This document shows, piece after piece, positions 1 to 64,000 of a DNA stretch of 64,000 bases. Source of the DNA: Viridothelium virens (taxonomy: Eukaryota > Ascomycota > Dothideomycetes > Trypetheliales > Trypetheliaceae). The DNA is taken from contig ML991794.1 of NCBI GenBank assembly GCA_010094025.1, positions 248,001 to 312,000 on the forward strand. The letters are read 5' to 3'. A model generated the notes under the pieces. It was not told where the DNA came from. It worked only from the letters and a program-made list of their open reading frames with translations, and searched no databases. The first letter of the stretch is position 1. Each line of letters begins with the position of its first letter. A program made the translations under genes and the position numbers.

Positions 1-2
1 CG

Positions 3-86
3 AGCTTTAGAGATGAAGATGGTGATCGAAAGAGGAAAACGTCTGAAGGATCGGACAATGGCGCCAGTAAAAGAGCGAAAAATTGA
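3..86 (+). CDS. 3' end of an unknown CDS (partial)
   Basis: Frame 3 stays open from the window edge to a TGA at 84-86. The 27 codons are strongly polar and end in a bipartite basic stretch (KRK, about ten residues, then KRAK), which looks like a nuclear localisation signal at a protein C-terminus. The base composition resembles coding sequence and the two other forward frames look less protein-like. The rest of the gene lies upstream of the window, so no family can be named. It could also be chance, since 28 codons is short. Confidence 0.45.
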   Translation, partial: SFRDEDGDRKRKTSEGSDNGASKRAKN

Positions 87-1221
87 TACAGTTGTCGTTC
101 AAGAGATTTGACGGCTTGTAGGCGTATGAAAAATCTGAATAAACCTACCTGGGTATGGAGTCTTTTTGTGGAATTTGGTCATACGACCGGTGGCGTTGAA
201 ACCGTTTGCAACATGTTGCTATTCAGCTCACTTCTTGTCTATTGTATTTGCTGCAAGAATCGTTGGTGAAGTCGTGTTCATTCAGTTCTAGTGGGATACC
301 CAACGCTCGTTGCAATTACGATCATCGTGGGACTTCGTCTGTTCTCTTTTATTTTATGTTATTTTTTTTATCTTCTTTCCAACAAACTCAGCGGTTCTTG
401 CAGCTGGAAGGACCCAAAGGCTTAAGGTCACTCCGATTTTAAATTTCCAAAATGTTCTGTATGTGGGGCTGTTAAAGGGTTGATCTGCGGTCTGACAGAA
501 GGGTTCAAGAGGGATCTTTTCGTTGCTTTAAGATGTTGTTCGGGATGTAAAGCCTCCATTTGTCCGTCAAACTAGCTCGGTACCTGGTTTGTCTCATAGG
601 GCGTTGCTTTTTGTGAAGAGCTGGGAATGGGTTCGTAGGCGAGTCGGTTAGACGCGAACAGTTCGGTCGATTGGCGTGCTCGTTGTCTGTAGGGAGTACA
701 GACTGAATACCTAGTGGTTGAATTTAAAATCACAAATAAATTGAGACGTGAACTTCGAGATGTCTCCATATAAGTCACTAAAGTGGACTTGCCAAAGTGC
801 GCAACGAATCCGAGACTGGCCAATGCATTCTTTCATCCGCATATCTAAACGAGCTGATCGAATGCAAGGTGCATGGCTGAGATGCCGGTCGTGACGTGAC
901 GTCGTCACAATGGCAGAAGCTCGACACACCGAAGGTCATTGGCATGGTCAGATTCTTTTCTTCTTGCTATGACACTTGGCAACCCTTCATTGCCTCCTGA
1001 CATTTAATCAAGTCGTGAATATCAGTAGTCCATTCGCGCAAACTTGCTTTGCCGTGGCTGACTCGCCTGCAGCAAGCTGGCCGCGTTTGCTACCTAATCA
1101 TCACCCAGCCTCCGACTTCAGCTGCTGGGCCCCACCAAACTTCTAATAACCCACGTCCACCGATCATACTGCTCCCTTCTTGACCTACAGTCGCTCTTTT
1201 CTTTCCTTCCAGCTTCCTACC
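87..1221. other. intergenic, upstream of the penta-EF-hand gene
   Basis: No convincing gene. Small open frames here lack a codon pattern or any recognisable domain. The last 60 bases before the ATG at 1222 are pyrimidine rich, typical of a filamentous-fungal core promoter and leader. A bZIP-like palindromic site lies at 891-908. Confidence 0.6.
891..908. promoter_or_regulatory. CRE/ATF-like bZIP site cluster
   Basis: GTGACGTGACGTCGTCAC carries two TGACG half-sites and one GTCA half-site around a GACGTC core. This matches the CRE/ATF type of site bound by fungal bZIP factors. It lies about 310 bp upstream of the penta-EF-hand ATG. Occupancy is inference only. Confidence 0.3.
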
Positions 1222-2334
1222 ATGGCCTACAACCGCGGCTACAACCCCGATTCCCTCCCCGCCTTCGTCGAGCCCGAGCAAGCCGCGCAAATGATGGGCC
1301 GTCAAGACCACCGCCCACCACCCTCCGACCCTTACGCCACCAAACCTCCTCCTCCAGCACCAGTGCAAAACCTACGACCCCAAGACGATCGCTACGGCCG
1401 CCAGTCCCCCAGCAGCAGCAGCAGCCACAGCAGCAGCCGCTACGACGACCGCCGCTACAACACCTCCTCATCCTCGACACCGAGCCTCCCCCCGCGACCC
1501 TCTCCCTCCTCCTACGGCTTCACCTCCCCCCCACCCCCCGCCGACTACGGCCACGGGCCTCGCCCCCCCGCCAACTATCACAACCGACCACCAGTCTCGC
1601 ACCGGCCGCCGACGGCGCCCCTGCCCCCGCCAAAAACCGGACAGGACCGCGACGCGCTGTGGCCGCTCTTCTGCCAGGTCGACAAGGACCGGTCGGGCCA
1701 GCTGTCGGAGAAGGAGCTGCGCGCTGCGCTCGTCAATGGTGACTGGTCGGCCTTCGATGTCCACACCGTGCGCATGATGATCCGGATGTTTGATGTGGAT
1801 CGCTCGGGGACGATCGATTTCGATGAGTTTTGTGGGCTGTGGGGGTTCTTGAGTGCGTGGCGGGGGCTGTTCGATCGGTTCGATACGGATCGGAGTGGGA
1901 GTATCTCGTTGGCGGAGTTTGGGGAGGCGTTGGTCGCGTTTGGGTATCGGTTGAGTCCGCAGTTTGTGCGGTTGCTGTATGGGACGTATGAACGGGGAGA
2001 TGGGCGAGGCGGTGGATTGAGCTTTGATTTGTTTGTCCAGGCGTGTATCAGCCTGAAGAGGATGACGGATGTGTTCAAGAAGTATGATGATGATCGAGAT
2101 GGGTATATCACGTTGAGCTTGTAAGTCGAGAATTCCTCTTCTACCAATTTCTTATTTGCTACGGGCTTGGTTTTTGGGTTTGATACGAAGCTACATGGGG
2201 CTAACGAGATGGCATTTCTTCGCGACCAATAGCGAGGAATTCCTCACAGGTGCGCAAAGCCTTTTCCTCTTCAACAGCATCTCCGCGGTCACTGATACGG
2301 GACTCTATTAGAAATTCTACGCCAGCGGGGATAG
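1222..2334 (+). CDS. penta-EF-hand calcium-binding protein (ALG-2/peflin type)
   Basis: Join 1222-2120, 2233-2249, 2312-2334; 312 aa. The first ~145 residues are Pro/Ser/Tyr-rich and disordered, as in peflin and fungal Pef1. Five EF-hands follow: DKDRSG, DVDRSG and DTDRSG loops, a fourth degenerate hand (GDGRGG region) used for dimerisation in this family, and a fifth with DDDRDG. The ATG at 1222 has an ideal ACCATGG context; an in-frame ATG at 1180 is weaker. The fifth hand is finished only by splicing a 17-nt micro-exon and a 23-nt last exon, giving the expected ending LSFEEFLTEILRQRG. Family members act as Ca2+-dependent adaptors in membrane trafficking and polarity. The identity is clear; the partners are unknown. 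Confidence 0.9.
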
Positions 2335-2700
2335 CTGTTTCAGGCCCAGGCCAGTGCTTACGGAACTCCGACAGACGATGTAATGGCTACGGAAACGACC
2401 CATGGTGGACGGATAAATGGGGTATTTCTGGATTTGCACTTTCAAGAAGCAGGCATTCGTCATCATTGATACATAATATTCCATGTCTAACTCCGATACC
2501 CATAGTTGCCAATATCCAATTCATGAGCGTATAACCGACGCATGTTGAAAGTCCCAATTATCAGTAGAATGCGGACCTTTCACCCTATTTTAGAATCTCT
2601 ATGAACAAATGAAATGCATGCCATACCGCCGTGGGTATCTAGGAAGGGAAGTCGTGCCTGCATCGCTGATACGTGCCGAAGACATATGTACATCGCCTGC
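2335..2700. other. convergent 3' region
   Basis: The 366 bases between the stop of the penta-EF-hand gene and the stop of the antiporter gene on the other strand hold only presumed 3' UTRs. No further feature is seen. Confidence 0.5.
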
Positions 2701-4780
2701 CTATACCCGTTTCTCGGCATTTGTGCCGTCAGCCACGTCGTCGTGGTGCTTCTTCGTCTCCGCTTCCAACTGGCGTTCTTTCGCCGCCGCACGCTGCGCC
2801 TCCAAACCGATCTTGTTCTCTTGCTTCTCTTGACTGAGTTGCTGTTTGCCAATCATTAGACTGAGCAGCAGACCGAATGCGGCAAAAGCTGTGTACATGA
2901 TCCACATGTCCTGTAGCGACTCTGTAAACGCTTGTCGCGCGATCTGTCGCTGAGCGGGAGGTAGCGAATCGACGACGCCTACGTTGGCTCCTGCATTGCC
3001 TGCACCTAGCTCAGCCGCCACTTGCGGGCCAAGCTGCGCTGAAAGCTGAGGACCTTTCTTGGCCATTTGGTTCTGGAAGACAACCTGACCGATGACGACA
3101 CTCATGCCGGAGGCGAGCTGGCGCATGAAACCGAAGGTGGCGGTCGCGGTTGCAATATCGGCGGGCGCAACGCGGGTCTGGAGTGCGATAAGGGGCGCTT
3201 GGAAATTGGGACCAATGCCGATGCCCGCAATGATCTGATAGATAATGATTTTGGGCCAGTTGGCCGTGGAGTCAAGGTCAATCAAGAGCCCGAAGCCAAG
3301 GGTAAGGACAAACATGCCAAACCAGATTGGGGGCCGGTATCTGCCAGTCTTACGAATGAAGACGCCTGTTGCCGCAGATGTAAGGGAGAGGGAGATGGCC
3401 AGGACTATCGAGTAGACCCCCGATAAGATTGGAGTAGCGCCTAAGACGGCTTGAAAGTAAAGTGGTAGGTAGTAACTGCCAGCGATGAAGACAAAGCTTT
3501 GAGTAAAGCAGACCCCTAAAGAGGCAAGGTTGGAGCGGTATTTGAATAGGCGGAGAGGCATGACAGGGAATTCGGCAATCTTCCATTCGATGAGGAAGAA
3601 GAGGGCCCAAGTGAAGACGCCAAAAACCAGAAGACATATCACCGTAGCTGAATCCCAGGGAAAAGTGACACCTCCATATTCGAGGCCAAATAGGAACATT
3701 AGAGTTCCACCAATGATCGTAAGAGCACCAAGCCAATCGAGGGACTTCATCCCATCCCAGAATGGAGTCAGGGGAGTCTTGAGGTCAAGGAAGATCAGGA
3801 TGATGAAGAAAGCGAGACCATCCAGAGGCACTGAGCAACGTTAGCAGGTGTGGCAAATGCTTGTGTGATAAATCTTACAGTTGATGTAAAAGCACCATCT
3901 CCAAGTCACCTTTTCAGTAAAGGCGCCGCCTATTAATGGGCCGACGGCACTAGCTACGGCCCAGACGCCGCCAATGATGCCAAAGAAAGCGCCACGGGTT
4001 CGCATGCTGAACAAATCGCTAATGACAATGTTCACAAGCGTAAGAAGTCCACCACCACCGGCGCCTTGGAGTGCTCGAGCGGCAATGAGCATGCCGATGC
4101 TGTTTGCCAGACCAGCGATCAAAGAACCGATAAAGAAGATAAGATTGGCCAGTAATAAGATCGGTTTGCGACCAAACACATCGCTAACCTTGCCCCAAAC
4201 CGGTGTGGAGGCTGCACATGCTAATAGATAAGCTGATCCAATCCAGACGTATCCTGAAGGAGAGTGGAAATGTCCAGATATCGTGGGGAGCGCGGTGGTG
4301 ATGATTGTGATATCCAGTGCGGCGAGAAAGACAGCCATCTGGCAAATAGTCAGCAAAAAAAGTAAGGATGAAAGGGAAGTAGATACTGACACCCAGAGCA
4401 GTCATGATCATAGTGATTTGCAGCTTGCTGCGCGGCTTTTGCCCAGGAGCAGCAGCTTCGTCAACGGCAGTGCCCTCAGTTTCACCTGAGCCTCTGGCGT
4501 CGCCTTGGCCATCATAGGTGTCGACATGGCTATCTTGAGCTCTTAGAGTAGGTTGGCTATCTTGAGCTCTTAGAGTAAATTGACTATCTTGGGCTCTGAG
4601 AGGGAAGCGGCTATCTTGCTCTCTCAGCGTAGGTTGACTGTCATGAGCCCTCAGAGTGGGCTGGCTATCTTGGACCCTCAATGTGGGTTGACTGTCTTGA
4701 AACCTCAACGCAGGTTGGCTGCTTTGAGATTTGACGCCTGCTTCGGCTTCCGACTCGACGTTTGCGTGCGTGTCGACCAT
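2701..4780 (-). CDS. MFS multidrug transporter, DHA2 (14-TM) family
   Basis: Complement of 4780-4391, 4338-3879, 3830-2701; 659 aa. Introns are 52 and 48 nt, and the first holds a TGCTGAC branch site. A ~115-residue cytosolic N-terminus contains seven 9-residue repeats, then about 14 hydrophobic segments start near residue 122. Family marks are the TM1 run AALDITI, FGRKPI in the first cytoplasmic loop and the antiporter motif C GPLIGG near residue 263. The C-terminus is charged (KKHHDD). DHA2 members export drugs, toxins or basic amino acids by H+ antiport at the plasma membrane or vacuole. The start at 4780 was chosen for its CACCATGG context; an in-frame ATG lies seven codons upstream at 4801. 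The substrate cannot be inferred and no toxin cluster surrounds it. Confidence 0.9.
4532..4720 (-). repeat. coding minisatellite, seven 27-bp units
   Basis: Seven tandem 27-bp units in frame encode SQPTLRAQD-like 9-mers (residues about 21-83 of the transporter). Units differ at one to four residues (ALRFQD, TLRVQD, TLRAHD, TLREQD, FPLRAQD), so the array is not freshly expanded. Length is a multiple of three, so unit gain or loss would keep the frame. Confidence 0.9.
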
Positions 4781-5853
4781 GGTGGAGGACGAGAAGGTCA
4801 ATCTTGGCTTGCAACAAAGATTCTCGGCCGAGGAGAGCGAGAGAAAGCCTGGCTTGATAGCGAGGGAGCAAGCACAGGTGAGGAATTATACACAATTAGA
4901 TAGGAGTAGGACGTTCGCAGCCAGCTGCTGGGGAGGTGGGAGCCGCCTTTCATTTTAGTTGTCGTTGGACGTATCGAGCATCGGAGTGGAGTACTGGCCG
5001 ACCTGCCGATCGAAGGCCAAGATCTACTCATCACTGTCGACAAGGACGGCCCAAATGCGGTATAGTCGCATGCACGACCCCCCCGTTTGCATAAATTTCA
5101 GCATATCTGCACACATATGCACATTTCTGCCCATTTCTGCCCATTTCTGCCCACTAGTTCATAATTCGCGACCGATTTTCCGGCGGTAGTCGTGTTTGGT
5201 GCGGCAATTTGCACAGCACCAGCCATCTTGGCAGTCACTCGTACTTTAGTGACTCCCTCGTGCTCCTTTGCTGGGGCTGAGGTGAGATAACGAGAAACGT
5301 GGTTGGAGTACGAGCTTTGGACCAATCAATCCGAGCCATTGGCTTCTGAGCTTTATAAAGCCGTAGTGGCAACCTACGCCTCTGTGCTCTAAATCTCCTA
5401 ACGATGTCTCTGAGACCTCCCACATCTGTCGCACTTCTGCGCCTGGCGTATTTTCCGCGCGCTGTTTCCCTGACGGTGAATTATATCGCACCGGCTCCAA
5501 AAACATTTGGGGTAAACTCTCCACATCATGTGAGTTATACTCTGGGGGGCAGCTGCCCCGAGAGACCTATCTTCGTAAGTCACTGCAGCTGCAGCGAAAG
5601 CTCCAGGAAGTAGGTATTCATCGCCTCGAGCGTGTTGAGGTAGGTACGGTAGGTCACTTGGCTCATAACACACTGAGTCCCACACATGAACGAGGACATC
5701 TGCGTGTTAAAGACCAAATTACAAGCAGGACAGATCACACCTTCACTTGGCGTTTGCATCAATTGCTTTGCCAGAACAAGAAGCAATGGAAAATTCACTT
5801 CTCGAAGATTTCTGCCTTTCTTCCTGCTATGCATATCCTTAAGCACGTCCAAG
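4781..5853. other. divergent intergenic region
   Basis: Lies between the start of the DHA2 transporter (minus) and the start of the 378-aa orphan gene (plus). No RNA gene or domain is recognised. Short open frames on both strands between 5246 and 5852 include a minus-strand one with two CxxC-like pairs, but they overlap each other and carry no known domain. A 10-bp tandem repeat lies at 5121-5154. Confidence 0.5.
5121..5154. repeat. short tandem repeat, 10-bp unit
   Basis: Three head-to-tail copies of [c/a]catttctgc followed by a partial fourth. The array is noncoding and 373-340 bp upstream of the transporter start on the other strand. Confidence 0.8.
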
Positions 5854-7050
5854 ATGTGTCGCTACACGTTCTTCAACTACGCGTGCCGATGCACCCATAG
5901 GCTAGAGGAAAAATGCGAACTCAGTACTGCTGCATTCACAGATATCTTCTGTTCAAATGTAGACATTCAGAGTATTGACATCAAAGATGGCTGCCCCGAA
6001 GATTGGTGCCCTGACGGAGTCCAGATGCGCCTCGAAACGCTACAACTCAAATTTCGACGCCTCAAGGGTGAGATCGAGAAGAGTAAGATCAACTACGAAT
6101 ATCTACACGGCCGTCATGTCGCGTACGAACAGGCTGCAAATAGTAGCGATGCCATTTCTAGTGGCAATACTCAATGGGACTGGGTTATTAAGATGCGCGC
6201 AGAGCTCGTGGGGAGAATGCGCCAATACCAGCAAGAAAGCCGGAACGTGCTTCTGGAGATGGCCAAGTTGAAGCATGTGCAACCCACGAACCAAAATCTT
6301 CGCGTGCTGATCGCCGAATCGTACGTCAATGTTCCTCAGGGTCCAAATGATTCTTGATACTTATACCTTCCCGCAACTAGAACATCGGCGCGTGAAGATC
6401 TCCTACGTAAAAGTCAGGCACAACAGACGATGCAATTCGCATCATCATCTACATCGCAACATCCGCAAGGAGAAGCCCAAGCTCACCACGATACAAGCTA
6501 TTCCACTTCCAGCACACAAGAAAAGTCCACACCCCCACTCAGAAGGCAACGCTTGGTACATCGCTTCGAAATCTGGCGTTATGAAAAGGAGACACTAGAG
6601 CAGCAACCGGAGCAATTGTCCCAACGTACACCCGGCCTCAGCAAACCACAACGCGACCAGCCCTCACCGCAATCGCGCCGCGAGCAAAGCCATCTTGTCT
6701 CACAACTTTCTCTTCGCCAAAACCTAGAGCGATCCAAAAGCAAGCCGACGCCTCGCCAACCCCGTTCTCATTCTCGTTCCCGTGTTCCAGCCCTGTCTTC
6801 ACAATCGAAAGTCCAGTCTGGCCACGACACAAGGCATGGAACGGATTTTTCGCTAAGGCGTCGAAGCGACCGTTTGAGCGGGAAACAGGTCAACTACAAT
6901 CTGGATACTTCTGAGGACGAGGAGATGGAACAGGCAGATAATGACGACGAGGAGATTGAACAGTCTGTTGATGAGGATGAGGAAAGCGAACTATCTGAGG
7001 CCATGTCGATTAGCGAGTTAAGCACACCGAATTCTATGACTGAGGGTTAG
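5854..7050 (+). CDS. hypothetical protein, Cys-rich N-terminus and acidic C-terminus
   Basis: Join 5854-6320 and 6381-7050; 378 aa. The 60-nt intron (GTACGT...CTAG) joins two open frames that look like separate genes without splicing. The start MCRYTFFNYACRCTH resembles the MC-x-x-Y-x(5)-AC-x-C-T/H start common in fungal orphan proteins. More cysteines follow (KCE, IFCSN, DGCPEDWCPDG), then a predicted coiled coil (~85-145), a long Ser/Gln/Pro/Arg-rich disordered stretch, a basic patch, and an acidic tail rich in Asp/Glu. The composition suggests a nuclear or chromatin-associated protein, but no catalytic motif is seen and no function is proposed. The open frame extends to an ATG at 5686, but those extra residues look noncoding. 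Confidence 0.65.
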
Positions 7051-7262
7051 AAAGGCAAGGAGAGTACGCTGTAGTGAAGTCGACATGCTCCCTATCTAGA
7101 TTCTAGCGTCTCCTTAGCTTTCGGGAACGCGATCAATCTCGTCTTCACGTTAGATGGTGAGCTACTAGTAGCTGTCATCTTGCTAAGCACTAGTTCCATG
7201 GGTTTCACTTTAGCATATGTAGTTCTCTAAATGGTCAGACATTTGAAGCACAGATGCCCTTC

Positions 7263-9194
7263 TCATGTTGCTCCATGCTGCCTCTTTATGATCCGAATCT
7301 TTGGCTCCATCCTGATGCCTACCCACCTTCCCCCAGTCAAGCTCCTTCCTAGCCTCTCAACCCGCTTCAGCGAGTCACAAGTCCATCCTGCCACCCGCAT
7401 CCCTAGACTATTCCGCAAGAGTACATTCAAGCCATCCTCATTCCCTATCAATTCTTGGCCGGGCTGGAGAAGCGCTATGCGACCGTACCCATATACGGTT
7501 TCCAGCACCTCCCACGCGCCAATCGCCAATTCCGGATGCTCCATGAGCGCATAGTCGAACTGATCCCAGAACTGCACATCACGCAGCAAATCTGGATAAA
7601 ACTTCGAGTCGGTCTTGTCATAAATCCACCTCGGCCGCCGCTCAGACCCTTGATTCAGCCCCCACCACTGCGGCAAAGACCCTAACATAGGTGCCAAGAA
7701 CGACGACCTCAACGAGGACCCCAAATCATCCAGCCCCGACCCTTCCTCCGGCACCTCAAGAAAGCGTACCGCGCCCGTATGAAACGCCAACGTATCGACG
7801 TGCACGCGCACCGACGCGCCTCCCAGCTCGGCAGCCGGCCCGCCGGTCTCCCGGAACCCGCGACCCTGAGCCTCAACATCAATTTCAACCCCATTCTTCA
7901 GCGCAGCCGCAATACTAGCACCGCCGAGGTCGCGCAGCCGTTGCATCGCGACGCCCCCAGGGTAATTAAGGCTGGAGATCGCCAGCAGAAACGCTGACGC
8001 CAGCGCGCTCACGACAACAGAGCCGAGCAGCGCTACAGTGAGCAGCTTGTAGCTGCGGGACTTCCCTCGTCGCGTGTAGATCCAGCTTGCGCCGCCGGAT
8101 GCGACGGCCGTCAGGCTGGGCACGACGTACATGACGAAGCGCGTCTCTTTGTGCGGGAGGAAGCTGTAAAGCAAGACGAAGCTGAGCGCGGGGACGAGGA
8201 CATCGACGCTTGTGCGCCGGGTCGCGGGCTGCGCGAGCGCGAGCGGGATGCAGAGGGTCCATGTGAGGGGGTTTAGCAGCAGACGCGGCAGCGCGGAGGT
8301 GAAGTAGAATGGGAATGGGCTGGTGCCCCAGTCGGCGGAGTGGCCTTCGACGGTGTTGAACCAGAAGGCGGAGAGCTCGGGCCAGAGAGGCCAGGTGCGC
8401 CAGAGGTGCGAGTCTAAGGGTACAGTGAGACCTAGTCCGAGGAGGGCGCCGAAGAGACCCGCGGGTACGATCTCGCTGGAGAGGGAGACGCGGTGGCGGA
8501 GGAGGATGTAGAGGGTTTCGGTGCCGAGGAGCAGGGCGAGTTCGGAGCGGAGCACGACGCCGGCGATGGTGAGGAGGTAGAGCGCGAGGCGGAGGCGGCG
8601 GCCGCTACGGCGGGACTTGGTGTTGGTTGATTTGACAAGGAGGAGGTTGCTCAGGGCGAGAGTGCTGAGGCCGAAGGCAAACATGTTGGGGAGCGGGCGG
8701 GAGGCATAGTACATGACGTGGAACTGGGTGGCCTGAAAGAGCACATAGAAGTTGCCGGCAGTCTTGCCATAAACTGTATTGACTGCTCTGCGCATAGACA
8801 GGAGAGAGAATGCATTGAAGAGACCCAGCACGGCTCGCGCTACTATCTGGAGTTGTAGTCCATTGCTTAGGAATGGGACCAGAGGACTCGACAAGCCGGC
8901 GAGAAGGAGTGGTCCAACGAATGATCGAGGAACAGGATGGTTCCCGGGATAAGTGATATGATCGTAGCGGACCAGGCGGTTTGTGACATTTGCTGTTGGA
9001 ATGCCATATGCTATGATGTCGTGGGTTGCTTGGACGCTGAAAGATTCTTCAATTTTGGTATACGGAGAACAGACCAGATGCAACAAGACGACTAAAGGAA
9101 TAATAGAGGAAAGAGAAAGACCTGAATTACACGGAGATAAGTAAGATGTGATGGCCTGAAGAGAGATCTTACCGGATAGAGAAAAATTGGGCAT
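7263..9194 (-). CDS. alg12: ALG12 alpha-1,6-mannosyltransferase (GT22, ER)
   Basis: Dol-P-Man:Man7GlcNAc2-PP-Dol mannosyltransferase of lipid-linked oligosaccharide assembly in the ER lumen. Family signs: PYTKIEESFSVQATHDI near the N-terminus, then YDHITYPG and PRSFVGP, many hydrophobic segments, and HKETRF near residue 345, the GT22 HKE-x-RF motif. The frame is open for 643 codons. It contains a likely stopless 51-nt intron at 9172-9122 (GTAAG...TTCAG). Removing it gives 626 aa and a more typical N-terminus, MPNFSLSGLSLSS. Yeast Alg12 is 551 aa; the extra length is in the C-terminal third after the last membrane segments. Gene identity is firm, the first splice is inferred. Confidence 0.9.
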   Translation of the reverse strand: MPNFSLSGKISLQAITSYLSPCNSGLSLSSIIPLVVLLHLVCSPYTKIEESFSVQATHDIIAYGIPTANVTNRLVRYDHITYPGNHPVPRSFVGPLLLAGLSSPLVPFLSNGLQLQIVARAVLGLFNAFSLLSMRRAVNTVYGKTAGNFYVLFQATQFHVMYYASRPLPNMFAFGLSTLALSNLLLVKSTNTKSRRSGRRLRLALYLLTIAGVVLRSELALLLGTETLYILLRHRVSLSSEIVPAGLFGALLGLGLTVPLDSHLWRTWPLWPELSAFWFNTVEGHSADWGTSPFPFYFTSALPRLLLNPLTWTLCIPLALAQPATRRTSVDVLVPALSFVLLYSFLPHKETRFVMYVVPSLTAVASGGASWIYTRRGKSRSYKLLTVALLGSVVVSALASAFLLAISSLNYPGGVAMQRLRDLGGASIAAALKNGVEIDVEAQGRGFRETGGPAAELGGASVRVHVDTLAFHTGAVRFLEVPEEGSGLDDLGSSLRSSFLAPMLGSLPQWWGLNQGSERRPRWIYDKTDSKFYPDLLRDVQFWDQFDYALMEHPELAIGAWEVLETVYGYGRIALLQPGQELIGNEDGLNVLLRNSLGMRVAGWTCDSLKRVERLGRSLTGGRWVGIRMEPKIRIIKRQHGAT

Positions 9195-11010
9195 AGTAAA
9201 GCACTACGTCAATAGTCCCTTATCAGACTCAGAAAATCATAAAACAATCCAAATCCTCAATGAACTAAGCATCATCACGCCTACGAAGTAACTGAGGCCT
9301 AAATCTAGGGGCTTGCCGAGTTTTCAGTGGTCTATGGGTCTTAATTAACGGTGGTGATGCATTTCAAGGGTCTCACCAAAGCGTTAGATGGGTCCATGCA
9401 CGTGACAGGATTGCCATTATGATTGAATTTACTACATCAGCACCCCCGAACAGCGATACATAGATCGCATTGGTGGACTACTTGTATCGGTGATTTTGAA
9501 ACTATTCAGTGAATGGCCGGTCTCTGTGATGACTCAGCTGGAGTAATGGCGTGACTGCCGCTTCACAGCACGCAATATTCCTTTGATAATCCCCCTAACG
9601 ACTATAAGTAGGCGTAGATAGCCTCCTCAAGTCTGTCTTCTACATAGACGTCGTCGTTAGCCTACTGACACTGAGGTTGATAGAGTTCATGGACAAGTGC
9701 ATTCCCTGAGTCTTGACGGCTTCCCCGCTCATGTAGATCAGAAAGAGGACTCTACCAGAGTACAGGTATCTCTTCTTTCGATTTGTTCGCTCTTTTCTTT
9801 CCTTGTTTTAGTTCACTCTCTCCTTTCTCCTCTTGTTAAAAGAAAATGTGCCTGGAGACTGTGCTGAAGGAGCTCTCCATTATGAGGAGGTGGAATATCG
9901 GTGGTTTCCAATATGCCCAAGCCTCCGAATGCGCCTGTTCATCCACGGATCCTGTTGCTCCCTGTCGATCCTACAGCGTTGACAATGGAGCTGATCAGCC
10001 AGGAGCCCCAAATGCCTCTTGGGGGATTGTGTGCAGGCTTTCCCGCGTGTGTGGGAACCTTCCCTCTCAGTTGTGGTACTGACCCCGCACTGACCTAACA
10101 CTGCATAAACTTCCTAAGACACCAACGACCTGCTGTATCCCGCGATTAGCATTTCAGCTGGATTCGGTGGCTGATAATTTGTATCATGCACTGGTGTACT
10201 TTGCAATTTGGTTAGGTAAGAAGAACTCACCTTCGTGAGAACGTTCCTCAGAGTCACTGCCCGAACATATCCGCTCGGACATAGATCTGCTGACAGTCCT
10301 CCTGCAATTCGGGGATCAGCTTACACTCCCTCAACCGGCAAGAGGTCTTATTGATGGTCACAGTTCCAGAGTAAGACAATTATCTGCTGGATTCTGCCAA
10401 TCTCTACTCGATCCCGCCAATTTCTGCGAAAACACGCTAGTCTTGTTCCAACCTTCAGGTACTTCCATCACGGAACGAATTCATGCCTCTACTTCCTGTC
10501 CGGGTTGAGGCTGAGTCTGGCCATCAATGGCTCGCAAAGCGATGAAAGCAGATCATGAAGAACGCCCAGAAACTGCAAAAAGAGGATCTGGAAAGAAGAC
10601 TTCATGAGTCATGAAACCGCTCTAGCACCCAGGCCTAGAAACAGATGGGGAAAAAGGCCAAGCTTGGGCGCCCTTACCATCTATACAGAATTAATGCCTC
10701 TACTTTATGACCCGCACTCAAGCTGAGTCTACTTGATGGTGGCTTGTAAAGCTACGAAGGTAATTCGGGGAAGGAATTCTTCGGGATATAAAAAGCAAAT
10801 TAAGGAGAACTACCCATGAGCCGTGAGGTAACTCTGCCCTCAAGGCATACTCAGCTCAGACCTGTGCAGCTCCGTCAGATGCCAAGACCTCAAGTATAAA
10901 TACCGGACGAGATTCACCCCAAATAGAGAGCACCGCAGTCGCTTCACTTCCCATTCCAAAGACTAAAGCTACTTTAGTCACAGCGCTCCTTACTCGTTGA
11001 ACATTCCAAC
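9195..11010. other. 1.8-kb gene-poor region
   Basis: No gene I can support. An ATG at 9846, preceded by AAAAGAAA and a pyrimidine-rich leader, opens a 78-codon frame without a signal peptide or known domain; an overlapping frame from 9912 is equally unconvincing. A Gcn4/AP-1 type TGACTCA lies at 9530-9536. The last 120 bases form the promoter of the secreted-protein gene. Confidence 0.5.
10895..10902 (+). promoter_or_regulatory. TATA box of the secreted-protein gene
   Basis: TATAAATA about 110 bp upstream of the ATG at 11011, with a pyrimidine/CA-rich leader in between. Strong TATA boxes are typical of highly inducible small-secreted-protein genes in fungi. Confidence 0.55.
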
Positions 11011-11513
11011 ATGAAGTTCTCCACCTCACTCATTCTCCTGGCTCTCGGCCTCATGGCCACCGCCACGCCAATGCTCAATGAGCGCGATCCCGAGGCTCTT
11101 GCTGAGCCCGAGGCCCTCCCCCAGGATGCGGATACCGACGTGTCCCCCGTTCCTGATGACGTTAAAACGATCACTCAACCCGGCTGCAAGAAAGGTGCGT
11201 TGAGATAGTTCCGTCCCATTCATTCCCCTTTTTGGCCCGCTCGACTTTCCATACCTGAGGCAGTTGGGGGTCGGTGACACCGAACCCCCTGGTATTATCC
11301 CGCACCCGTTCATGAGACAATGGACTACTCATTCAGATTCATCCAAGCTGACAAGATGCCGCGATAGGTCAATACAGGTGTGTCGGCGTAGTAGGCGTCT
11401 GCACGAAATGTGCAATTGGTGTCGGCATCGGCGCCAACACTTGCAAGCTCAACAACAGGTGCGGAGCAACCAACTCCTGCCAGGTTGCTAATGGGCAGCC
11501 ATACTGCGTTTAA
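11011..11513 (+). CDS. small secreted cysteine-rich protein (8 Cys)
   Basis: Join 11011-11194 and 11368-11513; 109 aa. The 173-nt intron has a GCTGAC branch site 15 nt before its GATAG end. Residues 1-19 form a clear signal peptide (hydrophobic LILLALGLMATA). Residues 20-58 are acidic and Pro/Ala/Glu-rich with a repeated EPEAL/DPEAL element, like a propeptide. The last 51 residues hold eight cysteines (59, 66, 73, 76, 87, 93, 99, 108; C-x6-C-x6-C-x2-C-x10-C-x5-C-x5-C-x8-C) with a glycine-rich middle, and end at YCV. Size, secretion and even cysteine number fit an apoplastic effector or antimicrobial-type peptide. I do not recognise the family. Unspliced reading gives only the truncated 65-residue product. 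Confidence 0.75.
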
Positions 11514-12867
11514 GAGCGCGCAAATGGCCATCTGAACCGTCACTGTGGATTCGAAGGACGACGGAGTGGAAGTGTGGAGGGCGAAGTGTGGAGGGCGAAG
11601 AGGGCAGGGGAAAGGGGGTCGTGAAGGTTTGGGGAAATGCGTACACACACTCATTGACTTCCCTACTTTCATTCAATAGTTGGGTCTTGTGGAGCTTTTG
11701 CTTTGCGACAGAATCATTAAGTGAGACCAAGCACTAGTCCTCTGTCAGAAACGCAATCGTTGATTCATGATGGAATATTTCCCATACGTACCACGCGTAC
11801 CTACCTAAAGTGTCGTAAAATACTTTCGGAGCTTCGGGTATTAGTTATACCGCGGGTCACTCTGCGCTGCATGTGCCAAGAGGGCTGCCCAAATTGACAC
11901 GACGTCAAACGACCATTGAGAGAGCTCCGAAAGGTTTTTGGAACTGTTTTATGAGCTGCGCCTGATTTTCTTAAAAGAATCAACCCTTAAAACAAACTCA
12001 TCGATTTCCACAATGTTTTTCGGCTTGGGAGGCTTAATTTATGGTATGCTTCACTGACAATTCAGTTTGAACACCAAGTTTACGATTGAACACAGTCTCT
12101 GTCTTACTTCTAAATGCCGTTGCTATCCTTTCGGAAGATAGATTCTTAGCGCGCAGTATGTCCAGCTTCGCCATGACCTTAGAGTGACCAGGCTTTCTGA
12201 CAGAACGCAAGTTGGTTGGGGCGGAACCGCGTCTCAAGATCCAGGATTCGGTGGACAGCAAGATACGACAAGCGTTAAGGCGAGGGTGATAAACCTCATT
12301 TCTGCAGTACGAACGGTCACAAGAAGTCAGTTGTGTTTTCACATTTGCGTAAAACTTGGGGATCAGATGCTAACGGATTCTGGGCAGTACCGCTTATTGC
12401 GGCCAATACTCTCATCATTGCGTATCTGCTGGTTCTAGGGTGATTATGTGCTGTGAATATTGCTATAACACTGCGATTCAACTTAAAAGACGAACGACCC
12501 ACGGAACATAGTTCAGTCAATAGCCGTGTCACCACCACAGCCAGTTAGTCACCCTTTCAAATGAGGATACGAGGGCAAGGAGACACTGCGCAGATGCGCC
12601 GCGCGCCGCGAAAAAGGGATGGAAAGAGCCTTGGTGAATCAAATGAGCGAGATGAGGCTACGAAGAGTACAAGTGCGTCTGCCTGAGGCATTAGTCTATG
12701 CGGGGAACAAGGCCTTAGAGAATGAGAATGACGATACCAACACATCAAATTGACTTTCAAAAAGAAACCCACACGTTATAATCATTCATTGAAAACTATT
12801 CAGCAAAGGGTATCTCAAACGCTATTCTTGACTGCAGGCATATTCTACCTTTCTCAAGATGAACATT
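11514..12867. other. intergenic, no gene recognised
   Basis: Holds the 3' flank of the secreted-protein gene and of dynamitin on the opposite strand. A 17-bp unit (AAGTGTGGAGGGCG type) is duplicated near 11569-11600. Open frames are short, overlap on both strands and lack coding character. Confidence 0.5.
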
Positions 12868-14348
12868 CTACTGATCGATACGCTTCATCCGATCCTCCAA
12901 CCCCTTTACCCATCCTTCAATAGCCTTCAGATTCCCCGCCATCACCCCCTCACCCCCCTTCATCGCCTGCTCCACCTTCTCCAGCCCCTCCCTCCACCTC
13001 CTTATATCCTCCGCTACCTCTTGCTGCCTTGCCTCCACCGCATCCAAGCTCTCACTCGCCCGTGCCGCATTCACATGCACCGCCCTCAACGTATGCAACC
13101 GATCCAGTACCGACGGCAGTAGCGGCGCAAGATTTTCAATCGTTGGCAACGTGCCGTACAACGCATTGATCTTGGAACCCTGATCGCTGCTCTCCTCCCC
13201 ATCCTGATTTCCACTGCTATCCGGACGCGACGGTCCTCCCCTTCCACTGCCCCCACGCGCAGCGGACTCCTGCGTCGACGAGCGCGACTGCTTCCGAAGG
13301 TCGTCGAGGCGCTCCGCCTCTTGCAGGGCTTCGTGGACTTTGCGGGCAATGGCGTCGAGGGAGAAAGGGGATGAGGTGGAGAGGGTGGTGAGTTGCTGCT
13401 CGAGGCTTTCGAGGGCGGGGAGGATGGGTTTGGCGAGGTTGGTGTCTTCGGCGCCGGGGACGGAAGAGGCGCTTCGGCCAATGTATTTTTCGAGGAGGGC
13501 AAGGCGGGAGTCGAGGTCGGCGGCTTTGGCAAGGGCATGGCTCTGTTCGTAATTGGGGGCGTATTCGATGGTGAATTTGGTGTGCTTGGTAGAGGTGTCT
13601 TGGCTTGCTGAGGAGGTCTGATCTGTGACCTTTACTGCGTCAAAGTCGCGACCTAGGCGCTCGGCGAGTGGAGCATTTGATCGTGCTCTGTCGCGATGGG
13701 CTCTGTGTAGCTCATCTAGCATGCGACTGAGCTGCGCGATATTATCTGTACCACCACCGGTGGATGCGCCATTCCCCTGGGCACCTTCTGCCAATTCCTC
13801 ACCCTGGTTTCGTTGGTCATATTCTGCCTTGACGTCTTCTACCTCTCGCCGGAGTCGAGCTAGCTTCTTCTCGAAGCTTTCGTCCTCGTCACTGAATTCT
13901 CCATCCTCGTCATCTGCTTCGCCTTTCCGCCTGCGCCGACTCGACGTTCGATATGATTTGCGCTTAGTGCTGACACGATCTGAAAAGTCAACTTCGCGGG
14001 CATCTACACTATTGGAGAAGAACTGCTCGCGGGCTCTGTCAGGATGTAATCGCGTTCTGCTTATACCGGAACCGAGCTCCCCTTCAGAGGCATCCTCATA
14101 GGAGGAACCCGCGGATGACGGTCTTGGAGCTGAGGAAGCCTGAAGAATTCTCAGTCAGCTTTAATAGGTAAAAATGAGAGTCGAGATATACAGGTAGCGT
14201 TGATGTATCGTCGGTTAGATCTGGGGTTTCGTAGATATCCGGCGCCGTATCCTTGTAAAGAATTGATCAGCGAAACGATTTTACTAGTACAGAGCAAGCC
14301 GCATACCAGATCATCAGAGATGGCTTCATATTTACGAGGTTGTGTCAT
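12868..14348 (-). CDS. dynamitin, dynactin subunit 2 (p50/Jnm1 type)
   Basis: Complement of 14348-14307, 14251-14192, 14139-12868; 457 aa. p50 forms the shoulder of dynactin and links the projecting arm to the Arp1 filament for dynein-driven transport of nuclei and endosomes. The N-terminus carries the family peptide DIYETPDL, encoded by a 60-nt second exon. A Ser/Arg-rich region follows, then a long heptad coiled coil from about residue 100 (FEKKLARLRREVEDV), a conserved centre (LDSRLALLEKYIG) and further coiled coils to the end (EVAEDIRRWREGLEKVEQAM). The length is close to fungal homologues. Both short 5' exons were placed by frame and by the conserved N-terminus. Confidence 0.9.
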
Positions 14349-15629
14349 GGTCTGGGTGTACTGCTGGCAAAGGTGAAGTGGGCAAGTTTGCGGACGCGAT
14401 GGAGATCGCCACTTCGAAGCAGTCGTGCTGCGTGAGTGACTGTTTAATTTAATTTCAAATTTAAACGCATGAAGCTTGCATCTGTGCCAAACTAGAAGGC
14501 AATGGACATCAAGATTAGGAAACCGTGCATCGTTGTGAGTTCTTCGAAACTTCATCGAGGTATCAGGATTATTAGGGTAGGCAGATGCAGCTGAACGCGG
14601 AATATATCCTTATTTCACGTTCATACTCATTCTAATTTTACTTTCTGCATTGCTTCTAAATAATCAATATTGATACTTTGTTTGCATTCAAGCGTTTTCG
14701 GGAATTTCACAAATCTTATTGACCTTAACCCGCAGTCACAAGAGTATCCCAGTAAACATCTTCTGATCTGCGCCTCAAGGTTTTGGATTTCGCAGTGCCA
14801 GAGCCCATCAAAGCAGTATCAGTGTTACAGATATATGTCGCCAATTTCAATACGACGTGCAGACTCCGACATTACTATTACTGTGTGATCTTGAGGCAGA
14901 AACGGAGCGAAGACACGTGTGAAGCGGATCGAAAGGTAGGTAAAGGATGTTATTGCTGGGTGGTCGTTATGCATCATGGAATATGGCTTTCTGTTCGAGA
15001 CTTGCGACTCATCCGTGGTCCACTGATGCGATTTGGTGGTTGAGAAAATAGCTCCATCGGATATTGCGCGGCGTATCAATCAGATGCGTGCGAGGACACC
15101 ATATCTTGTTGACTCTTCATTGCTGGAAGCAGCTGTAGGTCGGTAAATAGGAAAGGGAGGAAGATCTTGCCTAATCTTCGACTTCTCAAATCTTGTGACC
15201 ATGAGGTGAAGCCTGCGATCCCATGCGAACAACTGTTCATGCTCTTGCACAATAGCCCTCCATCACATGCTATGACTAAAAGTGATGCCTTCCATGTTGA
15301 CAAAAAGCAAAGAATGATTGTTTTTAAGGTATTTGGTCGTTCTTGAGCGGCGACAAGGTAGGGTTTGTGGGTATCGTATGAGGTGAGGTTGAAGAGCCAG
15401 GAGTCAAATCCGTTTCGATGATCCGAGTCTATGCCAACACCATGCGAGCCCCCTTTGATCCGCGGAGCTCATATATCCTCTTCTCGTCGTTCTCCTCAAG
15501 GAGCTACTGCATTCTCCATTTTCGAAATGAGTTAGGAAAGATCCTGCTTCATTCATGATCCGTACAGTCGGCAGTACATCTGACTGTCGTTGGTCGTCCG
15601 TGATCATCCCCACTTCCTAGTACAAGAAC
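14349..15629. other. divergent promoter between dynamitin and the histone demethylase
   Basis: About 1.28 kb separates two divergent ATGs. No RNA gene or domain is seen. Frames at 14670-15043 overlap on both strands and are not coding-like. AT-rich runs (aatttaatttcaaatttaaa near 14446) lie close to the dynamitin start. Confidence 0.5.
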
Positions 15630-18600
15630 ATGACTACAGTTGACCGCCATCCACTATCCAACCCTGATATGCGGATACCCAATCTCCAAAACAACAATGG
15701 ACTTATGATTCAATCACACCATCATCCTCTCGATAGACAAGATACTGAAGCTGTTCATAGTAATTTCAAGAACATTACCATAATCTCCGATCCCATATCG
15801 AATTCAGCAAATGGTCGAAATGCTCAGGATGCCAAGAACAGCATGGCCTCACATACAGTTTTGGGGAAACGGCGGCGCCCTACAGCCGGTCGGGGAAGCA
15901 AAGTCACTACTGGAAAATTGCGAGAAATGAGTTCAGGAAGTAGCTCCACACCTATTTCCACACTCACCACCAATCCTACTCCTGCAACACTTCCCCATCA
16001 GAATGGATCGTACACTATTGGAAGTACAGTCAACAGTTTTGACGCAGAGGAAATGCCTCAAATCAAATCAAGCGAGGAGTCATTCAGCGTGTTTGATAGT
16101 CAATTCATTAAATCTACAGCAAGTTCTCCGAAGAGCTTTCCACATGTGTCACCTGTTGGCTATCCTTCCGGTCTTTCCGAAAGCTTAACATCAAATTCAC
16201 CCCAGGCAATCGATGGGAAGAAGACCAAAGGGTTTCCACGACGTGTCACAAAGAATCCGAAACCTAGCTCATCAATACCCCAGGTCCTGTCATGGGCTGA
16301 GTACGCGAGACAATGCTCGCTGGCTGCTTACACATCTAGGCTTAATCCATTTGCCCTCAGCCCTGGCGAAGACAAGCTCCTGAGAGGGCATATTGATCCG
16401 ATACAGGTGACGACGTACCTCAACATTAGAAACGGCATTCTACGCCTTTGGACCCGAAACCCTCTTGTACCAGTTACAACGGATGAGGCGTTTGGGTGTG
16501 CAAAAACAACACGACATTTCGGTCTTGTCAGTTTTGCGTATCAATGGCTTTTCCGCAACGGCTACATCAATTATGGTTGTGTGGAAGTGCCCAACAGATT
16601 TGCTCCTACATCTCGCCTTATGAAGTCAACCCGCTTCCGGAGACGGCAGATAGTCATCATTGGAGCTGGGATGTCAGGACTTGGGTGCGCGAGACAGTTG
16701 GAAGGGCTCTTTGCCCAGATGGGAGATTACTGGTCGAGCATTGGCGAGAAAATGCCTAAAGTCGTGGTCCTCGAAGCACGCAGACGGCTTGGCGGCAGAG
16801 TCTATTCGCACCGATTGCGAACGCAAATCACAGGCAGCCTGCCAGACTCCCTTCCAAATACAGTTGAATTGGGCGCACATATTATCACTGGGTTTGAATT
16901 CGGCAATCCTTTGAATGCCATCATTCGTGGGCAGCTTGCTCTCCGCTATCACGGTCTGAGAGATAATTCCGACTTGTACGACTGCGATGGAACTGTGGTT
17001 AACAAAGAACGTGATGATTCCATACAGAAGCTGTACAATGATATTCTGGAGAGAGTGTGTGCCTATCGACACAGGAATACTCCAGTAAAGACAATGGAGG
17101 GCGATCGAGATCTTATGCTAGTCGGTCGAGATCCCAGCACAAATACCCTCGAGAAAATCGAGAAAGCATTGAATACAAAGACTGGTGCTGATATAGCAAA
17201 GGTTGCCAGCCATGATCAGATGGCACAGAGGGACAAGTCTACACAACACGTGCCTGGTGGTCTGGAAAAGCTTGCTGGAAAAGCTTATCAAGTGTCTGGC
17301 ACTGGCGCCAAAAGCTCAGCTACCGATGCGGCCAAAGCTATGGGATGGGCGGCAAAGGAAGGTGCTGCTGGCGGCCAATCGCTAGAGCTTGATGGCTTCG
17401 TGAATAGCTCTGCACATCCTACACTTGGAACGACAATGGATGAAGCGATTCGACAATATCAGAGCATCATCAATCTCACCCACCAGGACATGCGCCTATT
17501 AAATTGGCATCATGCCAATCTGGAATATTCGAACGCTGCTCATGTTGACGACCTCAGCCTTAGCGGATGGGATCAAGATACTGGAAACGAATTCGAGGGC
17601 GAACACTCACAAATTGTCGGAGGCTACCTGCAAGTACCAAGGGCACTTTACCAGCTTCCGGAGAATTTGGACGTTAGGTTCAATGCCGATGTTGCCGCCA
17701 TCAATTATGATCCAAGCGGAGATTTGTACGAAAAAGGTCTTGCGAGAATAACGTGCAGGAATGGAGAAACTCTCGAAGCCGATCAAGTTGTCCTTACCGT
17801 TCCTTTAGGAGTTATCAAGGATGGTGATATGAAGTTTTCACCGCCTCTTCCCGAATGGAAGACTGGTGCCATTGAGCGACTTGGGTTTGGACTGTTGAAC
17901 AAAGTATGTTATCTAGGTATTATTTTTGTTGCTGATGACCAATCTCGAATTAGGTTGTTCTCGTATACGAAGAGGCTTTCTGGGACGAAGATCAAGATAT
18001 GTTTGGTCTTTTGAACCAAAGTCAAGTAAACGGCAGCATTGATCCACAAGATTATTCTTCTAAAAGGGGCCGCTTCTATCTCATCTGGAATTGCGTCAAA
18101 ACAAGTGGCAGACCTGTCTTAATCGCACTGATGGCGGGGCAAGCCGCTTACGACACCGAAGTGACTGAGAATCATGAACTTATTCGCGAAGTGACTGACA
18201 GACTGTCGAAAATTTTCTCACGAAAACCGGTTCCGGAACCTTCGGAGGTCATTGTAACCAGGTGGCGAAAAGATCCGTGGGCTCGAGGTACATACTCTTA
18301 CGTTGGTCCAAAGAGCCTGCCTGGAGATTATGACGTTATGGCAAAACCCGTGGGCAATCTGCATTTCGCTGGTGAAGCAACATGTGGCACGCATCCGGCT
18401 ACCGTCCACGGTGCTTATCTCTCTGGCTTACGCGCTGCAGCAGAGGTCGTCGAATCTATGATAGGCCCAATCCCTGTGCCACAGCCGCTGATCCTCGAAC
18501 CTACTAAAGCCGAAACAACACCTAGCAGTACTGCATCCAAGCCTAGAGGTGCAGTTAAAGCGGTTCCCACGGTTTCAGCCCCAGCAGTGGTTCCGTCAGG

Positions 18601-19081
18601 ATCCGTCGATCGAGGAGATCCTGAAGCTACCATTCTTGAAGCTATTTTCCAGCAGATCGGCGAGCGACCTCTGAAGCCCATCAAAGAAGGTACCAATCCA
18701 TTTCTCCTCTACACCAAAGATAAATGGATGGAATGTAAGACAGCATGCGACGAAAAGAAGCGCAACGGACCTAAAAATTCGAGTGGCAAGGCCTCAAAAG
18801 ACGAGGTAAGGATCGCGCTGGGCAAGATGTGGCGTCAAGCTAGCGATGAGGAAAAGAAGCCATACCAGGAGCGTGCAGAGATCCGAAAGCAGATGACGAC
18901 TGCTTGGATGGCCGAATGGAAACAGAAGACCGAAGAGTGGGATCGTGAAGCTGCCAGAATCCGCGAGCAGTTCACCGATAGTAAACCTCAATTCGGTGAT
19001 CAGGGAGCTCAGCTGCGGGCACACCTGGATGCTGCTGCTGCTGCTGCTGCTGCTCGAGGAGGTAGTAATGGTGCAGTGTAG
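15630..19081 (+). CDS. LSD1-type histone demethylase: SWIRM, amine oxidase, HMG box
   Basis: Join 15630-17903 and 17954-19081; 1133 aa. FAD-dependent amine oxidase expected to remove mono/dimethyl marks from histone H3 lysine. A ~200-residue disordered N-terminus leads into a SWIRM domain (about 220-320). The FAD dinucleotide fold follows (IVIIGAGMSGLGCARQLEG, about 338-357; EARRRLGGR), then the substrate domain (PPLPEWKTGAIERLGFGLLNK). Lys758 matches the FAD-proximal catalytic lysine of human LSD1 (Lys661), and the only intron falls directly after its codon. FAGEATCGTHPATVHGA closes the FAD site (~892-910). A C-terminal HMG-box-like region (~1000-1080), known for yeast Lsd1/2 and fungal Aof2-type proteins, precedes a short poly-Ala run. 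There is no tower-domain insertion. It is long but intact. Confidence 0.92.
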
Positions 19082-19883
19082 GAAAGACCTGATTTCCATA
19101 GCTAGGATGTGGTCGAGTAGGAACAGTCGGTGTCTCGCAAAGCCCCCTTTGCTAGCCAAGACACCAGTTGCTGTAAATATATGAGTATATGTAGAGGTAG
19201 ATCAGTGGGATTTTTTGTTCACTCTGCCTGTGTGTATTTTCCTCCCTCTATATTAAGATAGGTATCTTACCGGGTTGGTAGGTGTAAAAAATACCTGGGT
19301 ACCGCCATACCCAAGGCACGCTAGGTTCTCTGCCAGTAGGGAGCATTTTACGGCTATTCTTGCCCGGTCAGGTGTGCTGCCTACCTACCTAGGCTAGATG
19401 CCTGCCTACCTAGGTACTAGGGTAGAGTAGGTAGCATCCCGCAGTTCTCCCGCTTCTCCGCCACGTGCTGGAGCTTCGAAGGCCTGAACCCCACAGTTCC
19501 GCCTTCCCGCGCGGCTGGCACGACTAAACTGCATCTCTCCTGTCAAACCCTTTCCCTGCATGCGTCAGTAATATCGGTCACCTGCTTGGCTTTGCGCATA
19601 TCGAGTACCTCTCGAAACCTCATTATCACCCTAAAGAGCCATTACACTGCGATTATATCTAATCATCCAGCACTATTGGTCTGTCTTACCGCTCACCAAT
19701 GCGCAATTCAGCCTGCCTAATCTCTATCCCCGCTCGTTTCTCACAGAATCCTATACGGAGAAGATAAGCTTTGAACAAATAACCACTAGCTCCGCATACT
19801 CATTATTCCGACTTCGTATCCGAGAAGAAAGTTGAATACATTGGAGGAGCTGGAGCCATCTGCGCGAGGCCTCTGCGCCCGCC
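19082..19883. other. intergenic with TACCTA-rich tract; creB promoter
   Basis: Holds the 3' UTR of the demethylase and the creB promoter. It has several ACCTACCTA/TAGGTA elements between about 19255 and 19434 (densest at 19381-19434). From 19441 to 19883 the sequence is pyrimidine-rich in patches with no clear TATA box. Confidence 0.55.
19381..19434. repeat. CTACCTACCTAGG/TAGGTA tract
   Basis: Clustered direct and inverted copies of CCTACCTA and TAGGTA form imperfect palindromes (CCTACCTAGGTA). Related copies lie at about 19260-19315 and upstream of the NLR gene at 30208-30250. Confidence 0.6.
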
Positions 19884-22362
19884 ATGTCTTCTTTTTTCGG
19901 GCGACTCAAAGGCAGCGGCGTCAGTACTTGATTCCACGTCTTCTACAATTTTCTTTCGCGTTGACCACGCGAATATCATCGCTGACAAGGTGCGGCGCGT
20001 AGAGTCCGGCAAGTCCTTCTAATGCGACCGCGCCTACAAAAAAAGACCCCAATATCCCTCAACCTTCGCCACTGGAAAAACTACTCGCTGATGCTGGGCC
20101 GCTGCGGTCTGATGGAAGTGATAAGTTCTTCGGATTCGAAAATGTGAGTGCAACAGAAAATCCAATATTACCAAAGCTGACTAGGTATGTAAGCAGTTTG
20201 GAAGTACATGGTTAGTCAATCAGCTTCGCGCCTAAACCGGCTCCTAACAAAACAGTTATGCGAATTCCATAATACAATGTCTATACTACTCCGTACCTTT
20301 TCGAGAACAAGTCATCAACTACCCCTCAAGATCTCCCCACGAAATCCTCAACCGCACTCAAAGCGGTCTTCCCAAGCTTAACACCAATACATCGAATCCC
20401 GCAGATAGCACGCTCTCACCTACCAAATCAAGTGGGCCTCAGACGACAATGTCTCCCGGAACGTCACCACGAAAAACAAACACAACAGCTTCGAATCAAC
20501 AGCAACCGGGAAAACCAGAAGACAAGGATTCTCCGGAATATAAGAAAAAGCAGCTTTTGGCGGCGGGGCCGGTGCTCAGCATGGACTATGAAAACTTCGA
20601 TAATTACGGCATGACGAGTTCATTATTCGCCTCTCTGAAAGACATCTTTGAAGCCATCATTGCCCACCGTTCGCGAACTGGCGTTGTCAGCCCTCACAAA
20701 TTTCTCGAAATACTACGGAAAGACAATGAGATGTTTCGGCAACCAATGCACCAAGATGCGCATGAGTTTCTAAATCTTCTACTCAACCAGGTTGTCGAAA
20801 ATGTTGAGCAATTTTCAAAGGAAAAGGCGAAGCTGATAGAGGCTGGTGGTACTTCTGATTTGACCTCCACCACCGCTGAACGCGCATCCATCACAAATAC
20901 GAGTTGGGTCCATGAGCTTTTCGAAGGGACATTGACCTCAGAGACGAGATGCCTGACATGCGAAAAGATTTCCCAGCGAGATGAAGCATTTCTAGACTTA
21001 TCAGTCGATCTTGAACAGCATTCTTCCGTGACTTCATGCCTTCGAAAATTTTCAGAAGAGGAAATGCTTTGCGAACGCAACAAGTTCCATTGCGATAATT
21101 GTGGCGGACTGCAAGAGGCGGAGAAGAGGATGAAGATTAAAAGATTACCGCGCGTTTTAGCGTTGCATCTGAAGCGCTTCAAATATACTGAAGACTTCAA
21201 TCGGCTACATAAATTATTCCACCGCGTTGTGTTTCCGTATCATTTGCGACTATTCAACACGACGGACGATGCCGACGACCCAGACCGGCTTTACGAGCTT
21301 TATGCAGTTGTCGTCCATATCGGTGGTGGGCCTTACCATGGCCACTACGTGTCGATCATCAAAACTGAAGATAAGGGCTGGCTATTGTTTGATGATGAGA
21401 TGGTGGAACCTGTAGACAGAGCCTATGTACGTAACTTCTTTGGCGGCGAGTCCGCAATGGCTTGCGCGTACGTGCTCTTCTACCAAGAAACGACGCTTGA
21501 AGCCATGCAAAAAGAACAGGAAGCAGAAGGGCTCGCAGAAGCGACGAAAGCTCCTACGCCCGGCGATGGTCTCGGAATGGTGGGACAAAATGGGCACGCG
21601 TCTAGTGGCCTACATCATGCCTATACGGCAACCACCCCCGTATCCGAAGACGCAGACCACTTCGCCAGCCTCGACCACGCCGCCACAGCACCTGTGCCCC
21701 CGGCAGTTGCGCCAATCAAGATCGCCGAAACCGAACACCCTGTCCCTGAACTTGACAAGAAGGTCGATCCGCAGACGAAAAAGGAGCGCAAAGCACAAGA
21801 AAAAGAGCGCAAAGCAGCCGAGAAGGAGAGAGAAAAACAGATGCGGGAGAAGCGGAAAGAACACGAGTCCAAGCGGCGCGAGAATTGGAAGAAAGAAGAG
21901 GAGAGCATCAAGGCCGCCATCGCCGCCAGCAAACTCAGCGCGGCTGAGGAAGCGAAGCGCAAGCCTGAGAGTAGCGGAGACGAGGGCGGTGCTGTTGGTG
22001 CTGGTACTGGTGGCGCCGTCGCTGGCACGATACCTTCTACTACTACCATGCCCTCTACCACCACCACAATCACAGCTCTCCCTCCGCGCGATGTCGAGCG
22101 GAACAAGGAGAATGGAGGCATTGTCGGAGCAAGCCTCCACCGGTTCCGTCACGGCAGCATGAGTTTGCGGCAGAAGCCAAAGTTCTGGCCGAGCAGTAAG
22201 GAGAAGAATGAGGGGAAGGATGCGGGTGGTGTCACTTCGAATGAGGGACCAGGGGAAGGGGGAGGGGGTGAAGATCATGGCACGACGGCGCTCCCAGCAA
22301 GTCAGACGCCGGAGAAGCGTCGGTTTGGCCTGGGAAGGAAAAAGAGTAGTATGTTCCCTTGA
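19884..22362 (+). CDS. creB: CreB ubiquitin-specific protease (USP12/46, Ubp9/13 type)
   Basis: Join 19884-19919, 20003-20143, 20197-20210, 20256-22362; 765 aa. Deubiquitinase of the carbon catabolite repression system, working with the WD40 partner CreC. The catalytic Cys box GSTCYANS (Cys64) is split by an intron and partly coded by a 14-nt micro-exon; the more usual spelling is GNTCY. Zn-ribbon CxxC pairs are visible (CLTC, CDNC). The His box GPYHGHYVS (His about 425) and [16 protein letters not shown] complete the USP fold by residue ~475. The C-terminus holds a long K/E/R coiled coil ([19 protein letters not shown]) and low-complexity Thr/Pro, as in CreB. A CAG acceptor at 20196 was preferred over the TAG at 20184 because the GCTGAC branch site sits 3 nt from the latter; use of the TAG would add VCKQ. 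Confidence 0.92.
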
Positions 22363-23110
22363 GTAGGTTTGGAGCGTTCTTGTTCTACAGGATGGATGTC
22401 TGTCTTTGCGACGTCCTTGTGGTATTGGGGGTTTGGGGCTCATCGGCTCTAGAGAGGAGGCTGGCGCTGGTCTACGAAGTCTATGATAGGTATAGGCTTC
22501 TTTGACCGCTTGACAATGCGTCTGCTGGATGTTAAGGGGGAAACGTATTTGTCTTGGAGGAAGACGCTTGTGTATCTTCGTGGATTCATTGTATTAGATA
22601 TTTATTCCCCCATGTCGTATATAAGCTTGCTCTTGGGACATAGCTTGGATTTCTCTATTGCTGTGCTCCATTGAAAGTGTTCACACTGATTCGAGTTTCC
22701 TTTCCCAGACCCACATAGTAGTTAATATGTTCGTACCACGCTCGTCGGAATAACTCTTCTGCTAATGTCGCGTCGTTCCAAATGACGACTTTACTTGACA
22801 TACCGCACTCTGTAGCTTATCGTTCGGTATATAGATGATAACATCGAAGGTGACAGTACGGAGTATCTATAAATGACATAAACTGTAGCACATTGCTTAT
22901 AAGGCCACGTCAAAAGGTACGGTTTGATAGTGTCTTACTCAACTGTCTAGTATCTACAAGACCTTCGAACGCAGGACATTATGAGGATGAGGATGCTGCC
23001 TTCTCCAAGCGCAATCACTCAATGGTAGTGAAAGCCGAATTATCTTTCCCAACGACAAATCGTAATGTTGTGTACGTGGGAGTCATACCTCTCTTTCACG
23101 ACTCCTCTCC
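22363..23110. other. convergent 3' region of creB and lcl3
   Basis: Only the two 3' flanks are seen. An open frame from 22893 that runs rightward is the antisense of lcl3 and rich in Pro/Ser because of the CT-rich strand. Confidence 0.5.
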
Positions 23111-24119
23111 TCATCCCTTCCCCTTCCCCTCCGTCTCCTCCCTCGCCATCCTCCTCTTATACTCCCTCGGACTCTCCACCCCTGCCCTCCTCCCCGTCCA
23201 CCCCACCAATCCCTTCACCCTCTCCCACCACCCCGCATCCTCCTTCCCACCCCCCCACATCCCGACGCCCTTCTCCCTCGCCCTCTTCTCCACGGCCTCA
23301 TACTCCTCCCGCCTGCCGCCAAACTCGCTATACTGCTCATTCTTCGCCTCGTACACCGTCGCCAGCCCCCGCCGCAGCATCTCATACCCGACGTCGCGCC
23401 GCCGCAGCCCCAACAGCCCGCCCCGCACAAACACCTGCGCCACCACCCGGTCGTACTGGTCCCGTCGGTAGATGTAGGCGCGCACTCGTCGGTGCAGGAT
23501 CGTGTTGCTGAGCCAGTGCAGCGCCGCGTCGCTGTAGGGCTGGGCGGGGCGGCCGAAGTGCGCGCGTTCCGGCGCGTCGATGCCCGCGAGTCGGATGTGG
23601 ATCTGAGGTGCGTGGGTCAGTTAGCTTCGTCTTGCTGCTGCGGATACAGATATCGTGGTAGCAAGTTGCATGGAATGGAGGGGGGGGAAGGGGGGTGTAA
23701 CGTACGGTTCTGTCTCGCAGCTGGGCCTTCTCGCTGGGGACGCGCCGGAAGAGGCCCCAGCCCATGAGGCGTCCGCCGGGGGTGTGGTAGAGGCGGAAGT
23801 TGTCGCCGTCGCCGACGCTGGTGACGCGTCCGAGGAGGGAGCGCTTCCGATACTGTTGCGGCTTGATGAAGTCGACGTTGGGGACGCGCCGTAGCCAGGA
23901 TTTGTAGAGGCCGATGAAGAAGAGGGAGGTGCCGGTCAGCAGGGCGCTCGCGATGGCGGTCTGCGTGAGCTCATGGTGCCAATTTGTTGCATTGAGCTTG
24001 TCGGACCAGGACACATTGCGGTCTTTGGACGAGCCGAAGATGGAGGTGATGGTTTGTGAAGTCTTGCTGTGATTGTTGTCGTCGTCGTTTTTCGAGTCTG
24101 ATTCCCATGGCCATCGCAT
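23111..24119 (-). CDS. lcl3: LCL3-type mitochondrial endonuclease (SNase fold)
   Basis: Complement of 24119-23706 and 23602-23111; 301 aa, the usual size for fungal LCL3. A Ser/Asn/Asp-rich N-terminus, one membrane segment ([17 protein letters not shown], about 55-71) and a staphylococcal-nuclease domain: [16 protein letters not shown], then [10 protein letters not shown] with the conserved Arg and Glu, [24 protein letters not shown] and [20 protein letters not shown]. The intron falls just before IHIRLAG. The C-terminal tail is basic (PREYKRRMA). Membrane-anchored nuclease assigned to mitochondria in yeast; physiological substrate unclear. Confidence 0.93.
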
Positions 24120-24932
24120 TGTGCTGCGGCAGGAGCCGCAAGAAGAAAATAGCTGTTGTCACAGCGAATGTACGCGCGATCGTGAAAGTGGGACTCTCTT
24201 CAGAGAATCATAATCATATGTCTCAGTGGTGCGGGACGTCCACGGTCTGGGATAAGTTAATTACGCAGGGTGTCTTTTCATTTTTGCACTTTCAACGGAG
24301 TGTTTTGAAGAATTTGAAAAAAGTGTTAAAAAGAAGTGTCAGCTATATCTGTAGAGTATGCTGCATGTTGTTGATCGCGTGGATACTCCATTAGGTAGGC
24401 TGGCTTGGCCCATGTGCGGCGCCGTACGACGAGATGATACCTTAGACATTGCAGATGGGAATCCGGCACCGCCGGGTAGCGTCACAACACCACAGAACTT
24501 TGTCGAGAGTTCATCACTTAAAGTTCTCTTCACCTAGGCTAGGACTACAAGAAAGCGTCATTGATATTCATTCATGGGATTGTGATTATCGCTCCTGACA
24601 TGAATCTGGAGGAACTTTTCAAGACACCTGGGCCAATGGATTTATCCGAATCGCCGCGGTGCAACTAACAGTGATCTAGGTGACCTTCCTGAATATAACT
24701 CCTTGCAGCCAACTGTAAGGCTACCTGATGGATAGGCTCACAGTGGTTTACTCACGTTTGGCCTCATGGTATTGATGGGAAAGAGCTGCGATTCGCTGGT
24801 TCTGAAAAAGACGACGACGACCTCCGTAGTTGGCGGTGCAAGGTAGTGATCTTTTAAAACGCTCTTTCTAAACGGTGTCTTTCACCTCTCCTCGATCGCT
24901 CTACCATTACCATCACCATCCGTCACTGCTCC
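24120..24932. other. intergenic, lcl3 upstream region
   Basis: About 0.8 kb upstream of lcl3 on its strand and before a doubtful plus-strand frame at 24933. No motif or RNA gene is recognised. Confidence 0.45.
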
Positions 24933-25406
24933 ATGCACGACATCATACCTTACGCACGCAACGTCACGGAATCATCAGTGCATCGACCTTCGAGCGATTT
25001 CAAGCGCAAGGCGCTTAATATACTTCAAGACAACGCCAAGCTTAATAAAGAATCTACAGGGAAATCCTCTGATATCATGGACGTTTTAATGCAGGGTGGT
25101 GAAGAGAGTCCTGTCGGCATACAAAAGAATATCATTCATAACATAACGCGGCTTGAAGAACCGGTTGCTGTGTTGGAGTACATTACTGAAAGCTTGCGTG
25201 TCATCCTGGACCATCTATCCAGTCGCGCAATGGCTCCCGTGGATATGGCTAGAGCGAATTCCTCCTCTCTAATATCCGATTGTGAACCTACTCTCAATCC
25301 ACCAACCAGCAACTCGCCCTTGTCTTTACTAAAGCAATCTATACCCGAGGAAGAGCATGACCTGGCTTTGACGAAGCGCGGTGGAAAACGGCCCCGAGGG
25401 AAGTAG
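24933..25406 (+). CDS. hypothetical protein, 157 aa (doubtful)
   Basis: A single open frame with an amphipathic helical first half (FKRKALNILQDNAKLNKES; LEYITESLRVILDHLSSR) and a basic end, KRGGKRPRGK. The leader before the ATG is pyrimidine-rich (CTTTCACCTCTCC...). Codon use is plausible but there is no known domain. A 132-codon frame lies antisense. It could be a small orphan gene or chance. Confidence 0.35.
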   Translation: MHDIIPYARNVTESSVHRPSSDFKRKALNILQDNAKLNKESTGKSSDIMDVLMQGGEESPVGIQKNIIHNITRLEEPVAVLEYITESLRVILDHLSSRAMAPVDMARANSSSLISDCEPTLNPPTSNSPLSLLKQSIPEEEHDLALTKRGGKRPRGK

Positions 25407-26533
25407 TTGGTGAAAGAGCATTGCACCAATACGACAGTCAGACTGCATAATTGCTTGGTGAGTATGGCTACAATGTCCAAGGCACATAGTACTTTTTGAG
25501 ATAAAGCACCCGTTACAAATACTCTCGAACGCACTCACGGGGAACAGATCAGAGGTTCATTCGTAAGACCTGGTGATTTTTGACGTGGCGAATATTGCAA
25601 TTCATATGTTTCTGGGTGAGTCTCAAATAAAGACGAAAAGGCTCTTAGTCCTGTCTTTACACATCATTCGAAGAGCATTAGCGGAAGAGCTCTATGACAC
25701 TTTCATTCCAAGTTTTTGTACCCTGGGGCCCCACAGCAACATATCGAGCGAGAAGTGACTCCTAATGCTCCCGCAATCCTTTCATGGTCCTCGAGTCTCC
25801 GTTCGTCCTGACCATAGTTATTCTTAAATCTCGCGAGATCCGCAGTCCTCAGAGTTATCTTGAGCTCCAGATTGAGATTTGGCAATAAGAGACCGGAGAG
25901 AGTCTCTGCTCACAAAGTCCAGACTTCGTCGACCTGTCGTAGTTCAGCCGATCGATAGCCTACAGCATTTGTATCTTACACTGCTGCCGCGCACGGCTCT
26001 GCATTTAAATTGCATCCTGGCAGGACTGAGTCGGGCTCTTCCGCAAGGCGGCCTGGAAGTCTCTGGCGTTTTAGGGTGGCTTGCAACCTTGCGCGGTGAA
26101 AATGTTCATTGCTTTCCCTTTCCGAGCCTGGCGCACCCGTCTCTTTCTGACTTAATTCGAATATTACTTAGCGCTTCTTAATGCCTAGGGAGGGCATCGC
26201 CATTGTACAAGTCTGGAGTTTGATTTGCTGAGATTAATGCCATTTCCAGCTTTTGCACGCAGACGTGTGAAATCTGTAGTGATGCTTTAGATAGAACCCT
26301 ACTTTGGTTGATGATAGTTCGTCCACGTGCATTGAGACCTAAGGATCCTGCATAGGTGGCACCTGTGGTGTGTGCAGTCGGGCGAGGAGGCGTATTAAAG
26401 CAGTGAGTGAGGATAGAGAAGCTTCGTGGGAGTGAGGTATGCAGGCCGTTCTTTTGCATGCCTCACCCAAGCATCGAGTAGTCTTGCCATTTAAAAGACT
26501 AGATTCTCCGCTTGCCTAGATTACTCGGAAGAC
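25407..26533. other. intergenic, no gene recognised
   Basis: About 1.1 kb between the doubtful frame at 24933 and the 3' end of the SNF2 gene. Open frames are under 100 codons on both strands and show no domain. Confidence 0.5.
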
Positions 26534-29500
26534 TCACATTCTTCGGACCAGGGATCGCAATTGCTGAATAGAAATATGTCAGTGATCTGACGTACGCGCG
26601 TGCAGAAGGGATAAAGGCATCCTCTACTAACCTGCGATGATGATTCATTTGATAGTAGGAGAGACGCTAACAACTTCTTCCTATCCTGGATATTTATGAT
26701 ACGCTAGCAGTGAGACGAGTCAGCACAAGAGCGTTGTTCTTCGCGCCGCAGCTTCTGGTTGGCTTTCGGAAATTAAGGGACTTGCACTGACCTCTTCAAT
26801 GGAATCTTCCATGACGCAACGGATCGTTGTCACTGGGCGAGTCTGTCCGACGCGGTGGACTCGAGCCAAAGCCTGGTCCTCCAACGAGGGGTTCCACTGA
26901 GGTTCAAGCAAATAGACGCGAGATGCAGCTGTGAGATCAATCCTCGAGAACCAGCTCTGTCAGCCCGAGAGACTGGTGAAACGAGCAGGGCACGAATTCA
27001 CTTACCCGATAGCACCACACGAAATCGTTAACAAGATCGCTTTGGTCTCGGGGTCGTCGCCGAGGAGCTTCAGAGCACGCTTTCGGTTGTTGAGAGAGAC
27101 GTTGCCATCTACACGAACGCAACGAATGCCAGCTACCTCAAGAGCATGCTGCACCACGTCTAAGCTTGAAGTCCAGAAGGAAAATACCACACTAAGGACA
27201 CATTGCAGGACATTAGTCGAAATCCTACTTGCTTGTTGTGAAAGACTTGCGGAAGAAACGTTACCTCTTCTCGGCCGGGTTGGCCTGGATGTTTGAAACC
27301 ACGGTCTTGACTTTACTCGAGACTTGTTTTGTTTGATATTCAGATGGCTCAGGGGACATGGAGGACTCATTTGAAGTCAGTCTCGGCGTGAGCTGACTCC
27401 AAAGAAGAGGTCGCAACGTGCAAGGAGTAGCTCTGGGTCCACATGCACAAGGCCCTGCGAAGTCGAAATGGAGAATATTTGCACAACTGGAACAAAACGT
27501 ACGCAGACAAGAAGTGTAATAGACAGTCGGGGAAACAGTCAGCCCGTCAGAAAAGGCGTCAGCTTCCGACACATTGACTGCCTGTAGGCAGTGCTCACAG
27601 AAAATGGCGCCCATTGATAAACGAGCTCCAAGAACCTCCAAGGTCATATCGCCACCCATGATGTTTGATCGCGTTCGAGTTGGGTGTGAAGATCTCTTGC
27701 CAACGCCCAAATTACACGCTAAACGTAGCCGCTGTATCTGCTGGATTGCATTGAGCCAAACTCCGCCCGTGCCATAACGTGTCTTTGAAGCATCGTCAAG
27801 CAATTCTACGACTGGTTGCTCAATTTTACGGTAATAAGCTTTCTCCTCGGGGCTGAATGGGACGCGGATGATTTGATCATCCCTCGGAGGTAGCTCCACG
27901 GTAGAATTCTTCAATCGGCGTATCATAATGCAAGAAAGAAGCCTCTTGAACTTCTCAACAGCTTCTTCAAAATTCCCATTTCGCCATGGTTCGGACAAGT
28001 CGTCGTCAAATTTCTGTGTATTATCGTAGGGATGAAAACGTAGAAACTTCAGCAGCCCAAGGAAATCGGTCAAGCTGTTTTGTATAGGCGTGCCGGAAAT
28101 GGCCCATCGATATGTTGCATGCAGGGAGGCAGTGACCTTAGCAGTTGCGGTCGAGCAGTTGCGAATGACGTGTGCTATTCTATCAGGATCTTTTATCATC
28201 TTTGGCAAGGTGTTAGACCATACCTTCGTCAAGAATAATACGATTCCAGTGGAGTGAGAGGATGGAATCATTGCCAAGCTGCCCCTTTCGCTGCTCACTT
28301 TCGACCGTTTGGTAAGTGGTCAGGACAATGTCTGGTGTTTTGGTAATTACTGTAGGTTTGAAGCGGCTTGCACCATGATGCCTAAACCAAGTAATCTTAT
28401 TCGGAACCGAATGCCTCGCAGGACTCAGCGGTGTTCAGCGTCAGTGTCATAGTAGAGACTCACCTTTCTATTTGAGCCTCCCACTCCGAAAGCACTATTG
28501 CACGGCACATTAGCAACTCTGGAGCAAATTGTTGAACATCGTCTTCTTTCCTCATACCATTAGGAGGCACTACGATAAGTGTCGAGCTGAGTGAATTGCC
28601 ATGCTGAGAGTGGCGGTCATCTTTGTTCGTAGCTTTCCCGGCTACAACTAAAGCAATCATGCTTAAAGTTTTCCCAAGACCCATTTCATCCGCTAGTATA
28701 CCACCTCTCCAGGCAGGAGGTCGCTCAAGCTGTCTTTCACCTGACACGGTATTGACATATCTGGACAGTTAGCACTGACAAATGAATTAGCGAACTCGCT
28801 ACTTACATGGCGGCGCCTGCAAAGTTTGTTTCTTTGACCCAAACCCCTGCACCTGTTCTCTCACGTCTGAGGAGAAATGTAAGCGCCTGTCGCTGATGTC
28901 TTGTCATGATTGGTCGTCAGTGTCCAATCTTATCTGCTAATGCATCAACTTACGCTTGCAATTGAGTTCGTAGGGTACTCGGCGTATCTGTTTCTTTTAG
29001 TGCCTCAGAAGTCTCGAAATGGGCGAGTACGTCCTTAGTCTGTCGTATTAATTTTTGCAGGACAGGCGGCTGTTCTTCACGTAAATGGAAGGTCATCGGT
29101 AAACTCCCATCGAGGCTTGAGAGGCAATGGGGGTTGCAGTATGGCACATTACGATCGCACCCCAAAGGCTCCTGCAAATAATGTCCACACTTTGCCACAA
29201 AATCTCCCACATCATCAGCCCTGCCTTTGGGACCGTACAAGATAACTTCCAGAAGCCCAGAGGCTTTTCCGCGCCTATTTAGCCGCGTCTCTGTCGATAT
29301 AGAATAGCATAATTGAAGCCCAATTTGCCCATCAGTCTCAAGCTTGGATAGAGCCTCTGCCGCATGGGCATCTAATGTCCCAATAAGATTCCCGTCAGAG
29401 CAGTGATAAACTCTGTCATCGGGATCGAGGTATACTGGTCTCCGGGCTGGGGTTCGGAGGTCGACGGTGTGGGAGGGTAGGACTACGGGCAGGTCTATAA

Positions 29501-29781
29501 TCTAGGAAGCATCAGCAAAGTTGATTCCTCCACTGCTGTGGTTTACCTACCATGCCGAAACAAACTACGGTCCCTTCATCCACTGACTCAGTACAGTCTT
29601 TGATATCTATGCACGAACTTAATTCAGTGCTAACATTTGCAACTGCAGAGTCCGACTCGAAGACTGTCTCTGCAGGTTGCCATCCCTTGTTACTTATCCA
29701 TGTGACATCCTCGTTCAATTTCGGTTTCTCAAGGCGCCGTCGCTTCAATCGTGAAATAGGATCATCCTCGATATAGGCCAT
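26534..29781 (-). CDS. Rad5/HLTF-type SNF2 ATPase with RING finger
   Basis: Eleven exons, complement of 29781-29551, 29501-28954, 28899-28807, 28760-28558, 28494-28464, 28381-28224, 28174-27265, 27191-27006, 26942-26792, 26703-26632, 26563-26534; 870 aa. The N-terminus (~75-240) reads as a divergent HIRAN-like domain (VYLDPDDRVYHC, NLIGTL, LLEVILYGP, HYLQEP). SNF2 motifs: I ADEMGLGKT, Ia TLIVVPPNVLSEWEAQIE, II ILDEAH, III WAISGTPIQN, V/VI AIGIDLTAASRVYLLEPQWNP and RVHRVGQTRPV. A RING-like Cys array (CEHC, CLRTFCSSC, CAC) sits between the ATPase lobes as in Rad5/HLTF. The DEAH box, motif Ia and motif V are complete only after splicing. Intron 4 (63 nt) is stopless and in frame. Likely a nuclear DNA translocase and ubiquitin ligase of damage tolerance or chromatin. 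Shorter than yeast Rad5 (1169 aa), so orthology is not assured. Confidence 0.88.
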
Positions 29782-30271
29782 TGAGATTTGTCTACACAGT
29801 GGGGCAAGAAAGGAAGATGGACGGCGAGGCTAGGTTAGCAGGCATACGCTGTTCTTGGACAAAGAGAAATGAACAAGCAGGTGAACCGCTCATAATCAAA
29901 TTCATTGAATCAGGAACCAGAATCTGTGAGTACAGAAATCGCTAAGGGACGTAGGAGTACGCTCTACCAGCACAGCCCGCAGGCTGCATGCTGTCGCAAT
30001 GCGAATGACTGTGGAGTGAAGTCAGGCTGCATGAGGCTGCTCATGATTCCGCCTCACGGCGACCAGTCTTGACATATAATTTGCAAGCATCCTGCTGTTC
30101 CAGTCTCAGTGAGTTGCAATACGTGGACTTTGAGGGCCGCAGCAGCGTGAAGATTGAGATGTGAAGTTGCTATCGTACCGTACTTGTACCCAATTTCCCT
30201 GTTCTAATTACGTAGGTAGTACCAAGTACCTACTCTACCAGGTAAGTACCTCGGTAGAGCTCGAGCAAGCG
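29782..30271. promoter_or_regulatory. divergent promoter between SNF2 gene and NLR gene
   Basis: 490 bp separate the two ATGs. The NLR-proximal part (30208-30250) holds repeated TAGGTA/TACCTA elements (gtaggtagtaccaagtacctac). An upstream in-frame ATG at 30161 would add 37 residues to the NLR protein; the ATG at 30272 (GCGATGACGC) was preferred because the extra residues look noncoding. Confidence 0.5.
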
Positions 30272-33200
30272 ATGACGCAGCAGGTCGCTCCCACCTCGCT
30301 TCAAGCCCGCAAAACCCTTCAAGAAGCCTTCGAGAGATTCAGCAGATCAGTCACGCCGGAGGAACGTCGTGACTTTAGCTCGACAAGTCTCGAAGACGTT
30401 AGAAATGCTGCAGTTCAGACCGAGAGGCAGCTTGCTGCCTGGCGATCTTTGCGAAACATGCGACGCTTGCACCCGTTTCTGCAAGGCTTGGAACGCTACT
30501 CCAAGTCAATTGAAGTCCTGTGCAATGGCACACCTTATCTTCCCTGGATATGGGTTAGTCTTGGTCGCATGCTGAGGGGTGCTCTAGCTAATATGTACTG
30601 CGTGCCAGGCTCCAATCAAGTTGATGATCCAGGTGAGCTTTTTTGAGGAACTGGCTGTGTCTTGATCACTGAACCAGTGTCAATCAGGTTTCGGCTGATT
30701 ACCTCCAAGCTTCGGACAGCCTGATAGAGGCCTATGGGAGGATCGCAGATACTCTGCCACGATTTGATCGCCTGAGTTCGGCCCTCAAGGCTGATCATAA
30801 CTTTCAAGCGGTCCTCGCATTCTTCTATGGCGACATTCTCGAATTTCATCGCCGTACATACAAATTCGTGCGTAGGAGTGGTGAGTCCGTGTTTTCCAAG
30901 CTCAACTGTAGCTAACTATGGCATTTCAGCATGGAAGACTTTCTTCAATTCTATGTGGGGAGGTTTTGACTCTCGATTTAGTTCGATATTGGCAAGATTG
31001 TCATATCATAGCGAGCTCGTTGACAAGGAAGCTATTGCGGTCAACGTTGCCGAGGCCACAGAGCGAAGGAAAGAGCAGACCGAGCAATGGGAAAAGGACG
31101 ACCAAGAAAGACAAGCGGCCCAGCTTGTTCGCGTTTTATCCTGGTTGGGATTAAGCGGTAACCCCCAAGCGGACGAAATTGACCGAATCTCAAAGGCTTG
31201 CCAACCTAATAGCTGCGCTTGGGTTACAGAACATTCTAAAATAAGGCTATGGATGAAGGACAGTCCAACCCATGCGTTGGTTTGGCTACATGGTAAACCA
31301 GGAGCAGGTAAGTCAGGATGTTGTGTCAGAGCAAAGACGTATACGGAGGAGCTGTACTAACTTTATCCAAAGGCAAAAGTGTCCTCTGTTCGAACCTTGT
31401 AAAATCAATGCAGTCTTCTAACGCTAATGTTTTCTATTATTTCTTTAATTATCGAGTGAGCGTTGCTGATAGCTCCGCCTATCTTCTCCGATCACTTGCA
31501 GCACAGATCATCCAGAAGAGCCCAGACCTTGTGGCCTATGTCCACGACGAATTCGTCTTATCTCATTTCACGCCATCTTTAAAGGCATTAAGAGATCTTC
31601 TTCCCCGGATTCTAGCTAGCAATAGTCATTCACACCTTGTGATTGATGGCATCGACGAATGTGATTCGAACGACCAGAAATTCATTACGGATGACGCCCT
31701 ACAGCTGCTATCAACTGATACATCCTCTCATATCTGCAAAATCTTGATATCTACCCGAGATGTACCCAATGTCGCTCGAATTCTGCGGAGAAAAACCAAG
31801 CTAACAATGTCGCTCTCTCTCGCCGATGAACATCAATCAATCAATCTATCTATCGAATGCTTTATCCGGACAAGACTTTCTGAGTTAAAGGACGATTTGG
31901 ACGAACTGGACCCTACTTGCGTCGCACGGCGTGATATTCAGCGCAAGCTTGTAGAAAAAGCGGATGGTAATATTTTGTCCGGACTGTTGTGTTTTGAGCT
32001 GTCTGATAGAGAATCTAGGCATGTTTCTATGGGTTTCACTGGTTCTAAACTCTCTGGAGAGTGTCTACAGCCCTCAAGAACTTCATGAAATTGTTGAAGA
32101 TTTACCATCGGATCTATCAGAGCTGTAAGGGCTCTCTCCGCACATATCTTCTCAATTATTAATTAAAGCCTCTATTAGGTATGAACGGATTCTAAGACGT
32201 ATCTGTGACGAACGTAATCCTCGGAATAAGGAGAGAGCGTCACGAATCCTACGATGGATCTGCTACTCGAAGAGGCCACTGACAAGGTTTGAACTGCTTC
32301 CAGCGTCTGCTCTTCATTCAGACGGGACAATTTTGGATGCTAGCAGCCTACCGAATGCGCGACTCCTTGAGATCTGCAAGCCTCTAATCGAGGAGCGATC
32401 TGATGGTTCCGTGACGTTTGTTCATTTCTCGGTCCAAGAGTATGTACATACGCACCAAAGAATCATCACTTTGACTGAAGGCCATAGGTTTTTGATGAAG
32501 TCTGCGACCTCTGTTTTCTTTCGGCCGTTAGAAAGTCACTGCAATATATCGTTTGCGTGCATGGCAACACTCTCGTCAGGCCTTGATCTTGTAGATCCTG
32601 AAAGCACTGAACAAAATCGCCTGAGGCATATTGTGAGTGGTGTGCATGGTTTGATCCCTTACGCAATCGAAAACTGGACTGAGCACCTCTTTCTCTACGC
32701 TTCTACGGGTGGCGCGTTTGAACAAGATCGGGCACTCTTTTTGCACCTTTCCTCATTCCTTAGCAAGCACAATAACTTACTCCATCTTACCAAGGTACAT
32801 GAAGAGAAGTCTGCTTACGGGAACGAACATGCTTCATTCAATCAACTAGACAAACGACTCAGATTGCTCGCTCATCTGCCCATACATGATTTGGTTCGAG
32901 AAATACTGCATATGCGTTGGTTGGCACGTCAAGAAGCTTGTGAGAGCGGAGAAGGTAAGCCTTCCGCAGAGACATGAGTTCTATGAAAGCTCGACGAGTT
33001 AGAAACATAGGCTAATTGAAATCATGATGTAGCTGCCGAGACTTACGCCTTCAATCACGATCGAACCCTCTTTACTAAACTCGCAATGGCTTTCAATTGT
33101 GGGGTACTCAGCCTTCTCGGCCAAAAGGAGGTGCCAGGCGTCGCGACGCTTACGCTTGATGCTTTCAAACAATTGTATGCCTCCTCGGCCTTCCGTTGTC

Positions 33201-34726
33201 GCTATCCGTCCTGTCCAAAAGTCCCCAATAGCTTTGCCTCAGACCGACTGAGGACTCAACACGAAGCAACACATTTGCGGCGCATCTTCTGTCAAGTATC
33301 CGAATGCCAATGGAATCGCATCGGATTCAAGAGTCACAAAGGGCTTCGTACCCATATGCGTAGTCATGACGAGAAAGCGATGGTCCCAATCCCAGCTAAG
33401 GTTCGTCGGATGGCTAATGAAAAAGTTGACGCATCGACCGCAAAGGACTCAGAACCTGGTCTCAAAGGCAACCAAGCCACGTCCAATCAGAGCCTGTCTT
33501 CTTCTGCTCCAACGCCGTCGGATGTGGACGATATGCTGGGCAATCTTCAATTAGATGACGTGTCTGAGCACTACAAGACTATTGGCGATGATTGGCACTG
33601 CATCTACAACCCGAGATATCTCCGCGAGCTCGACGTCAAGCCGGTTCACACCTTTATCCATCAGAGCGTTGTCACCTGTATCTGTTTCAGCTGGGATGGC
33701 TTCTTCGTGGCCACAGGAAGCAAACGCTCAACGCAGATTTTCAACGTAGTGACCGGCCAGTTATGCATGAGTCTGGTTGACAATTACCTACCTAAATATA
33801 ACGATCTATCTATTCAAAGTGTCTGCTTTAGCTCTGACGGCCGGGATCTGGCTACCGGTGCTGACGATGGCATTGTCAGGGTATGTGTATCGTTGTCTTT
33901 AGTCTGTTTTTATGCTCATGGGACTCTAGATTTGGCAAGTACCGGTCGGACGGATTCGGTATAGATTGATGGGTCATACACAGGACATACGCTCGGTCGA
34001 CTTCGCTAAGAACGCCAGCATCGTTGCCTTAGGGAGTGGCGACTGTAAAGTCCGTCTCTGGAGTACCACGACAGGGCAGCTGCAGATGACGCTCTCCGTG
34101 AGAGCTCGAATCAACTCGGTCGCTATATCCGATAATGGTCGCTGGGTCGCGGCTGGTCTACTCGACAATAGCGCGCGCGTATGGGATACAAGTACGGGTG
34201 TGCTGGTTTGGCACTTAGGGGGCACCGAATTTGACCCTAACGGTCACCACGGCGGCGTTTGCTCGGTGTGCTTCGACCCTGACGGCCTGTTTTTGTTCAC
34301 TGCCAGTAGAGACAAGACAGTGAAGATGTGGGATCTAACTTCCTATCTTGGCAGTGCGGGCCAATGCGTGCGGACATTCAAAGGCCACATCGTAAGCGCA
34401 GCCTCATGGCACTGTGAGACGTGTGCATTGCTAATCAATTGCTTCTAGGACTTTGTACTGAGCGTGACAACAATGCGTCAAGGAGAGCGGCCCTTGCTGA
34501 TTAGCGGTTCAAGGGACACAGGAGTACACTTTTGGGATTCAGATACCGGCAGACCTCTACTTTTCTTGCACGGCCACCGAGGCTCTGGTGAGTGTGACAA
34601 AGCTGTGAATGCACGTTTTATGTAGTTTGCTGATTACGCTGGACAGTTCTCTCAGTCTCAGCGAGCCCAAGTCGAGGCTTGTTTGCGACAGCCAGCGACG
34701 ATATGAGAGTCCGGATCTGGTCGTGA
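30272..34726 (+). CDS. NLR-like STAND protein: NACHT, two C2H2 fingers, Tup1-like WD40 propeller
   Basis: Join 30272-30553, 30609-30632, 30688-30880, 30930-31307, 31373-31966, 32019-32124, 32179-32954, 33033-33880, 33930-34391, 34449-34587, 34647-34726; 1293 aa. The N-terminal domain (to ~240) is the helical fungal STAND type (WIWAPIKLM, ALPRFD-like, DILEFHRRTYKFVRRS). NACHT ATPase: P-loop GKPGAGKS (288-295, split by an intron), Walker B LVIDGIDECD (~381-390), ISTRDVPN sensor, winged-helix region FVHFSVQEYV. Two perfect C-x4-C-x15-H-x3-H fingers follow (840-865, 871-896), a Ser-rich linker, then DDWHCIYNP and seven WD40 blades (~971-1293). The blades are diverged from each other, unlike the near-identical repeats of HET-E, and match Tup1 in phase and wording (ATGSKRSTQIF, SIQSVCFSSDGRDLATGADD, DFVLSV, VRIWS). 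Fingers, linker and first two blades share one exon. Likely an immune or allorecognition switch; the target is inferred. Confidence 0.9.
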
Positions 34727-35933
34727 GTAATCAATCCCATTTACTCCATTTTCTTCTCATCTCTCCGCCATGCCGTCATTTCCCTCTACCCTATCCCAAA
34801 GTCCTGCCACATTGAAATTCGTGGATTAGCAGAAAGTTCCTCAGTGCCGTGTCCATCGACAGTCTCAGATAGAGTCTTTGTAATTATTTAGTGGTCCGTG
34901 GCCTGCCAAGCAATAAGTACGATGGGTGCGACCGGAAGCTACTCGTAGCTAAAGTACCTCATTAGCTTGCCAGACTTGTAGCGAAGCTTGGGAGTTAACG
35001 CCCGGCATCACCTTCAAGCCTCGAGTATTCTAGGTTATTCTCCGCTTGCACTGAGGGATAGCGGTATTAGTAACGTGTGGTGGTTTTCCGTGTCTCACCG
35101 TTTCGTGTATCCTTCTGTCGCCGGACGCTTGACTTTCTTTTTGCCTTCCTCTTTTTTGTCTTCTTCGCGGCATCGATTTGAGCAGATGTCTCGCCTCTCA
35201 AATAATCAATATTTATTAATAATTTCTATCACAGGTGCGAGGCAATCCCTCAGGCGGAACTTTAACATCTCACCCGTCGTCTACAGAGGTTACCCACGCG
35301 ACCAAGATGTCGGGTACGTTTTCAATCTCCATCCTGCGGTATCCATCTCTGTTTTCGGAAATTTGTCAATTTGGCAATAGCAACGTTTGTCAGCATTGCA
35401 GTAAAGTCTGGAAATTCTGCTAACATTAAGTTCCCTCTTGTCAACGCACGGAACGAACAAAAGCTTTAGCAGCTGAAATTATCCAGTATTGCAAGCATTT
35501 CAGTGCTATGCCATCACGCAGAGTCATCATGCCATAGATGAACTGGATTGCTACAATAGAGACAGCTACGCTTTTTGGCCAATTTGAACTCCAGACGTTG
35601 GAAAAGGACCATGCTGGGGAAGTGAATGTGATAGATGAACGCAAATGGTATCGTGGGGTACATCAGATTGGAGCCGCTCTCATGAAAGAATCACTCATTT
35701 CAATGATGTCGAATACCTATAAGACGACCTTGAAGGATGTTTATACTTCAACCATCCATCCTTTTAATCCAGTTTGCGTAGATACATGAACCTAGCTCCA
35801 TAGTCAAACATTCACACGTCGAAATGCCACATAGTCTCCCCCTTTAAGCCACTCCGTTCGCTTCACTGATTCTACTCGATATCTCTTGGTCGTCTTACTT
35901 GTTTCCAGCGCACTTTTCCCTTTATCCAACTAC
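34727..35933. other. intergenic after the NLR gene
   Basis: 1.2 kb without a supportable gene. The NLR stop codon at 34724-34726 overlaps a possible donor (TCGTGAGTAA), so a further short 3' exon cannot be excluded. AT-rich patches near 35200-35225. Short frames at 34988 and 35538 have no domain. Confidence 0.5.
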
Positions 35934-36518
35934 TTACAACTTCGAAGTCGGAGGCGCCTTCTCCAAAATCACCTTATCATGCACACAGCTCACACAAATC
36001 TTGCCGTCCAGAGTCTTGATCTCTCCTGAGAGATTCACAATATGCTTCCCAGTCGCAACGATCCTACACTCAACTTCAACTTTCTCGCCTTCCTGTACAG
36101 GTCTTAGATAGGTCATTATCAAGCTCCGAGTCACGTGTCCAGCATCCAAATACCCGGGCTTCGCTATCATGCTGAGACACGCCGATGTCAGCATGTCCAG
36201 CAACATAGCGGACGCAGCGCCATGGAGAGTTCGGAATTTTGAGCATAGTTGTGGCGGGATTGTTAGTGAGAAAGTTGCACTGCGGGTGTCGAGGGAGGCG
36301 GATTTCAGGGTGACAAGGCGGAGTCCAGCTGTCTCGAAGCGATCCTCAGTACTACCATCCTTGTTGCTGGAATTCTCTGTAAAGAATCGGAGAACGTGTC
36401 GAATGCGTTCTTCGGCTTCGGCTTGGGGACTACCCCAAAAATTTTCGAATTGTGATTGGGCGTAGTCTAATGATCTCCCTGTGTTTTGAGCATGTGGGTT
36501 TGCTCTGCGGTTTGTCAT
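35934..36518 (-). CDS. hotdog-fold acyl-CoA thioesterase (PaaI/ACOT13 type)
   Basis: 194 aa from the ATG at 36518; an ATG 15 codons upstream (36563) is in frame but adds a poorly conserved leader. The hotdog core is visible: LHGAASAMLLDMLTSACLS (the HGG-like loop and central helix), TRSLIMTYLRPVQEGEKVEVE and the strand IVATGKHIVNLSGEI. This fold hydrolyses acyl-CoA thioesters. It sits 650 bp from the PhyH gene on the same strand, so it may take part in acyl-CoA metabolism together with the neighbouring dioxygenase and ligase. Single exon as called. Confidence 0.82.
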   Translation of the reverse strand: MTNRRANPHAQNTGRSLDYAQSQFENFWGSPQAEAEERIRHVLRFFTENSSNKDGSTEDRFETAGLRLVTLKSASLDTRSATFSLTIPPQLCSKFRTLHGAASAMLLDMLTSACLSMIAKPGYLDAGHVTRSLIMTYLRPVQEGEKVEVECRIVATGKHIVNLSGEIKTLDGKICVSCVHDKVILEKAPPTSKL

Positions 36519-37168
36519 CAAGAGGATTCCGAATAGATGTCTCGGTAGAGAATGGTAAAACAAGAGTCTGCTTTATGAATACGTTGGCTTCTGTAGCATT
36601 CTGTTCTTTTGAATCCTCCGAAGTTTTAGGGTGGATGAAGTTGGTGGTCGAAGTCTGCCTGGGCTCTGAAGCAAGCCATCATCAGCCCGCGTCGCTCTTG
36701 CAGCACAGTCAAAATATTTGGACTCATGATCATAAAGCTGACTCAGCCTGAGCAAAGTGTGCAAACTGAGGTATACCACTTGTTCAGAGCCGGAAAATTT
36801 CTTGTCAGAAAGGGCATGAATGACATTAGACAATACTCTAGAGTACTGCAGAGTTCATGGCTCGACCACGAGACTGCTGCCATTTGCCGCCCAGAGTGCG
36901 ACAAACTTTTGCAACTCTAGACCTGCTGGTATCACGAAGCTACGACTACGAGGTAAGCTCTCATTGACGGGCTCAATAAGGCACTACGCGTCAGATACGT
37001 CTTGGATACTTTTTCTATGAAGTCTACAATTCAGTGTGTACATCTACAATTTGCTGTCTACACCATGAGCGAAGGTTGGGGGATCATAGTCCACCGGCCG
37101 TTGAAGCCATTCCACCATCCTCTCTGACGCCTTCAGAGGGCTTAACCCATCAGCTGCATCAGATTTAG
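36519..37168. other. intergenic, upstream of the thioesterase
   Basis: 650 bp upstream of the thioesterase start and downstream of the PhyH stop. No feature beyond short noncoding frames. Confidence 0.45.
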
Positions 37169-37981
37169 TCATGTTCGATTACGTACCAGCTTCAATCGAG
37201 GGTACCACTTACCATAACCGACGAATGGCCGGTAAGTACGATATCCCATCATATCGACTATCTTCTTTGGAATGTCCTTCAGCTTTCTCGGATCCACCGC
37301 CAGTATCTGATTCTCAATTGGTCGAATATAGGGAGAGCAGAATTGCAAAGTAGCGCTGTATCTAGGCCTCGAAGAAGTGTTAGGGCCCGCACCGTGCCAC
37401 AGACCCGAAAGAAAGAAGATTACGCTGCCAGCAGGGCACACGCAAGGTATTGTCTCTTCGTCTTTGCCTTTGCGGTCGGCCCATTTGTGACTTCCGGGAA
37501 TGACACGCGTGGCGCCATTCTCTTCTGTATAGTCGTCGAAGGCGAGCATTATCGCTGAACCATAAGGCGCCCTGGGTCGTGGTCGTCGAATGAAGATATC
37601 ATCATAATGTAAGGGTTGCGCGACCTCTCCCGGAGCAATCTGGATGGTCTGATAGACTGTAATATTGTAGCCTGGCTCCAGAAAATAATCATTGAGGGCA
37701 AGGACACGGGGAAGTATTGCAAACTTGTCGAAGACACGGCTTTTGTTTAAGAGGGAGTATATTCGGATGGTATTGAAGCCTTCAAACGCATTACGACCAT
37801 GAATTGGATCTTTTCCAGTCAGACGATCCATCTCGGCTTTGGCTTCAGCGGCCTCTTCTTTCGAAAAGCAATCTCTGATGATAACATAGCCATTTTCAAG
37901 GACATGCTTCACGTCCTCACGGAGGGTAGGGTCTGAAGGAAGAGGTTTCTCTGTAGACTCTGCGAGAATGCCAAAGGTCAT
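37169..37981 (-). CDS. phytanoyl-CoA dioxygenase (PhyH) family protein
   Basis: Single exon, 270 aa. Fe(II)/2-oxoglutarate oxygenase fold with an intact iron facial triad, His125-Tyr-Asp127 (QPLHYDD) and His196 (GLWHGAGPN), and Arg207 (SSRPRY) for 2-oxoglutarate. ENGYVIIRDCFS and the region GATRVIPGSHKWAD are typical. Substrates in the family include branched acyl-CoA and secondary metabolites; FUM3 of fumonisin synthesis is one fungal example. It is divergently paired with the acyl-CoA ligase gene across 690 bp and lies 4 kb from the PKS cluster core. The link to that cluster is inference. Confidence 0.88.
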   Translation of the reverse strand: MTFGILAESTEKPLPSDPTLREDVKHVLENGYVIIRDCFSKEEAAEAKAEMDRLTGKDPIHGRNAFEGFNTIRIYSLLNKSRVFDKFAILPRVLALNDYFLEPGYNITVYQTIQIAPGEVAQPLHYDDIFIRRPRPRAPYGSAIMLAFDDYTEENGATRVIPGSHKWADRKGKDEETIPCVCPAGSVIFFLSGLWHGAGPNTSSRPRYSATLQFCSPYIRPIENQILAVDPRKLKDIPKKIVDMMGYRTYRPFVGYGKWYPRLKLVRNRT

Positions 37982-38671
37982 GGCGACTGAGGTGTGCTAG
38001 GAAAATGAAACGCCCACTCATCTATCGTATCACCCACATTTACAAAGAGAAATCCGCGACTGCCGCAACCAGTGATGACTTGGATTAATCCTTGTGTCCT
38101 CTAAGCTCTGTAAGCTCATCGTGCCTCGGCCCATGCTCCTTGGCGCTCTTCATGGAGGTTGCCACGCGGCATGAGGGTGCTTCAGGCTTCCTTTACGAGG
38201 ACGAATGGGCTTACGCATGTACCCTAGGCAACATGCTCGCATTATTCCGAAGGATCGCTATAGCGATCCACATGCGCCTCCGTGCACGGGAACGGGATGG
38301 TGGAGATGGTGGGGCGGAAAAGTTGAAGTTGGTGGAGGTGGAGGTGGAGGTGGGGTCAAATTGCCTCGTGCCGTGCCTGCGCTAGCCAGGTTCTGACAGG
38401 CATGCAGAATGGATTAATTTCGTGCTGACAGGATCTGGTATCCCTGGTCGAAATCCAAGTTTACAATACAATGATGTGTAAATTTTCAATTTCGTTATGC
38501 TGCTGATCATCTTCTTCTCCATTAGGCAAGTACCTCGGCTCGTCGGTCTCCCATGGTTCCTTCAATTGCTCGAGGAGCAGATTTACGTTGGATGGCAAAC
38601 TTGGAATTTGACCGGAGGACCAGGCGTTCGAGGAAGCACCAAGAGCACAGATCTTTCATTTCATTCCCCTC
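37982..38671. promoter_or_regulatory. divergent promoter between PhyH and acyl-CoA ligase genes
   Basis: 690 bp shared by two divergently transcribed acyl-metabolism genes, which suggests co-regulation. A GGTGGA microsatellite (about four units, 38331-38355) lies in the middle. No TATA box is obvious on either side. Confidence 0.4.
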
Positions 38672-40738
38672 ATGATAACCACGGCGGCAGCAGCAACAGC
38701 AGCTTTGGTCGGCACCAGTGCACTGGCTGCTTACGCCGATGCCAAATTTCATGTTTCTCAAGATGTCGGACAACTACAACAAAGGAGACGAGCAGAGAAG
38801 TGGTATATAGAAAATGGTATGTATCATAGTTTGAATGTTTTTAGTAGACTGCCCTTTGGGTAGTGCAGGGTTACCAGCTCTGGACCGCCAATCCGTCCGT
38901 AGAATAGACCTTGTCTAACCCATATCCAGCGTCGAAAAACCGACTCTCTTTGTGGTATCCATTTTGCAATAATGTCACCAAATTTCCCAATGATCCTTGC
39001 ATCTGGTCTCGTGAAGGAGAACTCACGTGGCAAGAAGTTCATGACCGAGCCGCTCGTTATGCCCAATACTTCATCGCCAAGGGTGTGAAGCCAGGAGAGT
39101 TGGTGGCATTTTATCTCCAAAACTCGGCGGACTTTGTTGTAATATGGCTTGCGCTATTCTGTATTGGTTGCGCGCCTGCCATGATCAACTTCAACTTAAA
39201 AGGGAACTCACTGATTCACTGCCTCCGACTAAGCAGGTCCAAGACTTTGCTTGTGGACGAAGATGAAGCTTGCCAGGAAAGAGTTAAGGAGTGCAGAACA
39301 GTGATTGAGGGTGAATTAGGGATGAACATTACCGTATTAGGTGCAGAGATCAAGGCCAAAGCCACAGCAATGCCAGTAACCGTGCCAGATGATAGCTGGC
39401 GCGAATCTGTGAACGGCGCTTCACCATCTGCGCTCCTGTACACGAGGTATGTAAGATCTTTCATGTCAGCGTGTTCCAGTGGCTTACAAGAAGCACAGTG
39501 GGACCACCGGTCTCCCGAAAGCCGCAATCATGCCAGTCCAGCGAATTTGGGCTCTTGGAAACCAGAAGAAGCCTTCATTCGGACAGGTTCCAGGACCTGG
39601 AGGTGATCGATGGTACTCTTGTATGCCAATGTTTCACGGGACCGGGGGGCTCACCATGGTCGCAAATCTGATGGGCGGCCTGTCTCTGGCCATCGGAAAG
39701 CGGTTTTCTGTGTCTACGTTCTGGGATGACATTCACGACTCCGAATGCACCATATTTGTGTATGTTGGCGAGGCGGCACGATACTTGCTCAATGCACCGC
39801 ATCACCCACGCGAGCGAGATCATCCGAGATTGAGAATCATGTATGGGAACGGCCTCCGGCCAGACGTATGGGAGAGATTTCGAGACCGGTTTGATGTTCC
39901 AGAGATTGCAGAGTTCTTCAATTCTACTGAGGGCCTATTCCAGCTTCTCAATTACAATCGAGGAGACTTTACAGCTGGTGCGGTTGGCCATCAGGGTGCT
40001 CTGATGCGAAGATTGGTCCAAAACGTGTTCATTCCAGTGCAAGTTGATGCAGAGACTGGGGACGTCTATCGCGATTCAACGACCGGCCTTGCAAAGAGGA
40101 TGAGTTACGAAGATGGAGGTGAGATACTTGTGGCGATCCCCAGTGAGCGCGCTTTCGGGGGTTACTTCAATGACGATAAGGCCACATCGAAGAAGATACT
40201 ACATGATGTCTTTCGAAAAGGTGATATCTTCTATCGTACTGGCGATGCCCTTCGCCGCGACGGAGATGGTCGTTGGTACTTCATAGACCGGTTGGGTGAT
40301 ACGTTTCGATGGAAGTCGGAGAATGTCTCTACGGCTGAAGTTGCGGAGACTCTTGGGCGTTATTCAGGAGTAGCGGAAGCAAACGTTTACGGAGTTACGG
40401 TACCAAAGCATGATGGTCGAGCCGGATGTGTTGCACTATCCCTTTCTGTGAGAAGAGAAGATTTCGATTTCGATGGCTTTTTTGGGCACGCGAGGGCGAA
40501 TTTGCCTAGATATGCCGTGCCAGTCTTCCTGAGGCTGGTAGCGAAGGAATCTAGTACGGATAACAACAAGCAAAATAAGGTTCCATTGCGGGAAGAAGGA
40601 ATTGATCTGGATATCTTGGGGTCGAAAGTCATCGGAGGTGAATATGATGTTTTGCTTTGGCATCCGGGCGGCTATGGCTATGTCAAGTTCGAGAAGTCAG
40701 ATCTTGAGAAATTGAGATCAGGTGAACTCACCATATAG
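38672..40738 (+). CDS. FATP/Fat1-type acyl-CoA ligase
   Basis: Join 38672-38816, 38930-39446, 39499-40738; 633 aa. Adenylate-forming enzyme of the very-long-chain acyl-CoA synthetase/FATP family. Hydrophobic N-terminus (AAAATAALVGTSALAAYADA), then the AMP motif YTSGTTGLPK (from ~219, rebuilt by the second splice), FYRTGD and DRLGDTFRWKSENVST, the FATP/VLACS signature. The C-terminal lid carries NKQNKVPLR, with the lysine usual for the adenylation step. It activates long or branched acids to CoA esters at the ER, peroxisome or membrane. In this setting it could activate a polyketide acid or supply a starter, like the acyl-CoA ligases of other polyketide clusters, but a plain lipid role is equally possible. 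Confidence 0.88.
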
Positions 40739-41187
40739 ATAATAGTAACAAAATTCGATGCGAAGCACAGTCGCCCTCAGATGAGTTCCATAGTACGTGT
40801 AGGCTCAGAGGCATGGACACACGGAGGCGGCACTTGCAGAATTAAGTTACTCTATGTGGAAATCCGCTGACTAAGACGAAGGGGAGCACGTACCAGGCAA
40901 GTATCTTATTATAGCCGCGCCGCTATGTATCACGTACAAATGAGGGCACGCACGGAGGGGTAATTACAAGCCTCCTGTCGAATGATCCTTCCGCGAACAC
41001 TTGATCGACCTCTCAGAAAGTGACTTTGCTGATGAGGGAAAGTTGTATCTCGTTTATGCCAATCGGAGGCATTCCGACGCGCTTGATTGATATCGAAGTT
41101 TGAGGGCTGTGCGGAGTAGACGAAACAGAGCGTGAAAGGCTCGCTTCAGACATTGACCAAAGGCCTTCAGTTGAAGTCTCAGCTATC
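40739..41187. other. intergenic
   Basis: About 450 bp of 3' flank of the ligase and upstream sequence of a hypothetical gene. Nothing else is seen. Confidence 0.45.
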
Positions 41188-41895
41188 TTGGACTTCAGGA
41201 AGTGTCGAAATATGGAGAAGGGGTTGGACCTTGGAGCAGACAATGAACCAATGAGAAGCTCCGAACCAGGCGTCATGAAGATCTCATCTGTTCTCACTTC
41301 GCCATCAACAGATCGGAAGCGAAGACATGTCCAAGCTAGTGAATCTAGCGACCTACGGTGCAAAGTTGATGCGAAGTCCCCGGCTCGGGTTGATAGAGGG
41401 CAACCCTCCAAGCGGCGACGTTCAGGCGAAGAGCCTGTTAAAACTGGAATTGAGAAAACACAGGCGACGACGCACGAAGATGGATCCCTAGACGGCTCTG
41501 GAGATTTCTCGAGGATTGGAGAATTAGGTCGTCGACGGAAAGGTACGTCTAATCTCAGTGACCAAGACAAACCCTATGCGCCTGTCGACTCCTCTGGTGA
41601 CAGGACATTGGAGAAGACAAAAAGGGGCTCAGATCGAGCAGAACAGAATAATCGGCCACCTGGCACATGGCATCAGGATGATGTAGAGGGCAGCAGTAAG
41701 ACAAGTAGAAAAGGCAAAGCTATTTCACGATACGATCAAGATCTCTATACCCCAGTTGCGGGTGCTACACGAGGCCTAAGGTACGGGGATCCACGACTCC
41801 TTCGGGAAATCGATATTGAAATTGCGCGCAACGCAACACCGGACGATTCGTCAAGCGATGAAGGGGGTCCAACAATGTTTGGGTACTACCTCTAA
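41188..41895 (+). CDS. hypothetical protein, 235 aa, disordered
   Basis: Single open frame of polar, low-complexity composition (Arg, Lys, Ser, Asp, Gly), with basic NLS-like pieces (DRKRRH, PSKRRRSGEE, LGRRRKG) and a more ordered end (RYGDPRLLREIDIEIARNATPDD) finishing in FGYYL. An alternative start is the ATG at 41212. A 185-codon frame lies antisense at 41013-41570, but the sense product has the steadier codon pattern to its stop. No family recognised. It sits between the ligase and the first cluster P450, with no metabolic motif. Confidence 0.5.
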   Translation: MDFRKCRNMEKGLDLGADNEPMRSSEPGVMKISSVLTSPSTDRKRRHVQASESSDLRCKVDAKSPARVDRGQPSKRRRSGEEPVKTGIEKTQATTHEDGSLDGSGDFSRIGELGRRRKGTSNLSDQDKPYAPVDSSGDRTLEKTKRGSDRAEQNNRPPGTWHQDDVEGSSKTSRKGKAISRYDQDLYTPVAGATRGLRYGDPRLLREIDIEIARNATPDDSSSDEGGPTMFGYYL

Positions 41896-42001
41896 TCTGA
41901 AAGCAGAAAGTCAATGTCTGTGGATCGCATTGGTTTCATTATCTAGGGCTTTTGCTATCAGGTCATTCTGGATTCCATCAATCATACTCGTTCATCAGCG
42001 C

Positions 42002-43676
42002 TCAAGCTTTTCGCCTTGATTTGGAAGCATCTGATAATCGCACGTTGAGAGCCGGCTTCTGCCAGAAGTTATAGACGTCCTGCTGCTCAGGGTTAAATCC
42101 GTCGTCCAGAAGTTCAAGATCAAAGTTCCAAACCACACGTGCGAGCATGAGCCGCATTTCAGCCCACCTACCACGGTAAAGGTCAGCGGAAACAGTTCAA
42201 TAGCAAAAAGGACAGGATTCGGTCGAGGGCTTACCCCATAGTTACCCCGATGCAATTCCGGGGGCCAATGGAAAATGATTGCACAGCATCCCTTTTGTCA
42301 GCGGCATAATCGGGATCTCCCAACCATCTTTCTGGTCGGAAACTATCTGGATCCTTGAAATTCAACGGTGACCGATATGCGCTATATTGCGAAACGGATA
42401 CTCGAGTCTTGCAAAGATCGATCAGTAGTATCCGAGGGTGCTACCTGATAAACTTACTCGGTCAGGAATGAAACAGCCACTGACATATTCACCGCCTGGC
42501 CTGTCTTCAAGAATTCTTGCAAGGCCTGTAGGGATCGGAGGAAATAAACGAAGGCCTTCTTTTATGCACGCGTTCATATAGCGGAGCTCTTGTACGCTCA
42601 AGAAGTTGATATCCTCCTCCGACACAAAAACTGACCGGATCTCGGCCTTTAGCCTCTTCAGAGTCTCTGGGTATTTGAGCAAATAATACGTGGTGCCGGA
42701 CATTGTTGTTGCCGTTGTCTCGCTCCCAGCAATGATCAGTATTGAAGCGTCTACTTCGAGCTCTGCTCGATTCAATCCCTTCTCATTGTTTTCCTTTAAG
42801 ATGAAGGACAAGAAGTCTGCGTCACTGGAGTCCGTGGCTACTCGGCGAGCTACCTTCTCTTTGGTCAAAGCAAGTTGAGCATTCCTCTTTGCAATGAGCT
42901 CCTTCGGAATGAGGCGCCGCATGATGGGTATCAAGAAAGAATACCTTTTGCTGGCTGAGAGATAGGCACCTCCTTTGATATGTTCGATAATCATTGCTAC
43001 CCACGGATGGTAATCTTTGCTCTCAAGACAACCGAAGGGCTCCCCAAAGCCAAGGTGCCCAATGATATCGAAAGTCGTCCAGTTGTACCATTTAACGAGA
43101 TCGACCGAACTTTCTGTGCCAATACTATCTCTAAGCTTGTGGATGAGCTGGTCTACATACTTCTGGAAAAGCGGTTCTTGGGCCCGTAACGCTCGTTCGG
43201 AAAAAGCGTAGTTCAGCAGTTTTCGATGACGCGGATGATTAGCGTTATCGGCTGTGAGAATACTATCTACATTCTCGACCATGCGCGGATATACTTTCAT
43301 GTCCTTCTTGAAGAATTCGGTCCTGCCGGGACCGTAGATGTCTCTCCAGGCTGAGGGTGTTATGAACGAGATTTCGTCCGGCGAAGTTCTTACAACCTCA
43401 CCATACTGGTTGTGGATCTTCAATATGGCCTTCGCTAGGTTTCCACTGACTTGATGGTATACCCAAGGGACTCGCGAGACACTCCAAAGCCATGGTCCTG
43501 GATATTGAGCAAGAGGATGGAAGGCTTTTCGATACACGACAAGGCCGAGCGCGTACACAAAGAGCTTCAGGGGATGTCTTCAGCAACCGGAAACTCAAAC
43601 TTCGCATATTGTCACATACCAATGCCCATGCTGCAATTATAGCAAAGAAGAGTTCACGCATCGAGAAAAGAAACAT
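42002..43676 (-). CDS. cytochrome P450 monooxygenase (ER-anchored)
   Basis: Complement of 43676-43620, 43564-42458, 42407-42235, 42167-42002; 500 aa. An N-terminal membrane anchor ([20 protein letters not shown], joined by the first splice) leads to a Pro-rich hinge, [14 protein letters not shown]-helix [15 protein letters not shown]-helix KEGLRLFPP (ExxR), FRPERWLG, and heme loop [10 protein letters not shown] with Cys440. The general style is that of fungal secondary-metabolism P450s near the isotrichodermin-hydroxylase/CYP65-like groups, but the subfamily cannot be assigned by eye. All catalytic marks are present. Likely a regiospecific hydroxylase of the cluster polyketide. Confidence 0.92.
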
Positions 43677-44498
43677 TTCTGATACTTCGCAATCGAGCGC
43701 TAGTACATCCGACCCAACGTCGCTGATTCTCTTCGTCTCTTAACATACGCGTGCTGTTAGATGATGAAGGAGGGCTTCAAATGAGTGTGCTTTGTCTCTT
43801 GGTCGTGCGAAACTAGAATCCCCACCTTGGGTAACCTTGGACCTACGTCACATAGCAAAGAAGCTCTTCAGTGCATTGGGCTCGCATCTGCCTGAGTACA
43901 ATACGCGAGCGGTATCTTGCCAATTTGATCGGTCTAAGCAGGTGAACATTCACCGCTGTCGTTCTCTGTCAGAAAACTGAATGCAAGCACATTGACTAAT
44001 GAGAGAGAGATACGGAGTAGATGTGCGCGAAATAGAATTGTGGATCCCTGGGTCTGGGGCTTAAGCGGCGTCAGCCCACGCGTACGGCACAAAATGCAGA
44101 CAGCCTGGCTTTATCCACTCACCCCCGCACTCTGATTATAGCTCATCTTTATGTTACGGTGGATAAGCCCCACCTTAATAGGTGGCATTTGAGCCAATCA
44201 TCCCAAATCCGGTCTTATAGGCGGGCTAATTGCTCTGGTCTCACCAACCACTTCAACAGACTTCATATCAATTATGGAGCCAAGGATCCACTCGGGAGGT
44301 TTCCAAGCCAAGCGCCAACATATGCAGGTGGAAGCCGGTGGCATGCGTCCTATACTGCATAGTTTCAGAGCGGCGTTGTGGGGATGCAGTTGGAATGGTC
44401 CGTGGAGAGATATGCATGTTCCCAGGGATCTTTATCTAACTAATTGGTCTAAATGCGAATCGGATAAGTTCGGTTTCGACAACTGCGTATCAAGCCTT
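43677..44498. other. intergenic, upstream of the first P450
   Basis: About 820 bp upstream of the P450 start and after the hydrolase stop on the same strand. No coding or RNA feature is seen. Confidence 0.45.
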
Positions 44499-45214
44499 CT
44501 AAGCAAAGACGGCTCTGTGATGGAGTTGACAAATTGCTTTGGCCATTTCCGCCACAATGTTGGGAGCCCTTGGGATGATGTGCCCAACATCATAGGTCAG
44601 GAGCGTCGCAGTCTCCGCGTGGCACAGCTGATAAAGATCTAGAGCATCCGGATATGCTTCATCCTGTTTCCCGACAATGTGGACCGTGGGAATCCTGACT
44701 ATCTTATCGTACCCCGGCAAGAGGTCTTCGGTGTTTGACCGGCGAGGAGCTCCTCCGGCAATGAAGATAGCGTATTTGAAATGCACAAATGGCAGATCAA
44801 GAGGGTTCTTCTTGGCGTGATGCAAGAGAAAGGCTGCGGCAAGTGTGGCACCTTGAGAAAAGCCAAGGATGCCATCGAAGGGCCCTTCCTCTTCGATCAG
44901 GTCGTAGAGGAGCTGATACGCCGAAGATACTGAGGCTAGGTCATCGGGTGACGGAGGATCTGACCAGGAGAAAAATGAGTAATAGGGCGCTTCGTAGACT
45001 TCGCCAATACCGGGGCTTGCAGTAGTCTCCAGTTCGCCATGAGCATAGACCATTTCCGAACCAATCTCTTTCTTCAACGCGAGACTCAACGGCTGGAGCT
45101 GATGTCTCAGAATCTGGTGGCGTCAATGTTTAGTGGTGCCGAGACGGGGGAAGATGGTTTACTTGCATCGGGGGAGGTCCCGGAGCCATGGAGACAAAGT
45201 ACCTTGCTTCCCAT
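44499..45214 (-). CDS. FSH1-family serine hydrolase (polyketide thioesterase candidate)
   Basis: Complement of 45214-45167 and 45113-44499; 220 aa. Alpha/beta hydrolase with the FSH1 start VLCLHGSGTSPDILRHQL, nucleophile elbow GFSQG (Ser102), acid Asp167 (GKQDEAYP) and His194 (YDVGHIIPR). Family members near PKS genes, such as LovG, release the finished chain from the ACP. The intron is of the GC-AG type: GAT|GCAAGT...ACCAG|ATT. This is the only junction I found that gives the conserved N-terminus in frame; the nearby GTAAAC does not. Divergent from the MFS gene. Confidence 0.9.
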
Positions 45215-45866
45215 TTCCTTGGAAGCGTGTTGGAAAAGCGAAGACCGGCCGGAGGGACGGCTCGAGGAAGATGCATCTTGGACACGGGTGCCTGTCTAGA
45301 TTGTCTTATAACCACTGATCTTCATTCACGGAAAAGCCTACAGAGTAAGGCTCCTGCATCAAGCTTATCTTAATCCGGCCGGAAAAATAGTTTCAGTCCT
45401 TGCATGCGGTTCCTCGTGGCGTCTGCGCGGAAATCGCTTGGGACTACCGTACCCTGTGGTATTGCAATTTTCTCGTAGTTATCCTCACCGGAAACTTCCA
45501 ACCGAGTGCCAAGTGGTCGTGTTCGCATTTGTTGCGAAGCGTACGACCGTCTACAAGAGATAGACTATTTATCTAATCCACTTCAGGTGTAGCCTGAAAC
45601 TTAGGTATTGCATTTTATCTTTCAATACGATGTATTGTAAGAAATCTATGTTACGACGCGCTCTATTCTAGCCTCAATTTAACAATGCGAGCCGCTCCAA
45701 GATGCAGAGGCTTTTCTGCAGCTCCCCCGCCACTATGAGCAATGGAGGCACAGTAATCTTGGGGTCCTCTACACACAGAATCATCTAATGTCTGTGTCAT
45801 TGCAGCAAAATTTTCTACTATGCCACGTTTTGTTCAGCATCATTTGCTTCACTGAAGCATCGCATC
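45215..45866. promoter_or_regulatory. divergent promoter between hydrolase and MFS exporter
   Basis: 652 bp between two divergent cluster genes. No TATA box or clear Zn2Cys6 palindrome could be picked with confidence. Confidence 0.4.
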
Positions 45867-47392
45867 ATGGTAACCTCCGAGTCCTCCGACAAAGCAGAGA
45901 AGGTCGCGGTTACTTTGGAGGAGAACATTGCCAATGGAAACATCGTCGAATGGAGCTTGCCCCATGATCCTGAGAACCCTCTCCAATGGCCCAGATCTCG
46001 AAAAATTGGCACCCTGCTGATCGTGAGCACTGGTGGACTTATCTCATTCTTGGGATCCTCAATGCTTTCACCCGCCGTGGACCTTGTTCTAGCTGATTTC
46101 CATGAAACTAACATAACCCTGGGTGTATTTGCTGTCTCTGTCTATCTTCTTGGATTGGCCCTAGGACCACTAGTTCTCTCCGGCATATCAGAAGTCTATG
46201 GCCGAGCCATTGTTTTTAATGTCTGCAATGTCTTGTTCTTGATCTTCAGCATCGCTACCGCGGTGCCGACATCATTGGGCATGCTAATTGCCTTTCGTCT
46301 CCTGATGGGGCTCGCAGCGTCTGCACCAGTTACTGTTGGTGGTGGAACAATAGCAGATGTTTTTGTTCCTGCAGAAAGAGGTAGGGCAACCTCTATATAT
46401 GCTCTTGGGCCAATTATTGGTCCCGTTCTGGCACCAATTGCCGGTGGATATTTGGCGGAGGCCAAGGGTTGGAGATGGGTGAACTGGCTGACAGTCATTC
46501 TGGTAATTCTTCAACCTTTCTTAGACGTTAGCTAGATCCGCAAGAGTTTGATCATCTAATGAGCCCTTTCTAGGCTGGATTTTTAACGATCCTCACCTTC
46601 ACTTGCTTCCGAGAGACGTACCATCCCGTGCTCCTAGAACGCAAGACCCGTCGCCTCCGAAAGGAAACAAACAACCAAAGCTTAGAGTCAAAACTAGCTC
46701 GAAAGACTACCCTTGGTCGTGCGATGAGATTTGCCCTTATACGACCCTTGAAGATGCTGTTCCGCTCACCTGTCGTTCTACTTCCTTGCCTGGCATTGGC
46801 GCTTATCATTGGATACTTATTCCTACTTTTTTCCACAATGGCGACCGTATTCCAACAGCAATATGGGTTTTCTGAAGGTTTGTCGGGGCTTGTCTACATT
46901 GGCATTGGTGTTGGAAACTTGTTGGGCACATATCTCTTCGCAATCTCCAGCGATAGAGCTGTCAAGAAAGCATCCGAGCGCGGTACTCTCAAACCAGAGG
47001 TGCGTCTTGTACCAGTCTCATTCGGAGGTCCTCTTGTCTGCATAGGATTTATCTGGTACGGCTGGACAATACATCAGCGGACTCATTGGATATTGCCCAT
47101 CATTGGTACAGGTATCTTTGGTGTCGGAGTAATGGCATTCGTTATGCCTATCACGACATACCTGATCGATGTATGGAAGTGGCATGCTGCCTCTGCAATC
47201 GGTGCAAACAATTTCTCGCGGAGTATATTAGGAGCTGTCATTCCGCTGGTGGCCTTCAAACTTTATGACAGACTTGGGTTGGGCTGGGGAAACAGCTTGC
47301 TTGCGTTTATCAGCCTAATCACAGCTCCTCTGCCATGGCTTTTCACAAAATATGGGGAGTACCTGCGGACTAGATTTCCTCTGGAGCTATGA
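45867..47392 (+). CDS. MFS exporter, DHA1 (12-TM) family
   Basis: Join 45867-46502 and 46574-47392; 484 aa. Marks of the DHA1 drug:H+ antiporters: PENPLQWPRSRKIG before TM1, motif A-like SGISEVYGRAIVF, motif C LGPIIGPVLAPIAGGYLAE, a central cytoplasmic loop FRETYHPVLLERKTRRLRKET that starts at the splice, and WKWHAASAIGANNFSRS in the second half. About 12 hydrophobic segments. Its position between the hydrolase and the CYP52-like P450 suggests that it exports the cluster product. Confidence 0.9.
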
Positions 47393-47850
47393 GAGCTCAA
47401 ATCGCGGAAGCGCTAGATGAGGGATTCTCACCATGTGACTCTCTTTACGATGGTGTGAGATCTATCGGAAGATGCTACAGGAAAGTCCTGGCTGTCCGGT
47501 TTCAAAGCCACGTCTGTCGATGAATGGACAATAGATTACCGCACATTCCAGTACACAAGGACAGAGTTACCTTGTCTAACAATATCACAGTCTTCAAGCG
47601 TGAGCTCTTCGGCTTACGCAGTCCATTGTACATCAGAGATTACCTCATTCACTTATGGGCTTCTAAAAAATGCTCCAAGTATTACGTTATTTGCCGTAGA
47701 AATTTGCACACACTGTGTGAATTACGGTAAATGGAAAGGTAAACCATGCACTGAAGCTTACCTCATTGTATCTATTTATGATCTCGTGCTACTAAAGTGT
47801 TACAAATTCTGGGATTGACCCCCAAAGATGATCGCATCAAGTATGCAGGA
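47393..47850. other. convergent 3' region
   Basis: 458 bp between the MFS stop and the CYP52-like stop. AT-rich, no gene; frames at 47524 and 47600 are short and domain-free. Confidence 0.5.
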
Positions 47851-49558
47851 CTAACATCGGGGTGTTAGCCGGACCAAAGTCCCATTTTTACTTGCTAAGG
47901 TAAGACCAAGCATCTCTGTAAATGGAGCTGAGTCACGAGCTTCGATGTCGCTGAACTCTTGCATCAAACGCACTATGACATATGCACTTTCGGTCAGAGC
48001 GAATTGCTCTACGATCGTGGATCGATTGTCAGTAAGCGAAGAAAACCAAGAAAGTGTAGTCTTGATGGCGGAAACTTACGGCCTAAACAGGTTCTCGGTC
48101 CTCCGTTGAACGGAAGATAATTCCATCCTGGCCTCAGGGTTTCCCACCGCTCAGGCCGAAATTCGGCGGCATCGGATCCGAAGAGATCTTCGCGGCGATG
48201 CATAGCGTAGACCGCGTATGTCACTCGTTGGTTTTTCCGAATTAGAACTCTTGACTTACCATCTGGCCCTCCTCCAACAGGGAGACTTGTATCGCGTGCG
48301 GCGTGGCGATTGTTCAACGGCGTAGTGGGATATAATCGGAGGACTTGAGGTTGCAGTGTCAGTAACCTACGCAGAGAGCGCCCCGATGAGGAAGCATATA
48401 AGCTATAGAAAGGAAAATTTTACCTTCTTTCAGAATGAATTGCAGATATTTCATATCTTTGAGTTCTTCGAGTTTAGGCTTCCTACCCTGGAGAGTCTCC
48501 ACGCTTCGGCGGAGCTCTGTCCACACATCATGCCGTCGAGCAAGGATAAAGAATGTAGTAGCCAGAAGGCCTGCAGTCGTATCTCTGCCAGCTATAAGAA
48601 TATTGATGGCATGATCTCTCAGTTCCTGCCTATCTTTGACGTCCTTGGCAAGTTCTTGGAGAAAGCAATAACTAGATTTTTCGGCGTTGAGGGCTTTCGA
48701 GCTAGAAAGAGCTCGCTGTACGAGTTCATCTACGAATTGATGGACCACTTTGCATGCTTGGATAAATGTCCGATTTGTGTAAAAATCATTGAGTTTTCCA
48801 AGACGTGGTCTCAAACTCACGCCCCACTGTGCTTCTTCAAAGGCCGCGGAAAAGGCTTCACCGAAATCCTGTGAGGTGGAGAGCAGGCTGTTGGTGGAGA
48901 CTCCGAACAGGAATTCGGTACTTGCGTCCATTGTTAATTTGAAGAAAAGCTGCTGCAGATCGACTGTAGACCGATCTCGAGGGATCTTGGCTAGGAGATG
49001 CTCTACATGAACTTCGAGGGTATCAAGATTGGAGTCCAGCTGCAGCTTTGTGAAGTTGGGCCTTAATAGCTCGCGTGAGTGCTTCCATGCTGGACCATCG
49101 ATGGTGAAGATACCGTTCCCCAGGAAGGGAGAAAAGTCACGATAACGTTTGGGACCGAGTTCAAAATCGTTAAACTGCGTTGATAATATAGCTTTGATAT
49201 TTTCGGGTTCGCTCTGCGTTACGGTTAGTTGTCTTGCACGTATCTCTGCAAGGTCTCCGATGTTTACAGTATGGAAAAAGGTATCGCCTAGCACGTTGGC
49301 GCTAAACGTGTAATTGAGAGATTCGTGAAGATTGCGAAGATTTTCAAGGGCTCTATGAGCTTGAGCCTGCTTCCAGAAATTGAAGACAAAGTCAAGTCCA
49401 AAACAGAAGCTCGATTGAGGAAGTCTAGGTGGGCTTTCACAATTTAAGCGTTTCTGCAACACTTTTACACGTTGCCAGTCATAAAATCGTTTGGTCAAGA
49501 TCAAGGAAATTGCAATTGAAAATCCATACAGAGCCAAAGATGGAGTAGACAGCTCCAT
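47851..49558 (-). CDS. CYP52-like cytochrome P450 (fatty-acid/alkane hydroxylase type)
   Basis: Complement of 49558-48424, 48343-48080, 48008-47851; 518 aa. N-terminal anchor [18 protein letters not shown], then [25 protein letters not shown]-helix [13 protein letters not shown], ExxR in [52 protein letters not shown] with heme Cys464. The LGQQFALTE ending of the heme loop and the substrate-region wording are typical of CYP52 enzymes, which oxidise terminal methyl groups of alkanes and fatty acids. In this cluster it probably oxidises the end of the polyketide chain. Divergent from the PKS across 1.36 kb. Confidence 0.92.
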
Positions 49559-50917
49559 GGTTGCAAATGCACCGACAAGCTGTGCTGGTATTGTGAACTG
49601 ATCCTCAGATGAGAGAACGTTCCCACAAGAAAGCGATGGAGTCTACACACTGTCACAGTCCCCAAGCAATATGCAGCCTAAACCTCGCTGTTCCAGCCTG
49701 AGAATGCAGAACGAAAAAATACGAAACATACTCAAGATCGACCGTTGGATACATTACCTACGTATTTTTGGGCGGCAGATCCTTGATCCGCGTGTAGCGG
49801 TGACAATAGTCAGGCATCAAAGTTTCTTAGGTGCACGCGCAGGAGGTCTAGAAGCGGCGTCGATCCCATCTACGAAGACGATTGTCCAACACTCATTGCA
49901 AGGGCGTTTACGACGCACCAACAGCATGAGTAATTTTCATGTAAGGCGGAACGAGCAGCTAGAATGGGAGTGATAGGAGCGCGACGGCACGGTACGGAGT
50001 AAGTTTTAGAGGATGCTCCCTGGTGTCCCAGCCTGTGCGCGCTTATGCTTATTGCTCTAGGGGAGATTCTAGCGCGTACCATGGCGTGGGGCTCTCGACA
50101 CTCATTCTCTCTTGACCTCTCGTGCCTCTTCTTACTTGGTACTTCCTGCGTCTCCACATCCGAGGCACAACACTATCCGCACCGGCGTCGGATGGCATTA
50201 AACGTGAAAGCGCTAATTTGGCATTCCTTGACAGGGCTCTAACTGGAGACCACTCCTAGCCTGACTTGAAAAAACAGACAACGTGCGGCTGATATCACGT
50301 ACTATCACGCCGAGCCTGACCTCCCACCGACACGCTTGGCTTCGAAAGTCGCCATGTCTACCACTTGGCCCCACGATCTCGATCCCAAGCTGAGGCATTT
50401 TCGAGGATCTACGCGGTGCCACACGAGGGGTCGCGGTGGCAAACTAGGGAACCGTTGTAGGTTCGAGCCAGGACCATAGAGACGATGTTGATAACGGGAA
50501 ACCATTGTGGAGGCGAAGGGAAGGAACTATGATCCTGCCCCACAATGGGAATAGGCAGCAAGATCGTAATAGCAGATGATTCACGTTTCCAAGGTCTAGG
50601 TCAGTTACGTGTAACGATGTTGCTCGAAATACAGCCACACTGCTGCTACGGAAAGTACTCTCTTGTCCTTTTCTTCTGTGACTACAATATCATTCCTTGT
50701 CATTGCAGACAGAGGCTGCTCACGGATGGGGAGGTGTCATTCCCAGAAGAATTCGTTATCAAGACGTTCACTATAGCATTACTTGATGAAGTACGAATAG
50801 TTGTTCTCACAGTGGGCAGTCTGCTTTGTCGATTCAATTCTCTTTGGTTTTCGTAAACCCATTCGGCGTTCACTTTTGGAGTGTTAAGCGGGACTTCCAT
50901 CATAGATACTCTCTACA
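49559..50917. promoter_or_regulatory. divergent promoter between CYP52-like P450 and PKS
   Basis: 1.36 kb with no gene that I can support; the frames inside overlap on both strands. A TCCG-N9-CGGA palindrome at about 50168-50184 holds CCG/CGG triplets in opposite orientation, the kind of site bound by Zn2Cys6 dimers. Last 200 bp before the PKS ATG contain pyrimidine-rich stretches. Confidence 0.45.
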
Positions 50918-53900
50918 ATGAAAGACACTCGAGCAATGCAAGTTGGTCGTAATGGGGTGGACCCCACCATGCCAATTGCAATTGTAGGCATGAGCTGTCG
51001 CTTTCCTGGCGAAGCAACCAACCCACAAAATCTTTGGCAGATGTGCAGAGAGGCTCGAGATGCATGGTCGACTATCCCCAAGGACCGATTCAACCAAGAT
51101 GCTTTCTATCATCCAGACGCTAGTCGAAATGGTGCTTCAAACGTTCGCGGAGCTCATTTCATTGCTGAAGACTTGTCATTATTTGACGCCCCCTTCTTCA
51201 GCATGACACCTGCAGAAGCCGCTGTGAGTTAGGAGCAGGAATGCTCTTCGTGAATCACGGAACGTCCTGACATACCCCAGGCTCTAGATCCTCAGCAAAG
51301 ACTCCTTTTAGAGTGCTGCTACGAAGCACTAGAAAACGGTACGTCCCTATTCTAGGTCGGAAGCTTTCCTGCTGATGATTTAGGGGGCATTCCAATCACC
51401 AAGGTTGCCGGGAGCGATACCTCTTGTTTCGTCGGTTCCTTCTGCAGAGACTGGAGCGACATCATGATGAGAGATCCTGATTCCGTTCCGATGTACCAAG
51501 CCACTGGGGGCGGCCATGCATTGCTCTCCAATCGGATCTCTTATTTTTTCAATATGCGTGGCCCATCCGTATCAATAGATACCGCCTGCTCTGCGAGTCT
51601 GGTTGCGCTCCATTTGGCCTGTCAGTCTATAAAATCAGGTGAATCGCGGCAGGCGATCGTCGGCGGCGCCAATGTGATTCTCAGCCATGAACTCATGATT
51701 TCAATGAGCATGATGAGGTTGGTGGTGATGACAACGATTATCTTGTGGCTAACAAAGGCAGATTCCTGTCTCCAGACGGCCGATCCTACACATACGATCA
51801 CCGAGCGAACGGATATGCCCGAGGAGAAGGGGCTGCTTGTTTGGTCTTGAAGTCACTGGCAGACGCAGTGCGCGACGGTGATCCCATTCGAGCCATCATC
51901 CGAAATTCCGGCGTGAACCAAGATGGAAAGACCAACGGGATAACTTTACCCAGTGGCGATGCTCAGTCCTCGTTAATCACAAGTGTGTATGAGACTGCAG
52001 GGCTCGATCCCTTGGAGACCTCGTATGTTGAAGCACATGGTACGGGGACAGCAGCGGGTGATCCTATTGAGGCATCAGCTCTAGCAAAAGTCTTTTGCAA
52101 GGACAGATCTTTGGACCAAAGCCTGCCTGTCGGCTCCATAAAAACGAATATTGGCCATTTAGAAGGGGCTAGTGGACTTGCAGGTGTCATTAAAACGGTC
52201 CTTATGCTCGAAAACAAATTCATTGTTCCCAATACGAACTTCGAGAAAGCAAATCCAAATATACCTCTTGACGACTGGAGGCTGACTGTAGGTCATAATC
52301 CTCTCTCAAAGACTGTGCAGGTGGATTAGATGACATTCGGAAGGGAGGTTGCTCGTTAGTACCCTTGAATTTTCGAATGCGTCTGCCTGCTGTTTCCGTT
52401 CTCGATCTGAAGCTAATTCGCATGTAAGGTTCCGACTAAAGGATATGACTGGCCATCCACGGGCATCCGACGTGCTTCCATCAATAGTTTTGGATATGGC
52501 GGTACTAATGCCCATGTTATTATTGATGAAGCCGAGGCATACCTCCATGCCAAATCACCAATATCCTCGCCGAATCGACAAGGCTCGATCCAGGAAACCC
52601 GCGGGTCGAACACCTTCACCAACGGGCATACTAACGACGAGACCAATTTGGGGTACGTGAAGCCCAAGAATGGTATTGGTGAAGCGGGTCTTCATGATTC
52701 ACCTTTGGAGCCACAAGGACCAGCATTCGATGCAGAGGCAAGCTCGGAGGACCCAGACAGGCATTCGAAATCTGACTTGTCAAACGGGACTAATGGAATA
52801 AAAGCCAAAATTACAGAGAATAAAGACCACTTTGAGGACGAGTCCCTGGCAAAAGTTCGTGGCGTCAGTACTGTCAACGGGTTTGGGAAGGGCTACACCA
52901 ATGGACATGCAACCGCTGAACCCCCTAACGGTTTCGAGAGCAGCAGAGCTAAAGAGATTGAACGTCCCAGCAAAGTCAATGGAAATCAAATTAATGGAAC
53001 AATCAATGGAACAGTCGACGGGCATTCCGACAGACTTGCTGAAGAGATCCTCAATCGGATTCTTTGCTTTTCCGCATTTGACGAAACTTCCGGAAAACGC
53101 CAAGCGAAGAATATACGTGAATACGTGGAGGCCAAAAGAAGTTCGAATGTCCACGATGATGTTTTACTGCGAGGCTTGGCTTATACTCTAGGCGAACGAC
53201 GTTCCGTACTTCCGTGGAAAGCAGCTATCTCTGTATCTACTTTGGATCAGTTGGTGGACTTACTAGGAAGCGGAGATCTGAAGTTTTCCCAGAGCACCAA
53301 GGCTCCAACCGTAGCCTTTTGCTTCACAGGCCAAGGAGCTCAATGGTACGGAATGGGCCGAGAACTTATGCAATTCTATCCTGCATTCCGCAAGTCAATC
53401 GCGAAATCTTCTCAGATTTTGGATCTTCTGGGAGCTACATGGAACCTTGAAGACGAGCTTCAAAAAGATCAGAGATCCTCGCGTGTGAACTCGGCGGAGC
53501 TAAGCCAGCCAATCTGTACCGCAATTCAAGTGGCTCTTGTTGACCTCCTGAGAACCTGGGGCGTGGAGCCGAGGGCGGTCATTGGCCATTCTAGTGGTGA
53601 AATTGCCGCTGCGTATGCTACAGGAGCCTTGACGCATGAATTCGCATTATCGGTTGCCTACCATAGGGGCCTGACAGTTTCCTCTCTCAAGGAGACCTCG
53701 AGCACGGTCAAAGGGGCCATGATGGCCGTCGGACTCTCCGCGGATGAGGCTACGGAATATCTGCAGCAACTAAGATCTGGAAAAGCCGTAATTGCGTGCT
53801 ACAACAGCCCTAGGAGTCTGACCATATCTGGGGATGACGAAGCTATCTCTGAACTGCATACTTTATTACACGAGAAAAACGTATTTTGTCGAAGGTTGAT

Positions 53901-56900
53901 CGTTGACACTGCTTACCATTCACATCACATGAAACCTGTTTCGGACCAATATCTCAATGCTATTCGGGAGGTCGAAGCCAAGCCATCTTCTGTTGACTTT
54001 TACTCCACTGTAGCTGCAACTCGTCTGGACACATCAGCACTGTCACCGACATATTGGGTAGATAATATGTTGAGTCCGGTTCGATTTTCTGATGCACTGC
54101 GAGATCTGTGTCTCGGAGTCAAAGCATCGAAGAGGAGAGGCAAGCGGGGCTCGTCAGCTGTAGATATCGTGGTCGAGATTGGCCCTCACTCTGCACTTGC
54201 TGGGCCATTCAAGCAGATCGTTCAGTCCGAAACTCAATTGGCGTCTTCCGTAACATATCTTCCGACACTTGTGCGAGAACGTGATGCGGTGGTGACCCTG
54301 CAAGCTCTCGCGAGTAGACTTTTCGAACGTGGGTCGCCTCTGAAAATGGCAGCAGTCAACTTGACTAACCGAACTCCGCAACCAAATGTACTGAAAGATC
54401 TTCCGCCTTACTCTTGGAACCATTCCACATCTTACTGGGCGGAGTCGCCGGAGAGCAGGCGGTACCGCCAGAGACCACACCCACGACATGACTTGCTCGG
54501 AGTACAGGTACGCCAGTCGAACTCACTAGAGCCTCAATGGCGTAATTTAATCCGGCCTTCTGAGATTCCTTGGGTCCGTGACCACAGAGTAGAGGACAAC
54601 ATCGTATTTCCTGCAGCAGGCTTCCTCTGCGCGGCGATAGAAGCCGCAAACCAGAAAGCAAAACTTACGAATGATTGCAATATCGAAAGCTTTCATTTAC
54701 GAGAGGTATCTATTGGAGCAGCCCTCATGGTCCCGGAGAATGCCGATGAAACGGAGGTCTTCTTTTCTCTGAGACCTTATAATGAGAATTCGAGGGGCTC
54801 TTCGGATTCTTGGGAGGAATTCCGAGTTTTCTCTTCCTCCGTAGAGGGATCTTCGATTGAGCACTGTCGCGGGCTAATATCTCTTAGCAAAGCCAGTTCC
54901 GGCAAAAGTAGCAATGCTTCATTGTCTCTAGAGGAGGGCTACCTCCATCGCCGACATGACTCGGAGTCGACTTGCTCGAACTCCGTGGACGTGAAAGAAA
55001 TGTATGATGGACTACAAAAGATCGGACTGGATTATGGTCCAATCTTTGCCCGCGTCCAAATAGCCAGATCTGGACCTGGAAAATCCTTTGCTATTGTCTC
55101 GATTCCCGACACTGCATCTGTAATGCCTGCACATTTCGAGCACCCCTTCATACTTCACCCGGCAACTCTAGATAGCTGCTTCCATGCTCTCTTCCCGGCC
55201 GTCACATCCCGATCCGGACCTCTGAAACAGCCAGTCCTCCCGACATTCATTGACAATATGTCAGTGTCAGCCAACATCGTCCAAACTCCAGGCCACGAAT
55301 TGACTGTATGCTGCGAGAATAATGGCACCAGCTATCGGCAGACGTCTAGCTCAATTTTGGTCTTCGACGGAGAGTCTACCTCTCCCGCTATCGCAATTCA
55401 CGGATTTGTCACCACCTCCTTATCCAAAGTAGGAGGACCAGATCCTATTTCAAACCAAAAACGGCTTTGCTTTCAAACGGTATGGGAGGCCGACCCGGAT
55501 CTTCTTTCCGCAGAGCAAGTGGTAGATATCTGCACAACGTCTAAGCCACCTCCAGAGGAGTCAGAACACGCTAAGGCCCTTGAGCAAGCGGCATTCTACT
55601 ATGTGGAGAATGTTCTCCAGCAACTTCCAACTGATGCTACTTCACGCATGCTGCCTCATCACCAGAAGCTTTACTCTGAGATTATCAAGTTTAGAGAGGC
55701 AGTGCACGCTGGTCGCTTGGACTATGACACAACTTCTTGGGTTTCTCTTGAGCAAGCCGAGCGAACCACCTTCTTGGAACGGGTAAAAACCTCTGGAGAT
55801 GAGGGCAGACTTCTTGCACAAGTCGGGGAAAATCTTCGCCAAATCTTCATGCAAGAGGTCGATCCGCTTTCTGTAATGATGTCTGACGACAGGCTAGCAA
55901 GATACTACCGTAATAACGTAAGAATGGCCCGTCAGTATGAGCAAGGTGCAAGCTACATCAACCTCCTTGCTCACAAGAATCCCCACTTGAAGATACTCGA
56001 GATTGGCGCCGGGACTGGAGGTGCCTCGTTCCCCGCGCTAATCGCTCTTGGTGGCTCTGATGGTAGCTTGGCGCGTTTCGTCTCCTACGATTTTACGGAT
56101 ATCTCTAGTGGATGGTTCGAAGAAGCGAAGGAGAAAGCGGCTCCGTGGGGTGATCTCGTCTCTTTCAAAAAGCTTGACATTGAGTCGGACCCCACTGAAC
56201 AAGGCTTTGAGGCCGGTTCATATGATCTGATCATGGCTGCTAATGTGCTGCATGCCACCAAGTCTATGGAACGCACCTTGACGAACGTCCGGAAATTGTT
56301 GAAGAAAGGCGGGTCGCTGGTCTTGACTGAGTTGACTCAAAAAAGAGCGAGCATGACTGTCCTCTTTGGTATCCTTCCCGGATGGTGGCTCGGTAAGTCT
56401 ATATGCTAGATTTCAATATCAAGCCTTACTGATGAATATTGCAGGTGAAGAAAAGCACCGTGAGACGAGCCCGCTTATGTCCGAGGACGAATGGAGCAGG
56501 GTTCTTCGCCAGACGGGATTCACGGGAGTTGATACTTCTATTTGGGATACGCCAGATCTATCAGCGCATCACGAGAGCGTCTTAATTTCACGAGCTCGGG
56601 TTGAAAAGGAGGCCCAAAGTCCTCCGCAGGTCGTGCTTGTCTCTGACGGTGAGGTGTCCTCTAATGCAGCACAACATCTTGCAAATGAGCTCAAGAAGCC
56701 TGTGGAAACCGTTTCGACCTCTAGGCTGGCGGAGCTGGATCCGAGCGGAAAGATCTGCGTCATCTTGAATGAGCTGGACAAGTCCGTCTTGAGGGATCCT
56801 AATTCTGACGAATTTGAGATGGTGAAGAAAGTATTCTCGGAGGCTGATGGAATCATCTGGGTTACCCGAAGAACTTCAGATCCGACCAGCATTCCTGACG

Positions 56901-59480
56901 CAAGTTTGGCTGTCGGTCTGGCCAGAACGGTGCGGACTGAAATCGGCAATACTCTGATTGTGACTCTTGAAGTCGATGGCACGACTACTATCTCAATTCC
57001 GAGAGTCGTCGAGTTTGTCTCCAGCATTTTTGCAAAGAATTTCCTTGAGACGCGAGATCAGGCTACAACCGATGTCGAGTACGTCGAGAAAGACGGGCTA
57101 CTGACGATTCCACGCGTGAGAGAAGATGTGAAGCTGAGCAGCTTCGCTGATTCTCGTTCTGGTACTCAAGTTCTTGAAGACCAACCTTTCTATCAGAGTG
57201 ATCGTCCTCTCAGACTTGATATTGGGACGCCTGGCCTTCTCGATACTCTGCACTTCGTCGATGACGAGCGAACGACAGTCCCTCTGCCCGATGACGAAGT
57301 AGAAATCGAGGTGAAGGCGTCAGGCGTCAACTTCCGTGACGTGATGATGGCAATGGGCCAGATCGATGTCCAAGGTCTCGGCGGAGAATGCTGCGGAATT
57401 GTCTCTGCTGTCGGCAGTAAAGTCACGCGATTGAAAGTTGGAGACCGAGTCGTGGCCTTCGTGGACGGATCATTTGCGAATTATTGTCGATGGCCTGCGA
57501 AGGGAGTTGAAACCATACCAGACGACATGCCGTTCGAGATTGGCGCCACCCTTCCAATTGTCTATTGCACTGCCTTTCATTCCATCAAAGTAGCCAACCT
57601 CGTTGCTGGCGAATCAGTTCTCATTCACGCTGCTTCCGGGGGTTTGGGGCAAGCCCTGATCATGCTGTGCCAGAATATTGGAGCCGAGATCTTCACTACC
57701 GTCGGAACCGCGGAAAAACGAGCGTTCCTACAGAGCCAATTCGGCATACCAGATGATCACATCTTTTCCAGTCGTGACGAAAGCTTCGCCACCGATGTGA
57801 TGCGCATGACGAAGCAGAAGGGTATCGATGTAATCTTTAACTCCGTCTCTGGCGACCTACTCCGGCGGACTTTTGAGTGCATCGCTTCATTTGGGAGATT
57901 CATAGAACTCGGCAAGAAAGACTTTGCCGTCAATTCTAGACTGGAAATGAAATCCTTTGCCAGGAATGTCACTTTCAGTGCCATCGATCTCGTTACTTTA
58001 CTGGCAGGAAAGCCAGAGTATGGCAGCAAGATGTGGACTGAGGTTATGGGCCTAGTGCGCTCCGGAGTTGTGAAGCCGCCGCAGCCCATTACAGTCTTTG
58101 GAATTTCAGAAGTAGAAAAAGCTCTAAGGACTATGCAGTCTGGGAAACACATCGGGAAACTAGTCATTGTCCCACAAGCAGAGGAAGTTGTCAAGGTATG
58201 TATATCCTACGCTCGAGAATATTCTTCTCCGTCTGATTTGTTTTACTCACAGGTGGTTCCTCGTTCTGCAAGCACCTCGTTATTGCAGTCTGATTCCTCC
58301 TATCTCCTCGTTGGAGGTCTCGGTGGTCTTGGAAGGGCAATAGCGCAGTGGATGATATACCATGGAGCGAGGTCTTTGATATTCCTTTCGCCATCGGGCT
58401 CGTCTAAGCCGGCGGCAAAGGATACCGTTCGAATTCTTGAAGACCAAGGCGTCAAGGTAACTGTATTTGCATGCGATGTTGGTGATATTGAAGCGTTCCA
58501 GAATGTAATGGAGGACTTGCAACATTTGCCTCCTGTTTGCGGAATTATCCAGATGGCGATGGTTATGAGGGTAATCTCATTTAATTCCCCTTCCAACCTT
58601 TGAGAAAGCTAATGCCTCGCAGAACTCCATGTTCAAAAACATGAGTCTTGAAGACTGGAATGATTCTCTCAAGCCCAAGGTGCAAGGGACGTGGAACCTC
58701 CATAATGCCTTCGCAAAAACGAAATTAGATTTCTTTCTCATGCTCTCCTCTGGTGTCGGTATTCTTGGCAATGCCAGTCAAGGTGGATATGGTGCAGCGT
58801 CAACATTCCTCGACTCTTTCGCCGAATATCGTCATACTCTCGGTCTCACCGCAACAACGATCGATATTGGCATGGTTGCAGGTGTTGGGTATGTTGCGGA
58901 AAACGAGAAGGTACGCGTAAGCCTGGAGCGCCAGGGGTTCGATTCCATTCGCGAGGACGAATTGATGGCATTAATGGAAGCGGCTTTCCTCAATCTCGAT
59001 CGGAGTCCAGCTTCGGGAAGTGTTATTACTGGACTTGGTGCTTGGCACGAAGGCGAGAGTCGTGCAGTCTTCTCCACTCCACGTTTCTCTCACTTCCGTC
59101 GGATGGCTCTTGGTGCGAGCTATAACGACATGTCAGGTGCGAATAGTGCTACCGGTGTAAGAGACGCCCTCCGGCAGGCAAAGTCCATGGATGATGCAAC
59201 GACGATCGTGTGTGACGCGATAATGGCAAAGATGTCTTCCTTGCTTATGCTGCCACTTGAAGACATTGCTCCCACAAGATCGATGCAAGAATATGGTATG
59301 GATTCGCTTGTGGCCGTAGAGATGCGAAACTGGATCACGAACAACCTTGGAGCAACTATTCCGGTCCTAGAAATGCTGGGAAACGCAAGTTTGAGAGCTT
59401 TATCGACTGGAATTGTGAAGAAATCTAGTATGGTGGACGCTACATCTTTGGAAAAGGTAGAGCATGCAGAGCTGAATTGA
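50918..59480 (+). CDS. highly reducing type I polyketide synthase (KS-AT-DH-MT-ER-KR-ACP)
   Basis: Join 50918-51223, 51281-51338, 51384-51717, 51762-52287, 52429-56392, 56445-58195, 58253-58570, 58623-59480; 2704 aa. KS: DTACSAS (Cys193), EAHGTGT, KTNIGH, then [12 protein letters not shown] after the 141-nt intron 4. A ~150-residue Asn/Gly-rich linker (NGTNG, NGHAT, NGTINGT) follows. [14 protein letters not shown] (~706), [28 protein letters not shown] (~1094). [12 protein letters not shown] (~1596). [26 protein letters not shown] (~1985-2310). [38 protein letters not shown] with the phosphopantetheine Ser near 2647. Every domain keeps its key residues, so the enzyme should build a C-methylated reduced chain unaided. 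No release domain is present, which fits the FSH1-type hydrolase next door. Confidence 0.95.
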
Positions 59481-59876
59481 AACCAAACCGGCGGTGCAAA
59501 GCTTGGTGAAGCATGTTATTCTGAAATAGACTAGCTAGAAAAGAGGTCATCTTCACTGATCGGGAAAGAAATGGAGTATTGTCGAACGTAGGGGTAGAAT
59601 ATTTAAGGCCGTGGGATTTGGAGATAATTTTCTAGAATATTGTGATGTCGATTATTAGCAATTCATCCCTTCACCTTACAGTGCCCGTATGTCAACAAAG
59701 CCTTGATGCAAGTGACTGAGTTCGGCCTGGCTGCCACCTCGAATATGGATGAGAATGCAGTAATCATGTCGAGGTCGTCTTGTGAAGACTGGAGTCCAGA
59801 GAACCTCGGTCTTTAGCACCCCACCCCAATCTCATCTTTCATCCTGTTCGGTTTTCATCCCCATCGCGACATTACC
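59481..59876. other. intergenic between PKS and Nudix gene
   Basis: About 400 bp holding the PKS 3' flank and the Nudix promoter (CCAATCTCATC near 59824). Right border of the cluster: genes from here on are housekeeping. Confidence 0.5.
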
Positions 59877-61273
59877 ATGGCCAGCACAGCGCAGTGTGCT
59901 TCATATGGCAACTCTGACGCCGACGTCTGCGGTCAGTCTTGTCCTTGGCAATGTTTTTTAGGAGGTACTGATGCAGACCAAAGCAAGCGATTGCGCGATT
60001 ACGTTCCTATGTCCCTCCACCGACGTCGTGGCATGCGCTGCCTCTTTCGAGGCGAGCAGCTGTATTGATTCTCCTGTTTGCGGATCGCAAAGGTGATCTT
60101 CGAGTCGTCCTGACAATACGGTCAAGCACATTGAAAAATTGTATGTCCATTTTGTCAACGTACTCACACTGCTAGAGCTAACTGCATTCCAGATGCCGGA
60201 CAAGCAGCGCTGCCTGGAGGTATGATTAGGAAATATTTGAATAGCTAGAACGATTCGAAGCCAAGACTAATGCGCAAAGTTGTATAGGCAAAACCGATTC
60301 CAGCCAGGAAACACCTTTCCAAACTGCCCGCCGCGAGGCATATGAAGAAATCGGGCTCCCCCTCACCGATACGAAACTCCCTCCCCCATTTGCCGTCGAA
60401 CATCTTACCGAATTCCCCTGCCAACTCGCCATGACCAATCTCGGTGTACGCCCCTGCGTCGCCTTCCTCTCGCCGTCATCCTCGCGCGCAACCAGCTCCT
60501 CATCAAATAGCACCGCGACTACCTCTACCGCCTCATCTCCAACCGTCTCCCGTAGTCCCAACGTCTCAGACCCCACGGCCCCGAACGCCTCTGCCGCGCC
60601 CCCTTCGTCGGCCTCTTCCAGCAGTCCCATCCTCGACGTCGAAACGGCTCTGATCCCCCGGCTCGACGCTAAGGAAGTTGCCGCCGTCTTCACTGCTCCC
60701 TTCCACCACTTCCTGAAGCTGACGGATGAGGAGGGCTCGCGCGACTGGTATCGAGGCCAGTGGCAGGAGTTTCACTCCACGCGCTGGAAGATGCATAACT
60801 TCTATGTGCCGATCACGCGGCGGAGTGTCGCGGTCGCGAGAATGGAGGTGGAGACGGTGGATGAGAAAGAGCGGAGAAGCTCGGGTGGGGGAGAGAGGAA
60901 GGGTGAGGGAGGCAGGGAGAAGGATGGGAGTGGGAGGGAGCTCGCGGGGGGAGAGGTGGGGAGGGGCGCGAAGGAGGGCACGAGGGTGGCTGCAAGGAAG
61001 AAGCCGAAGAGCGATACGGAGAGGAAGGGGTATCAGGATCAGGGTTCGTCGGTCGACCAGATTATCCACCCAGAGAACAAGTTTCGCGTGTTTGGCATGA
61101 CGGCTCGGATCTTGGTTGATGCAGCGCGGATTGCCTACGGCGAGGAGCCCGAGTTTGAATCAAACCAGCATCATGGGGATGAGGAAATTATTGCCCGACT
61201 GCTTCGACAAGGATATTTAGTTGGGAAGAAGAAGGAAGGGGAGGAAAGCGTGAGGAGGATGGCGAGATTTTAG
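59877..61273 (+). CDS. Nudix hydrolase, PCD1/NUDT7-type CoA diphosphatase
   Basis: Join 59877-59893, 59977-60140, 60193-60219, 60288-61273; 397 aa. The N-terminus reads MASTAQPKQAIARLRSYVPPPTSW, followed by RRAAVLILLF and DLRVVLTIRS. The Nudix box is GGKTDSSQETPFQTARREAYEEIG (given here in pieces: GGKTDSSQET, then PFQTARREAYEEIG; residues ~69-92), partly coded by a 27-nt exon. PCD1 cleaves CoA and its derivatives in peroxisomes. The Nudix fold is interrupted by a Ser/Thr/Pro-rich insertion (~130-180) and a Gly/Glu/Lys/Arg-rich one (~260-315). It ends in VRRMARF, with no clear peroxisome tripeptide. The first exon is 17 nt with a weak GTGTGC donor and is the least certain part. Confidence 0.82.
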
Positions 61274-61554
61274 ATGATAGACTTTTATGAGGATCATGAG
61301 TAGATGATATAGACTGGAAAAATCTCTGTCCGCTCCGCGGGACGATGTTCTATTACATTACCAGTTGAAATTTGAGAATGTCCCGAGTTTCCATCCACGA
61401 TCGTACACTATGAACGATCACCGCGAACGCCGCCTTTCAGAATGCCAAGACAAGGGCATGCCAGAGGTAAACCATCTCCTAATAAGGTTTTGCACAATCG
61501 AGGACATCGTCTTATTTCCTTGCAACTCTTTTGCATGGACACAGGCCTGATTCT

Positions 61555-63001
61555 TCACTCGTCTGCCTCACCCTCGGGACCTCCAAGCTGCTCCAGAACG
61601 TCCTCGATAATCCCAATCAGCTCATCCACATCCGGCCGATCCCCCGGCTCCACCTTCAAACACCTCCTCACAACCTCTTTCACTGGTTCTGAGATTGTCT
61701 CCTCATCCGCTCCTGACGCGCCTCCATTCTGCTGAGGCTGCTTCTGCTTCCCCCTTTGTTCTCTCTGCCCCTCTCCAGGAAATCTCCAATCCCCGCCCAA
61801 GACACACAAGCTCAGACTACCGCCCGTTTCCTCACTGCGCGCCTCAAAGGGCGATTTCCCGACTAGGCAGGCGTATAGGGTGCAACCAAGGGACCAGACG
61901 TCGACTTTGGTGTCGACGATACTGCCGGTTTTCACGTCGAAGAGTTCAGGAGCGCGATAGGGCATGGTGCTGTGTTCAGCAGCCGTGTCTTGGACAGCGA
62001 GGGCAAGGGAGCGGGAGGTGATAGCGATAGGAGAGGGAGCCAGGGAACCGAGGTCCATAAGGATGGGTGTTTTGCCGTCGTCGTCAATCATGATATTACC
62101 TGCAAGCCCCACACATTAGCCTCTGCCGCCACTGTCTCCACCATCACCACATCTCATCTGCTCTTAGCAAAAGCAAAGAGTGAGGGAGGTAGGTACCTAC
62201 CCGGCTTAATATCCCTATGCGCATACGCCCTGACCTCCCCCTCCGGCACCCCCTCCTGACTCCTCGTCACCTCCCCCTCCATCAACGGCTCCTGCTCCAC
62301 CTCCTCCATCGTCATCTGCCGCCTCCCCCTCCTGCGCCCACTATTCGCCTCGACCTCATCCCTGTCCCTATCCCTAACCTCCTCCTGCGCCTCCTCATCC
62401 GCCCTCGCCGCCTCCTCACGCACCTTCCGCGCCCCGCGCGCGCTGCGCTCCCCCCCAGGCGCCTTCCCCACGCGGTACTGATGCATCGCCTTGAGCGCGC
62501 GACACACACCCAGGAACAGCACCATTAGGCGGCGCTCCGGGAAGCGGGTGTGGTTGACGAGGTTGGCGTTGATGAGGTCCTGCAGGTTGCCGCGGCGGTA
62601 GTACGGCAGCAGGATGTAGACGGTTTTGGCGCCGGGGTCGGACTTGTCGGAGGCGACGGAGTGGTCGACGCTGTGGATGATGTTGGGGTGGGGGGAGAAG
62701 AGGGTGTAGGCTTCGACTTCTTTGAGGGCGAGGGAGACGGATTCTTGGCCGAAGGGGCAGCGGATCTTTTTGAGGGCGTATAGTGCGTGTGCGGTGGTGT
62801 CTTGCACGAGGTAGACGTAGGAGAAGCCGCCCTGGAGGTGAGGGGTTAGCGTCAATGGTAAAGAGGTTGGTGGTGGTGAGCTGGATGTACCTCGCCAAGT
62901 AGTCGGAGTATCTTGAAGCTGCGCGAGTTGATCCGCAATTGGGGGCTTCCAGGAAAGCAGCATGTCAAAGAGTAGACTAGGTCCATGAGGTAGGATGCCA
63001 T
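61555..63001 (-). CDS. STK16/Env7-type Ser/Thr protein kinase
   Basis: Complement of 63001-62891, 62831-62201, 62099-61555; 428 aa. The start ATG at 63001 gives MASYLMDLVYSLTCCFPGS, with a Cys-Cys pair at 14-15 like the palmitoylated cysteines of yeast Env7. Gly loop LGEGGFSYVYL, Lys58/59 (ALKKI), catalytic HRDIKPGN (242-249), DLG in place of DFG (263-265, normal in this family), PYRAPELF and DVWSLGCTLYACL. A ~80-residue Arg/Glu-rich insertion (158-238) sits just before the catalytic loop. Env7/STK16 act at vacuole or Golgi membranes in trafficking and fusion. The frame upstream of 63001 is open, but the splice and the N-terminal match need the shorter start. Confidence 0.9.
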
Positions 63002-63529
63002 GATTGAGACAGAATGCGCAGGAGTACCCAATGGCGCCGAAGTAAGGTGGAGCTTTGGCAGGGAACGTTCGTGATCTTGGAGGTTTAGAAGTGTTCAATC
63101 ATCAACGCGTCATTCCATAGACAACCGAAAAGATGATTTGGAAGAAGGAAAATATCACATCACACCCAGATGGGGTCTGCCGTGGCCCAGAAGGGTAGCG
63201 AGCATTACACATGCAACAAGTTCGGGGATCAAGCTGCGGAGCGGAGGAGCTGACGAAAAGTCTCAAGCGGAGCGGAAACTTGCAGTTCATAGGGGCCCTC
63301 AACCCAGAATCCTCTCATGTCCTCTATTGATTTTCTAAAAATTTCTCTTAGATATGAGAACCGTATTTGATTGTATGCATCGCACTTAACATCTATTAGA
63401 ACTCCAGGTCGTATCCCATATGCCACAAAATCCCAACAGAGGTATCATCGCATCACGCAATTAACCGCAACCATGTTGTACATTAGATGCGAAACGCTCA
63501 AGACCCAACGACCTCATCGATTAACAATG
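63002..63529. other. intergenic between kinase and CLIP-170-like gene
   Basis: 528 bp: kinase promoter on the minus strand and the 3' flank of the last gene. No further feature. Confidence 0.5.
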
Positions 63530-64000
63530 CTAGAATGAGGGCATCGTGCAGTTCGTCGCATTATGTCCATCCTGCTCACAGAGTGCACACCACTCATCCG
63601 CATTTCCTTCTGGCTCCTTTGCTTCCTCTCTGACTGGCGCAGGTAGGATGTCCGGTGCTTTTGGTGTCACAGCATCACCCTTCTCAGCAATAGCGCTTGA
63701 GGGCATTTTGGGACATGACAAGATATCATGCGAGCCCCCTGTCTCACAGAACTCGCACCACAAGCTACCATTGTCCGTAGATGTCTGAGACTCGGCTTCT
63801 GGAGTAGGCTCGAGAGGGGGGCCAGAAGATCGCCGCTGTGCCTGTGTGGCCTCTCGCCAGTTGACAATGGTTCCTCTAGAGTCGCGACCCGATGAACGTT
63901 TCTCTTGGAGTGTCTTATCGGACACAAGGCTGTTACGCTGGGATTCTATTCGGAGTCGTTCGACTTCTCGTTCGAGCTCTTCTTCTCGAAATGTTTTGCG
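63530..64000 (-). CDS. CLIP-170-like protein, C-terminal part (partial)
   Basis: Open on the minus strand from the window edge to a stop at 63530, about 156 residues, 5' part missing. It starts in a charged coiled coil (REEELEREVERLRIE), then a Ser/Thr/Pro linker and two zinc knuckles: WCEFCETGGSHDILSC and WCALCEQDGHNATNC, ending TMPSF. Paired C-x2-C-x-G-H-x4-C knuckles after a coiled coil are the hallmark of the CLIP-170 C-terminus, which binds dynactin/LIS1 at microtubule plus ends. The CAP-Gly domain would lie outside the window. Confidence 0.8.
   Translation of the reverse strand, partial: RKTFREEELEREVERLRIESQRNSLVSDKTLQEKRSSGRDSRGTIVNWREATQAQRRSSGPPLEPTPEAESQTSTDNGSLWCEFCETGGSHDILSCPKMPSSAIAEKGDAVTPKAPDILPAPVREEAKEPEGNADEWCALCEQDGHNATNCTMPSF

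Follow-up and report, generated by a model that had tools for sequence, protein, structure and literature searches.

Plant NLRs such as RRS1 carry integrated domains, and the C-terminus of the plant corepressor Topless is made up of WD40 repeats. Topless is described as a corepressor hub to which effectors bind, Jsi1 being one example (PMC8126959). Among fungal receptors, the alleles of HET-E and HET-D are described as differing in their WD40 domains and as recognising HET-C variants (PMC10197012), and the WD40 sites reported to be under positive selection in HET-E lie on the top face of the propeller (PMC1805685). Integrated kinase domains of CHK2/PRD-4 have been described in nine T-NACHT NLRs of Sordariales (PMC12258605). 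Here we describe an NLR encoded in the window (the whole stretch of DNA analysed, 64,000 nucleotides) that has a C-terminal propeller derived from Tup1.

Gene structure and receptor part

The rebuilt gene spans exactly 30272..34726 on the + strand, on which all features below lie, and has 11 exons: 30272-30553, 30609-30632, 30688-30880, 30930-31307, 31373-31966, 32019-32124, 32179-32954, 33033-33880, 33930-34391, 34449-34587 and 34647-34726, the last including the stop codon. Its coding length of 3882 nt including the stop gives a protein of 1293 aa, and 10/10 introns are GT-AG and 49-78 bp long. This bears out the single 1293-aa frame from 11 exons proposed in the initial annotation.

Pfam identified an N-terminal DUF7708 (residues 66-208; 30467..31054, introns included; 45.1 bits, cut-off 25), a domain for which we know of no output, followed by NPHP3_N (residues 261-421; 31211..31758, with the intron 31308-31372 inside it; 120.8 bits, cut-off 24.8) and NACHT (residues 283-433; 41.2 bits, cut-off 26.7). 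WD40 was also called. The Walker A motif (GKPGAGKS at residue 288) and the Walker B motif (LVIDGIDE at residue 381) are both intact. The window NLR thus has the NACHT domain with Walker A and B that marks a fungal NLR, in the order N-terminal domain, NACHT and C-terminal propeller, the last of which may act in sensing.

Behind this receptor part is a C2H2-like finger pair (residues 840-896; 33197..33367). Each finger reads C-x4-C-x15-H-x3-H, with x15 in place of the x12 spacing of the classic C2H2 finger, and the 77-aa piece searched scored below the Pfam cut-off (zf-C2H2_4, 14.3 bits vs 27). The pair was present in 8/8 compared sequences (six proteins and two paralogue pieces), and in every one of them the second finger lies 31 residues past the first. 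Because the pair is kept at this constant offset, we take the fingers to be real despite their sub-threshold scores. Of the STAND/NACHT receptor with two "exact" C2H2 fingers that had been reported at first, the NACHT and the pair stand, but the fingers are longer in spacing than "exact" implies. The linker that follows (residues 898-951; 33371..33532) is the least conserved part of the protein when aligned to P0003 and P0020.

Origin and recurrence of the Tup1 propeller

Residues 997-1293 (33668..34723) form a seven-bladed WD40 propeller that profile, alignment and tree assign to Tup1. Its match to the C-terminal domain of yeast Tup1 (1erj; E 4.2e-74) runs in one stretch over query 2-323/324, end to end, and is too strong for chance. 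With an HMM of native Tup1 it scored 372 bits, and the best non-Tup1-class protein among 246 scored 227 bits, matching only from model position 99, beyond the lead-in. In a tree of 25 rows, which left out P0001 and the additional propellers of tandem and kinase proteins, the window propeller fell inside the Tup1 clade (100/100) and apart from six WD40 controls. Mean repeat identity was 29% in the window propeller (three repeats cut by script) vs 53-74% in four NLR-type controls. An ordinary NLR WD40 array is rejected by the 1erj match, the HMM, the tree and the low repeat identity; the near-identical array of HET-E/HET-D is absent here, and the clade is a separate one. The comparison with ordinary WD40 sets that the initial annotation had called for therefore upholds its view of a complete, Tup1-derived propeller.

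The propeller is preceded by a Tup1 lead-in (residues 952-996; 33533..33667), which matches NTLADLDPE...DWFAIFNP when aligned to the genome's own TUP1 and shares an exon with the fingers. DDWHCIYNP had earlier been named as the lead-in; it is Tup1-like, but clear homology starts at about residue 950 and not at about 971, some 20 residues ahead of that motif, spanning Tup1's own lead-in. The window propeller thus has the lead-in, blade-by-blade homology and tree grouping of the Tup1 propeller family.

Apart from the window copy, the genome's own TUP1 (L009) is the only gene of Tup1 grade that the search recovered, and 174/341 aligned residues are identical between it and the window propeller. 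All three propeller introns coincide with those of own TUP1 in position and phase: intron 8 (33881..33929; residue 1068, TUP1 366; phase 0 in both), intron 9 (34392..34448; residue 1222, TUP1 522; phase 0 in both) and intron 10 (34588..34646; residue 1268, TUP1 566; phase 1 in both). Because these introns are shared, we conclude that TUP1 was copied at the DNA level to give this propeller. The local alignment begins at own-TUP1 residue 231; the Tup1 N-terminus (about 230 residues), a region of oligomerisation and Cyc8 binding, is missing from the copy.

Paralogues of the receptor part of the window NLR lie at C36 and C54, and both have the finger pair. No propeller was found at either when own TUP1 or the window C-terminus was searched against 9.5 and 8 kb by tblastn (E 1), nor did the genome search for Tup1-grade genes list one on their contigs. 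Since two paralogues have receptor and fingers without Tup1, the fingers are older than the graft and are a component of the receptor scaffold; fingers as part of the graft are rejected for the same reason. We do not claim a remnant of the Tup1 lead-in in the C36 tail, as its score was matched by 48/2000 shuffles with the TUP1 lead-in and by 1923/2000 with that of the window. As in other integrated-domain NLRs, the added part is homologous to a separate gene, own TUP1, and is missing from the sister receptors C36 and C54. An integrated Tup1 domain in the window NLR is thus well supported by comparison within one genome.

The NACHT, C2H2 and Tup1-WD40 order, a search for which had been recommended, recurs elsewhere, and P0001, P0003, P0020 and P0094 are each one database protein. 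The protein searches comprised the best 120 matches, so proteins of this kind number at least as many as were found. Bacterial or unnamed WD40 repeat proteins dominated the best 120 matches of one homologue search. Another gave 11 matches, of which one was P0094, three were long Tup1-like proteins from basidiomycetes and seven were WD40 proteins that were bacterial or unnamed.

In a rebuilt tree that additionally dropped P0020 (long branch), P0006a and the six controls, p-AU was 0.028 for the five NLR propellers as one clade, 0.026 for three ankyrin types together and 0.398 for window, P0003 and P0027. A ten-row tree without P0003, P0081, P0020, P0241 and the tandem and kinase proteins gave 0.0425 for P0027 with P0094, 0.0483 for window with both of these, 0.177 for window with P0094, 0.394 for window with P0027 and 0.426 for window with own TUP1. 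One clade of the four Tup1 NLRs had p 0.042 in the NACHT tree. Taken together, these trees give mild support to separate captures, in tests whose groups were named after a tree was seen and which include several p near 0.05 and long branches.

The docking face and its scaffold

Seven residues with which Tup1 binds a partner are reported to matter in Tup11 by ITC (PMC3419727). These docking residues are kept at 7/7 in 10/10 comparison Tup1s (own TUP1, P0034, P0045, P0238, P0239, P0241, P0117, yeast Tup1 and the first propellers of the tandem proteins P0004 and P0002) and in near-native grafts (P0027 7/7; P0094 6/6 aligned), at 1/7 in the window copy and at 0/7 in P0020. R1 positions are likewise kept at 1/7 in the window copy and the adjacent R2 positions at 6/7; P0020 has lost its buried R2 residues too (1/7 kept).

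We then scored invariants, defined as positions with one letter across all rows that have a letter, in at least 8/10 rows and with the lead-in included, in nine fused propellers, the Marasmius proteins entering this test only with their second propellers. The window copy keeps 5/17 invariants on the top face vs 91/116 elsewhere (Fisher 1e-4). Top-face excess was also found in P0020 (1/17 vs 72/115, 8e-6), P0171b (8/17 vs 100/116, p 6.6e-4) and P0081 (9/17 vs 90/115, p 0.035). It was not significant in P0003 (3/10 vs 40/74, p 0.19, in a model without blade 1), P0027 (p 0.27), P0094 (0.13), P0006b (0.22) or P0166b (0.25). We conclude from these residues that the docking face of the window copy has mostly been replaced on a kept scaffold. 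Missing the N-terminal region and six of seven docking residues, the copy does not resemble a functional corepressor. The initial annotation had also proposed that the propeller serves as a copy of Tup1 used as bait; with most of its docking residues changed, a faithful bait is unlikely for the window copy, and it is the near-native P0027 and P0094 that keep them.

Identity to the window NLR is 86% for P0003 and 54% for P0020 in NACHT, and 50% (53% without its misread tail) and 37%, respectively, in the propeller, a contrast in keeping with an evolving sensor. Top-face identity within the NLR lineage is 3/14 for window/P0003, 3/21 for window/P0020 and 0/14 for P0003/P0020. Compared in that order with the most variable Tup1 columns these values gave p = 0.125, 1 and 0.098, and with moderately variable columns p = 0.042, 0.18 and 0.033. 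Because top-face identity is low within the NLR lineage too, a mere relaxation of constraint would account for the pattern as well, and we do not claim positive selection, which this amino-acid comparison does not separate from relaxed constraint. The T. eluteriae protein P0001 is identical to the window over the first 225 propeller residues (225/225), with six single substitutions in the receptor part. Within the species, these two samples thus show no sensor diversification.

Interpretation and comparison with known systems

On balance, we lean towards reading the window NLR as a fungal NLR with an integrated Tup1 sensor that was later re-specialised, and a re-specialised sensor fits the propeller best. 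A copy of the 3' portion of TUP1, with lead-in, propeller and introns, would have been joined to a DUF7708-NACHT-C2H2 receptor at its C-terminus, the site where sensor repeats normally sit. At capture the propeller would have mimicked Tup1 and hence been bait for Tup1 attackers. Later, in this lineage, the docking face may have changed while the scaffold stayed intact, and the propeller would now read another ligand or a changed attacker. We infer that binding, modification or displacement of something on the top face would release the NACHT switch, and that the released NACHT would oligomerise and fire the N-terminal DUF7708.

Read-through of intron 7 (32955..33032) runs into a stop codon at 32977, and there is an ATG at 33086, as would be expected if an NLR gene ended at the one and a finger-propeller gene started at the other, a split raised when this junction was first doubted. 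However, residues 785-802, non-coding in such a model, and the residues flanking the splice align gap-free to P0003 and P0020, and the joined sequence in the database model of P0001 (which reads several other introns differently and ends at the start of blade 6) is identical to ours. P0001, P0003, P0020 and P0094 are unsplit, homologues of the same order align over the junction, and the paralogues have their fingers behind the receptor part; two genes are highly improbable. One protein containing both fingers and propeller could instead be a transcriptional adaptor, as the initial annotation suggested, in which the propeller still recruits Tup1 partners, the fingers bind DNA and NACHT activation alters expression directly. 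The docking residues of P0027 and P0094 make this possible for those grafts. In the window copy, however, one docking residue in seven is left, the Tup1 N-terminus is gone, and the oddly spaced, sub-threshold fingers belong to a scaffold present without Tup1 in two paralogues, all of which makes an adaptor distinctly unlikely here.

Top-face change does not clearly exceed that of the most variable Tup1 columns, as it might if an old capture were decaying, its constraint relaxed and sensing no longer selected, and the P0003 database model without blade 1 and the end may reflect either a modelling error or real damage. We find decay doubtful, given a frame open over 1293 codons with ten canonical introns, 91/116 invariants retained off the top face, intact NACHT motifs, and an order that persists in P0003 and P0020 despite NACHT divergence of 14% and 46%. 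The receptor might instead read allelic variants of host proteins at hyphal fusion rather than a pathogen. HET-E/HET-D offer a precedent (PMC10197012), and the change lies on the same propeller face as in HET-E (PMC1805685). Such allorecognition is unlikely when repeats are far from near-identical (mean 29% over three cut repeats vs 53-74% in four controls) and two T. eluteriae sequences show zero differences over 225 residues.

A broader reading may be entertained tentatively, in which fungi guard Tup1 as a hub. The Tup1 propeller would have entered immune-type scaffolds repeatedly, in two or more NLR lineages of Ascomycota and in a kinase lineage of Marasmius, at first mimicking Tup1 faithfully with every docking residue in place, and would then have been rewritten mainly on that face. 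Were this true, there would be effectors or viral proteins, yet unknown, that attack fungal Tup1, in parallel to Topless. In the texts available to a literature search that mostly excluded subscription journals, we found no effector known to target fungal Tup1 and recognised no paper describing a Tup1 domain in an NLR. Repeat-based surveys could miss such a propeller by counting it as an ordinary WD40 sensor. Two questions become testable: whether fungal Tup1 has any attacker, and which ligands the rewritten propellers bind.

Compared with known systems, the window NLR resembles in plan the CHK2/PRD-4 NLRs, fungal NACHT receptors that carry a conserved host regulator copied to their C-terminus and proposed there as an integrated decoy; in those nine proteins of one order, as described, the kinase was added to a complete tripartite receptor in a single capture (PMC12258605). 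Here, a general corepressor is the integrated part, the Tup1 propeller replaces the sensor repeats, and there are signs of more than one capture and a rewritten binding face. Also new are docking residues kept in comparison Tup1s yet mostly lost in the graft on a retained scaffold. A single genome supplies the donor gene, the boundary of the graft and the paralogues that lack it, and the grafts form a graded series from near-native P0027 and P0094 to the rewritten window and P0020. With Podospora HET-E/HET-D it shares NACHT, a WD40 propeller as putative sensor and top-face change (PMC1805685, PMC10197012), but those have near-identical repeats of another WD40 type, and the window has a single Tup1 copy with mutually different blades in a separate group. 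It resembles Tup1/RcoA (yeast 1erj and own TUP1) in lead-in and propeller, and own TUP1 in intron positions, and differs in having an NLR in place of the Tup1 N-terminus and a rewritten docking face. As in RRS1-type NLRs and Topless, where an effector target is copied into a receptor and a corepressor is bound by effectors, albeit in plants and with another receptor class, this analogy suggests that fungi may also build guards from proteins that attackers target.

Gene structure and identity of the propeller

The NLR-like gene (30272..34726, + strand) encodes 1293 residues in 11 exons separated by 10 introns, all GT-AG. The protein begins with DUF7708 and NACHT/NPHP3_N, followed by about 400 residues of middle region and then two C2H2-like fingers; a linker leads on to a Tup1 lead-in and the Tup1 propeller. 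Exon 8 (33033-33880, + strand) spans the fingers, linker, lead-in, and first part of the propeller without interruption; thus, receptor and Tup1 are joined within one exon. The genome used for own-genome searches is 30.7 Mb in 175 contigs, where the window is C24:248001-312000. Among the matches listed, the closest is P0001 ('MAG: hypothetical protein Q9157_007389') from the bark lichen Trypethelium eluteriae (Dothideomycetes, Trypetheliales), with 100% identity across 86% of the searched region. Over the first 225 residues of the propeller the two proteins do not differ; elsewhere, setting aside stretches with differing intron readings, there are six single substitutions. An SNF2-related helicase fragment (27261-28319, - strand; Pfam) is located about 2 kb upstream on the opposite strand. 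Beside the gene, at 35934-59480, are sequences for a 4HBT thioesterase, a PhyH dioxygenase, an AMP-binding enzyme, two P450s, an FSH1 hydrolase, and a large PKS (Pfam), and an MFS transporter recognized by eye (45789-47392). This region resembles a polyketide gene cluster.

Searched against solved structures, the propeller gave a single end-to-end alignment to yeast Tup1 (1erj, E 4.2e-74); only 2ymu outscored it, with a score summed over six overlapping repeat alignments. The genome's own TUP1 (L009, contig C5) was modeled as 599 aa in 7 exons. From the lead-in through the last blade, 174 of 341 residues are identical between the two proteins, and all three introns in the Tup1 part of the NLR-like gene match those of TUP1 in position and phase. 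Beyond these two loci, the best match in an exon-by-exon search of the genome had 32% identity (E 7.5e-18). The initial annotation proposed a Tup1-type propeller, and this is borne out by both an HMM and a tree. The HMM, built from seven Tup1 propellers including the genome's own, scored the window propeller at 372 bits and that of P0020 at 290; the top protein outside the Tup1 class scored 227, with a match beginning only at model position 99. In the tree, the window propeller, other NLR-borne propellers, and Tup1s formed one group (100/100) apart from six control propellers. The P0020 propeller is less clearly Tup1 by single-sequence search, where 1erj is in seventh place (171.8 bits). Mean repeat identity was 29% for the window propeller (only 3 repeats fitted the cut), 34% for own TUP1, and 53-74% for four control arrays. 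On sequence grounds, the propeller is Tup1.

Other proteins carrying Tup1 propellers

The protein set comprised at least 246 proteins among the matches listed. Of the 246 listed, at least 16 exceeded 40 bits for the Tup1 lead-in, as did the window protein and own TUP1. The listed matches include at least six of NLR type. NACHT was seen in P0001, P0003 (T. subeluteriae), P0020 (JGI source; 1157 residues on a 4306-bp contig that may be transcript-derived), and P0094 (Trichoglossum hirsutum); P0027 and P0081 begin downstream of NACHT. The finger pair is present in all six sequences checked (window, P0003, P0020, P0094, P0027, P0081). In P0094, P0027, and P0081, ankyrin repeats separate fingers and propeller; none occurred among the best 25 Pfam families of either the window protein or P0020. 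P0003 fell under the lead-in threshold because its model lacks blade 1, and was picked up by alignment instead; its end resembles read-through of the last intron. The P0001 model stops where blade 6 begins, at the place of the window gene's intron 9. Neither database model lets a domain survey see the complete Tup1 propeller.

Other arrangements were also observed. P0006, P0166, and P0171 (Marasmius tenuissimus and Marasmius sp. AFHP31) have an N-terminal protein kinase, assigned by Pfam for P0006 and from a similar N-terminus by eye for the others, followed by two Tup1 propellers. This kinase-borne graft parallels the NLR-borne one. P0002 (Astraeus odoratus) and P0004 (Gymnopilus dilepis) each contain a tandem pair of Tup1 propellers that may be true fusions or merged gene models.

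Order and number of captures

Two regions of the same genome, C36:120.5-123.6 kb and C54:115.2-118.2 kb, hold paralogues that align with the receptor part of the window protein and carry the finger pair. No propeller was detected in 9.5-kb and 8-kb stretches around them (tblastn, E 1, with own TUP1 and the window protein's C-terminus as queries), and neither contig had a match in the genome-wide propeller search. Comparison of these sequences indicates that the fingers came first and Tup1 was added later. After its fingers, the C36 paralogue has a stretch loosely resembling the Tup1 lead-in, with a score equalled by 48 of 2000 shuffles; it could be chance or the leftover of a lost graft.

In the NACHT tree, both paralogues clustered with the window type and P0094 fell outside (87/93); a single NACHT clade of four Tup1-bearing NLRs was rejected (p-AU 0.042). 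A single clade was likewise disfavored by the propeller trees: p-AU was 0.028 for one clade of five NLR propellers and 0.026 for the three ankyrin types in a first set, and 0.0425 for P0027 with P0094 and 0.0483 for these two with the window in a second. Groupings left unrejected were window with P0003 and P0027 (0.398, first set) and window with P0094 (0.177), P0027 (0.394), or own TUP1 (0.426) in the second. We take these results as mildly favoring two or more captures of Tup1 by NLRs. The P0027 propeller (262/350 identical) is as near to own TUP1 as are the Tup1s of Penicillium (260/353) and Zalaria (263/356), consistent with a graft that is recent or under constraint.

Identity between the window protein and P0003 was 139/161 in NACHT, 44/60 in the fingers, 44% in the linker, and 105/209 in the propeller, a count that includes a misread tail (101/190 with the tail removed). 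The corresponding values for P0020 were 87/161, 35/60, 31%, and 105/284. In both comparisons, conservation is lowest in the propeller once the linker is set aside. The order is opposite with the Trichoglossum type (NACHT 26%, propeller 47%), as expected if propeller capture postdates receptor divergence.

The docking face and a putative sensor

Work on S. japonicus Tup11 defines top-face positions R1, R1-2, and D-1 for each blade and reports by ITC that seven top-face positions matter for Fep1 binding (PMC3419727). We transferred these docking positions by motif, and the assignment of numbered Tup11 residues to blades is our own. All seven residues are present in ten comparison Tup1s, from yeast to mushrooms. 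The window propeller keeps 1/7, P0020 0/7, P0081 4/7, and P0027 7/7; where aligned, P0003 keeps 2/4 and P0094 6/6. Among the second propellers of the Marasmius proteins, that of P0006 has all seven and that of P0171 has 2/7. The comparison Tup1s share 133 invariant columns, 17 of them top-face. The window propeller keeps 5/17 top-face invariants versus 91/116 others (p 1e-4), and P0020 keeps 1/17 versus 72/115 (p 8e-6). R1 is retained in one of seven window blades and the adjacent R2 in six; in P0020, R2 is also lost (1/7 retained). The docking faces of the fission yeast duplicates Tup11 and Tup12 are described as without significant differences (PMC2882346); thus, duplication alone need not alter this face. 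The change in the window propeller may reflect selection for new specificity or lost constraint. The selected WD40 sites reported for HET-E lie on the same propeller face (PMC1805685). Most likely, the window protein is a putative sensor NLR, in which a Tup1 propeller re-specialized after capture would serve as the sensor.

Precedents exist for such a mechanism. One comes from a survey of NLRs, which reports an integrated CHK2 kinase in nine proteins from Sordariales (PMC12258605). Another is the plant corepressor Topless, to which fungal effectors bind; one of them, Jsi1, interacts with the C-terminal portion of Topless (PMC8126959). The NLR survey, which tallies 34 NLRs with C2H2 fingers, proposes that zinc fingers may be a standard C-terminal module, in agreement with the finger pair of the C36 and C54 paralogues; fingers next to canonical repeats are reported there to be all of another type, unlike those of the finger-ankyrin proteins P0094, P0027, and P0081 (PMC12258605).
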